Assembly (NCBI GenBank): GCA_029721435.1
Contig: CM056573.1
Coordinates: 50,537,501-50,601,500 of the forward strand
Reading direction: 5' to 3'
DNA: 64,000 bases
Source of the DNA: Gymnothorax reevesii
Taxonomy: Eukaryota > Chordata > Actinopteri > Anguilliformes > Muraenidae
Shown: positions 1 through 64,000 of the stretch, in pieces
Layout: every line of letters begins with the position of its first letter
Position numbering within the stretch: the stretch's first letter is position 1
Notes under the pieces: model-generated
What the model was told of the DNA's origin: nothing
Databases searched by the model: none
The model's input: the letters and a program-made list of their open reading frames with translations, nothing else
Position numbers and translations under genes: made by a program

Positions 1-1357
1 CGCATTTGTGAGTGCACGTGCGTATGTGTGTGTGCAGATGTTGTGTGTATGATGAGTGTTGGGTTTCAGGTTGAGAATAGGATTGAAGGCAATAGACCAG
101 TATTTCTCCCAGCTGGCAACACCATGCAAGGTACAGTACGCCAGGCCTGCCTTATGGCAATATTTAATCTTTTTTTCTCCATAAACTATGAATAATGGCA
201 CTGAAGCCTGTTATTGTCTGCTGATTGTGGCATGAGGATGGCTTGCTTCGCTTGGACCCATGGAGAGCTGTAGTTTTGTGAGTTTAAAATGCAGGGAAAC
301 TATCTCTTGAAAAGAAGCTAGTGTTCTGTGGACATTGGAAGATGCCTGATGAGTGCATAAATAAAGTATGCTTGAACATCTGGTCTTTGTTGTGCGTTCA
401 GCTTTTTAATGCCTTCAAAGAGCAACTCTGACGCATCGCTGACTACCACTCTTTGCTCGCACTACATTTTAACGCGGAATAATAAACCATCTTTGGGGAA
501 TTGAGGCAGACTTCTTTTCTTCCCTTCATTTAGAGATGCCACTTCCATGTTCCCCCCATTTGCAGGAACTTTCTTTTTTACTTAGTTCATTTTAAAATTT
601 TATGCCTCAGGGAACGCCAGTATGTCAGCATGGTGTGGCCATGTGACTGTAAGCACAATTAAAATTCACGCAGATCAGTCCTCAAATGTGTCTGTAGATG
701 AGGCAGAGATGGCAATTCCTGTAAACTCCTGATTGTATGCAGAATATATTTACTTGAGGCTTTATGAGCTCGATTAAGAGCTTGAGGCCCATAAATTAAA
801 CACAGATAGCCCTTTCAAATCAAAAGAAAAAAAATCCAATCTGCTTGACCAAAGAGACCCTGTACATCGTGTACATTTCTAAAAGCTGCAGATGCCACTA
901 TGTATAAAAATACTGTGGCTTTTTCTGTGAGAGAAGTAAAACACTGACATCATGCAGTAGGGTCTACTATGTGTTTCTCATGTGATGGTAAAATTAGCTC
1001 TATTGTAAAGTACTGAAAGCGTGTGGCAAACACTGTGCGTAATATTAATATTTTTGGAATTTGCTCATTTAAAGCATATTATCTCTTCTGTTCCTAAGAG
1101 AATTACATATTCTTCCTTAGTTCAATGGTGGGAAATACCACTGTACAAAAGGCTTTTTTATGGTTTTGCAAAAATCCCATCAGGCAAGTGCAGTAAGTTC
1201 ACGTAAACACTTTGGCATATGTCCGTTGAATTACTGCTCATGGTGATGCAATGCACTTTTTGTGCTTTGGCATTGGCTTTAAAGGGTAGAGCGTTGGGCT
1301 TCCTGCCTCGTCAGACTGGGGCCAGGGGTTGCAGTAAAAGAGTATGAATTGACAGGA
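1..1357. other. Unrecognised intergenic sequence
   Basis: No gene or repeat family recognised. The first 60 bases are a degenerate TG-rich tract. A weak tRNA-like stretch around 1270-1335 is too degraded to call. The short open frames here have no recognisable domains. Confidence 0.5.
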
Positions 1358-1737
1358 TACAGTCATGAGAAAAAGAAAACAGACCCTCTTTCAGTTCTAT
1401 GGTTTTACATATCAGGACATTATAAATAAATCAGCTAGTCCTAATCAGGTCCTAAAAGTTTGAAGATCTAAACTTAGGGGTAAAACAACACAAAACAGAT
1501 TCCACCCTGCCATTTTTTATTTTACAAAAAATTCTACCAAAACTCAGGGGACAAGTAAGAAGAACTTCCTTACTGCTTCCATAGGAATTAAAGAAGGTAA
1601 TTAGCAGCCAGTTGTTGCTGATCAAATGCACTTGATGAACTGATCATCAGCAGGTGTAACCACCTCTATAAAAGCAGAGGTTTTGGCACTTTGCTGGTCT
1701 TGAGCATTTGTGTTAACACAATGCCAACAGGGAAATA

Positions 1738-3327
1738 CAAAACCCAAAACCAGTGAAGTTGGCACGTTGTGTAAATCGTAAATAAAAACAGAATACAATG
1801 ATTTGCAAATCCTTTTCAACCTATATTCAATTGAATACACTGCAAAGACAAGTTACTTAATGTTCGAACAGGTAAACTTTGTAATTTTTTGCAAATATTA
1901 GCTCATTTGGAATTTGATGCCTGCAACATGTTTCAAAAAAGCTGGCACAAGTGGCAAATAAGACTGAGAGAGTTGAGGAATGCTCATCAAACACTTATTT
2001 GGAACATCCCACAGGTGAACGGGCTAATTGGGAACAGGTGGGTGCCATGATTGGGTATAAAAGGAGCTTCCCTGAAATGCTCAGTCATTCACAAACATGG
2101 ATGGGGCGAGGGTCACCACTTAGTGAACAAATGCGTGAGTTGATTGTCGAACAGTTTAAAAACAACATTCCTCAACAAGCTATTGCAAGAAATTTAGGGA
2201 TTTCATCATCTACAGTCCGTAATATCGTCAAAAGGTTCAGAGAATCTGGAGAAATCATGAAAACCAACATTGAATGCCCGTGACCTTCGATCCCTCAGGC
2301 GGTACTGCATCAAAAATGGACATCAGTGTGTAAAGGACATCACCACATGGGCTCAGGAACACTTCGGAAAACCACTGTCAGCAACTACAGTTCGTCGCTA
2401 CATCTGCAAGTGCAAGTTAAAACTCTACAATGCAAAGCAAAAGCCATTTATCAACAGCACCCAGAAACGCCGCCGGCTTCGCTGGGCCCAAGCTCATCTA
2501 AGATGGACTGATGCAAAGTGGAAAAGTGTTCTGTGGTCTGACGAGTCCACATTTCAAATTGTTTTTGGAAACTGTGGACGTCGTGTCCTCCGGACGAAAG
2601 AGGAAAAGAACCATGCGGATTGTTATAGGCGCAAAGTTCAAAAGCCAGCATCTGTGATGGTATGGGGGTGTATTAGTGCCCAAGGCATGGGCAACTTACA
2701 CATATGTGAAGGCATCATTAATGCTGAAAGGTACATACAGGTTTTGGAGCAACATATGTTGCCATCCAAGCAACGTCTTTTTCATGGATGCCCCTGCTTA
2801 TTTCAGTAAGACAATGCCAAGCCACATTCTGCACGTGTTACAACAGCATGGCTCCGTAGTAAAAGAGTGCGGTTACTAGACTGGCCTGCCTGTAGTCCAG
2901 ACCTGTCTCCCATTGAAAATGTGTGGCGCATTATGAAGCAAAACATACGACAACGTAGACCCCTGACTGTTGAACAACTTAAGCTGTACATCAAGCAAGA
3001 ATGGCAAAGAGTTCCACCTGAAAAGCTTCAAAAATTAGTCTCCTCAGTTCCCAAACGTTTACTGAGTGTCGTTAAAAGGAAAGGCGATGTAACAGTGGTA
3101 AAAAGGCCCCTGTGCCAACTTTTTTGCAATGTGTTACTGCCTTTAAATTCTAAGTTAAAGATTATTTGGGGAAAAAAAATAAAAATAGTTTCTCAGTTTG
3201 AACATTAAACATATTGTCTTTGTAGTGTATTCAATTGAATATAAGTTGAAAAGGATTTGCAAATCATTGTATTCTGTTTTTATCTACGATTTACATAACG
3301 TGCCAACTTCACTGGTTTTGGGTTTTA
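1738..3327 (+). mobile_element. Tc1-like transposon, long-TIR family, copy 1
   Basis: A 1,590-bp element between TA dinucleotides (1736-1737 and 3328-3329). Inverted repeats of roughly 200 bp begin CAAAACCCAAAACCAGTGAA on the left, and the complement reads AAAACCCAAAACCAGTGAAG on the right. An inner repeat of GTGCCAACTTTTTTGC type lies at the inner end of each arm, giving the IR/DR layout of some Tc1 elements. It is inserted in an older Tc1. A second copy lies at 61819-63209. Confidence 0.92.
2101..3101 (+). pseudogene. Tc1 transposase, broken (copy 1)
   Basis: A Tc1-type DD34E transposase pseudogene. The likely start is the ATG at 2101 (MGRGSPLSEQMRELIVEQF), because the upstream part of the open frame is inverted-repeat leader shared with the other copy. 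Paired helix-turn-helix: NNIPQQAIARNLGISSSTV. A roughly 20-bp deletion near 2258 shifts the frame. The catalytic region has WSDES (Asp codon at 2540), then an in-frame TAA at 2807-2809 immediately before the second catalytic Asp codon (DNAKPHSA, 2810). The final Glu is in SPDLSPIENVW (codon at 2915). Two missing bases near 3094 alter the end. The catalytic triad is present but interrupted, so the protein cannot be made whole. Confidence 0.9.
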
Positions 3328-3329
3328 TA

Positions 3330-4078
3330 CATCGGCAATCATCTTAGAGAAGCAATTGTTGTCGCTCATCAATCTGGGAAAGGTTATAAGTCAATTTTTA
3401 AACAATTTGAAGTCCATCATTTTACAGTGAGGAAGATTATTCACGAGTGGAAACCATTCAGGACAGTTGCCAATCTTCCAAGGCATGGATGTCCCAGCAA
3501 ATTCACAACAAGGTCAGGCCAAGCAATCCTCAGAGAAATTGCACAAACCCAAGAACTGCATATCGGACTGTACAGACTTAAATTAGCATGTTATTCGTCA
3601 TAGCTCATGATAGTATAATTTGAAAAGACTGAAGAAGTATGGCTTGTTTGGAGGGGTTGTCAGTAGAAAGGCTCTTTTTTCCAAAAAGAACATGGAAGCA
3701 CAGCTTAGGTTTGCAAATTTGCATCTTAATAAACCAGGAGCCTTCTGGAACAATGTCTTTTGGACAGACTAGACCAACGTGGAGTTGTCTGGCCATAATG
3801 CATAGCGCCATGTTTGGCGCAAACCAAACACAGCCTATCAACAAAAACCCCTCTTACCAACTTTCAAGCATGGTGCTGGAAGGGTGACTATTATGGCTAG
3901 TTTAACAGCCACAGGATCTGGGCACCTTGCAGTCATTGAGTCAACTATGATCTCCTCTGTACACAAAAGTATTCTTGAGTCAAATATGAAACCATCTGTA
4001 CGACAGCTAAAGCTTAGCTGAAATTGGGTCATACAATAGGACAATGATCCAAAGCACACCAGCAAATTTACAAGGTAT
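3330..4078 (+). pseudogene. Tc1-like transposase relic (old element)
   Basis: Degraded DDE transposase of the split element. The paired HTH-type N-terminus (LREAI-like segment at about 3340-3500) is followed by the catalytic region. The first catalytic motif WTD is visible at about 3763-3771, with the next codon mutated to TAG. The frame reaches the QDNDPKHTSK-like second Asp motif at about 4035-4070 and then stops at a deletion that removes the region with the final Glu. Several stops and frameshifts are present. Confidence 0.75.
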
Positions 4079-4271
4079 AGAATCATGGGATGTACTTACT
4101 TTTTCAGAGATGACTTCTGCATTTCGGCTGAATTTTGGTTTAATAAGTAATGGAATCGTGAGGTTAGATTTAACTAATTTTACGACCTGATAAGGACCAG
4201 CTGATTTTTGGAATGTCCTGATCCATAAAGTATAGAACCGAAAGAGGGTGCACTCCCTTTTCTCTTGTGTA

Positions 4272-4782
4272 TATGGGGTTGTATTGGATAAATTATCTAA
4301 ACTGTATGTACCTTTCATGAACCATGGCATTTGCCATTGGTCTGCCAAACAATTAAATGCTCTTTTTAACAACAAAATTAAATGAAAAAAAAAAGAATGG
4401 CCAGTGAGTGGCAGTTCTTCACATTGAACTGGCTCGTTGATGAGAGAGGTCAGAGCAGAATAGTCAGACTGGTTCAAGCTGACAGGAAGAATGTGGCTAT
4501 TGTGATAATCACCCTTTACAAAGGTAAAAGCTTCTCAGAATACACATACAACAAACAATACGTGAAACTATTCAGCTTTCAGAGCAAACAGATTGGCTTA
4601 TACTTATGTCAACCAAAAACTGAAAGAACTGCAGAGGGTACAGGCTCACCACAACTGGACTGGTGAACATGGGAAATTATCTGTAAAAGGATTATCTGTA
4701 TCCTGGTCAGATAAAACCTGATGCATCCTGCACCATACAGATGGTAGGCCCAGAGATATTGAATATATTTAATATTATTCAA
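4272..4782. other. Unrecognised sequence between two transposons
   Basis: No gene or known repeat seen. It contains a 94-codon open frame at 4382-4666 with no recognisable domain. Confidence 0.4.
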
Positions 4783-4784
4783 TA

Positions 4785-5629
4785 CACTGGGTGTTTAAAA
4801 AAAAAAGTTTACACTTTGAAAAATGTCTCCTAAATTGATATAATTTTCAGAAAATCTGTTATGATGTATTGATTGACCATGCCTTCATGCTCCAGTTGAC
4901 GCCTTGTTAATTGCCTGCTGTTCCGCATGAGTGAACAGTTTGTTTATTTTCACCCGATTTAAACTGGCTGGCGCACAGAATTGAGAGGGTTAAAAATAAA
5001 ACAAACACAATGGTTTGCAAGTTGAGACATTAAATTTCTTTCTCACCAATTTTCATGAAAATTAGATTAACCCTTTGTCCGCTACCAGCCTGTCAACTTC
5101 ATAATCGGGTTGCTGAGGTTGCCATTTTGAGGCAGGATCCTGCAATGGTCCGACAGTGTGTTTATGACCTGTTGAGAAGAGCAGAGGTCTGTGTACAAAG
5201 GAATGGAGCCCTTGTCGAAGACTGAAATTTGAATTCAATGGTCCTTGGACCATGGACTTAAGTACAGTCATGCTGTTGTAAGTGTGCTAGGAATAGCAAA
5301 ATGTGAGTCCAAAGTTAGTGGGCTGGTAGCGGACAAAGGGTTGATCCAATTTTCATGAACAATTGTGAGCAAAAAGTTAAATATCTAAACTTGCCAGTCA
5401 TTGTGTTTGTTTAGTTTTTAACCCTCTCATTACTGTGTGCAAGTGAGTTTAAATCAGGTGAAAATAAACAATCCGTGTTCACTCATGCAGAACAGCAGGC
5501 GATAAACAAGGCGTTAATAGGAGCATGAGGGCACGGTCCATCGGTAAATCATAATAGAGTTTTGGAAAATTATATTATATTAATTTTGGAGACATTTTTC
5601 AAAGTGTGCACTTTTTTTGATACACCCTG
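4785..5629. mobile_element. Fold-back Tc1/mariner-type element with 300-bp arms
   Basis: An 845-bp near-palindrome between TA dinucleotides (4783-4784 and 5630-5631). The left arm 4785-5090 and right arm 5321-5629 are inverted copies. The ends read CACTGGGTGTTT on the left and CAGGGTGTATC on the complement of the right; the arm bodies include TTTGAAAAATGTCTCC and the innermost CCCTTTGTCCGCTACCAGCC. The 230-bp loop holds a transposase tail. The TA flanks suggest the IS630/Tc1/mariner group. It looks like a deletion derivative of a longer element. Confidence 0.85.
5115..5225 (+). pseudogene. C-terminal tail of a Tc1/mariner-like transposase
   Basis: A 36-codon frame ending at TGA (5223-5225) inside the fold-back loop. 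It contains RQDPAMVRQCVYDLLRRAE and VCVQRNGALVED, which resembles the usual Tc1/mariner end: a helix with a basic RR pair, then a C-x-x-x-x-G segment close to the stop. The rest of the transposase is missing. Too short for a firm family call. Confidence 0.55.
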
Positions 5630-5631
5630 TA

Positions 5632-6341
5632 TATAAATATATGGGTCAGGTTTTCAATTAGCGTCCATTTGGCCTTTTTCCAGCCTTTCCACCATTTCAG
5701 AGCGACAGAATAAAAATGAATCCACCAATCTGGCCTATCTTAGTCTCATTCAATGCAGGACAGTTAGGGCTTTGTGTAAATTTTTTTGTTTGTGTAAATC
5801 CCATGGGTATACCCTGAGCTACGGGCCTTCGAAGTTGAAATATGGCTCAAAAACCTGTTTTTGGGACGTTTTTTTTTTTAAATATTTGGGTGTGTGTTAT
5901 CACCATAGTGGCACTTTTAGTGCACCCCAAACTTGTTTCTCATGCTTGAATCAGAAATAAGTACGCGTTGTAATGTCAGACACATTTATTTTAACCCACC
6001 ATGTACTGCACGACCAATGCAGGCAGGTTATTACCCTCACTTTGAACAGTGCTTAGAGCTAGTATGTTGGGGTAAAGATTTTGGGTCTACTGTCATTCAC
6101 CTACACGCTACACATCAAAACAGAATTATATACTGGATAAAAGTGTCTGATGTTACATCAACACCTCCTGTGTATTCTTTACAGTATTTCTGTGTTTTTT
6201 GCACCCTGGCTCGAATTTATGGTTGTTTTCAACAATCCTGACCAGTTCTTGTGTCGATACTTGCTTCCGTTAGGTCCCTGTGCGTGTACTTCGCTTGATG
6301 TAACGTCACACACTTTTATTCGCTCTGAGGCGCAAAACTTT
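5632..6341. other. Unrecognised sequence
   Basis: No gene seen. It continues at 7951-8135 on the other side of the Tc1 inserted at 6342. Confidence 0.4.
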
Positions 6342-6343
6342 TA

Positions 6344-7948
6344 CAGTATCTCACAAAAGTGAGTACACCCTTCACATTTAAACTATTAATTTAGTGTATC
6401 TTTTGAAGGGACAACGTTACAGAAATGAAAATTGAATATATTCTAGAGTAGTCATTGCACAATAGGTGTAGCAGTGTAGATTTACTGCACTGTCCAAATA
6501 ACTGAACAAACAGTCACTATTTCCAAAATGGGTGGCAACAAAAGTGAGCACACCTCACCGTCAACATGCCAAATTGAGTCCATAGAGTCAATATTTAGTG
6601 TGCCCGCCATTGCTGTCCAGCACTGCCTTGATTCTCCGAGGCATGGAATTCACCAGAGCTGCACAGGTTGTTGCTGGGATCCTCCACTCCTCCATGACAA
6701 CATCACGGAGCTGGTGGATGTTGGACACCTGCTGCTCCTCCACCTTCCTCTTGAGGATGCCCCACCGGTGCTCAATGGGATTCAAGTCTGGAGATATACT
6801 TGGCCATACCATCACCTTCAGCTTCTTCAGGAAGGTAGTTGTCATCTTGGAGGTGTGTTTCGGGTCGTTATCATGTTGGAAAACAGCCGTGCGGCCCAGT
6901 TTCTGAAGGGAGGGCGTCATGTTCTGCTTCAGAATCTCACAGTACATGGTGGATCCATTATTCCATTAATGAAGTGCAGCTCCCCAGGACCAGAAGCACT
7001 CATGCAGGCCCAGACCATGATGCTGTCAGCACCATGTTTGACTGTAGACAGTACACACTTGTTTTGATACTTCTCACCAGGGCGCCGCCACACATGCTGG
7101 ACACCATCTGAGCCGAACAAGTTTATCTTGGTCTCGTCAGACCACAGAACATGGTTCTAGTAGTTCATGTTCTTGGACTGGTTGTCTTCAACAAACTGTT
7201 TTCGGGCTTTCTTGTGGGCTAGCTTCAGAAGAGGCTTCCATCTTGGTTGACGGCCATGTAGACCAACTTTGCGCAGAGCATGGCGTATGGTCTGAGCACT
7301 GACAGGGTGTTATCCCACTGCTACAACCTTGTTAGCAATGCTGCCAGCACTCCTGCGTCTGTTTTCTGAAGCTAACCTGTGCACCTGGCACAGAGCACGA
7401 GGACTCAACCTCTTTGGTCGACCCTGACGAGGCCTTTTCCGAGCAGAACTCGTCTTGGAAAAACGCTGGATAACCTTGGCCACCATGCTGTAGCTCAGTT
7501 TCATGGTTTCACAGATCTTCTTGTAGCTTAGACCATCTTTGTGGAGAGCAACGATTCTCTTTTTCCCATGAGGTGCCATGTTGACCCTACAGTGACCAGA
7601 ATGAGAGCATTGCACGTAAAGCACTACGATTTAACCCTTCAACATGTTACACAACCTCATATGGCCCAGTCGAACAGACAAAAGCATGAACATGATGAAC
7701 AAGTCGCGCTTCATTGCTTGGTTGACCATTATCAATTGGGGTGTGTACTCACTTTTGTCGCCAACCATATTGGAAATAGTGACTGTTCAGGTATTTGGAC
7801 AGTGCAGTAAATCTACACTGCTACACATATTGTACCATGACTACTCTAGAATATAGAAGTTTCACATCTGTAACATTGTCCCTTGAAAAGATATAATGTA
7901 AATTAATTGTCAAAATGTGAGGGGTGTACTCACTTTTGTGAGATACTA
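6344..7948 (-). mobile_element. Tc1-like transposon, second family
   Basis: A 1,605-bp element between TA dinucleotides (6342-6343 and 7949-7950). The left end is CAGTATCTCACAAAAGTGAG; the right end is its inverse with one end base changed. Inverted repeats run about 210 bp and carry a second AAAAGTGAGYACAC motif at the inner end of each arm (about 6538-6555 and 7740-7760), again an IR/DR layout. The transposase is on the minus strand. Confidence 0.92.
6588..7579 (-). pseudogene. Tc1 transposase, broken (second family)
   Basis: A DD34E transposase of about 330 codons on the minus strand, start MAPHGKKRIVALHKDGLSYK at 7579. The order is: paired HTH (ICETMKLSYSMVAKVIQRF) with a basic GRPKRLS hook; WSDETK with the first Asp near 7138; QHDNDPKHTSK with the second Asp near 6870; [11 protein letters not shown] with the Glu near 6775; end DSNGGHTKY. 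Lesions: a frameshift near 7310, a TAG in the linker near 7158, and a frameshift near 6945. All catalytic residues are still encoded, so it is relatively young but dead. Confidence 0.9.
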
Positions 7949-8139
7949 TAGATGCCATAGATTAACCGGCAGTTGCGGTCTCGATCCCTTGCGCATGCCC
8001 AATTGTCAGATGCACCTTGTTTATGTTTTAGACGAGTTAAATACCGCCTTTACTCGATCACAGAGGCATAGGTGTCTGACGTTACATCATATCTATTTTA
8101 TTTCGATTTCTACTCATATAACTGCACATATCCAATATT

Positions 8140-11031
8140 GGGCAATTCCATGAAAATGTCACCCTCAAGTGATTTTTTTAAAAATGGATTCTACATGGCT
8201 GAATGGTGTATCATTTAGGAGGGACTTATGTTGCATTTATGAATTCAAGTGATTCTAGTTAGAGCAGAACTTGATTTCGGTAAAATTCTGAGACATTAAC
8301 TCCTTCATTCCTAGTCCAGATTTTTTTTTTTTGCCCACTGTGTATTCTGTCTTATTTTCCAGTATACACAGACAAGATGATTATCACAAGTATATTCTAG
8401 TAATTTTGGTTCTTTTGGGTAATCATATGAAGAATAATAGAGTCATTGCCCCAAGTTTTTTTCACGACTGCGGTATGAAAATTGGTGCGCTACCATATGT
8501 CAGTCTGTTTCCATGTTGCAATGGAATGTTTTACACTGATTGATAGGATTCCAAGAAACTTTGCAAACTTTGATATCAATCGTCTGTTTCCTTCGCCAAA
8601 TCTGAATACCACAATTCATTTCACTTTCTAAGCTGCGTTATTGTTGTGTTCTGTGGCCAGGACAGCATTTATGGTTTTAACAGTTTCATGTACCAGGATT
8701 TCATAGTTCATGTCACAGTTTTAACAGTTTCTTGTATCAGGTTTTTGCATTTCATGTTTCACATTCCATGTCCATGTTTTTACTTTTCCATGTTTTTGTT
8801 TTTGCCAGGTCTGCCATGCCACTCCACCGCTTGTCTGCGTTCCGCCTCGTGCCTTCGTTGTTGCACATTTCTGAGCTATGGTTGGCTTTGGTATTTCCCC
8901 TTCCTTCTGTGCTGTGCTGATTCGGGGCTGTCTAAGCTTAATTGACAATTAACTGTTTTTAAGTTACTAACATTTACTAACATTCACTGGATGGTGTAAT
9001 TCTTAGATATGCACATTACTAATATTACTAATTTAGACAGGGAGTTTATTGTCATGATTCCTGCTTTGCTTTTTCAAGATCTTGCTGTGCTTTTCTGTTC
9101 TGAACATTCATGCTGCTTCCAAACTGCATACTTAATTGGTACTTAAGCTGAGCACGCTCATTCTCTTAATGAGCAAGTCTTGTCATCCAATCTCTGTCCA
9201 TGTCTTGATCTTGCCATGCCTCTTGTTCTCCTTCTCCAGGTGTTGCCCCTCATGTGCCATGATTTCTAAGCTTTTATCTGGATGCCGTGGAAGTTGGCTG
9301 GCAGACAGTGTCTCGCTCCATGTTCAAGTTCTTGTTTCCAAGTCTCGTTCCATGTGCAAGTTTTGTTCTCTAGTTCACGTTCACGTTCATGTTCCCAAGC
9401 CTTGTTCTCGTTTTTGTATATAGCCTTAGTATCGTTGATCATTTCTGTTCTTGCTTATCTCCCTGGAGTTTCCAGTGGTTTTTTGTTTTTGCCTTTTTAG
9501 CTCTTTAGTTCTTTGCTCTGTGTAGCGTACCTTAGTTTGTTTTTGCAACCCTTTGGGCCAAGTTTTTCGTTGGCCCTCGTGCCTGTTTTGTTTTGTTTGA
9601 ATAAAATCCTCATTCCCATCTCCCCGCATCTGGTGTCTTACTGATCCCATATCAGTTATTGATTATCTTGGAAACTGACAGGTAACAGATTTTCAGTAAC
9701 GGACTGACAAGCTAGATAGACCCGGTTCTCACTTTTCTAACATGCAAAAGCCACAGTATTTAATTCAAGTGTCTGCCACAAGATTTCACTTCAGTGTAGA
9801 TTTCCTTTTGCAATGAATTCTGGGAAACCAGAAGTGATCATAGAGGGAATTTTGAATTGTTAGGCCTGTATGAGGCACAAATTTCTCCCAGTCCCATCCT
9901 GAAGTAACCCTTTATAAATCACATCAGGTACATTTTTTTTTTCTTGAATAGTTCAATGTAAATAAGAATATATGATCAATACATATTTCAGTGCATGCCA
10001 CAAGACAGTGCCCGCGCTGGTGCCTGTAAGCACCCGTCAAGTCGTCCTCATGGGCGCGGTTTAATACGCCCGTCAGTCACTTCAGGGGTGCGCCACTGTT
10101 TAATACAAGCTTTATCCCATTTGACCTACCCTGGTAGACCATGAGGATGACAACAGTTTCATAATCAAAACTAGGAACGCAACCTTCTCTCAGATTGAGG
10201 CAACCAGTGAGGAAGTTTGCTCATATTCAGATCGGCATATCCAACCCATCATAGCCGTAACTAGCATCTCATTCAAGTTTTGTTCTAGGTAAGTGTAGGT
10301 AAGTGTAATCCGTGTGAACATGCAATGAGTACATTTTACCAAAAATCTATTTCTGTTTGCATATTATTATTCTTTTCCTCTTATCTGTGCATATATTGTT
10401 TTGGGGAGTTTTCTTTAATTCAGTAAAATTTTTATGTTAATGCTGTTGGATCTTTGACATTTTGGCGACGTAACTTCCTCCAAATTCATGGTATTCTTCT
10501 CAGTATTGAGCTCTGCTGTGGAGATGTAAAATGAAACAAGTGTTCTTCAGTGGTTTTGTAAAACGCAGTTAAATGCTAAACGGAGGCAAAGATACTTCTT
10601 TGTAGCAGTCAAAGATTTTTTGGTGTATCTTGTCTTGCTTTAACACGTTATGAAATAAAAGGATGTCATTTGATGTAAATTAAGAGTCATTTCTCAGTCA
10701 TTTTCAGAGATGTCAGTCTGTTACCACCAGAAGTCAGTCCGTTACCGGACCATTTCGCAAAGCTGACAGCTAAATCAAAGCAGCCAAGTGCTATCAGAAA
10801 TTTCACTGTTATAGAGACATCCAAACATGCCATGATGAATATTTGTGCACTATGTAATTGACTTCATGACTTGATGGGACAAACCTTTATCATAGTTGTG
10901 GATGAATAACTCCCTCTACCCCTTTCTAAACTCACAGACTAGCAGCATTTTCCAATGCCTGTAAACAGCGTGGAGGATAAAATGCAATTATTTTTCTCTG
11001 AAATGTCAATCCGTTACTCATGGAATTGCCC
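8140..11031. mobile_element. DNA transposon with GTCAGTCCGTTAC subterminal repeats
   Basis: The ends at 8140-8153 (GGGCAATTCCATGA) and 11018-11031 (exact inverse) define a 2,892-bp element. Flanks TATT (8136-8139) and TATA (11032-11035) fit a 4-bp target duplication with one change. Near the ends are copies of a GTAACGGACTGACA motif in both orientations: about 9680, 9699, 10711, 10733 and 11004. No transposase is recognised. The design resembles the element at 44703-49610. An LTR-like insertion occupies about 1 kb of the interior. Confidence 0.65.
8640..9660 (+). repeat. LTR-like pyrimidine-rich block (possible solo LTR)
   Basis: A T/C-rich stretch with repeated TCCATGTTTTTG and CAAGTTCTTGTTTCC-like phrases and a polyadenylation signal AATAAA at about 9600, followed by a short tail ending near CATCTGGTGTCTTACTG. 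This resembles the U3-R-U5 of fish Ty3/Gypsy LTRs. Exact ends and target duplication were not found. Confidence 0.4.
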
Positions 11032-11035
11032 TATA

Positions 11036-11955
11036 TGGCACTGCTGTTGTGTATTTTGAGTAAAGATACACAGTATATAACATCCTGAGCTATATAGGCA
11101 TCATTTCCTATCCTCTGGGGCTGTATTTCAGTTCAAATTTGGTATTAGAAATACCACTTAGCCTTGGAGTAGCCTCTCCATATTTTAACATAAGATGCCC
11201 ATACGGTACTATTTTAAATGCAACAGCCATTTACTCCATACCACATACTTCATTTTTTCAAAGAAATTTTAGGTGATATAATTTGTGACTTTAAAAGAGA
11301 TGTGCAACCTGTTTTGTTTATGTGTACTGAGTTTGGCGATGTTCTGGAGATGTCGGGTGATGAAATGAGTGGTATTCCAATCTACAGGGATGATAATGAG
11401 TGTACGATGCAGATCTAGTGTGCTACACCAAAGTTAATATACATGTAGTGTTTGCAAAAAAATGTAAAATATCGACAATCTCCAAATTCTCATTTTGCCA
11501 TATTTTCAAAACTTTTTAACTTAGCAACTTGCTCAATTGTCCCTGTTTGGAAATGAAATTTGGAGCTGATACGAGCATTTTAACTTAAGATTTGTAACAT
11601 TATAGTAATAAAAGTGTCTAACATTACACAAAAATGGATGGTTATTGTTGCAGGGGTACTGACATGTTACGAGCACAGGGTGTGAATCAGGTTTTTCTTG
11701 GATCCAATATGTTGGTCTTCCACTATAATAAAGTTTTTTTAATCAATATTGACTTTCATGATTTGTCTGTCCATAGGGGTAAATGTGTGGTAATTGTAAA
11801 TTTCACCCATTGGAATACATTTGAAGATATTGAACACTGAATATTAGTTTTAAATTATAAACCACCTTATCACTAAGAAAACCCCCCAAAATATACTGGC
11901 AACCCCTTTTAAAATCCTTTTGGCAAATAAACAGACAATATTTTCTAGACATTCT
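11036..11955. other. Unrecognised sequence
   Basis: AT-rich, no known repeat recognised. Short open frames at 11218-11418 and 11634-11840 have no recognisable domain. Confidence 0.4.
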
Positions 11956-13864
11956 GGGGTGCGTTTCCCGAACATCGACGGAAGTCAGCTTTGAACTAAG
12001 TTTAACGATGCATCGTACCATCTAACGAACATCAGAAGAACGATGGTTTCCCAAAACCTTCGTACCTTGTTCATACCATAGTAGTCTGAACCATGTTAGT
12101 TTGAATGACATTAGTTTGAACCATGATAGTATCACCGATTGTCGCTCGAACAACATTACCAGCAGCACTCACGGTCTGATTTTCACTGCGGGAAGCTTAA
12201 AAACTTGGTATTTGTGCCTTAATACGGCAGTTGTGATCGATATTACAATTCCAATTTGTCGTTTTGGCATATCATTTTGTGATTATATACAAACTAGCTA
12301 CAATACAATATACCATTTAAATGAAAAGACACTTTAAGCAACGATCCTTTGGAAGAAAAAAAATCTCAAGAACGATTTGCCATTTCAGTGCATTTAAAGA
12401 GATGAGCTCCACCAGCGAATACAAAATCCTTAAACTCATAAGTCAGTAACATTCTTAACAGTTATATATACATACTAAGCTATGTTGCTACACTAAGCAA
12501 ATTCCATGGTGTAGTGGGCAAAGTCAACTTCGTGTGCTACTGAATCTCCATCGACTGTGGGTTCGACTCCCACACTGAGATGTAGTTTTTTTTTTCCCAC
12601 ACTGTCTTTTTATTCATGGCAATGTGTGCTCCGATGAACAAGTGATCATTAAATTTAGACGATTTGTGTGTCACGTTGTCTCTTTTGATATAGGTACTAA
12701 ATTTTTTTTTAAGGTCACCCACCTTATTCATGGGCGTAGAAATACACACACAGACAAAAATGGAATATGAAAAGTAAACATTTTTATTTCTTTTTCCCAA
12801 CTTAAAATTTATTTCATTGACTCAAAGAAAAAAAAATTGCATGAGACGACAAAAAAAATATATTCTGAGGGCCACGGATAGAGATGCAGTGCAGTGGATA
12901 AGAGGGGCGGAGAGGGGGGTGATAGAGGGATTGCCAGCTCGACATTACTAAGGAAAGGAGCAGCTCTAAGGAGTGCACTACAGAGGACCGGTGGTGGGAG
13001 CTCCGGTCTTTCAGCCTCCTCTTACTCCTTAGGAGAGTTTTGTCCATGCTAAGCCCAGAAGTGCTGGCAGGAGTCCCAGGGGTATAGATATCTGTGATAT
13101 GCACAATTCCCTAACATGAGTGTCTTTCCCCCTCTGCCCACTTCCTCTAAACTCATTTACGCCTTGTCCCCCCAACATTGGGCACCCACATGCAGGACCC
13201 CTCAACATTGGCCCTCCTCTCACTGGGCCACTCCACACTGGGCCCCCTCTGGCATGGCTTTCTGTGTGTCAGGGCCGCTCTTTCTCGTGAGTCTCCAGAA
13301 TCCTCTCGGCACTTCATCCACGTCCTGCACAGCATGGCTGTCACAGCAAATGTCCAGCTCCCTGATGATGAGGCGATCTCTGTAAAGGATGCTGAAGATG
13401 ACAGTGCATTCCACAGACCACAAGGAATGACAAATGTTATGCAAAAAGACCTCCATCTCCCCCACACCCTTTCTTTTCTGTTTTTCCCGAGTAGCTACAT
13501 TTTCAAATCACAGTGTTGATGTTGTATATGTTTGTACACCAAGATCATCGAACATTTTCAGCTACTGACCTTATGTTTACCTTTCGAGGACTGCATTTTC
13601 CGACGCAATCACCCGGAACTAAGTTTCTGACTACAGCTGGGGAGCAGTAGTTGGAACTACACAACTTAACGACAGTGGTTGTGAACGTTTGTTCGAACTA
13701 CGGTTTTGGGGAACACCTGCGTCATTTAACGATGGTTCGCACTACGTAAGTTACCTTGATAGTTTGAACGATGGTTTTGGGAAACACTGGTGGCGCAACT
13801 ACATAGTTCAAACTATGTAAGGTGCTAACTTACTTAGCAACTACGCTTTTGGGAAATTCACCCC
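11956..13864. mobile_element. Non-autonomous DNA element with GTTTCCCAAAA repeats
   Basis: The left end GGGGTGCGTTTCCCGAA (11956) and the complement of the right end GGGGTGAATTTCCCAAAA (ending 13864) form imperfect inverted termini. The TIR-like phrase recurs inside: GATGGTTTCCCAAAACC near 12043 and its inverse (GGTTTTGGGGAACACC near 13701; GGTTTTGGGAAACAC near 13768). No matching target duplication seen, so the superfamily is open (PIF/Harbinger-like ends are one possibility). The interior at 12840-13500 is GC-rich with a 113-codon frame of unknown nature. Confidence 0.5.
12505..12596 (+). repeat. tRNA-like sequence with Pol III boxes (SINE head relic)
   Basis: The A-box-like TGGTGTAGTGGGCAAAG and a canonical B box GGTTCGACTCC (12560-12570), flanked by paired TGTGG/CCACA stems, are followed by a run of ten T at about 12586-12595 that could end Pol III transcription. 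The acceptor stem is not convincing, so this is probably a tRNA-derived SINE head or tRNA pseudogene. Confidence 0.5.
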
Positions 13865-14018
13865 TGGCACTAGTACACTACTCTGTTGTAATTTTTACTT
13901 GTGTGCAGACTGGGAGACCACCGCAAATTTCAAACCCAGCGATAGCAGTGATTAGCACATTAAGGGCTAAGATATCTTACAATATTACCTGCACAGAACA
14001 GTGCAAACAGGGTCAAAT

Positions 14019-14883
14019 GCTGGGTTTACACATAACGACAACAAGTCAGGAATGCCGAGAATCAGGAATTTGAATTGAATTTGATGATTCGGGGCAGAGG
14101 CGTCATGCGCTGTCACGAACTGTGCCACACATTACGATTAATGGCAGGAATCGCTGGCGAATCATCACGAATCATTACGCACGGTCAAGAATATTGTCTC
14201 GCACTGTTGTGTGCTGTTGTGCGCCATTGCGAATCGTTATGTTCTGTCTCGAATCTGTCACGAATCAGACCAAGAAACGTCCACATACTTTTACATCTGC
14301 TTGTATCACCCCCCGCCCCAGCTAATATCGGCTCATACCTGTACTCTTCTTTCCTCTTTAATTCTCTACCTGACACTGGTTGCTCCTACTCTTTCACCAC
14401 TCACCACCACCCCCTGGGACCAACTGGCTTTATAAATCGCGGCAGCTTCAAAAATTCCGTTCCTTGCACATTTTATCATTACTTTCGGTGAAAAATTTCG
14501 CTATCTAGCACTCCTAAAGAGCATATTATGCACTGTGGATGCTATTTTCGGCCGCTATGTACAGAATGTGACAGTATGAGCTCCAAGAACCATCACAAAT
14601 ACACTATGATTTTTGTCACGCTCTATTACAAATCACCACTAATCACCACGAATTGACACGCTCAGTTGCGAACTCCAGAAATCGAGGGTGATTCATGACA
14701 TTCGTGGAAGATTTTTTAGCAGCCAAAAACATGCTCAACGAATATCACAAATGCCACAAACCGGCACGAACTGTTAAGAACACTATTCAGATACATTAAT
14801 TCACGTTACGAGTGTGACGAATGTGCCACGAATTATGGTAAAATGATAATTTGTAATGCATCGTGGCTATGCGTAAACCCAGC
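14019..14883. mobile_element. 865-bp MITE-like element rich in CACGAAT motifs
   Basis: Inverted termini GCTGGGTTTACACATAACGA (left) and GCTGGGTTTACGCATAGC (complement of right). The interior is dominated by degenerate copies of CACGAATC in one orientation (about 14113, 14166, 14263, 14648, 14771, 14827 and others). No coding capacity. The target duplication is unclear. Confidence 0.6.
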
Positions 14884-15890
14884 TTTACTCTGATGTAAAA
14901 AGTGGGAGGCCCCAGTGAGAAGAAGGATGAAGGCATTAGGCACCTTACAAGTCCTCGGCTGGCAGTTACAATAAAAAGCACCCACATAACACCAGTCCCA
15001 ATCTCTAGTACACTGCCCTCTGGGCAGAGATTCAAAGAAAAAGCTCTATCTGAGACTGGCCAATTAAAGGAAAGGATTGAAATGGGCGGGGGGGAAAAAA
15101 CAGACCTTGGGTGAAAGATGATTCAAAAAATGTTTTGTGGACAGACAAATCTAAGTTTGAGGATTTTGGATTGTAAAGAAGAACATTTGTGAAGTGCATC
15201 TAACTCATTTACGCGCTTCCCCTTGACGGAAAGAGACATGCTATTGATTCTGGGTTTATTATCTATGGTGTCTGACAGTTGGGTTCCTTAAACGTTTATA
15301 TTTGTTGACCCGTCACATAAATCTATTTTCTATACCAGTTAGAGCGGAACTTCCTCTGATTAGTACTAAAGTGATAGTTCCAAAGAGTTACTGAAATAAG
15401 ATTTTAAAAGAAGGCTTTTTACTCGTCATCGAGTATTTTTACAACATGGTATTGACATTTTTTAGTCAGTAAATGACTTGAGTGCTTCTTTTAACACCGT
15501 AGGTCGCAGAATCTAATGGGTCATATGTTTCGGTCTACCAGTACAGAAATTCTCACCAAAAAAAAAAACCTGCAAAAATTTGCGTTGGAATATGAACTTA
15601 AACCAGCGACTGCTCACTGATTAACCACTATTGAAAAATCCGTGTTATGTCAGTGTTTGTCTTAATCTCCAATTCTTCCTATCTGCCTTATCAGTGAAGT
15701 ATATCTTTTTTTTTAAAGAATTTCAATTTTTAGGAACAGTTTCCTTTCCCTGGGTTGTCAATGATCAAGTATACCATCTTTACCAAAACAAATTGAAGAA
15801 TACAAAAAACTAGATAATTCCATTGATTGCCTGAATTGCTCTTCCATAGCTGAGCTCATCAAGAACACGAAAGGAAATTTTAAACAAAAT
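14884..15890. other. Mostly unrecognised; one transposase scrap
   Basis: At about 15108-15185 the plus strand reads KNVLWTDKSKFEDFG-like residues, which resembles the first catalytic Asp region of a Tc1-like transposase. Nothing convincing surrounds it. The remainder is unrecognised AT-rich sequence. Confidence 0.35.
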
Positions 15891-16072
15891 AAAATCAAAC
15901 AAAAAACAGCAGATGTCTGAAAAAATGTCTAACACCTGTACAACAGATCTTGAAAACAATGGGAAAACAAACAAGGTTAAAACGATGCAAAGTAGTTTCC
16001 AAGTTCCCCCATTAAAGGAGCAGAATCTGAGGACGATGCGATGCAGTTGGGGGGCAGGGGGGAGCGCAGGTC

Positions 16073-17512
16073 CTACATCTCGGTTTCGATGTCGGGAGGT
16101 TTCTCGTTCTCGTACTTGTTCTCTTGGCTGATGAGCTGGTATGGTTTCTTTTTCTCCTTCACCTCCACCACAGAGTTCCCCATCTCTGTGTCCTTGGTCT
16201 GCAGCTCATGCCGGGACAGGTACTCCGCAATGACGGTTCCAATTGTGTCTCCCAGGAAGTTGGTGGTCTTGCGCAGGCGGTCGAGCAACCAATTTACCGC
16301 AATGATGAGAGGGATGTCATCGGTGGGAAGTCCAACAGAGGTCAACATGATCACCATGGTGATCAGGTCAGCCTGCGGTATCCCAGCAGCCCCAATTCTG
16401 GCTGCGGCGGCAGTGATACTGATGGTGATGATCTGGCCGAAGTTCATGTCCATGTTGTTGATCTAGGAGATAAAGATGGTCACCACGGCCTCGTATAGTG
16501 CAGTGCCGTCCATGTTAATTGTAGCTCCCACTGGCAGCTGGAAGAGGGTCACCCGCTTGTCCACATTATTGTTCTCCTCCAGACACTCATAGGTGATCGG
16601 CAGGGTCGCTGAGCTGGAAGAGGTTGCCAAGGCAGTGATGAGAGCCTGCAGCAGAGCAGCGATGAAGATGAAGGGGTTCTTCATTCCCAGCTGACCGCCC
16701 ATCTACGCGAAGTCATCCATCTCCATGATCTCCCCAGCTATCAGAAACAGGATACCAATGGGAGCATACCACATGATAATCACAGCCAGCCCCACGATGG
16801 CTTTGTTGAGGCAGTCAAAGAAGTCTCATAAGGGCTGCCCGAAGCAGATGATGAAGACCACCAGGCCCAGGAATCACTTCCTCCCACGTGATTTCCTGGG
16901 TAGTGTCATCGTCATGGTCACTACCCTCTTCCCCTATTGTGTCTTGAACTGATGGCTGCGCTCTTGCACCAGGTTTGGAGGAAACATGTTTCTGATGAGG
17001 TCGAGGAAGGCGTTGGCTGGGCTGATTTGCACAATCTGCTGCTAGTTCCAAAACTCGTCCTTATAAACCTTGCCTGGGTGGATGATCAGCACCATGATGA
17101 TGCTGATGAAGACTGCGATGACGGCTGTAGTTGGGTGGTACATCACTGCGCACCTGCCCATCTTCCCCGAAGCCCGTCTGTCCAGCACTGCCATGCCTGC
17201 AATGAGACTGGAGACCAGCAGGGAGACCATCAGTACTTGCAGCATGCACAATCAGCAGCTCCCCAGGGAAAGAAAAGTACTTCACCTCGCGGTAGGACAT
17301 CTTGTAGAGCCACAGAACAAAATCCAGTAGTAGATGATGTCGGCAGCAACAGTGAAGATGACGAAACCATTCCTCTGCAGGAAACCCTTGACGTCGTCCT
17401 TGGTGATGTTCTCCACCTTCTTCTGGGCTTTCATAGAGTGCACCTGGATGCCCTGTCAGATCTGCGGGACCCGGCTCTATGGCAGTGGGTTCTCTCCATT
17501 ACTCTGTGCCAT
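16073..17512 (-). pseudogene. slc1a3: slc1a3 (EAAT1/GLAST) processed pseudogene
   Basis: An intronless, decayed copy of a glutamate transporter. The functional protein is a plasma-membrane Na+-coupled glutamate carrier of glia. Minus-strand frames from the start at 17512 give MAQSNGENP, then DDVKGFLQRNGFVIFTV (about 17340-17400), SSLIAGMAVLDRRASGKMG (about 17160-17215), [16 protein letters not shown] (about 16975-17025), [11 protein letters not shown] (about 16595-16630), the signature NMDGTALYE (about 16490-16520), [11 protein letters not shown], and the end PPDIETEM with the stop at 16073-16075. The C-terminus resembles SLC1A3 rather than other SLC1 members. The coding region is about 480 codons against about 540 in the family; one loss is a segment of about 27 residues after GGQLGM (near 16685). 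It also has a TAG near 16464 and several frameshifts. Contiguity across many exon boundaries indicates retrotransposition. Leader sequence up to about 17750 and some 3' UTR below 16073 appear retained. The region is clearly GC-richer than its surroundings. Confidence 0.9.
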
Positions 17513-17759
17513 AGCCGTTCACTCACTCCACCAGACCGAACCGAACCGCTCAGCACTCTTCCCTCAACTGTCAGCCATGGAGACCTCAGTCCCCCCCAAC
17601 TTCACAGAGGACGATTAGTAGCCTTCACCCTTCAGCACGACACACGCAATCCCTGACTTGAGAAGAAGAACTGGAATCCGGACGGCGGTGTAGATCAGTT
17701 CCACGAATTTGTGAATGAAGTCGTCCTTAAAAAAAAAACCAGCCAGGAAAATTCAGTGA

Positions 17760-20700
17760 ATTAAAAGAAACGTTCAGTGGAGTTCCTTCCGAAAATTTTC
17801 TGTATCACAGCCCGAGTAGCTTCCCTCTCGGCAACACACCAGCAAAACGATTTGATTAAACTCATTTCAGTAAATCTTACATTTAAAGTATTAGCTTGTA
17901 TTTTCCAACTAACTGCAGCATATATACTGCATTGTGCTCGCTGCAGTGACTGAGAGAAGACTAGAAACTTCTTCTGCTTGCAGCCGTCTAGTGAGCTCCT
18001 CCCAATGGCCCATATATGACACAATTAGATAAATGTACAAAAAAAAAATGCAAGTCAATACAAGAATGATTGCGACCAAAGCATGACCGTTGACACAAAT
18101 ATTATATCCATTATTGGCACATGCATATCCAAGCATACTTCCCGACACATCCCAGCGCTGCGGTTGCTCAAACTGGGTAACTGTACGAATACTACAAATT
18201 GATAACTTGCGTTTCTATTTTTGCTGGATATAATTGCTACGGAAAATACATGGGTTACATGCAGAACAAATGAGAGGATGCTGTCATGGCAGTGGAAATA
18301 CAATGGTCTAAGGGTGCTTTGATGCTGATTAATTGAGAACTTTATCCACTTTCTCTTTATCTAGCCAGCCCAAGATGAATGCAAAAGTCGCATGCCGGTA
18401 CGCTGAAAAAATCCGCTGGTAAGCAAAAAATTGCGGCCGTTTCGTTACAGATAGGTCACCAGTGCCAGTATCTGCAACAACACTGATGGCTTCAGACAGT
18501 ATTCATAAACCTAGTTTTATCTATTATCTGAAGGCCTGTATAGCCGCTGCTGTCACAAGTAGCCTGTCAAGGCATAGCATATTAGGCTCAGTACCAGTTA
18601 GCGCACAAACAGCCGATTATGGACGCTTAGCTGGTTCGTCCACCTCCTGGGACTAGTTCCCAAAATGAAACCAATGCCGCGAATGTCTCAACATCAGAAA
18701 GTTCGGAAGACGATGATGCAGTCGTCAGAGTAGAGCCTAGTAGCAAGCGGAAGCCATCAACGACTGCGGACTGCGGAGCAAGTGAATATAGCCAGCTAGA
18801 ATTAGAATTAGCTCTAGGAAATGTCTGTTTAACTGTCCAATGAATCCCGATCTTTTCTGCCACTTTGCAGTCTCTTCCTTTTAACCAGTGCAATTGGCAC
18901 AGTTTAAAATAATCACGGAAACTAGGTAGCTATATACTGTGGAGATACTGATATTGCAAATAGATCATTTCGCTGGCATCAAATTAGCCGCAAGTAATTG
19001 GACTAAGATATCTTCACGAGAAGCATCAGACGTTATTGCACAACACTTCCTATCAGATATGAAATACTGCATTGTCTTTGACTATAAAGTTAGATTGGTT
19101 TCTGGATTTGACATTCATATTGTGAATGGCTGCGTCATAAATTCATAGACTAGCTACAAACACATTGCACACAGATGAAAAATAGCATAATATTGTTGCT
19201 AGCTCGTCATTTTAGCCATGGGTATCTTTCCAATATCAATTAACATTTCCCAATTAAATCTGCTGCCGAATCAGGATGAGCAGACCTTTGTAATGTGTGT
19301 TTAGCGACCTTGCCATGACATAGCTTGCGAACTTGGAATGTAGGTATACCGTTCACTAATAGTTCTTGGTCGTCTTTATGCATGGTCGAAGTAAGCAGTG
19401 TCCCTTATGCCTAAATACTTTGAATGCTCTCCCTCTGCAGCTGCTGCGAGGGAAATGCTGTGGGCACATTGTGCATTTACAGAGGGCTCGGCTCCGAGCA
19501 ATAGTAATTTTCAAATGACAGTAAAATTGTCCAATAATATTTCCATTATAAATGGGAGGGCTTTGTTGTCGCTAATATTATGACAAGTTCCGCCCGCTGT
19601 CCCCCAGGCAAATCACACACTAGCAAAATTTTTTTTCAAAGTAATAAAAAATTGGCGGTAAACAACCTAACGAGTTAACCTGAGTTGCTGGTTCGTGATA
19701 GCTGTGAAAATCGTTTTGAGTTTATGAAGAACTTTTTCTGGACTAATATTCAATGTGAAGTTTGAGTTGATCAGCTAGGGAAAACCTACACTAGACCTTA
19801 ATTTGATGCAAAAAACAAGGCTTTTGAGAGGCATTTCAACACAAGCAATAATGCACGATACCCATGGAAGAAGGAGGAAAATCTGTATTGCTGGGACTGG
19901 GTCCAGGGCCAAAACTGGACTCTCTGAGCGGGTGAAAAAGGCAATTAAATTATCATGAAACGGTAAGCTATTTGTAGGGCTGTGTCCTAAGTGATTTTTG
20001 TATTTTTTCTGTCGCAGCCAGTGTCTTGTGTATGTTACAAAATTTATTTGGGAAAAAAATTATACGGTATTGCTGAGATGGTGAAATAGAATAACTGGTA
20101 TTTAACTTTACAGGGGAAATGGAATGAAACTTTTAGCCACTGAAATAATTTTTGAGACTTCGCGGATGTGTAAGAACACAGCGTTAATTATTAATTAATT
20201 AAATCCTCTTGACTCCTTCGGCTTGCAATACTTCTTGTTTACAATTATTGACATCATATTCAGCCATACGCATCAGCGTGGTTGGCAAGAACAAGTGTAA
20301 ATCAATACAACAAAACCAACCTGCAGTTGTGAAACCGAGTCGGCAGTCTCTGAATATGTACAAAACCTTGACAGTACTGCGAAGGCAAGATATTTCTTTT
20401 AGCTTAAGTACAACGAAGGTCTGTGTTGGCTTCCAGATCCTCACGAGCTGAAAGGTTGGAGGAGCGACCCCTCCTTGGGTCTGGGTCGGCCTGATCATCA
20501 CTTGATTTTCCTTCATCGAACAGAAATTCAACATTTGTTGATCATCATTGATCAGTGAAAGTCGTACTTTTGCCAGAACGATTTTAAAAAGGGGTGCAAA
20601 TATATTTTGGGGGGTTTCATTTGTAATCAGGGGGATTAGAATTTATGATTAATATTTAATATCGCGAATGCATATACTGCGCATTCCCAAGCCACCTGGC

Positions 20701-21190
20701 GTGTCATCGGTATCACGGCTGCCGCCGTTACAGCTGCAGTAGACGTTTAACTCAAAATTTTCTTGACTGGATGTGCGATGGACGTTTTTTACATACTCAA
20801 ATGTTTCTCTGGGTACTCAAAATTCAAGCCAAAGAAGTACTGATCTTAGTCAATACTGATGGAGGTTGAAAACGGAATGCTCTCCAATACTAATATCTAA
20901 ACTGTCACTTAAATTCTCGCTATCGGAAAGTAAGGAACCTATGGAATTACTCAACACAAAAAAGATAAATCCCTCGCCATGACCAATAAACAAAATGTGA
21001 AAACTTAGCAAAATATCATGGTAGAAATGATGGAAAATATCTTGTGACTGACCCGACAGAAACTGACAGAAAGGTACAAACACGCCAGAGGGTCGACCGC
21101 ATCCAGTTCTTGCATCGAATTGCATCAATCCAAGTAGATTTTTTCGGTTATCTATCAGGAGTACATAGGTAACGTATTCCTGAACCCTTC
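17760..21190. other. Unrecognised sequence
   Basis: No known gene or repeat recognised. A stretch at 18660-18830 reads, in one plus frame, as a serine/acidic then basic segment (VSTSESSEDDDAVVRVEP, then SSKRKPST), like the disordered N-terminus of some transposase or zinc-finger proteins, but nothing follows to confirm it. Confidence 0.35.
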
Positions 21191-21539
21191 ACGAAATGGT
21201 TTGTGCAGTTAATAACGCTGCAACTGACTGGCATTATGACAAAAAGTGGAGGACAACTTTACCTCACTTATCAAATCAATTGTCATGTTGTGGCTTTTTG
21301 CCAACCATGGTGGTCAACAATCCCACGTGACCAGGTACGTGACATCACAAGAAGTATGTCTCCGGTACGTTCAATAAAATTTCTGGCAAGAACCCTGCAG
21401 GGTAAAACAAACCTTGAAAATGGAGTGCTAATATTTGCCAGGCCATGTGGATGGCACTTAACTGGAGCCAATTTTATCCTTTACAAAGAAAATTACCTAT
21501 AGTACTGCATCAAATTATCCAAGACCTACTTTGGAAAGA

Positions 21540-21720
21540 AGCTGTCAGCTGATATTCTGCCTGCAGTTGACAGGCCAGCACAGTCTCCAGATCGTCATTT
21601 TGAGCAGTTGTCGGACCAACTTCACAGTAGGGTCCCAAAAAATTGCACGTTAAGCCAATCCAAATGGTGGGAGGTGCTTCAGGAAGGATGGGGTGAAATT
21701 TACCCTAACAAATAGACAGT
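21540..21720 (+). pseudogene. Tc1/mariner-like transposase C-terminal relic
   Basis: The plus-strand frame reads PAVDRPAQSPDRHFEQLSDQ, then LHSRVPKNCTL, then VLQEGWGEIYPNK before a stop at about 21713. This is the final catalytic block of Tc1/mariner-type transposases (SPDL-x-P-I/F-E-x-LW-x-x-L, then E-x-W-x-x-I), with the Glu kept near 21604. Sequence from about 21280 may belong to it or to another scrap (IPRDQVRDITRSM), but the alignment is unclear. Confidence 0.6.
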
Positions 21721-21729
21721 CTGAATGTC

Positions 21730-22460
21730 TGTGATCTGCAGGCCTGTATTTGCTGCAAATGGAACATTATTGAATTTTTTCTTGATAAAATTGTTATTGG
21801 ATGTGGAAATCATATAACCTGGTCAAAATATCTTGAATAAATTGTTATTCAACTTATTAGATGAAAGCATGTTTTCTGGGAGCTCCCTACCTGACTAGGT
21901 GTGGAAGGTGGAAAGCTGCATCTAATCCCCCTCCCCCTCCCCATTGAACAGAGCCTACAGCAACAATGACATCAACAAGGTTATTGTCATATGTCGGTAT
22001 GACTATGTTATGAAACAATTATAGTCAACAGGCGGAGATGGGGTGCTGGAGGGCTATGAAGTGAGAGCAGCAAGAAGCTGCTTCTATGAAGATGAAATTA
22101 AATAAGGCTACTTTCCTGACTATCAAGCAATCATCTGATAGGGTGAAGTCAGGTGACTTAAGGAATCTCATGTGACTTTGATGGGCTGAAAACTACTGAA
22201 CGATAGCTGATCAAACAGCTTGGCATCATACCTGCCAGAATTGAGCCCCATTTGCATCAGGATACTTTGTCAAAAATAGTTTATCAAAGGTCAACAACCA
22301 TTCATTGACTTTGGTGCCATGGCTCTGTTCTGGGACCACATTGTCCATCCAGGTGTGCACCCAAAGGCAGGGAGCTGCAACCAACCCCCCAAACAAAACC
22401 ATGCCAGCCAAAGGCTAACTGTGCTTCAGGGTAAAATTGTGTGCTATGACTAGTGATATC
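21730..22460. other. Unrecognised sequence
   Basis: No gene or known repeat seen. Confidence 0.35.
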
Positions 22461-22464
22461 CCTA

Positions 22465-22810
22465 CGACTGGCATAATTTCTTTGAAGTCAATGCAAGAGA
22501 AATATGCCATGTGCAGTGTTCTATCTGTTGTGACAGCCCAGTTGCTTGTATAATTTCTCTTGAAGCCAAAATAAGAGAAACGTGGGGTGTGAAATCCTCT
22601 GTGCAGGGATGGCCCGGCGGCTGACAATTTTTCTTGAGACAATACAAGATAAATATGCCATGTAAAGTATTCTATATGTAGTGCAGTCTAGCAGCTGACA
22701 TGATTGCTCTCGAAGCCAACAATAGAGAAATATGCTTTGTGAAGTGTCCTGTGTAATGACAGCCCTACAGCTGACAATTTCTCTAGAGCCAATACAGGAT
22801 TAATACACTG
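22465..22810 (+). repeat. Diverged tandem repeat, about 75-bp unit, 4-5 copies
   Basis: Units begin at about 22478, 22552, 22625, 22700 and 22780 with ATTTCTCTTGAAGCCAA-like phrases, followed by AGAGAAATATGCCATGTG and GACAGCCC-like segments. The copies are clearly diverged, so the array is old. Confidence 0.75.
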
Positions 22811-24260
22811 AATGATATAACTTTGTGCAAGACTACTATCATGCTGTTATTTCCTCTGATTTCAACAATACAAGTGAAACCTTAAAGTTTAATCAGAATC
22901 ACACATTTCTCAAACACTGCCACACTGCAGTTAACAGTAAACCCTGGCATGAACCTTCTCAAGAACAAGCCTGTGGTTACAATGGCAAGGAAAAAATTTC
23001 TTTTGTGGAATGAAATATGAAGAAACCTTTGGAGGAACTTAGCTTAAGGAGGTTCATGGTTTCTGACATGGTCAAAAAGTCAGTTGAAAAAGCCAGTCCT
23101 GGATTTGGAATCAGCAGGGTTGGTGCCATCAACTGGACATTTTAATGGAGGAGACCAGGTAGCACTTTAGCAGTGGGCCAGATAGCAGCAATGGCAAATA
23201 CCAACAGCAGCGTGCTTGGGGCAGGGCCCCTCTGCAAACATGGAGGAAGAACACAAAATCAGGCATTTAGTGGAGGGCTGCAAGTGGCAGCAGTGATTAG
23301 GCTATGACTGCATATATGATGACACTAAGTGCATGATGATGCAAAGTTTTTGATTCCCTTGATGCTAATATTGTAAGGACATATAGTGCAATACATGAGA
23401 ATGCCATGTACTCATTACATTTAAGTTGATATCACAGAAAAAGGAAAAATATGCTATGATTGGAGACTGCAAATGAGCATGCATAAAGCTGAGAGCCGAG
23501 AATGCTGTGCGAGTACCCCTTAAACCAATGGTGCAGGCAGACCCCAAAGACCTGAGGCTAATGTCTATGGGCCCTTGGAGCCAGAGGCCATGTGCTCCCA
23601 TAATTATGACATTTAGCAAGTGGCACACGGTTAGAGGACAAAGGATATTCAAAGCAGGCAGAGGTGAGGCAATACCAAATGAAGCAGACGGATGTTGGGC
23701 AGATGACTGGGGGCATTGTAAAGTACATACCTAAAACACGAATGCAGGTTACTATAAAATGACTTAATAATGGGTTAGCTAAAAATGAAATATGAGACAT
23801 GGCCTTGGAAAGGGATGGAGATACACCAGGGTGTCAAAGATTGTTTTTTCACTTGGTAGTATGCTTCCATAATGATGGTCACATAGCATTGCACAAGCTA
23901 AAGTTTGACAACATGGGGTAAATACTAGAGAAGTATCAACAATGCTGGCCTACTAGACAACGTGCCTCAATGCAGTGGCATTGCTGGGCATGTGCGAGAT
24001 AAGCCTTAGCTTGACATGAGCTTTTTCATGCAATCACTTATGGAAAACGACCTGCAGGATCACAGAAATTAGAATACCTACTTGTGTGGCTGATCTATGC
24101 TCTGAACATTCCCTGTGGTGTGTTGTAGAGAAAGTTGGTCGAAATTACGTCCTCTTGACAAACTACAAGATTTTAAATGGCTGAGCACTCCAGTAGTCAG
24201 CATTTGTAACTGGATGATCGTTAGCAAAGAAATACAAGTTCCAAGAATGTAGATGCATTA
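22811..24260. other. Unrecognised sequence
   Basis: No gene or repeat family recognised. Less AT-rich than its neighbours. Confidence 0.35.
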
Positions 24261-24559
24261 TACGATTTCCGTTTCATTTTCATTTTATTTGCAATATGGT
24301 GGAGCACGTATTGCAAATGACAATGCAAATGGGGAATGTATTTGAATTTTCAATTTCTTGTAAAAAGTGCATACATAGATTTGAAACTGAAAACACAAAC
24401 TGGACAATTAGGTTATCACTTTCACGATGACAATTTTTTCAATCCTTCATTTAAATTTCCATTACAGAAATTCCGAAAATTCCCAACATTATCAGTTTTC
24501 ATTCATTACACATTCATGTTAACTCATTCGACGTCGTCAGTTTTAGTGGCATATTTATG

Positions 24560-24965
24560 CTCCCCCGCTGTAGTCAGCAATTTCTCAATCAACGGATACG
24601 GGACACTCGTGTTACAATTTAAGTATATTCTGAGTATTCGTGCTGCATTCTGTATGAATTTTCAGACGATCCAACCATATTCGGCGGCCGATCCGGTAGC
24701 ATTCTGACTGCATTCGAGATGAATTCGTTCAGCATTCGAGGCACCTTCCAACCTGACTTCGGGTGGTGTTCAGACAGCAATTGAACCACGCTCGTACGGC
24801 ATTCCAAGTGTATTCTAAATATTCTGACTGCATTCTAACAGCATACAAAATATTCCTACTGCGTTCCAACTACATTCAAGCTGCATTCGAGAGCTAATAC
24901 ACCCAGAATGTGCGAGAAACATTTGAGGCGAGTTGGAAGCGCATTCTAAGTATTCGAACGGCGTT
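24560..24965 (+). repeat. Degenerate short tandem motif ACTGCATTCTAA
   Basis: Irregularly repeated 10-12-bp phrases of the form CTGCATTCGA, GCATTCTAA and GTATTCTAAATATTC occur more than ten times. This resembles the motif-dense interior of the CACGAAT element at 14019-14883, but no inverted termini were found. Confidence 0.55.
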
Positions 24966-27240
24966 CTTTCAAACCTGTAAGAATTTTGGTCAATTTGAAA
25001 TTCCCACCTGAATGTTGCGCAAATTCTTCATTCTGGCTGGTTCTGCTTGATTCCTGCTGATTTTGAATAATTGTAATGGGGGCATAAGTGATAATGCAGG
25101 CACTTTTAAAAATGAAAAAGCAAGTGGGGAAAACCAATTTTTAACTGGTTTTATAAATTGCATGTATGGACTTCAAAATGAAAATGCAAAGTGGAGGATT
25201 GCATTTTCATTATGATAAAATACTTTGTTTGCATCTTGAAAACAAGAAAAGCATTTCCGAGGATCCATTTTCATTTCAATATTGTGAGCTATATGCTTCT
25301 ATATAATTGAACATGAACCATCATAAAACGCAATTTCTTGGGTTGTATTTTTTAAAGATTGGACGACGTGTCCGGAACAGCAGGCACTTGCTCAAGTAAA
25401 AATTTGAAGTTTCTGCTTGTTATGGCCGCCTGCAGAAAATAATGAGTCACAAAGCTTCATGCAATATATCAAATGAGGCACACCAAATAATTTTGCGAGA
25501 AAACAAGAGGATGCCATTATATGATTAAATTGTTGTTAATTGTTGTACAGCCGGTGTCCTGACAAAATGAGCTGAACACTGGATAAAAATATATTCAAAA
25601 AGCAGACACGTCCCTAATTGACAGCTGAGTGATCAAAATTTGCAAATTGCACTGCGATGAATTGATAATACTTCTTTATAGCCAAGTGACTTTGATCTTG
25701 GCTGGACTGCCACAATTCATTTAATTAAATATTTATGGACACATTTTGTTTACTATCTAACTTACCATCAACCTGATAAAGTAGCTAGCTTGAACTCAAC
25801 TCGAGATAGGGGTGGTAGTGTTTAGATGCCGTGAGCTCGCTCAGAGGACAAGCAACAGTGGTACATTTTCAGCGCATCTGAAGAATATGTTCATAAACTA
25901 AAGTTCCAATTAATTATTGATCCCCTAATACCCACCGTTTTGCCATGGTGATTAAATAAATCCCACACTGAAACTTCACGGGAGGCGCCGGGACGGATTC
26001 GACCAGTGAGTGACATAATCTGTTGGACCAAACATTGAAACAGCATTGCAATGAACAAAAGTGATGAGAGCTCGGAGACGAATTTCAGCAGTGGTTTAGA
26101 GGAGTTTGATGGGTTTGATGGGCAAAGATGAACAATGTGAAATGCTGCGGCAGCATGTTACTGTTATGATTCTGCCACACGGTCCTGCCCACCAGGGCTG
26201 CATATGTAGCTACTTCCGTGGCTGCTTATATATTGACACATCAATGCCCATAATTTTCTTCGAACTCAACATGTTGAACATGTTGAGAAGTGTATACTTG
26301 ATGTTATATTTCTTGTTTTAGTTCAATATCTGAAAGAATTATGGAATAAATGTTTTTGTTAAAAGTCATAACAAGAACATTTTGTTGTGGAATGGAATCT
26401 TATTTACTTTCCATTGTGATATCATGTTGTTTATCAGTAGGTCTTCGGATTGACGCATTTTGTGGATTTTGTCTTTGTAATGTGTGGTGTTGTCAAGGAG
26501 TGTAAGTTAGAAAACGACGTTGTGTTGTTTGGATGTACTGCTGACTTGGCCTTATCATTTAAAATGTCTTGAAATGAAACAACGAGAATACATGAACATA
26601 TACAAGGACATGATATCACTGTGATATCACGGAGATACAATAACAGAACAATATAGAACCTTAAAAAAACATCCATATACATAGGAGACCATGGAATTGG
26701 AAATACAAATTTTGCGTGTGTGTTTTGGGGGGAGGGTGTGCAGGTGGGTTCTGTATGTGTGTTCGTTTTATGAGAAACGTTCGCCCCCTTCTCCCCCCAA
26801 TAACCCCCTTCTTCAAAACTCTATCCTGTCTTCTCCACTAAATTGAGTGCACGAAGTAGGATATTGATCACCTGAAAATGAAATTGAATGCCCCAAACAG
26901 GCTCATCAAATTTGAATGCACAAGTAGGAAATGCAATGCTCGCATTTGAAATTAAATGCACTCGGTGAATTTGATTTGCTGGAAACGAAATAGAGTTTGC
27001 ACTGTAATGTGGAAAATAGCCATTAGATGGCAGTATTGACTTTTTTTTTTTGTTAAGCCAGTTTGGAGCTAGGTTTTGGGCATGTCCTGGGCATGTCTGA
27101 GAGGGAAAAGTCCCAGAGAAAAAAAAAAATCTAAAAGGTGGGAGGGGGCTGCAAAAGAGTGTATAAAGAGAAAAATTGAGAGAGTAAAGTAGTAGGAGAA
27201 ATTGTTACCCTTTTGTTGCACTTATTTTATTTTAGTGCCC
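24966..27240. other. AT-rich sequence with AATGAAAATGCA motifs
   Basis: Phrases such as AATGAAAATGCAAA and their inverse recur at about 24275, 25170, 25205, 25265 and 26878, and again at 27908. No gene seen. A frame near 26051 (MNKSDESSETNFSSGLEEF) is short and unassigned. A perfect inverted repeat GATATCACTGTGATATC lies near 26612. Confidence 0.35.
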
Positions 27241-27249
27241 TTATTATCC

Positions 27250-27880
27250 CACCGGTATGGAATACCGTGGGATATAGTCATCGCCCTGTCCGTCCGTCTG
27301 TCCATCCATCCGTAATCATTCTCATTCCCGGAGCAGAACTCAAAAACTATAATTCAAAATTTATACATTTATAAAAATTAATAATTCAATACCAATTCAA
27401 ATTTGGTATGGAACTTACTCTTATGGTGTAGTTGTGCCTTTTGGGGGTTTCAGTTCCATTCTGCCCAAAATTTTGGATTTCTACACCAAAAACAGCCCAG
27501 AAATTGGACTTTGTCCCTTTTCTGGAGCAGAATTCAAAAACTCTGCCACTTACAAACTTCATATTTTGTACAAATGTTATTCTAGTGATCCCATTGTTCC
27601 TTTTGGGCATTTTCAAATCATGGTGCCCAAAATATGTCCGTCCGTCCCTCTGTAATCATTTTCCGGAGCAGAACTCAAAAAATATACCACTTACAAACTT
27701 CAAATTTGCTTTGGAACTTACTCTTATGGCGTAGTTGTGCCTTTTGGGGGTTTCAGTTCCATGCTGCCCATAATTTCGGAAATTTTCACCAAAAACAGCC
27801 CTAAAATTTTGGTAACTTTCTGCTGGGGCATCTTCTGAAAATGAAGTCTGAAACGTCCCTTTCTTTTCCATTTTAATTAA
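27250..27880. repeat. Diverged tandem block with GGAGCAGAACTCAAAAA units
   Basis: It starts with a near-palindrome CCCACCGGTATGGAATACCG, then TCCGTCCGTCTGTCC. The phrase GGAGCAGAACTCAAAAA (or a close variant) occurs at about 27329, 27522 and 27663, and ACTTACTCTTATGG at about 27413 and 27718 (305 bp apart), followed by TTTTGGGGGTTTCAGTTCCA. Partly duplicated or mosaic units. Confidence 0.7.
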
Positions 27881-28369
27881 GTCACAGAATGAGCAGTCTT
27901 GAAGAAGAAAATGAAAATGCTGTTTGGATTATTTAGTATTCATTTTACTTATGAGTCAAAAAATGCAGCTACATCCTGAAAGTGAAAAAGCATTTCTGTT
28001 TATCTATTTTAATTTGGATTGAAACAGATTTGCTTCCATAGAAAGTGGGGTGGACAGTATCCTAAACCTTGACTACATGTGGGGGAATGAACAATTCATT
28101 AGCAATCACATTGTCAGTCTGTCTACAGTTTGGTGGAAAACTGGCAAAACTAAACACATTTCTACAATTTAGTCAAAACTAAACTCTAAACAGCAGTGAT
28201 TTCTAGATTTACTCTTGCTTGTGTTTTATTGCATACAGTCTCGTCAACATTATATTTGTAAATATACATCCATTCCAGCCATTCAGGCCTGCCACAAAAA
28301 ATTTTATAGGACTAGTAATGAGGTCTAAAAAATGAATAATGATGCAATTTGAAACAGCTGATATGAGCA

Positions 28370-28860
28370 GGTGATTGTAATGATGTGGAACAAAAGCAAC
28401 ATCCAGAAAAGGCTCACGCTTTCAGGAGCAGAGATGGGCTGAGGATCACCGATTAGCCCAGAAATGCATAAGAAACTCATAAAAAGATTTAAAAACAATG
28501 TACCTCAAAGTAAGCTGGGAAGGATTTGAGTATTTAATCCTCTAAGGTGCACAACGCCATCAAAAGATTGAATGAATCTGGAGGAATTTTGTGTGGTTTG
28601 GGCGATGATCCAAGCCTATGATAAATACCTAATCACTCAAATGACTCTGTATCAAGAACTATCATTTATTTGTAAGTGATATAAAGACATGGGCCTGGAT
28701 TACTTTGGCAAACCTTTATCAAGTACAACAAAACGCAATAACATCCAGTTAAAACTTCACCATGCAAAAAGGAAGCCTTATGTTAACAGTGTCCAGAAGC
28801 CCGATAGACTTCTATGGGCTTAGAGGTAAGGTGTAAGGCCAGAACCAATCTAAGCTGAAA
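28370..28860 (+). pseudogene. Tc1-like transposase relic, N-terminal half
   Basis: Degraded plus-strand sequence matching the N-terminal half of the same transposase lineage as the element at 1738: an MGLRIT-like start near 28432, an HTH region at about 28500-28580, a TTWA/YFGKPLSS-like segment at about 28690-28720, and KLHHAKRKPYVNSVQK at about 28755-28800. The catalytic half is missing. Many stops. Terminal repeats not found. Confidence 0.65.
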
Positions 28861-31813
28861 TGCAAACTATTCTCAATTTCACTAGGTGCCTCAAAATAAA
28901 ATAATGATATTTATTTAATTATTTTTGCCATAAATAATGCATTATGAGCATATGGTATTTCGTTATATTATCGGTTTGTATAACTTGCAATGTCAGTTTG
29001 TATAACTTGCAGGCATATATTTGGCTTTGCTTATATTGTAATTTAACTGTGGAGCCTGTATGCTATTGACCCTACTGGAGGTTTATCCAAGGGCATGGTT
29101 GAAAAATATTCCGAATATGTCCGTTGTAATGTAAGGAGAGACTCAAAAATTATATTCACAGAATTTCATGTGACTCAACCCACACAGTTTTGAACAGTAA
29201 TTTTTGGCAGCATGTGTAATGTAGCCTAAATTTGCATTGTATGACAGAGTATAAAATACAAAATTTCCTGCAAGCAGAAAAAACATTTTTTTCCAAACTT
29301 AACTCATGGAGAGTGTTGAAGACGTGTTTCACAGACAGGTATGTACGTCTGCCATCCAAGCAATCCAAATTCCCACCTTGTTGTGCTCAAAATAATTTCC
29401 CTGGCCTTATGTGCCAATTTTGAATTTATTCTATCATTATAAAATTATATTTTTAAAATCCAGTATTGGATTTTGGAAAGAGCTTTTACTAGCCATACTA
29501 GAAAGCACAGGGCGAGGAGATCCCAAATTTACTCGTACATTAAAGTGCTTGAATATCATACTACAAAGGCCTGATTTCACAGTATGCAACCACAGCTTCT
29601 TGATGTTTTGTATTCCACAAAGTAACTCAATCAATGATAACACGCCACCAACATTCAGCTGATCATTATGATTTGACGGCAATGTGACTATGTAGTAACT
29701 GCGGGAAATATTTGAAGAGCTTAAATGCTAAACGTTCTAAATCCATTTTTATTGTTTTGAGAAAATTAATATTTTTTAATAGGTTTTATAACTGGAATCC
29801 AGTAAATCCAAATCCTTTGATATGGACAGGGTATGACACAGACAATTGATGCGCAAATTCATGGAAATCTAACTTTATTAGAACTTTGTAAAAAATATGA
29901 ACTTTATTTGATTTGTTTTCAAAACACTCCATACACCCACTTTTCTGCAAAATGCTGCATATCTATGGAAGTGTCTTTGGTCACAAAATGCGCTACAGTC
30001 CAATAATTACGTGTTTCAATTCTCAGTCTCCGTAACCTCCAGTGTGTGTTAGATCATTTTATACCAAAATTAGTCATCTCTGTCACTTTCATCACTACCA
30101 TTCACTAGCCCACCTTGGGCATTAGCCATTGAATGGTAGAATGCCCTAACATTCTCATTTATACCAATGCTATCTATTAGCTAAAGCACATCGGTCTTCT
30201 CTGCCTGTGTCACACAACTGACCATAGGAAGAACATAGGAAGGGCTAAAGTTTGTCAGTTCTTACCCTTTTTGAGCAAATTATGGTAACAAAATTCACCA
30301 TTGTAGACTGTGCGAAACCCAAGTTTATCACTACTGGGCATTCGCTTCACTTATTTTGAACCCAAATTGAGTCTTTGTGAAATGTTTGACTTCACTCTTC
30401 ACTCAACTGTAAGCCTCCCAGTCTTGCCCGTAGACGTAGACTGTGCCACGCTTTCTACCTTCTGGTGAGAGTTCAACAGGCTCCTCTATCTCTATCAAAG
30501 TCATTCATTTTCACATTTGAAATTTACCAGAATACATCGGAAAGCCAGATTCAGCCTTCGATTCATGGGCGCAGCCATCTTGAAAAAACTTGTAGAAAGC
30601 CTGTGATTGGCCAATTGGATATGGAATATTCTGACAGCAAAAATGGTTGGGATATGGTGCATTTTGCATCGCAAGGCAATTTTGAGCATGCCTAATGCAA
30701 GGCATTAGGAGCATTTTCACTAAAAGCATGTGTCTTCTTGGATTTTTATTACCACAAGCATGGGAATAGAGGTCTTAACACAGTTTTGACAAAATGGTGT
30801 ATAGAGTGTTTTGCATATAAGCTCTTCATTTGTTATATGCTGGATACTACACTGTATAGCTACACTGTGTAAATTAGCATGAGGTATACAATGTACACTG
30901 ACCCAGCACATAGTAAACAAGTATACGATTTTGAACACGACCGCTGTTCCCCGTGAGAGCACCCTATATGCATTTGATGTTTTTAAACAACAAAAAATTA
31001 ACCTGAGAAGTTTCTATGATATACTGAATAATGCAATCAACTAAATGCTTTATTAATATCCAAAAAATGAACCCCTTAAACCCGAACGCCCCCGTAACCA
31101 GGGGCAGTCGTTACGCATAATAAATACAGCATGTTTCCTAATTGCAACATTGTCTTATCCACTTTACACGAAGAAACTCGGCAAAAAGGTCATGCTGACA
31201 ATTTTTACCTCAACCGAACACAATTCAAGCACCAAGCAAGTAAATAAGCATGGAGCCAAACATGGGATAAAATAACATCAGCGCTCAGATACTAGCATTT
31301 CAACTGAATTTGTGCTATGCATATAAACGATTGTTCAAATGAAAGAAGAAAGTCCGAAGAATCCAATGATATAAGCCTTGTCATTTAAAATCATTTACAC
31401 CTTACAGTCTGCTGAGATGAGCAAAAAAAATGTTCCTAACCTTAGATATTTTGTGAAAAAAAAACTGTTTGAGGGTAAATCTGTGCTTGCTATTGTTAGC
31501 CCAATGTGTCCATTTTATAACGTGATGCTGTCAGTAAGACTTTGCTGGTAGCCATTTGATTGTATGGGTTCTGATATATCCATTGAGCTATAAACCACCT
31601 AGCCTGAGCTAGAGCCTTGCATTCCCAGGGCATCAAACTGAGTCCATGGGCCATTCACATGTACTTAAATAGCATGGCAATATAAACGCTTAACTGGTTT
31701 GTTTGTGGTATTTTTGGTATAATTATCTGCAAAATATTCAACAGTTGTTTTCAAAGTCGTTTTCTGACCATCTTTGTACCATTCCGTGTGAATACTGCAA
31801 ACACAACAGTACT
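28861..31813. other. Unrecognised AT-rich sequence
   Basis: About 3 kb in which I recognise no gene, transposon ends or satellite. Confidence 0.4.
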
Positions 31814-31886
31814 AGCGGGCTGAGTGAGTGAGTGGTTAGGTTGACGCGCTGCACCCCATGCGACCAGTGTTCAATCTCCTGCTTAA
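31814..31886 (+). repeat. tRNA-like sequence, degenerate SINE head
   Basis: An A-box-like TGAGTGAGTGGTTAGG and a B-box-like GTGTTCAATCTCC at tRNA-like spacing. Degenerate. No SINE body recognised. Confidence 0.35.
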
Positions 31887-33152
31887 ATATGTATTCTTTT
31901 AGCCATTACCAGCATTTTATGTGTATAAGTAATTGCTGGGGTTTTTGTTCTTTTTACTTTTTTAAACATTTTTTAACATTACTTTTGTAATTATTTGCTT
32001 TTTTCAATAAATCTGCTCCAAAGGAGTCAAACTTCATTTTCTCTGTATGTTTTATCTTTGAATGGGAAATTGTATAGGCTACAGGACTGGCAGAAATAAT
32101 AATAGGAAAAAATGTAAAAATTAAAAAGTGGTTGTAGTTGAATGGAATGTATGCCTGTAGTGACATACAAGTCAGCAGGTTCAAAAACAATCTCTCTGTT
32201 TTGGCTTAGCTCTTTCAAAAGTCCATTACAACTGTTGGTGCAGTACTTACAAGGGGACAATCTCCCCATATGGCTGAAATACATATATTGGGCATAGGAT
32301 GGAAAACTGGTCTACCATTCAAATAAGTGGTTTGATTCTCTGAAGGGGCTATGTTCCTGCCCCTTGGAGGAAACTTTAACAGGATAGTTAAGCCAGTGGT
32401 TCCCAAACTTTGTCTGCTGGGCCCCCCTTTGGTACATAAGAAAATTTTTGCGCCCCCCCCCCCCCCAATAGGTAATACATACGCACATTTTGTTTTCAGA
32501 GACCATTGCAGTTTATTTCACGCATTGTAATTGATATAAACCTCAAACATTTTGGAAAAAATATAAGTAAACGGTCATAAACTGTAGATTGTCATACTAC
32601 AACTACAACTAGGCTACTTTTAGAATTGGAAATAGCAAAATAACAAACAACCATGGTGTAATTATTTTAAGTGTAACTGTTTCAAGCACCTTAACTGTGT
32701 AATTATGTTCGGTGTAACAGGTTTATTTTTTTTAATATACAACAACATTGCTATTTATGCATTTTCCGGACACTAACAGAAACTTACTTGCATACAGCCA
32801 ATCAGCGACCTTGTGCGGGACCGCTGAAGGAGTGTCTCGAGACAGTTACATTTTTCTCTCTTCACTGGCCTCGCACTTTTAAGTTAAAATACGTTAACCG
32901 AGATCGCGTCAGCTTATTCTAGAAAATATGAATGCACTGCACAGATGATTTTGTCCAGCCTAGCTGGAAACATTAAAAATGATTGGCAGGTTTGGAAACG
33001 GCGACCGTTATTTTCCAATTAAGGACACGAAAATTTCATAATGCAAAACCTCTTTTAAAGTATAAAATCATTAGGCTGTATCACACCCCTCAGCCTGAGT
33101 ATAGCCGTCTACTTAAAATAATGTTTCTATGATGCGCACCATAATCAACCTA

Positions 33153-34639
33153 CAGTGAGGAAAATAAGTATTTGACCCCTCGCTGATTTTGCAGGTTTGC
33201 CCACTTAGAAAGAATGCAACAATCTATAATTTTAATCGTATATACATTCTAACAGTGAGAGATAGAATCACAAAGAAAATTCCCGAAAATCACATCATAT
33301 GAATTTATAAAAATTGATAACCATCTGATGAGGAAAAATAAGTATTTGACCCCCTACCAAACAGCAAGTATTCTGGGTCCCACAAGCCAGTTAGTCTTTC
33401 TTTAAGACGCACCCCCAATCCCAACTAATTATTTACATCAAATACACCTGCCTCACCTCATTACCTGTATAAAAGACACCTTCCCACTCCCAAACAACCA
33501 GATTCCAACATCACCACCATGGGCAAGACCAAGGAGCTGTCTAAGGACATCAGGGACAAGATTTCAGGAAATGGAAGAAGTACCATACTGCCGCCAACCT
33601 CCCTCGGTCTGGGCCTCCATGCAAAGTCTCGCCTCGTGAGATGTCCCTGATCATGCGAACGGTGAGGAATCACAAGGGGGGAACTGGTTAACCGAAGGCA
33701 GCTGGGACCACAGTTACAAAAGAAACAGTTGGTAACACACTACGCGGTCATGGATTGAAATCCTGCAGCGCATGGAAGGTCCCCCTGCTCAAGAAGGCAC
33801 ATGTACAGGCCCGCCTGAAGTTCGCCATTGACCACCTGGATGACTCAGAAGAGGCCTGGAAGAAGGTGATGTGGTCAGATGAGACCAAAATAGAACTTTT
33901 TGGGCTCAACTCAACTCGCCGTGTTTGGAGGGCAAAGAACACAGAGTACAACCCAAAGAACACCATCCCCACCGTCAAGCACAGTGGTGCTTTTCAGCCC
34001 AGGGGAAGGCACAACTCCATTGCATTGAGGGGAGGATGGACGGGGCCATATACCGTGGAATTCTGGACCAACAGCTCCTTCCCTCAGTGAGAGAGCTGAA
34101 CATGGGTCGAGGATGGGTGTTTCAGCACGACAACTACCCTAAGCACACCGCCAAAGCAACAAAAGAGTGGCTGAAGAAGAAGTACATCAGGGGTCTGGAG
34201 TGGCTTAGCCAGTCTCCAGACCTGAATCCAATTGAAAATCTTTGGAGGGAGCTTAAAATTTGGGTTGCAAGGCGACAGCCTCAGGACCTGAATGATTTGA
34301 AGGCTGTCTGCAGGGAGGAGTGGGCCAACATCCCTGCCAAAATGTGCACAAACCTTGTCAACAACTATAAAAATTGTTTGACATCTGTGCTGGCCAATAA
34401 TGGCTTTTCTACAAAATATTAACATGCTGTTTGTCCAGGGGGTCAAATACTTATTTTTCCTCATCAAATGGTTATCAATTTTTATAAATTCATATGATGT
34501 GATTTTCGGGAATTTTCTTTGTGATTCTGTCTCTCACTGTTAGAATGTATATACGATTAAAATTGTAGATCGTTGCATTCTCTCTAAGTGGGCAAACCTG
34601 CAAAATCAGCGAGGGGTCAAATACTTATTTTCCCCACTG
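33153..34639 (+). mobile_element. Tc1-like transposon, third family, nested in hAT element
   Basis: 1,487 bp between TA dinucleotides (33151-33152 and 34640-34641). Ends CAGTGAGGAAAATAAGTATT and the inverse CAGTGGGGAAAATAAGTATT. Inverted repeats run about 210 bp with an inner AAATAAGTATTTGACCCCC motif on both sides (IR/DR layout). Transposase on the plus strand. Confidence 0.92.
33519..34422 (+). pseudogene. Tc1 transposase, broken (third family)
   Basis: Starts at ATG 33519 (MGKTKELSKDIRDKI). The HTH that should follow is deleted after about 33563. The frame then changes at least twice. Readable blocks are SCSAWKVPLLKKAHVQARL (about 33767-33823), VMWSDETK with the first Asp (about 33880), [11 protein letters not shown] with the second Asp (about 34130), [11 protein letters not shown] with the Glu (about 34240), and the end NGFSTKY with TAA at 34420-34422. 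A second small loss lies after PTVKHSG (about 33985). The triad is present but the reading frame is broken. Confidence 0.88.
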
Positions 34640-35229
34640 TATATTAACAGCCGACAGCGAAGTAGGCCTACGAAAAAAATTCATGAACACCACTTGCTGA
34701 ACCTGCCGAAATGTTTGTAACGTTTAGTTGCAGGGCAAGATAAAAATAACCAGTCGGCATACAGAGCATTCATATTATCGAGAATAAGATGACGCCATCT
34801 CGGTTATTTCTGCTTTGTATTCATCGGATTTTGTTCGGTGTCACTTACCATTTTATCAATATGCCAGATCAGTGCAGGATAAGAAGCGGTGAGTTGGGTA
34901 TCGCGAGACTACATTACCGGCTTCAAATATTTGAACAACTACATGCGTAACAAATTATTTATGAAAATGGCAGGCTAGATGATTGATTTGGCGAACAGTT
35001 GAGAGTAAGGCAGGCATTTGCGATGTGATCGCAGAATTCTGGGCAGCGAAAGGACTGCATGCAAATAATTTTCTGTTGGTGTCCGGGACTCTAGTGGGGG
35101 GGGGATCGCTTCCCGCACCCCACGCCCCCCCCTGCAATAGCTCTGCGCCCCCCACTTTGGGAATCACGGAGTTAAGCAGTATGGTTCCCCAATAATGGAA
35201 ACCTATCCTTCTGTCCTTTTTTATTTAAA

Positions 35230-35720
35230 AATGGTTGCATCACCACAATCTTCCATTGCATCGGCACCAATTCCAACCTCCATTTGACACTGAGCATTCA
35301 TGTCAACCACAATCCTTCATCAAAATCCATTATTCAACATTTCCAGAAAGACCCTGATGACCTTCAGTGCACTGCCACTGAGGAGCTCTCTGACAGCATC
35401 TCCTGCCACTTTGATAGCTTTTGATCACTGAGATTGTCCCAACTCTGCCTCCTGAACGGAGGGCATGCTTGGTTAGGAGTTTATCAAAGTGTTTCTCCCA
35501 CCGTCTGATGACATTCTAAGTTGAGGTCAGAGTTTCGCCAGCTCTCTCAAGAAGTCAAATGGTTATCCTGCAAAACAACCTTTTTCAGTTTGACAGCCTC
35601 CATCACTGCCAACCAGTCCATGATTTACCACAAAGACATGCACTCCCTTATGAATGCATGGGCTTCTCCCATTTCAAATCGAGGAATAACAAAGAAAAAG
35701 GTTTGACCTTTTCAAGTATC
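35230..35720 (-). repeat. Possible non-LTR retrotransposon fragment (antisense)
   Basis: The block at about 35340-35560, including TTTCTCCCACCGTCTGATGA and TAAGTTGAGGTCAG, resembles antisense linker sequence of fish LINE open reading frames. The match is from memory of style only and no catalytic motif is visible. Confidence 0.25.
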
Positions 35721-37852
35721 TATAGTACAGTCAACATGATTTTGTCTGTTTGTCCAAATAATATGGATTTTTAGCCCTCGACGAGGGAATGAGGGGGTAG
35801 AAGTGTATCAGAGTGTTTGAGTAGGTGTTGTGGCTGAATCAGTGACATTATTCCCATTTTATGAGGAATGTCATGATCAAGATACGTAGATAAGGAAGGC
35901 ACTTTAAAAGCTATCAGAACCCAATTTGAGATCCAGTCAGTAGCTCTAGATAGTGACAGTCTAGGTAATTTGGCAGGTATGGCAAGCGGCTACATGGGAA
36001 TGCATGCAGGACCAGTGGCACTGTGCATGCTGTAATGATACCAGTGGGGGTACCACAACCTTAGTCAGCAAGGCTGTGCACATTAGATAAAGAATAAAAT
36101 GTCCACTTTCATCATGTATGTCATTTAACAAGCAAAACGGTACAGATGCAAGAGATTGACTTCTTTTATTTTTGTGCAGTACTGTAGGATGAAATGTGAG
36201 CAGCTTGCTCAGGGCTCACAGAGCGAAAAAAAAAAAAAGAAAACAACCTTGGCATATTTAACATGCTGGCATAAAACATCACCAAAAACATGTCAGTTTA
36301 ATATTACAGTTGTTTTGGAGAGCTAACGGTTGCATTATTTCTTTTTGAAGCACTGTTCCTTTAAAGATTCATTAACTGCTTTGATGGTGTTTAAACAGTA
36401 AAACTAGTTGGGCACAACTCGTGCAGGCACCATAATCAACAAAACGAGTGACTTGAGGACATAAACCTGTGTCTGACTATTCAACTTAAAATGCGAACAT
36501 ATTTGTGGCTTTGAGTGAGAACAGGGATAATTTGTCATTTGAGCACCACACCGAGGCACCTGGGCTCACACAGAAGTCTCATCTAGGAAAGCTCCAGGCA
36601 AACATCAGACAGACATTAGACATACATCAGACACCATTAGATGTTTTTCATTTATTATTTCAACTCAGTTAAGAGGATGTCTCGCCCTTTTGCATACCTG
36701 TTCTGAAATAAAGGCATTTTGTTGCCCATCTGCTATTGTTAACCAGAAATAAAAAATAAAAAAAAAAACACAAAGCAGTTGTTTGTATGCAAGTACTACA
36801 AAAACTTTCTGCAACTGCAGATAATTGAGCCTGGTTCTTACACATAAATGCTGCAAGAAGATGTAGAAAAATGAAAAGGTCAACTGAGTCGAAATTAGCA
36901 AAAAAATAACTTTACCATCTGTTCGGGAAGAAGACTCGGATCGAGGAGACGAGTACCACGATATAGTGCAATTTAATAAAAGCTTCATACTGTAAATGAC
37001 TTATCAGTCAAAAACAGAGAAAATTAATTGCGTGATGAATCTTAGAATGTATAATTAACATTTGCCAATATTCTGAAACTGTGGGTATTATGTAAAACAA
37101 AGAAGTGATCTTCAAGTCTTCAAAGTTTGCACTGCACTTTCAAAATATTGTTTTCAGCAATGTAATTACTATACTGCTGAGATATTGGGGTTTTATGTTT
37201 TGAGTCTGTTACTTGTTTGTAATTCGAAGAAAATATCAAGTTGCCATTATTATTCTTGATAAACAATTCAAACAAGATCCGTATTAATTGCGCGACCATA
37301 TTTTTTTGAATTAATCACAGGATAATTACAATCAAAACCCACAATATATTAACAACAAAAGCTTCATTTTAAGTGAAATGTTTGCTTTTTCCAAATAATC
37401 CAAAAGATAGGAAATTTAGTGCAATTTGCTCCAGTGCGTACAAGTGCCTACTCTATATCTAGGTGTATGATCTAACAATGAAACTACACCAGTTGTTGGG
37501 ATGAGTTGAAAATTAGATTCATATCCTTCAAAGCAATATGCGCTCCCCAGTTTAAAACTGAAATGAAATTGACCAATCACAAGCCCCTCCCACTGCCGGC
37601 TATGTCACAATGGGGCAATCAGGGGTCTGACCGAACCTCGGACAACAAACCAGGCATTTTGGGTTTCTGACGACGGTAAAATTATGTAACAGTAGGTAGG
37701 TAACAGTAATCCCATGTCACGTGGGCCATTTGATAGCTTGTGGACTAGCTTTGCTGAAAGCAGGTCTGGGCTCACGCACTGGCGAACACGGCGTTCAGCA
37801 AGGGAACAAAATAGTTAGGGTGCCATCGTGTGTGTATGCGCGCATGTGTGTT
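35721..37852. other. Unrecognised sequence
   Basis: No gene or family recognised. A CCAATCACAAGCCCCTCCC stretch at about 37573-37592 looks promoter-like (CCAAT and C-rich box) but no transcript is evident downstream. Confidence 0.35.
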
Positions 37853-37962
37853 GGGAATGAAAAAGTATTTGCCCCCTTCCCGATTTCTTCTATATTTACC
37901 AATTTCTCATATTAAAATGTTTCAGATCATCCAACTAATTCTACTAAGTAAGACAAGACAAG

Positions 37963-38796
37963 GGGTCGCATTCATGAAATGTTTATGGATAAATTTGCTC
38001 ATAAATCTCTTGGTACTAAAAACCTACACTGGATTCATGAAAACAGCGGAAAACTCGGATTTCATCGTAAGTATGTGTGTAGTTGATGAATGCCAATCAA
38101 GTGTAAATTGACAACGTGCTCCTGCTTTTCAGAAATCTGCATACATTCCTGCCCCTGAATAGTCATTGGCCACCCTATAAGGAGAATTAACTATGCATAG
38201 GTGCATTACGTGGACTGCGAGCATGACACAAACAAAAAAAGAGAGAGAAAAAGAAGAACCTTACTGAGGCTGAGATAGAAATAATTTTAGTTGAAGTAGA
38301 GATTAGAAAAAATTAGTACACCTGGGTGTTCCTTTAAGCAACATAGGGCCGTGACTATATATATAAACATTGTTACTTCTCTTTTGAAAAATGAATATTC
38401 AACATGTAGAAAATCCATCACTGAATTCAAATTGAATAACTCATTCACCTTTGATTATAAATGTAGTCTAAAGCTTAAACTTGCTATCTAATTGCCAACT
38501 TATATAGAAAAATATGAATATATTTTTAATATATTCTCATATTCATATTGTGTCTTTCAAAGGCATCTGAATATTGTGACCGTAGCAGAGCATTAAAAAA
38601 ATGCAGTTTATAATAAGGACAAACATTATTTATGTGCATTCATTTTGTTCACACAGACTATTCCTGGTCGGCAGCAGGTGTAGGTTTTGTGAGTAGCTAT
38701 GAAAAGATTGTAACTACTAAAATATTGATGAATAATGAATCCATGCAAACAGTTCACACAGAAATTCGTTCTGCTCACGGTTCATGAATGAGACCC
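37963..38796. mobile_element. 834-bp element nested in the old Tc1
   Basis: The left end GGGTCGCATTCATGAA and the complement of the right end GGGTCTCATTCATGAA form inverted termini with one mismatch in 16. It splits the Tc1 inverted-repeat sequence; the flanks (AAGACAAG / ACTATAAG) may be a decayed 8-bp duplication. No coding sequence recognised. Confidence 0.65.
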
Positions 38797-38869
38797 ACTA
38801 TAAGTAAACCCAAAATGGAGCTTTTAAATGTTCATGTCATTTATGTTGGGTCAAACCTTATTCCAAGCG

Positions 38870-39420
38870 TGTCACCCTCGTGAAAAAATTATTGGCAATG
38901 AGTCTATTACATAGCTATGGAGGAATTTCGGCCTTCTATTCCTTGCTGAATTGCTTGAATTCAGGCCACATTGGAAAGTTTTCAATCATGATCTGCCTGT
39001 TTAAGGTCATGCCACAGCATTTCAATCGGATTCAAGTCAAGACTTCGATTGTGGGCCACTGAAAACCTCCATTTTGTCTCTTTTGACCTATTTAGAGGTG
39101 GACTTGTGAGCTTTGTTTCACTGTCTTGCTGCAGAGCCCAACTTTGTGAGATTTTGGTCACAAACTGATGGCTGAACATTGACCTTCAGGATTTTCTGGC
39201 TTAGACTCGAATTCAATTATGAATTGAAGACACCCAGATCCTGAAACAGCAAAACAGCCTCAGACTATCAAACTACCAACACTTTTGACTGTTGGTATGA
39301 TGTACCTTTTGTGGAATCCTGTGTTAGTTTCATAGCAGATGCAATGGGACCCATGCCTCCCACAAGTTCCACTTTTGACACATCAGTCCGCTAAACCCTT
39401 CGTTGCATGTTGTCCAATAT
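38870..39420 (-). pseudogene. Tc1-like transposase relic, catalytic half
   Basis: The minus strand reads SLDLNPIEMLWHDLKQ with the final Glu near 39013, preceded by KTKWRFSVAHNRS and, further upstream, CFAVSGSGCLQ-like residues near 39250. Numerous stops and frameshifts. Confidence 0.7.
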
Positions 39421-39948
39421 TTTGAACATAAGTTAAGTGGGGTTTATTTTCTCTAGGCTCATAGATACCCTGAACAAAAAAAGGTACATTTTACTGAACA
39501 TTTCCAGATAATTATTTCCTCAGTAGGTGCCTCTCTGATTATTCACATGATTTACCACAAACAATCACAATGGCTGCATCCACAAGTAAGATGTAAGTTG
39601 ACGAAAGTCAGAAATTAGTCTTACATTGTTCAAGTTTTGATCAGACTTTTTTCTGTTGGGGGATAGAAATACATTATATAGCACAAACTGAAAACACGTC
39701 TATTTGTTGGAATACATCTGAGTCTATGCTCTATCTAAAATATTGGATATTATGTATGACGAGTAAATGGCTCAAATAAGCAATGTCCAGAATACAGATA
39801 GATCATCATGCCTCTCAATGACCAGGTTTCTTCAACTTCACATTATTTCTGTCACTCCGCATGCAAAATGTTCAAAATACTGGATGGCAGTGTGCATCTT
39901 ACAAGCATAATGTCCAAAATAATGGACAGGCAGACCACCCATTTGCAC

Positions 39949-39988
39949 CCCCCCGCACACACACACAAACACACACACATACAAAATA
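39949..39988 (+). repeat. CA microsatellite
   Basis: Imperfect (CA)n tract with an internal AAAC interruption. Confidence 0.85.
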
Positions 39989-40636
39989 TTGCAGCAAATC
40001 CCAACAGATGGTCCAGGGCATTTGTATGTACTCTATGCATCAAAGGGTTAATATCCCAAAAGTCATCAAATATTGACAAACCATTGTGTTCTTTTCATTT
40101 AACAACAGTTTTTGCCCAGCTGGATGCCATTTTTCCCCATGTCCCTCTCTTATCGTTGAATAAAAACACTGACCTTATACGGGGCATTTGAAGCCTGCTG
40201 TTTTTTAGATGTTATTCTTGATTTTATCTTGACCCCCTGGATGGTGGGTCAGCCACCAAAAATTTCAGGTTTTCTCCATTTGTAGATAATTTGAAGTGCC
40301 TTTGTTACCCTTTCCATACTGATAGATTTCAACGACTTTGTTCCTCATTTATTCCTGAATTTCTTTACATTGTGGTTTTTCGCCTCCTTTATATTACCAG
40401 TCAGGTTCTTTTTCAGAGATGTTTAGACAGGGCTAGCAGTAATGATGCCTTGGTGTGTTAAGTGAAATTGTACCAATTATCCATTTAAATTAGGTAAATT
40501 ACTTTTTCAAAAAGGGTCAGGAAGGGCTGGATATCTTTTTTCCTTCAACAAATGAAATTGTGAAAGTTGAAGGGTCCTGTCACTAGAAATGTCTTCAAAT
40601 AAGTACGCGCCCTGGCTACCTTGCCAACAAGCCTGG

Positions 40637-40705
40637 CTCTTTGGCGATGTCGTCAGCATGTTGGACTATTACCCGGGAGTCTTGAGGCTCAAGTCCCCGC
40701 CCGGG
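40637..40705 (+). repeat. tRNA-like sequence, degenerate SINE head
   Basis: A-box-like TTGGCGATGTCGTCAGCATG and B-box-like GGCTCAAGTCCCC inside a CCCGGG-paired arm, at tRNA-like spacing. No SINE body identified. Confidence 0.4.
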
Positions 40706-42264
40706 CCCTCCTTCAGTCTGCTACAAAATCATCACTTAAAGCTATTTATGTCAAGTATTCAAATTAATTAGATGATCTGCAACATCAGGGGGACCAGTAA
40801 GTAACATTTAGTGCCATCGACATTTTAAATTGCAGCCAACTGATAACACTTCCTTTTGCCCTCACGGCAGTGACCGCAAAACTCACAAAAACAGCAAAAG
40901 GTCCCTTCGAGAGCCGGTATTTGTTTTGCTCATTCTGCCTTTTTCTTTCTCGGTTGTTGGTTTAACTGGTCGGGGTTCAATCGTAAACATGTGAAATCAG
41001 TTGTCTTCTTGTGCCAGTCAGAAGGATGAATTTGATATCCACTCCCTGTACCCCATCCTTTGGATCCCTGCTCAGTGCTACCCCTCCAGCTCAGGCGAAC
41101 AGTCAAAGTCAACTGCCAGTGGGTGTACTGTTCACACTCAGCTAGTATAAAGTGCCCTAATTCTGCCCACTGCTTCAGAGCTTGTACATCTAAACATAAA
41201 AGATTAGAAATATTGCTTACCATTTTTTTTTCTGGAGTGATATATGCCTTCTTCATGTCCCAGAGTCACATGATTTTCATTAAGTGAGGTTTTTTTTTTT
41301 TTTAACATCAGAGGCATTTCTTACTTCCAATCTGAACAGTTAAATTTAGGATTGGGCTTCTATTTCCACACATACCTCTGCCTAGTTTTCCCATATTTCT
41401 GCATTGAGCCTCAGATGCATTTAAGGTAGGTAGACACTCCCAAAATGGGCTTTTTTTTAAATTGTTTTTGACATTTTCGTAAAATAAACCTCAGTAAGTT
41501 CATAGTGTGTGTACCTGATAGGACAATCAAAAATATGGACATCTGTTGTATTTTGTCAATTTCTCAAAAAGTAGATTTTGACCTGCCAAGCATTGCTTCA
41601 AACACCATTTTTCCTCTTTCTCTCATGCTATCATTGTGAAATTTGGAATATAAGGTCACCAGATGCGTGTCTATGGACTGATCAGGCATTTTGTAGAAAT
41701 CATTTGTGTAACTCTAGGTTTTGTGGCAATTATGTACCCAATAAAGTAATACAAAAAAAACACTAAAATGCCATATTTTTTCACAGAAATATTATTTCTT
41801 AAAACCCTCTGATCAGAAAATGCACTATATAGTCATAAATGATCTGTGAAAAATTGAGATTTAAGTAGTAAAAAGTTTTAGAGATATCCTGCCTGAGGTA
41901 CTTGATCAAGTTCCACATTGTGGTAGCCTTCTCGAGACCTAATTAGCATAATTTATGTAAATGAGCCATCACTTTAAGTCTGAATTTAGTAGTTACTAGC
42001 TGCTATCCGCTTTGAAGCCCATTATTTTGTCGCTTTTAGATCACATGAGGGAAAGAAGCCGTGTCTTCAGTTGCCACTTAATTATTCTTGAATTGGAAAA
42101 CGTGTTAATCAAGGGAAACCACCTAGAATCAGCCAGGATTAATTTTTGTCAATAATTGCCGCCGAATTTTCAGGTATAACGCCAGCCCTGCGAGTGTTCA
42201 ACTGTCAAATTTGAATTTGGGAGCTGTCATGTTCGAGTAATCAGAATGCTGCATTCGTGGACGA

Positions 42265-42712
42265 ACGCGGTGCCCTCTCAAAAGCCTGGCTCTCATATCA
42301 CTCCCTAAGTGCAAGTATGATTAACTCATCCAATATTTGAACTCACAACGTTTTAGGGTGAGACTCCAGTGCTCTACCCACTGCGCCATGGAGTCTTGTG
42401 AAATTGCCATTTTTTTAGCGTGAATGACCGTTTTTGAAAAATCGGGCGACCTCAAGTCCGCGGTGCCCTCTCAAAAGCCTGGCTTTCATGCAGGCTCTCT
42501 TATCACTCCCTCGGCCCCATCGCAAACAAGATAGCCTGCTCGCAGTATACCTCAATGCACGTTCGTAAGGACACTGCGGCTCCTAGCGGTGCAACCGGAT
42601 ATTGCTACGCGCATCATCAGGTTATATAAGTTTATTACCCGCTACCCGGAGTGAAATTGCCTTTTTTTTGCATGCATGACCACTTTTCAAAAATTGGGCG
42701 ACGTCAAGTCCT
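42265..42712. repeat. Interleaved direct duplication inside the TTAA element
   Basis: GCGGTGCCCTCTCAAAAGCC occurs at about 42268 and 42459. GTGAAATTGCC...GGGCGACSTCAAGTCC occurs at about 42399-42460 and 42651-42711 (about 250 bp apart). A tRNA-like insert sits in the first copy, which explains part of the spacing difference. Confidence 0.75.
42328..42396 (-). repeat. tRNA-like sequence (antisense SINE head)
   Basis: The minus strand reads CCATGGCGCAGTGGGTAGAG (A box, well matched) and GTGAGTTCAAATATT (B-box-like) at tRNA spacing. Likely a tRNA pseudogene or SINE head. Confidence 0.5.
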
Positions 42713-42787
42713 TCCAGGTGTCCAAGTGGATATTCACAGCAAATTTGGTGATAATCGGTTGAGAAATGTAGGAGAAAAACGTGTACA

Positions 42788-42835
42788 TTCACACACACAG
42801 ACACACACACACACACACACACATAGACAGACAGA
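42788..42835 (+). repeat. CA/AGAC microsatellite
   Basis: CA repeats followed by AGAC repeats, a composite tract close to one end of the TTAA element. Confidence 0.85.
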
Positions 42836-43129
42836 CATCGACCTCAATATATTATAGATTCATATGATACTGAATTGTTATGAATGAAAGAGACATAAAT
42901 GTGTTTGGGAGTGTCTACCTACCTTAAACTTATAAAGGTGCAGAGTCTGCCAATACATTTCCCTGGGTTTCATACATTTATGTGCCAGTGTTGCAGATCA
43001 CTATTTTATCAGTTTTGAACTCATCAAGAAAAGCTTTGAATTTCTTGCAATCTGCCCAGTGGTTAAATACATGTCGTCTGAAGAACAGCTGACCGGGCAG
43101 TTGTTCTCGTTAAAGCTTAGTCCAGATAC

Positions 43130-44465
43130 AAGTTACTGAGGGGCAGGCTCCTGTTCATGTTTGAGCAAATAACATTGACATTCCTGTCTTTGGTGTTGTG
43201 ATTCTGCATTTCAGCCATGTCTTTTGCCTAGCCCCATGTTTAAGTTCTGTGCCTGGCTTGCCATGTATGCCTTTTGTGTTTTAGTGACCACTGCCTGCCT
43301 CTGACCATCCCTAGGATTATGTATTGTGTTTTGGTTGTTTGATTTCATGTTTTATTATTTTTCTTGTTTTGTTATTATTTACGTCTTTGCCATGTTTCAT
43401 AGCCTTGCCATGTTTCATAGTCTTGTTTTTGGTTCTAGTCCTGCACTTCGTTTTCCCCTGTCTTGTCTGGTGTAGGTCTTTGCCCACGGTCCCTTGTCTG
43501 ACGTGCCACTCATTCGGGTGATTTCCTGGTTTCTGGGATTTCAATCTTTCTTCATATCTCGTTTTCTTCCTTCCTCTCTCTTTATGCTATCTACTAACCC
43601 TACTAACAGTTTATTGTTTTCGATAATTACTAACCCCGATTAACATTGTATATTCATACTAACTGACTAACTTGCACTCGGGATTGTATAGCTGCACATA
43701 CTAATAGACTAACGGTCTCTCAGCATTCGCCCAATCTGTATCTCCGCCCTCCTTGCCTATCACTAATTATCTCTACTGCAGTTTCCATTTATATCTCAGA
43801 CTTTCTCTTTTCTTTAGACTATACACTTTAGTACTCCTTAACCGGAGCTGTTATTCGTTCATAGGAATGTCTCGTTATCCCTGTCTGCGTTTCGGCATTC
43901 GCCAAATTCATGTAATTAGTTTTCCTCATGTGTCACTCCCATGTCATTGATTACACCTGTTTACCCTAGTCATGTGTTCACCCCGGATGTGTATATAAGG
44001 TGTCTGCACTTTTAGTTCCTTGTCAGATCGTCTTTACTCCTTTGTCTTGTGCTACGTTCCTCGCCTTGCTCACTGTGATATTTTCTTTCTGACTGGATTG
44101 CCCGACACTTGTTTTTTTTGGTTTGCCCTTTTGGATCTGATTGCCTTCGTGAGTTTTGACCTATTTTTGCCCGACCACGTCTATTGTCTTTGCTGCCCTG
44201 GTATTTGGATTCGGACTGTTTACGGCTTATGAGTTTGTCTCTCCACCAAACCCACGCCTGTGTACCGAACCATTTTTGCCTGACCTTGAGTTTTGTTATT
44301 GGTGCCCTGGTTACAGTTTTGGATTTTGCCCTTTGGATTCTGTTTGTGGATTGTGGACATTGTACTGTTGCCAGCTCTGTTGGGGGGTTTCCCCCTTCAG
44401 AAATAAAGCCTCCATTTTGCATTTATCTGGTTTTCGCTCTTGGCTCATTTCGTAAAACCTCACAT
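43130..44465 (+). repeat. LTR-like sequence with TATA box and polyA signal
   Basis: A pyrimidine-rich block with internal CCATGTTTCATAG repeats (about 43389 and 43412), a TATA box (TATATAAGG, about 43992) with a start-like region 25-30 bp downstream, and AATAAAG at about 44401 followed by a short tail. This is the expected U3-R-U5 order of a Gypsy-like LTR in plus orientation. No partner LTR, primer-binding site or polyprotein is adjacent, so a solo LTR is likely. Ends are approximate. Confidence 0.45.
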
Positions 44466-44890
44466 TTGGGGCCTGCTGTACATGCAGTTATTTCACTTGA
44501 AACATATTTGTGAGCAATTCCTTTATAATCTTTTTGTGATTCATTTGTACATTTAGACCACTTAATATCTGGTATTATAACGCATACAATCACATTAAAT
44601 GGTCTTGCGGGTACTCATAAAAATGAATGATATTTAATTGATTTGACATATCTTCCTGTTTACTGTGGAAAGATTGACAAGTATAATGGAATTAATGAAT
44701 ACCAGGGATTCTTGAGACAAGGGACAAAATGAGTTTTTAATTTCTAAAAATAAAATGATGATTTTTCCAAAATATATTTATATATTATAGTTGTCCCATG
44801 TGTTGGCCTTTTAATGCTGTTGAAATACAATCTCCCAGGTTTAGCATTTTTAAAATTTTTGTCATGTTTGCTGGACAAGCCTGGGATTTT

Positions 44891-45283
44891 GTCAACACCA
44901 TAAGACACACAGAAACCTAAAAAATATGTATTTTGAATAAAATTATTGCAGTTATTTTGACTATTGGAGATTATTGTATTCTCTGTTGATCTATCCACGT
45001 TTTCAAACTACTACTATTATTTAAAATAAATAAATTATGAAGCTATTGATTATTATTATTGGGGAAATATACATTTACACATTTAGTTTTTAATCTCAAA
45101 AACAGACAATGATATTCAGGAAAATAAAAATTACAAATTCATTAAGGAAATGCAGTGTTTTTATTCAGATAATCTGAAACAATATAATAAAATCTCTTTT
45201 TTAAAACAAAAATGAAAAGAAAACTCATTTTATGGAGTTGACAAGCTGTTGACGGAGTTGACACACATCTTATGGTGTTGACA
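44891..45283. promoter_or_regulatory. Left subterminal repeats, probable transposase-binding sites
   Basis: Copies: GTCAACACCATAAG (44891-44904), TTTATGGAGTTGAC (45229-45242), a half copy GACGGAGTTGAC (45251-45262), and CTTATGGTGTTGAC (45269-45282). Clustered non-coding copies next to a transposon end are the usual arrangement of transposase-binding sites; this role is inferred. Confidence 0.75.
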
Positions 45284-45587
45284 GATTAGAAAAGAACAGG
45301 ATATAACTTAACTAACTAACATTTAACATGGCCGTTGAACTTCAAAAACTCAACTTTTCAAATGTAACATTTCAGGATAAGAGTCCACTTAAAATAAATC
45401 ATTTTTTTGCCCTCACACCCACTTTAAAAACAGTAACTGGGCAGCAGACATATCTAGTCTCTTGAACAGTCCATCTCATCAAATATATGGACACATGGAG
45501 AAAGAACATTCAGAACATTCAGTTATTCAGCCATTGAATGGAAAAATCTCTGAAAATCTTGAACTCATTCAATAACACGGCATGAAT

Positions 45588-48134
45588 TTAAAGACCTGGC
45601 AACAACCGATTGACGAGTTCTTCATCTATGAAGTCCATGACTTCTGGGGAGAGCTGATAGATTTCCCTGGAGCGGCTTGTGCGGACTGGTGATGATTGGT
45701 GTTTGACTATGATGTCAGGAAATGGGACATAGCAGACATCCTGACTCCCTTGTTTCCTCTGGAAACAACTGCTTGGCCCATGAGGGTGAAAAAAATCTAC
45801 TTGGACATCCCTGTGTTCTTGATCGGTTTTAAGCACTTTAGCCAGCCACCAATTGTTGTCATAGACCACAGAGAGCCAATCTCCGGTGTGGATATCACTC
45901 GGCCCCACTGCTGACATTAAGCCCTCAGGTGCTCTGGATGGCTCCTTCTCCATAGCTTCCACCAACATTGCAAGAGGACTCTGAACAGCCCCATGTTGAA
46001 CAGCCCCATGTTCATCTGCATCCTGAGTGTAGTGATGTGCAACTGGATTAAAACAGCGGCAGATTTGTGCCTCATTACAAAAGCAGGAAATATGCCGACA
46101 GTAGATCATATTGCCCTGAGCTACAACTTGATGAACCTTTCTTGTTCCCGGGATGGATCTTAGGGACTGGGGGAGAACAGCATCATAAGTCAGAAAATTG
46201 TCATTGCTGACATAGTGTAGGTGGACTCCACTTAGCTTGCTGGACACAAGCTGATGAAATGTTGTGCCATTCACGATGTCCAGTCCTCCAACAACAATTC
46301 TGTCGGCACACCGCTTCACTGTGGCCCCAATACCATCTGGGGCACGCTTTCCATGGGAAGTAGGGAAGAAATTCCATGTTACGTTCTTGAACCCTAGTTG
46401 AGGAGGGATGGTGGAGAGGAGGAGAAAGTTCTTTTTATTTTTGTACTGTTTGCTCGGACCATCCGACCAAAAGTGGACTGTGTCAATGTGGGGGAATCTG
46501 GTATGTATGTCTTTCAGGACTTGGTCCATGTAGGTCCATATAGCTGCTGCATCTTGGCGCTTGGACTCGGAAATTGTGCAAAATGCTTGTTTTTCTTGTT
46601 TGGTGTAAAACATGCCTGTATGGAGCGTTATCTGAGGAAGGTTTTGTCCATAGTGGCAAGACTGTACTTCGGAGCTGTATTTGCATTTCCAGGCTACAGA
46701 AAAGTCAACATGCACAATCACTGTTGTTTCATTGCAATTTCGAATCATGTTTCTGTACTCTTTGGATTGATTTTGAACTAGATGGACATGGGTGGTTGTT
46801 TCATTTCTTAATTTGTCTTGGTAGAGATCCATCAGCTCTGACAGAGTACCCGTCCGTTTCTGAAGTCGGGTGTGAAAGTGAACTCCATCCTGTGTCTGCT
46901 CTTCGACACGTTCCCACTGCTTCCATTCCACTTTTTTTTCCCCTTCCGCTAAAGGCAAACTTGAAGATCTGTGAAGACATCTTGTACAGGTACACAATAG
47001 ACAAGATTCACTTGCTGGAGAACAACACACAAGCTGAAATGTCTCCTCAAGTTTGCTGGTTGACACAGCCTGGTAGGATTTCAGGACATCAAGCATCAGT
47101 TTGGCATCCTCGTGGTACTGGCACTGACAAGTTTTTCGATCTGAGGTTTTGGGTGGTGTTATATAGAAGGGACGTAGTGCACAGAAAGATGAATAGCTGA
47201 GACGAATGCTTGGGTTTTGCTCAGTAAATGAATAGTGAAGATTCTGCATTGTGTCTGTCATAATCATCCTTTGACGTTTCACTTTTTTTCTTGTGATAGT
47301 GTCTTGCTTGTCTGTTGTGATTCTTGAATTGTTTTCAAAAAAGGCTTGAACCACTGAGGTGATCATCTGGATGTAATTGGGCTTTCTTTGGATTGGTGTT
47401 TTTTCTTTGAGTGTTTTGTAGCTGAAGCCAAACTCACGAACCTGATGCATCAGCCGATATTTCTTGAGGATTTTGCCAGACAAAGTGGTGTGTGGTGTGA
47501 GCTTGCCGCTTCTGTGAGCGTGATGCAAATTTTTGCCCAGTGCTTTACTCAAAACATGGTGGAAGAGTAGTGTTTTCTTGAGTAAAGGGTTTCTGAGTTT
47601 GCTTCCTTGAAGCATTGACTGTGTTTGGGTCCGAGGTGAATCTTGTGTGCTTTGACATGGATCTAACTTCCTGCGTTTCAATCTCTTCCTAAGCTTGTCC
47701 TTGTCTTTCTGCACCCTCTCCAGTTGGCCTTTAAGTGTCTTAATCTCTCTGTAATGCCTTTGTCTTGTTCTGTTTCTCAATCTTTCTCCAGCAAGTAGTT
47801 GCCTACTCCTGCTTGTTTGCTCAAAACTAATGTCTAAAGGACTGTCTGGTGGGGTGTTCAGACTCTGCTGGCTCTCCTGTGCTTTCTTCCTACGCTCCCT
47901 TGATTCTCTCCTTGCTTGCTTCCAGAACTTCCTTCTCTTCCTTCTTTTATTTCCATTCAGATCAGAGATGGTCTTTACTTTTCCATCTTGCACTCTATGT
48001 GCCCATCTTTCCCTTTCCTTTCTCAGAAACTCTTCTTTTAACTCTGGCTGACTGTTAAGTTTCTCCCTCCATTTTTTTTGATATTCTGTGTTCCTTCTCT
48101 TTCGCTCCTCTACTGAAAGCTTCCCTTTTGCCAT
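45588..48134 (-). CDS. Transposase-like protein, 848 aa, intact frame
   Basis: Probable transposase of the surrounding element. The start is taken at 48134 ([19 protein letters not shown]); the longer open frame begins MCVCVCV because it runs into a CA microsatellite. From the N-terminus: a very basic, probably helical region (about 1-155, with [20 protein letters not shown]); a helical region (about 180-300); Cys/His clusters at about 336-341 (CQCQYH) and 370-386 (CC...C..C.C..C); an RNase-H-like core with VHVDFS (Asp477), [17 protein letters not shown] (Asp558) and [16 protein letters not shown] (His594, Asp600) as candidate catalytic residues; a Cys-rich knot at 679-694 ([16 protein letters not shown]); and an SH3/Tudor-like segment at about 750-810 ([18 protein letters not shown]). 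A 15-bp direct duplication gives [10 protein letters not shown] at 709-718. The minus strand has a possible splice acceptor (CCATTTCCAG) six bases before the ATG and an AATAAA at 45160-45165, downstream of the stop. I recall similar proteins as repeated uncharacterised fish proteins; the family name is uncertain. Confidence 0.82.
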
Positions 48135-48180
48135 TCTAGCTGGAAATGGACAAATGGACAGTGTTGTATTTAGTAAAGAG

Positions 48181-48207
48181 CGCACACACACACACACACA
48201 CATTATA

Positions 48208-48243
<36 letters not shown>

Positions 48244-48281
48244 CACAGCCTAATATATATATATATATACCTGTACACTAT

Positions 48282-48353
<72 letters not shown>

Positions 48354-48374
48354 ACAACAACACACAAGTGTGTG

Positions 48375-48438
<64 letters not shown>

Positions 48439-48440
48439 CT
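48181..48440. repeat. Compound CA/TA/GA microsatellite
   Basis: A (CA)n tract, then several (TA)n blocks alternating with (TC)n and (GA)n. It lies just upstream of the transposase start, in its presumed 5' region, and creates a spurious frame of alternating Tyr and Ile on the plus strand. Confidence 0.92.
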
Positions 48441-48595
48441 TGCTTTCCTTATAGTAGTCAGACTGAAATCAGCATAATAATGAATATACCATATTCAATA
48501 AATATGACACAGTTCAAATAATATAAAAGCTCTTCTCTTTAAGAACCTTAAGTGGAAAACGTAACATGTATTGTAACTTACTTCTTACATAATGA

Positions 48596-48596
<1 letters not shown>

Positions 48597-48628
<32 letters not shown>

Positions 48629-48647
48629 CACACACACACACACACTG
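48597..48647 (+). repeat. CA microsatellite
   Basis: (CA)n tract with one CG interruption, inside the same transposon. Confidence 0.92.
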
Positions 48648-48791
48648 AATTCAGTATTATAAAATAAATAATTACATTCATTCAATATAAAATACACAGA
48701 AGATATAATATTGAAATATAAAATAATAAAACTACAATGCTGATGCATAAAATTGAATTAAATGGGTAAATAATGCATTTAAGTCCCATTT

Positions 48792-49224
48792 GTCAACACC
48801 ATAAGTTAAGTGGTCAACTCCATAAGACAAAATGTCTTATGGAGTTGACGTCTGATGGAGTCTTACGGAGTTGACGATATCTTCAACTTTTCATCATAAC
48901 ATGTGTTTTCTTTGCAGGAGCCATCTTGTTTTTCACCAGCTGCTTATGGCCTCCACATTAAAGTTACATTAAACTTTTATTTCTTAATAAAATCACATAA
49001 ACCTTGAATTTTATTGATTATGGTGTTGACATTCTATGGTTGTGACATAGGTGGTTTTGTAAAAGAAGATAATTAAAGAAAAATATGTGAAATATTAACT
49101 TGCCAGAGCAGTGGCCCCATGGCATGTCCACCAAACAGGAAGCAGAAAAGGGGTCCTTAGAATATGAGTTGGCCTCTATAATGCCTGAATTTTTGCATTT
49201 TTAGAAAAATCTTATGGTGTTGAC
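48792..49224. promoter_or_regulatory. Right subterminal repeats, probable transposase-binding sites
   Basis: Copies: GTCAACACCATAAG (48792-48805), GTCAACTCCATAAG (48813-48826), CTTATGGAGTTGAC (48836-48849), CTTACGGAGTTGAC (48862-48875), ATTATGGTGTTGAC (49017-49030) and CTTATGGTGTTGAC (49211-49224). Four lie within 84 bp as two inverted pairs. Confidence 0.8.
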
Positions 49225-49614
49225 AGAAACTCCGGACACGATTTCAATCACGTAAAAAGTACATAAATATATTTTTTTAATTGTTATTTTCTATACAGTT
49301 TGAATATTCATTTAAAATACATGACAAAAGTAGCAATTTTGTTTGTTTTATTTTACTTTAAACAATTATTTAAGTATTGTAAAATCATGAAACTTGCTTT
49401 CGGACAAGGGTATTTTTAGGTTCAGGCAGCACACTAGGCCCTGTAAAATGAAATATATGTGTATATAAACATTCATTCACATTTTGTAGTATAAATATGT
49501 TGTTGTTTTATTGTTTAATTTAATTATTTGAGATTTTTTAAACACATTTTAACCATTACAATGAGTTTTATCTCCCGGACATGTTTTGTCCCTCATCTCA
49601 AGAATCCCTGATAC

Positions 49615-50299
49615 ACAACAAATTATAAAAAAAGCAATTCATATACTTAGTCTAAAGATGATTATTGCTTACCTCAGAAATCAGTTGGACAGTAAAACAA
49701 ATGTTTGCTGTTGTAGGAAAATTGCCTTTACGACATATGAAATGCCCTGGATAGATAATTCAGACATAGCTGAAACTTGCCAAGGTAGTACTTAGTCTAA
49801 TAAAATTACTATTATAACCAAAATATGGGATTTCAATGAATAATCAACATTACCAAAATTAAATATTGAATAAAATATATTAAATAGAAGATTTAATTCT
49901 TAATGGGAACGATTCTGGAGTTCTTTGTAAGAGCGTTTGACTCGGCTCTGGTGATTGCACCGCTGTCAGCTAGGCTGAATACAACTGCTGTGAGTTGTAT
50001 ACAGCCTGGCCGATCTAAATACACAGCTAACATTGAACCTTATAATGACAAATGTACTGCTTCATATGAAGAACTATTCACATAAAACTGAGTTAACCCT
50101 TTAACTGCCTTCAAACTTTTGGTAAAACACATCATGAGTCACGGTTTCTTAGTGAAATTTGTGTTGAACTTGAACTTGAACCTGATTGAACGATCTCTAA
50201 CGGAATTAAGGTAAGGTGAAAAAATTTGATAAATCAAAGATCAAATGCACAGGTTTTCACCACGGCGACGTTTTGATGCATTGTGATGTGAACTGAATA
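49615..50299. other. Unrecognised AT-rich sequence
   Basis: No gene or known repeat seen. Confidence 0.35.
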
Positions 50300-50303
50300 T
50301 TAA

Positions 50304-50622
50304 AGCTGAAGTCATTAAGATTTTTTTGGTCGTATTTACTGACACTGTCACTATGCTTCGACATGCGAATATGAATCAAGTGATTTTAGAAAAAAATCCG
50401 CAAATTTATGTCCACCCACAGCCTGTATTGCGTTCTGCGCAAATCTACCACTCCAGGCTCAATCTACCAATCAGATCATTAGCACGCGCCTTCGGATGTG
50501 CACAAATAAATTGAGAGACGGACTGATTGGATTTGGCGCAAAAAGGGGAGGGGCTTGAAAGTTGTACTCGTTCAAAAATCTTACTAAGTCCTCTCGGTCA
50601 AGCAATCTTACGGACTTCAGCT
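50304..50622. mobile_element. TTAA-flanked MITE, 319 bp
   Basis: TTAA at 50300-50303 and 50623-50626. Inverted ends AGCTGAAGTCATTAAGATT and the complement of the right end AGCTGAAGTCCGTAAGATT. No coding capacity. The TTAA site suggests mobilisation by a piggyBac- or Kolobok-type transposase. Confidence 0.8.
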
Positions 50623-50724
50623 TTAAGCGTGAAATTTCACTCTAATAGATTGTGATAAAGAAATATGTTGGTGATTATTCCACCAGAGGCAAGATCGCAA
50701 CCTACTGGCCCTCTAAAACCTCTT

Positions 50725-50825
50725 CCAGTAGCCACTTGGTTCTTCCTGGTGGTCTCCCATCCAAGTATTAACCAAGCCCACACCTGCCTAGCTTCAGCCA
50801 CGCAGCTCGAGCAGATTGAATAGTT
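50725..50825 (-). pseudogene. 5S rRNA-like sequence (pseudogene or SINE3-type head)
   Basis: The block GGTCTCCCATCCAAGTATTA, followed by ACCAAGCCCACACCTGCCTA and GCTTC, is the complement of the 3' two-thirds of 5S rRNA, including the internal promoter region. The rest is diverged. It could be a 5S pseudogene or the head of a 5S-derived SINE; no SINE tail recognised. Confidence 0.65.
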
Positions 50826-50927
50826 GTATGAAAGCTGTCCCTTCCTTCACTAATACAGGCTATAGACTTCTGCTTTTAGAACAGCATAGCTTGAAAACGT
50901 AAATCTGTGGTGTTTCATGAGACTTTC

Positions 50928-52963
50928 AGTGGCATAGCCAGAGCTGAAAACTGGTGGCACCCAGTAGTACATCCCTTTACAACCAGTATGAATCTTGGCT
51001 TTTCTTAGTTTTTCTTACCGGCCCTATGGCCCGATAAGCTATTGTCGTGGTTTGGTGTCTGTTGTTCTGAATATTTTTTTTGGCCTGGTAAATTTTCATA
51101 TAAATTTGCCATAACATACTGCTAAACCAAACCGTCTTTTCGGATTTTTGATTGAAACATTTTTGTCCATTTTATGGGCCCACAAAATTTTGGCCCCAAT
51201 GTTAAAAATAGGACTTAGAATTTTTATTAATTCTAAAAACTGCCCAATAAACTTTTTTTTCAAAATCAGACAATCAACATTCCTTGGTACCCTCAATGTG
51301 CAGTGCGAGCACCATTTTGAATGAATCGACAGTAGTGGGTCTAGTGGAGGCGCTGTACTTTAACCTTGGGACTTATGAAGAAAATGCAAAATGGCCTGTG
51401 GAGGTCAAATGGTTGCAGATAGTGATTAAGTTTGTGTAATCAACTTGTAGGAAACCATATATGACCTATATTTTGGCAATGACAAGTTTGACCAGAGATG
51501 ACTTTGAAAGGTCAAACTCAAAGAAAATATTAATAATTTAAAAGATGGTACCTTGAACTGTACCTTCGATGACCTCTGAAGGTCAAACTTTATGGAGAAA
51601 TTTCAATGACTTATTTCATCAAAAGTGTTACAGATGGAGCAAATGTGACCTTGTGAATATTCAATTACTTATATCACGAAAATGTTTACAGATGGAGCTT
51701 AGGTTTGTGTTACAGACTTCTTGGAAGTGACATATGAATTTTCATTTGGTGACGTTCCACTTGACCGTCGGTGACCTTCGAAGGTAAAACTCAACATAGT
51801 GAAATTAAAATTGTATCACCAAAATGGTCACAGATAGAGCCAAAGGTTCATATTGGAGACATTTATAAAGTCATATATTAAGTCCTTTTGGTGACCTCAA
51901 CTTGACCTTTAGTGGCTTTAAAGTTTACAATTGACATAATGAATTTTCAAAGACTTGTATCACCAACACTGCTTCATAGCTTGAGATTGTACGGCAGACG
52001 TATAGGAGGTCTTATAAATGTATGTGACCTTTTATTTAGTGACCTTGACATTGACTTTCAATGATTTGAAGGTCAAACTTCACATGAAATTTTCATAACT
52101 TGTATCAGTACTAAAAAATTTCTTTCTGGTACCCTTAGTTCTATTTTCTTTTTTTGAACACGTTTTCCAATAATAATAAATCCATTGGCAATCAAAGTCA
52201 CAGCCTCTCTCTCCAAGCAATCTATCGGAGACTAAATAATTGGCAAAATTTGGGACATAAAAATAATTTTCTCAAAAAGAAGCCTATGCTTTATGAAAGA
52301 CAAACTGCTCTGAAACATCCGTGCTACCTTTCTTGCATATCAGGCAATTTAACTTGCGCTTCATGATTGTTTAAATTGCTTAAATGAAATAAAAGACCAT
52401 TTGAAAAATCCAATTCCAATTGAAAAATTCCAATCCCTGAGAAAAGAAAAGAGTGAGAAGTCCGGAGTCATAATCGGTTTCCATATTATTAGTGATGAAT
52501 GCATGTGAAACTGAAGAACTTCTATGCACATTGACTTCAATTTCGCATGAGAATCTCTGATCCGCACTGCTATGGAATATCATCTCTCACTACAGCATGG
52601 GTTGATTAAAAAGTGGGACTCGGCAATTAAATATTATTTTGTTTACCGAATTGAAATTTTTGATCTTCACTTTTCTTTTTTGGAGTTAGATTGCTGACTG
52701 CGGCGTGAAAACGTCATATGCATCTAAAAAGCGCGAGAAGCCATTTGCTTGAGAGTTGACAGTTATGCAATTTTGAATAATGCTGATTTAAATGAAAGAT
52801 TGTTGTCTTACCTTAATAGGGAAAACAAGTAACACCTGATAGAGTTTGCAGTGTTTTCAGAGAGAAGCTATTGTTTATTAAAAAAATGATTGAGAATAAA
52901 TCATAACTTTTCATTGTTTTAAAGGAATGTCCTGTGCCCCACCAAATTTTCGCTACGCCACTG
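50928..52963. mobile_element. hAT-like element, 2.0 kb, with internal repeat array
   Basis: The left end CAGTGGCATAGCCAGAG and the complement of the right end CAGTGGCGTAGCGAAAA match at 12 of the first 14 bases and have the CAGTGGCGTAGC form common in fish hAT elements; GGTGG lies just inside both ends. No clear 8-bp duplication remains. No transposase recognised. Confidence 0.6.
51390..52110. repeat. Diverged tandem array rich in AGGTCA/TGACCT
   Basis: About five units of roughly 140-200 bp. Each has GACCTTYGAAGGTCAAACT-like sequence, then a GAAATTTTCA...TTGTATCACC segment, then GTTACAGATGGAGC. Copies start near 51510, 51580, 51780, 51920 and 52070. Degenerate, so old. Confidence 0.7.
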
Positions 52964-53409
52964 GTGGGTTGGATGACCTAAGATTGAAGTGTTTACCTAA
53001 ACTGAAATAAATTACTCAGATAAGCAGGCACAAGGTCAGGCAAATCTTAAAATGTACACCGTACAGGCAGCCAATGCTATATGATAAGTTTGTCAGTAAT
53101 ATGAGTCTCATGTAGGTTTCTGCATAGAACAGATCCACCCTACCATGAGATAGAGATGACAGGGTGATTACATTCTCAAGGCATCGGCAAGATTTCTTTT
53201 CAGAGGAGCTGGCTTGGCAAACATTTGACGCAAATGACGTCAGGAGTGTTGCCACCTGGTGGTCGAATGCCACAAAACCCAAAATAAGGCCGAGATCGGA
53301 AAAGCGTGCGTGTTTTTTTTTTAACTCGTTTTCTTTGTTCCAAATAACGGTCATGCAACCCCATATTATAAATTTAAGGGGAAATTGGTTTGATTTCTTC
53401 AAGCAGTGA

Positions 53410-53830
53410 TCTTTGGAGGATTGACTAGATCAACACCAGACAAAAGTTGACCTATGGAGATTTGTGATTCATCGGTGAATATCACTGACATCCAATCATC
53501 CATACTCCATGATTGAGTCTCTTTAGCCCACTGTTACCTTGCCTTCTTTTGTTTAGGTTTTAGTGTGGGAAGAGACTTTGGAATATTCCGTGGTTTACCA
53601 GACTGTTTTCCTCTTTTAAACTTTTTCATCAATTTTGTTCATATTTGCTCCAAATTTTAGACACTGCTGACTGGGAACAGCTGATATAGTTCACCACTTT
53701 CTGTGAAGTGTAAACCCTGGATGAACATCCTCAACCTGTGGTGATCCAATATTTTTTTTTTCCTCCAGAGGTTATAGAATGTTCATCTGACTATTGCTAT
53801 TACATTGGACCAGACTTAGAGATGCTAACC
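53410..53830 (-). pseudogene. Tc1/mariner-like transposase relic
   Basis: Minus-strand sequence matching the middle of a Tc1-like transposase: an SVIFTDESQI-like first catalytic block near 53455-53500, then W-A-x-x-R-x-K, a KSLPTLKPKQKKARQQ-like segment near 53530-53580 and basic residues near 53600-53650. Many stops; ends not found. Confidence 0.55.
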
Positions 53831-53849
53831 TGCTTTATATTTATATAAT

Positions 53850-56800
53850 CTCTATGAAAAATGTATCACCTAGATTTGGACATGTGCGCACACAAACACA
53901 CTCACACACACAGAGCTCCTTAAATTTGGCTACCAGTAGAACTATGTGTATTTTAAGAGATTCCATTAAATTTGAAATGTGGTATTCTTGCCCAAATAAG
54001 TTGGGATTTTTCATGCCATTTTTGGGGAGTGGGGGGAGTGGGGTGCAGAACATAGTGATGCTGTAACCCAACTTCACAAAAATGAGTATTTTGCAACCAG
54101 TGACTGTAGTCAGCTTACAAAATGGCACAGAGATTGATTGAGAAACGCTGATATCGAGGTACAAATATAATTTTAAATGGATGAGTTAACTATTGTAAAC
54201 TCATTTGTAAATCAATTCACATTAAGCTGCTGCCTAGCTCAGAGCAAATTGGATAATTTTAAAAAGAGATTTACAGTCGTGCACAATATTTTTTCAAGTG
54301 ATTTTTCTTAAATGAATGTCTTCACCAATCAACTGCACATTGAATTTTTAACTACCTTATAGTCAGTAATGCTTCCAACTTCATTTTTACTGAAAGGTCA
54401 TCCTTTCTTATTTTATGTTTGTGAAAGGATTTGGTCTCTTCATGATCAAAATAAGATTTTAGCTGTAAATGATTTTTGCAAAAAAGATAATCATTAATCA
54501 AATGATCGATCCAAAATGAAGGAAACGCTTAGGTCCACCAAAGAGAGGTTATATTAAAGAATAGCAAAAGCGAAAATACAAAAAAAAAAAAGAAATCCAT
54601 TTGAAGTAGGCCAAATTTTGTCCATCAGTTCTCCATGGAATTCAGTGCTGTTGATGCTCTGCTTCTTATGGTAAGGCAGACTAATGACATCTCTGAGTGC
54701 AAAAAAAAAAAAAATTATAATTTCTCTCTGCCTGGAATGGTAGTATACCACTTCAAATACAGCAAATGATACAATTCACGTAGAACAACACATCTAATGG
54801 CATCAGCAGAATCTGTAGGCTGTAATTAATTTTCTGGAAATTTAGCTCAAGTGCCCTCTTCTTATTTTAAGTACTAATTGAACCAATTTCCCTTTTGTAC
54901 ATGTACTCTGTACTTCTATTTTAAAGCAATAACTCATTGATCAAGCCCACCACTCAGCTGCAAACACTCATTTCAATGGTTCCACTTATACAGTGACCAA
55001 AACAGACTGTCACATAACAATTCAAATGCACCGCTTCATTACCTAACTACAATTTCATACCTCTTGCTGTGTGTGTGTGTATGTGTGTGTGCGTGTGTGT
55101 GTGTATGTGCAGTTTCTCCTCTCACCTGCCAAGGATTTATTTTCAGACTTATATTTAAATATGATTTTGGCAACTAAAACATACAACTGGTTGTGTTGTG
55201 GCGTTATCATTTTTGTTGGGAAATCTGAATTCCAAGGCATTGAATTATTTTTGACTGTATCAACACTTGCATAAAAAATAACGAATTCTATTGGACTTAG
55301 GGCCAGAAATGAAGTCTTCAACCTGAGTTCAGAGAAGGGATCCGCATCTGCTATAGATGCCTGTTGTTAAGATATTTATGGAACTCCAAATAAATTAAAT
55401 CTGCATGCAGGCAGGTTGAGAGGTGTGCAAGGGAGCGTCGGTGTTTGAGTTTTTATCTGTGTGTGTGTTTGTGTGTTTGTATGTGTGTGCGTGAGCTTGT
55501 GTGTGTTTCGAGGCATGGGGTCTCGAACATCGTATGTAGGGGACACCTTATTATAAAGGAAGGGTCTGCAATTGGATGCTGATATTGAGAAATTTGGAAT
55601 GTACTTTTCTAAGTTTATATTGTTAAGAAAATTAATGGAAGTATGGGCAAAAGCGCCTATTTACTTCTTTAGCGTTTGCACATAAGCAGAAGTCGATGCA
55701 ATAAAATGCCGTATTTTTAGATTTTCTTTTGTGGAGACAGCAATTTTTGTTCCTTATTCTGCTTTTTGGTCATTTGTCCAACATATGTTTTGATTCTGGA
55801 TTATGCTGGGGCTTGCAAGATATTAATGTGTTCTGCTTAGTTAAAATAGACCAATTAGAACTCTTGGGAGTGGTTTAAAGTGAAAACTAGCAATTTGTTT
55901 TCTGCTGGGAGCTGATTTGACGTCCTCGATGTACCTTAGTTACAGGTATAAGGGGATGTAGTGGTTCAGTCAGTTAAAAATGGGTTATTATCCTGTTCGT
56001 GCATTACTTTTTCCAATTGCCATATTCGAGAATGTTATGCCCATCAATTAAATCAGGATACAAACAACTTTTAGGTGGATTGGCTATTTAAGTAGGCCCA
56101 AACAGTAATCCAAAGAATAAAAGTTTCATGAGGCGCCTACAGTGCAGCAAGGGAGTGGATGCAGCCGTACTGTATTAAAACCTGCTAAAGCAGTTCAATG
56201 GAAGCAACAGCTGTGTATGAATGAATAACAAGTTAGCTCTATGCATTTTAAGTCATCAAATCCCACACCTCCTCACCTACCCCTTATTTGCGAAGGGGAC
56301 AGAATTGAGGTGCTAATTAACGTGATAAAGAGTTGAACAAATCTGATGGAAGTGCAGGATTCTGGAGAGAAAATAATGTGTTACATCTGTATTCTCAAAC
56401 ACTCAGAGAGGTGTTAGTTTCATGTTTAATTAATTACTCTTTTTTGCCTTAACTGTATATCGACAAATGGGGACCAATTAGAAATGGGAGTGAAATGTTA
56501 AAGAATAATCAATGACGCAATTATTGGAATATTTGCTATTCCCTATGTTTTTACAACCGTTATCATTGCCTGCACTGTTTACACTCTAAATGACAGGACT
56601 GAATAGCTAGGATAAAATTTATTGTATTTGAAGCGAGAATTAATGAAGCTAAGGCAAATCGGACTAATAAAGGCAATTGTTAAGGACATAATGTAACCAA
56701 TCTGCTTCTACCTTTTCAAATAGCTCCCTCATTTGCAGTCCAGATTGCCAGGTTGTATTTCTTATATCAAGATAGTATTTTTTCATTATTGATTTTTTGT

Positions 56801-58023
56801 TTTATTCATTTTTATTTGCTCAATTGCATTGTCACAAAGAGTACATTTCCACAGGTCATTTCCCATTTCCAGATGACGTGTTCTAAAACAGTTTTTAAAA
56901 AAAAGCATCCAGCTAGCCAGGAAACTTGCTATGTCTGTGTAGTATGTTTGTCCTATGATTTTCTGCTTCATAATTAATACCACTTTGTCGCATGATTACC
57001 AGTACTATGTAACATCTGATGATATCATCATTAACTTAAAAGTAATATGAAAAATTGTGTCATCCCAAAAATGACCATACCACATTCTTCTATTATTGCA
57101 TAAATTTCAATTCCTCTTTTTCTCTTTTTTCAGATATTTTCTTTTTGTTCTTGAATGCATGTACTGTATATCGAGCATCAAATTACTTCAGGGGATAAAT
57201 TAATTCCCTTTGGGTAGCGAGGCAAAACTGATTTTAAGACGAAAGGAGAGACATATGAAAGAAAACTATGACAATGGAAAATTGAGCAAAAAAGCCTGGA
57301 GAAAAAAATTAGGCAAGCATGTTTATGCAACGCTTCTTTATTCTACAGTAGTGGCGCAGTGTTAATTTACCAAAAGGCAATTGATGTCCAAGAATTTCAG
57401 TCAGCTTTGACGTTATCCCAGGTAATTTGCTATTGGTAACTTTTGATTCTATATTACCAGAAAGTATAAGAAATACTGTTCATTGCTTTCATTCTGCTTT
57501 GGAAAACATTTCCTCCACGTTAGTTCTATAGCCTCTGGTTAGTTTGACATTTTAAGAAACAGCCAACATCAGGAAGTGTACGTGAGGACACTTTTTTTTT
57601 TTTTTAGAAAGAATGACAACCCATGGTTGAAAAATTGCAGATGGAGCAAGAGAGGGAAGGCTAGACATGGTCAGTGAGAAAACGGTGGTCAGACAGCAGT
57701 GAAGCGTTCAGACGACTTGGTTGAGGGAGGTCAAGTGTCCAGTCCAGAGTTTATTCTCACTGGTCAATCTGTGAGGAGCAGAAGTTCTGGTTCTGACATA
57801 GAGGACAGACAATGAGAGAAGCAGCCAACATGAGCACAGTGCATATGAAGGAAAATTGGAAATAGGAAAAAAAAAAACACTAAGAGAACCGTGGAAGAGT
57901 TGCTCAATACACAACAGAATGTCTTACAATCTGGCAAAGTAGAAGACAAACACTGGCACTTAAATGTAGGGAGGCAATGATAAACTGCATGAAACAGGTA
58001 AGAGTGAAAGCATGTGGAATGTA
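53850..58023. other. AT-rich sequence with TG/CA tracts, no gene
   Basis: No gene or transposon recognised in about 4 kb. Contains imperfect CA/TG tracts near 53885-53912, 55066-55108 and 55455-55505, and a degraded tRNA-like stretch near 55944-56010. Confidence 0.45.
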
Positions 58024-58080
58024 CAGAGCAGGGCCCGAAATTGTGACCGTTTTGGCCCCATATACAACCAAAATTAACAC

Positions 58081-58575
58081 TGCGTGCCGGATAGCTCACT
58101 CGGTTAAGGCACTGCGTTGCAGTGCAGAAGTGTCTATCACATTGCGGGTTCAAGCCCCGGTCGTACCAACCGGCAGTGATCGGCAGCTTTTTCAGCGTAG
58201 CGCACAATTGGCTATAGCGCTACAGGGTTTCAAATTGGGAAGGGACTGTCGGAAATGGGATATAAAATAAACAGCTTTGTTCACTGCTCAAGCGCCTCCT
58301 GTTTGCCAGACGGGCGCTCGTCAGGAAGACTCTAAGCCAGGTCATGTCCGGTTATCCTCCGCCCTTGTTCTGAACTTGCGAAGATTCAACCAATGAGTGT
58401 ATAAGAAGCGGTGGCTGACAGGGACGTGCTTCGGAGGAGAGCCGCGAACTGTCTACACTCACCTGAAATGGCAGCAAGGGGTCGCAAACGAGCAAGCCTT
58501 GTACATAGTTCACCAATTGGGCATTCCAGATTTGAGCGGGATTGGAGATGCCAAATTTTTTTTTTTTTTTAAATT
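58081..58575 (+). mobile_element. tRNA-derived SINE
   Basis: The tRNA-like head has an A box GATAGCTCACTCGGTTAAG and a B box GGGTTCAAGCCCC (about 58145-58157), then a body of about 350 bp and a tail region with GGGGTCGCAAACGAGC and GGGCATTCCAGATTTGAG, ending in GATGCCAAA plus about 14 T. This has the layout of fish SINEs whose 3' tail matches a partner LINE. It lies inside a hAT copy, with AAATT-like sequence on both sides. Confidence 0.72.
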
Positions 58576-59034
58576 TGCACAGTGCAACCTTTGAATTAAA
58601 ATATTCGCACCTGTGCGACTGCTTTTCCCCCCAATTAAATGCCCCTTTTCTCGTACATTTGGTAGTTCGCTGGCTTGCAGACTGCTGCTGCAGCTTGAGT
58701 AGATTTGGGCATATGTGTCGGAGCAGTGCATGCATTTGGGCATAACCGCAGGCGGGCCTACCGGTAAAAGAATGGAGCACACCCAATGTGTTCCCTTGAG
58801 CGGACAATCACCGTTCTGATTAATCTAAGGGTAGCTTGACGTCCTAAACCTCAGTAGGCTCTACTGTGTCTAGAGTGGTTTTATAATAGCCGTTAATCTC
58901 TTAATTTCGGGGTACTGAGAGTTACTATTTTAAGTATAGACAAGATTTAAATGGAAAATGAAACAAAGAACAATAGAATACTTTTTATGGTACCGTTGAC
59001 ATTATAAAACAAGTCGGTAACAAAAGTTACTGAA

Positions 59035-59835
59035 ATGGAGAATCACGACAATGAGTGCAATGGTGATTCAAGCAAACTGGCGGTTCTTTATTTTCGCAAC
59101 GAGTGGCTTCGAAATTTTGAATGGCTGAAGTTTAAAGGTGAAATAACTGTGTTCATTGTAAAGTTAATTTGGCCTGGATCTCGCAGGTAACAAAGTTTTG
59201 GCTGCTTTAAACGTGAAAGTCCCTCCATACATGAAGAAATTGGAAAACACAGAAAATTCTGTGACAAATGTGCATCAACGAGTAGGTCCGGTGTTCTGTC
59301 AATTTTTGTATCCTATCAGAATATGCTTCCTCGCGGTTTTGCGTTTGCTCAGACATAAAATCTTCGTCTCGGCTTCTTCCCTCATATCTTAAGTAGTCTA
59401 TCTGAAAAATCATAAAAAATATTTTTTCTGCACATCTTTCAATCTGTAAGCGTTTATATATTTGCACAATGTGCACGCTAGGTTTTCCTTAAAATGCAAA
59501 AATTAGATGACAATGGCATGCAGCATATGTATTTAAAATAAAAGTATCCAAATCTGCTTATGTGATAATAAGCGAACAAATAACTAAGTTACCTCTGTAG
59601 ACTGGTTCATATTGCAATATTAATATTATAAAACAACGACTTAACGTCCGATCTGCATTTAAGGCTAACACAGTTGAAGATTTGATTGGGATCAGTGTGG
59701 AGGGTCCTCCACTGGACATATTTGATACCTCACAGGCAGTGAAGACATGGATGGACCCAATTTTAAATCTGCCCTCAGGATACGGCATAAAGCCAATGTA
59801 GTGGAAACTTTTGTTAATCAATGAACTCAAGACTG
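59035..59835 (+). pseudogene. hAT transposase, internally deleted
   Basis: The N-terminal frame from ATG 59035 (MENHDNECNGDSSKLAVLYF, then WLRNFEWLKFKGEI) resembles the W-L-x-x-F-x-WL entry of hAT-associated TTF/BED-type zinc fingers; a CFKRESPSIHEEIGKHRKFC-like segment follows near 59200. The C-terminal frame at about 59650-59810 reads EGPPLDIFDTSQAVKTWMD, typical of the hAT dimerisation end. The catalytic middle is missing and the frames are disconnected. Confidence 0.65.
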
Positions 59836-60329
59836 TCATATTGTTTCATGACTTTCATTTGTCAGAGACAATTGTTTTGTTATTGTGGAGTGTTACATAG
59901 TTTTTTAAACAATAAAAAATATAATAATCGGTGCTTCTTAGATTTCAGTGCGTGCGCTCCTAAATTCTGGCTCCCGCTCCTAACTTTTTGAACTTAGGAG
60001 CCCAGTGCAACTAAGTGAAAAAGTTCATTGCGAGCCCTGCAGAGAAAGAGGCAAAGCAACAAGACAAAAATTCAATAATGAGAAACAATTAACGGAACAA
60101 AACCGAAACTGACACAGACAGCTAGTGTGTGGCAGGTCCCCTCCACCCCACAGGCTAATCCCGGATGCTAGCGGAGGAACCTCTGTATCAGTGATGGGTC
60201 TAGAATATGCTGCTCAGGAACCCAGGAATATTATTCCAGTCCTTACCCCTCCTAATCCATCAAAAACTTGCAGCCATACCCCTGCAATGCACATGCAGGA
60301 TGCGACACATGGAGTAAGCAGAACCTCAG

Positions 60330-61345
60330 TCAGTCAGTTGAGGGGGAGGTGGGGGACAGGGAGGAGGGCTGACACAAGACAAAAAAATGGGAACACAGGA
60401 TGGACGCCTGTAGGAGGAAGGAAAAGACAAATATCACCCGAAAAATTGGAAAGGATCCAATGAACCGAGGGGCAAGCTTTTTGAAATCAGCTTTGACAGC
60501 AATGTCTCTGGTCACAAGCCAAACCCACGGACTCACGTGGTACTTGTCAGTGGTTGCGCTGGTCTGCCCCCTTTTTATCCCTGGTGGAAACGTCCTCCTA
60601 CTCTTTCTCCTTCGTGGGAAACAGCAGGGGTTGGTAGCCCTGGCAGCACTCAAATGGAGACATCCAGACACCAGCCACCAGCAGGGAGTAACAGTATGGA
60701 CAGATTCCACCTAGGGAAGAAGGCGAAACCACTTTGAGGTTTCCTCAGTCAGGTCATTCAAGCATTTCCCTAATTCCTGGTTCAACCTCTCAGTCTGGCT
60801 ATTGGTTCTCCAGGTAAAAGCCAGACTAAAGGCACGGAGTGCCTCACACCATGGGGCAGGAGGCCTTCTAGAACTGACAGGCAAATTAAGGACCATGGTC
60901 TGAGATAATATCTTGGGGGATGCCAAAAAGGCGTTCAATATGCTGGCGGAAGAGTACAGCTGTTTCCTTGACTTTGGGCAGCTTTTCCAATGGGACTAAT
61001 GGGCTACCGTGGAGAATCAGCCAACAGAGGTAAGAACCACCATGTGACTGTTAGACTCTGGCAGGCCAGTGGCAAAGTAAATGGCCATGCAAGTCCCAAA
61101 AAAAAACCTTGAAAGGCTGTACTAGCACACTGGTGGGCTGGTCGGAGGTTTTAAAGATGGCCCACAAACTGCAGGCAGCAATGAACTCTCAGGTGTCTTG
61201 GTTGACGGCAGGCCATCAGAACTAGCAGCTGACTAAGGACAGAGTGCGTCTGACGCCTGGATGACAGAGCAATGTAGGAACATGAGCCCAAGCGTGGAAT
61301 TTTGCCCTAACCCCCACAGGGACAAATAATCTTCCATCTGGGCAT
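60330..61345 (-). pseudogene. Ty3/Gypsy integrase relic
   Basis: Minus-strand fragments of a Gypsy pol 3' end: CHPGVRRTLSLV (about 61215-61265, integrase zinc-finger region), a core with QDIISDHGP (about 60890-60915, second catalytic Asp), TNSQTERLNQELGKCLNDLT (about 60750-60810, with the Glu), and downstream VWLVTRDIAVKADFKKLAPR and FIGSFPIFRVI (about 60430-60530), the usual post-integrase segment. Frequent stops and frameshifts. No LTRs confirmed next to it. Confidence 0.82.
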
Positions 61346-61818
61346 CCTCAAGGACAAGAGTGGGTCTCGCTGATCACCTGAACTACTTGCTTCACCTCAA
61401 GCTTGGTCATGGCAATGAGAGGGAAACCTGACTTGTAATAATGATACACATACTTTATACTGAATATTTATATCAGGAAGCAATATAATAGTCATGAAAT
61501 AAAATATTTTTCATACTAAAGGTGCCCTGCGTAAGAATTGAGGTCAAAATATCCAAAAATGAGCCAGACACAGCAAAATAATAAGAAGAAATAAGGGCAA
61601 TGATGTCTTAAAAAAGATGGCAAGGTATAGTGCTGCAGAAATATCCACCTGAATTAGCACAGTAAATCACTAGCTGTGCACCGTCCTGTGTCATAATACC
61701 AGTTTCTGCCATGGGTGGCGGTATGCAGGCAACATAACAACCAGCCAAACTGCAGGGCACTAATGAATCGCATGGCTTGAGGGCGTACTTGAACCTGATG
61801 TCAATCGTGTGGAAGGTA

Positions 61819-63209
61819 CAAAACCCAAAACCAGTGAAGTTGGCACGTTGTGTAAATCGTAGATAAAAACAGAATACAATGATTTGCAAATCCTTTTCAA
61901 CCTATATTCAATTGAATACACTGCAAAGACAAGTTACTTAATGTTCGAACAGGTAAACTTTGTAATTTTTTTTGCAAATATTAGCTCATTTGGAATTTGA
62001 TGCTTGCAACATGTTTCAAAAAAGCTGGTACAAGTGGCAAAAAAGACTGAGAGAGTTGAGGAATGCTCATCAAACACTTATTTGGAATATCCCACAGGTG
62101 AACAGGCTAATTGGGAACAGGTGGGTGCCATGATTGGGTATAAAAGCAGCTTTCCTGAAATGCTCAGTCATTCACAAACAAGGATGGGGCGAGGGTCACC
62201 ACTTAGTGAACAAATGCGTGAGCTGATTGTCGAACAGTTTAAAAACAACATTCCTCAACGAGCTATTGCAAGAAATTTAGGGATTTCATCATCTACAGTC
62301 CGTAATATCATCAAAAGGTTCAGAGAATCTGGTGAAATCACTGCACGTAAGTGACAAGCCCGAAAACCAACATTCAATGCACGTGACCTTCGATCGCTCA
62401 GGCGGTACTGCATCAAAAACTGACATCAGTGTGTAAAGGACATCACCACATGGGCTCAGGAACACTTCAGAAAACCACTGTAAGTAACTACAGTTCGTCG
62501 CTACATCTGCAAGTGCGCAATGTTCAAAAGCCAGCATCTGTGATGGTATGGGGGTGTATTAGTGCCCAAGGCATGGGCAACTTACACATATGTGAAGTCA
62601 TCATTAATGCTGAAAGGTACATACAGGTTTTGGAGCAACATATGTTGCCATCCAAGCAACGTCTTTTTCATGGACGCCCCTGCTTATTTCAGCAAGACAA
62701 TGCCAAGCCACATTCTGCACGTGTTACAACAGCATGGCTCCGTAGTAAAAGAGTGTGGGTACTAGACTGGCCTGCCTGTAGTCCAGACCTGTCTCCCATT
62801 GAAAATGTGTGGCGCATGATGAAGTGTAAAATACGACAATGGAGACCTCGGACTGTTGAACAACTTAAGCTGTACATCAAGCAAGAATGGGAAAGAGTTC
62901 CACCTAAAAAGCTTCAAAAAATGGTCTCCTCAGTTCCCAAATGTTTACTGAGTGTCGTTAAAAGGAAAGGCCATGTAACACAGTGGTAAAAAGGCCCCTG
63001 TGCCAACTTTTTTACAATGTGTTGCTGCCTTTAAATTCTAAGTTAATGATTATTTGCAAAAAAAAAAAAGTTTCTCAGTTTGAACATTAAACATCTTGTC
63101 TTTGCAGTGTATTCAATTGAATATAAGTTGAAAAGGATTTGCAAATCATTGTATTCTGTTTTTATCTACGATTTACATAATGTGCCAACTTCACTGGTTT
63201 TGAATTTTT
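61819..63209 (+). mobile_element. Tc1-like transposon, long-TIR family, copy 2
   Basis: Same family and orientation as 1738-3327. Between TA dinucleotides (61817-61818 and 63210-63211). The left end CAAAACCCAAAACCAGTGAA is intact; the last bases of the right end have diverged (AAAAAATTCAAAACCAGTG on the complement). It is about 200 bp shorter than copy 1 because of an internal deletion. Confidence 0.92.
62184..62989 (+). pseudogene. Tc1 transposase, internally deleted (copy 2)
   Basis: Starts MGRGSPLSEQMRELIVEQF at 62184. A TGA at 62352-62354 follows SGEITARK and another TGA lies near 62420. About 215 bp is missing at 62515-62520 relative to copy 1, removing the first catalytic Asp (WSDES) and neighbouring residues. 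The rest is readable: QDNAKPHSARV (second Asp), SPDLSPIENVW (Glu), ending KGHVTQW at 62989. Non-functional. Confidence 0.9.
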
Positions 63210-63211
63210 TA

Positions 63212-64000
63212 CATTAGCTGAGAAGCTTGAAATGGCTTTGATGATAATGAACCCTAAATGAGCACACAAAACGCAATGGAAAACATTGCATAATGTAATG
63301 AATCATGACAGAATTTTTAGTTACTAATGATACTTGATTGCTAGAAGCGGTCTTGCTAATGAAGTCTGCGCATCAGGCAAACTGGTTGCATACTGTGAAA
63401 TTAGCATCAGACAGGTGGCATACGTAACGTTCTAAAATGATCTTGTCTCTAGTTTTACTTGAACATGCGCAGCTAAGATTACTTCATAATTTTGAACTCT
63501 GCTACAACGGTTTTGATGGTACGGTAAATTGATAGTCAGCTAACAGTGGCGATCGACTGGCCAGCTGATTTTAGGATCAGAGACTGGTTACGGTGAAGTC
63601 CGGCATTAGATAGATTTCATCACGCAAATGTTGGTTGAGCATTAGCGCTTAACATTAGGTAACGTTACGTTGATGCAAGCTTGCACAACAGCAGCGAATG
63701 TTATGAATTAATTTTGAATGAACGATGACACAATTTGGACATAGTTACTGGATTGAGTGAAGGGGAGTAGCTTGAAGATGTCATAGTACAGAATCACTTG
63801 ACATCAACTGACGTTCATTCATGTGTTTATATCTCAAAGTTTTGGTATCAGAGCAGCCCTGTTTGGATTGTAGATAGTCGTCTATGGCTCTCGGGTCCTT
63901 GGGAAGGTGGGGGCGAAGCATGGACAGAAGGCTTGATGGGAGGAGGGACTGTGCGGTTTCTCGATTGTTACACTGGGGTAGACCAACTCACTTTCTGCAG
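63212..64000. other. Unrecognised sequence to the window end
   Basis: No gene or known repeat seen. Confidence 0.4.

Follow-up and report, generated by a model that had tools for sequence, protein, structure and literature searches.

A Full-Length DNA Transposon with a Predicted DDD Transposase, Probably of the Sola Superfamily, in the Genome of Gymnothorax reevesii

Boundaries of the Element

An uninterrupted 848-codon frame lying between matching termini raises the question of whether this locus of Gymnothorax reevesii holds a complete and still active transposon, and to which superfamily such an element would belong. The window, i.e., the whole stretch of 64,000 nucleotides that was analysed, contains at positions 44703–49610 a DNA transposon of 4,908 bp with termini reading CAGGG..CCCTG. 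The first 27 bp (44703–44729) and the reverse complement of the last 27 bp (49584–49610) match at 25 bases, and an exact ATAC duplication adjoins both ends (44699–44702 and 49611–49614). The initial annotation had described a complete element with matching termini of about 27 bp, an ATAC duplication and an 848-codon frame, and all of these were recovered, the frame running from 48134 to 45588 (Table 1). A scan of the window, with simple sequence excluded, retained pairs of inverted 27-mers that lie 1–12 kb apart and agree at 25 or more bases. The other pairs among those listed were 1735–3330, 6340–7952, 33150–34642, 41418–42930, and 61820–63208, four of the five enclosing Tc1-like frames. The earlier claim that nearly all the other transposases are broken was checked at the four Tc1-like places, where the frames are of 121–200 amino acids and some of them split. 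An LTR-like repeat makes up the left flank of the element up to 44466; for the remaining flank, the flank search showed no covering match outside the window.

Table 1. Position of the features of the element in the window.
Feature	Position	Strand	Remark
Target-site duplication ATAC, left copy	44699..44702	.	Sister copies with ATTT, ATTA, AGTA
Left terminal inverted repeat CAGGGATTCTTGAGACAAGGGACAAAA	44703..44729	+	25/27 against right end; first 30 bp same in four copies
Subterminal motif TTATGGTGTTGAC	44891..44903	-	Near-copy at matching position in L009
Subterminal motif TTATGGAGTTGAC	45230..45242	+	
Subterminal motif TTATGGTGTTGAC	45270..45282	+	Near-copy at matching position in L009
Transposase gene, 848 aa + stop	45588..48134	-	No Pfam family
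C-terminal small beta-barrel region, residues 751-812	45699..45884	-	Strands in model
Second cysteine cluster C684xC686...C692xC694	46053..46085	-	
RNase H-like catalytic core, residues 461-637	46224..46754	-	
Proposed catalytic Asp D600, GHGKGxxDG motif	46335..46337	-	132/134 relatives
Codon 597	46344..46346	-	R in window copy; G in 117/134 relatives and three sister copies
Proposed catalytic Asp D558, SDGP motif	46461..46463	-	134/134 relatives
Codon 480	46695..46697	-	V in window copy; E in 131/135 relatives and three sister copies
Proposed catalytic Asp D477, DFSE motif	46704..46706	-	134/134 relatives
Cys/His cluster C336xC338xxH341...C371...C378...C383xxC386	46977..47129	-	
Codon 343	47106..47108	-	D in window copy; N in 127/128 relatives and three sister copies
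N-terminal basic helical region, residues 8-157	47664..48113	-	Structure model
Subterminal motif TTATGGTGTTGAC	48792..48804	-	
Subterminal motif TTATGGAGTTGAC	48813..48825	-	
Subterminal motif TTATGGAGTTGAC	48837..48849	+	One mismatch in sister copy L007
Subterminal motif TTATGGTGTTGAC	49018..49030	+	
Subterminal motif TTATGGTGTTGAC	49212..49224	+	
Right terminal inverted repeat	49584..49610	-	Match to left end and sister copies
Target-site duplication ATAC, right copy	49611..49614	.	

Copies in the Host Genome

With the left 600 bp of the element as query, the host genome (2.17 Gb, 421 contigs) yielded at least four matches at 99–100% and at least one at 69%, match counts being lower bounds. 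At least four full-length copies are present, with sizes of 4,908, 4,489, 4,858, and 4,888 bp and exact duplications of ATAC, ATTT, ATTA, and AGTA, respectively. The first and last 30 bp are identical in the four copies. Since the three sister copies, all full-length, share these ends and each is flanked by a different exact 4-bp duplication, chance is excluded as the source of the paired ends. The identity between pairs of copies is 98.6–99.0%, as expected from the recent element that had been claimed, and the differences in length correspond mostly to simple repeats upstream of the gene. Private substitutions number 29, 18, 34, and 30 per copy, approximately 0.4–0.7% of the length. Combined with substitution rates of fish, the divergence of the four copies suggests an age of a few million years or less, a number to which we give little weight. 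The frame is open in three of the four copies, the window copy and two sister copies. In sister copy L007, the frame is interrupted by a stop at codon 391 and by a 1-bp frameshift; in L008, 15 bp are missing without loss of the frame. When the same genome was searched with the protein, at least 65 matches were obtained, several of which represent pieces of a single element, ranging from the four copies to families approximately 25% identical. The family is probably young, low in copy number, and active until recently.

The Transposase

The closest protein among the matches listed, the hypothetical protein ACEWY4_003792 (P0001) of Coilia grayii, is 92% identical over its whole length and begins at the same MAKGK as the 848-aa frame. 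Translation from an in-frame ATG further upstream, inside a CA repeat at position 48203, would extend the protein to 871 aa. Pfam and NCBIfam scans of the protein and of the scanned relatives detected no DDE transposase family, the domain scan found no nuclease or helicase domain in the 848 aa, and sequence searches of the PDB with the transposase gave nothing useful. In the Pfam scan of 53 diverse members, none matched a DDE/RNase H transposase core at E ≤ 0.1. The sole transposon-linked matches at E up to 0.1, Zn_Tnp_IS91 (0.065) and Plant mobile domain (0.045), each in one member, were taken as chance.

A structure model with a pLDDT of 85.8 predicts an RNase H core like those of retroviral integrases, IstA, and Mos1, the fold for which a check had been proposed; an earlier model from 29 sequences (pLDDT 56) was set aside. 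The triad-like Asp residues pointed out in the initial annotation are supported as D477, D558, and D600. D611 was set aside as the third catalytic residue because family D, which keeps D600, has Ala at this position. Five cysteines of the first cluster are invariant among the relatives (C338 128/128, C371 131/131, C378 130/130, C383 131/131, and C386 131/131), and this Cys/His cluster (336–386) probably binds zinc. The C-terminal barrel of the model may be Tudor/SH3-like. A Foldseek comparison with the SPF30 Tudor domain (4a4f), with the aligned part of the model unspecified, gave a probability of 1.00 but an E of 0.065.

Condition of the Window Copy

The window copy alone among the four carries N343D, E480V, and G597R, with E480V three positions away from D477, the first of the proposed catalytic Asp residues. 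The Coilia grayii protein, unlike the window copy, keeps N, E, and G at these positions. Because these substitutions affect three conserved positions and occur in this copy only, it is improbable that the window copy produces an efficient enzyme, and these private missense changes have probably impaired catalysis by its protein. At H668 (H in 122/131 relatives), a private change is found in sister copy L008. At the 46 columns with at least 95% conservation, the window copy departs twice, and P0001, P0002, P0004, and P0006 not at all. The distribution over all 137 rows (77 with no departure, 35 with one, 15 with two, nine with three, and one with four) places the two departures of the window copy above what is usual, yet they are not unique.

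Compared with the four-copy majority, 13 codon changes of the window copy are nonsynonymous and 3 synonymous, for a random expectation of 3.1 to 1; the other three copies have 5 to 2, 7 to 5, and 10 to 3. In these small numbers, the codons of the window copy show no sign of purifying selection. The 13 to 3 changes also speak against domestication of the element as a single-copy host gene that keeps fossil ends, a reading for which the intact frame and the 92% identical protein of Coilia grayii could be invoked. We reject domestication and give it practically no credence, since the four copies are dispersed and differ in their target-site duplications. The claim of a possibly active autonomous element stands for the family, probably until recently, and probably does not hold for the window copy, with its changes at conserved positions. 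Activity of a copy cannot be read off from an intact frame and a perfect target duplication.

Subterminal Motifs

A 13-bp motif, TTATGGWGTTGAC or its complement, has eight exact occurrences in the window, all of them within the element but outside its gene. When up to two mismatches are allowed, the element has 10, of which none falls in the gene, and the other 59 kb have three. The sister copies contain 8, 7, and 8 exact occurrences. In L009, a deletion derivative approximately 69% identical where aligned, TGATGGWGTTGAC is present at positions 200 (minus strand) and 567 (plus strand), with a third at 1626. The counterparts in the window element are at 201, within an aligned block, and at 568, outside such a block. 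Since place and strand are kept in this diverged relative, the internal motifs are probably binding sites of the transposase. The motif scan found no such motif in L040, an element of family D.

Relatives and Related Families

The transposase has at least 218 relatives at E ≤ 0.001, the named ones in fish, molluscs, and insects. Scans of viral contigs gave no confirmed relative, and among the 73 stretches retrieved with motif patterns from prokaryote genome contigs none was confirmed. P0124, named as a protein of a Sedimenticola MAG, is on a contig of 5,677 bp and probably represents host contamination.

In the window family and its diverged relatives of the same genome, 11 of the 15 insertions tested have exact 4-bp duplications: all four copies of the window family, L009 (GTTT, 1/1), two of four in family C (ATAA and ATGT; the others TTAG/TTAT and ACGG/ACAT), four of five in family D (CTTT, CACT, ATCT, and AGCA; one TTAT/AGCT), and none for the single insertion of family B (TTGT/TTAT). 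The boundary of family D was set from two of its copies, so that only the other three are independent (2/3 exact), and the family C copy L027, whose left end was not found, is outside the count. The cluster of seven family B copies was rejected as a series of recent jumps: in the three copies that were compared, the shared sequence extends over at least 7.9 kb and includes the flanks, which is explained by segmental duplication. The left ends are CAGGGATTCTTG in the window family, CACTGATTCTTG in L009, GGGYGATTCTAT in families B and C, and GAGTCATTCCAT in family D, with ATTC at positions 6–9 in all of them. The right ends agree on ATTC except that of L009 (ATCC).

Superfamily Assignment

According to PMC10741241, Sola elements have a DDD transposase, 4-bp duplications, terminal inverted repeats of 11–1124 bp and mostly a size of 2–9 kb. 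Other papers report AT-rich 4-bp duplications for Sola2 elements of amoebae (PMC3627910), a mean size of 5,445 bp for Sola1 elements of bivalves (PMC10294476), and the retention of Sola1–3 as one superfamily in Repbase (PMC4455052). The three Asp residues (D477 in 134/134 relatives, D558 in 134/134, and D600 in 132/134) lie in a predicted RNase H core, the duplications are 4 bp long in all four copies of the window family, and the 27-bp inverted repeat and the size of 4,908 bp are within these ranges. The Sola-type assignment made earlier agrees with the published definition in its 4-bp duplication and its three conserved Asp, and membership is likely by this definition.

Kolobok, piggyBac, Tc1/mariner, CMC, the groups with C/DxxH, and IS481EU each disagree with the element in a tested feature, and Sola remains the best name. 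A C(2)C motif between the second Asp and the last acidic residue is described for CMC and Transib in PMC12730594; here, no conserved Cys exists between 558 and 600, which speaks against Transib and the CMC group (EnSpm, Mirage, Chapaev). For hAT, P, MuDR, Kolobok, and Dada, PMC9587614 places C/DxxH in the same interval, where the relatives have mostly ExxH before the invariant H594 (position 591: E 107, P 19, A 3, and T 3 of 134, the remaining two residues being unlisted). The duplications ATAC, ATTT, ATTA, and AGTA are not the TTAA of Kolobok and piggyBac, and their 4 bp differ from the TA of Tc1/mariner. The ends CAGGG..CCCTG depart from the TNT..AYA signature given for IS481EU in PMC10045372. 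AcademX, with its nuclease and its duplications of 3 or 4 bp (same paper), fits in duplication length, but no second domain was found in the 848-aa protein. It is improbable that the element belongs to AcademX or to Chapaev, Ginger1, or a further named superfamily that makes 4-bp duplications. Ginger1 elements have TG..CA ends, unlike those seen here.

A less likely reading that we keep in mind is a separate DDD superfamily, spread across animals, that is neither Sola nor any of the named and Repbase superfamilies and has N5-ATTC ends and 4-bp duplications. The absence of Pfam core matches in the diverse members, the large number of relatives, and the occurrence of ATTC at positions 6–9 in families with proteins only 25–38% identical argue for it. 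In the open-access papers searched, no paper on the peptide motif strings was found, and the terminal strings led only to other subjects, as judged from titles and the start of abstracts. However, Pfam may simply have no Sola models, and a group this common has probably been catalogued already. If such a superfamily existed, which is doubtful, its marks would be Cys clusters flanking the integrase-like core, the motifs DFSEN, SDGPxxQY, and GHGKGxxDG, ATTC at positions 6–9, 4-bp duplications, and, in some families, internal arrays of binding sites. Many animal entries annotated as "uncharacterized protein" would then gain a class and a mechanism.

Proposed Mechanism and Significance

The explanation that we favour, with some reserve, is that the window holds a full-length member of a young cut-and-paste family of low copy number, most probably Sola, and that this copy is probably impaired. 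We propose that the only gene of the element codes for a DDD transposase whose RNase H core is integrase-like. This enzyme would bind both the short inverted ends and the TTATGGWGTTGAC sites inside the element, pair the two ends, and then cut the element out. The element would be joined to the target DNA by strokes 4 bp apart, the repair of which would produce the 4-bp duplication. The locus provides a vertebrate family with verified boundaries and two sister copies with open frames, of a type for which neither a Pfam model nor a close solved structure was found, together with a testable map of the triad, the ends, and the candidate binding sites.

Comparison with Known Systems

The element resembles Sola1, Sola2, and Sola3 by its DDD transposase, 4-bp duplications, short inverted ends, and a length within the published range. 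Sola elements are also reported from bacteria. With the motifs used, no prokaryotic relative of the window family was confirmed. The transposase is approximately 9–10% identical to retroviral integrases (e.g., 7ouf) and to IstA. Retroviral integrases have an Asp-Asp-Glu triad, in contrast to the three Asp of the window transposase, and the window element moves as a DNA transposon. Compared with Mos1 and the Tc1/mariner elements, the window element is distinguished by 4-bp duplications instead of TA, a protein of 848 aa, and two cysteine clusters.

Related families in the host genome

A related transposase frame of 728 aa (family B, L014–L020) was present seven times, in near-identical copies and in both orientations, in a 0.43-Mb stretch of the host genome (G000, C2:79.44–79.87 Mb). 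The three copies that were compared had at least 7.9 kb in common, flanks included, with 99.8–99.99% identity, and because the flanks are shared the cluster represents a single insertion multiplied by segmental duplication. The distant family D has moved recently too, since the two copies compared were 99.7% identical over 4.2 kb; its 857-aa frame was open in all five matches (see the table).

Among the protein relatives of the transposase, the predicted proteins P0032 (Tachysurus vachellii) and P0031 (Coilia grayii) combined part of the transposase family with uridine-cytidine kinase or piggyBac sequence. Another relative, P0082, carried an OTU domain as well as a PHD match of sub-threshold score at the C-terminus.

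Sequence surroundings of the element

The end of an LTR-like repeat lay approximately 235 bp to the left of the element. This repeat had 39 scored matches in the genome besides the window, with about 100% identity over 262–265 bp, and several of them were paired, with approximately 5.6 kb between the partners. Four elements with inverted repeats are Tc1/mariner-like by their protein motifs; a fifth inverted pair, at window positions 41418–42930, was without a Tc1/mariner-like frame. The two exon-like frames listed in the table resemble glutamate transporter exons of the SLC1A type.

Location of the features in the window and of the family D matches in the host genome
Feature	Location	Strand
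Exon-like frame	window 16073–16462	(-)
Exon-like frame	window 17061–17498	(-)
Inverted-repeat element, short or split frame	window 1735–3330	
Inverted-repeat element, short or split frame	window 6340–7952	
Inverted-repeat element, short or split frame	window 33150–34642	
Inverted-repeat element, short or split frame	window 61820–63208	
End of LTR-like repeat	window 44203–44466	
Family D match	G000 C2:96578164	
Family D match	G000 C18:26861090	
Family D match	G000 C6:58215836	
Family D match	G000 C10:3143557	
Family D match	G000 C1:13432669
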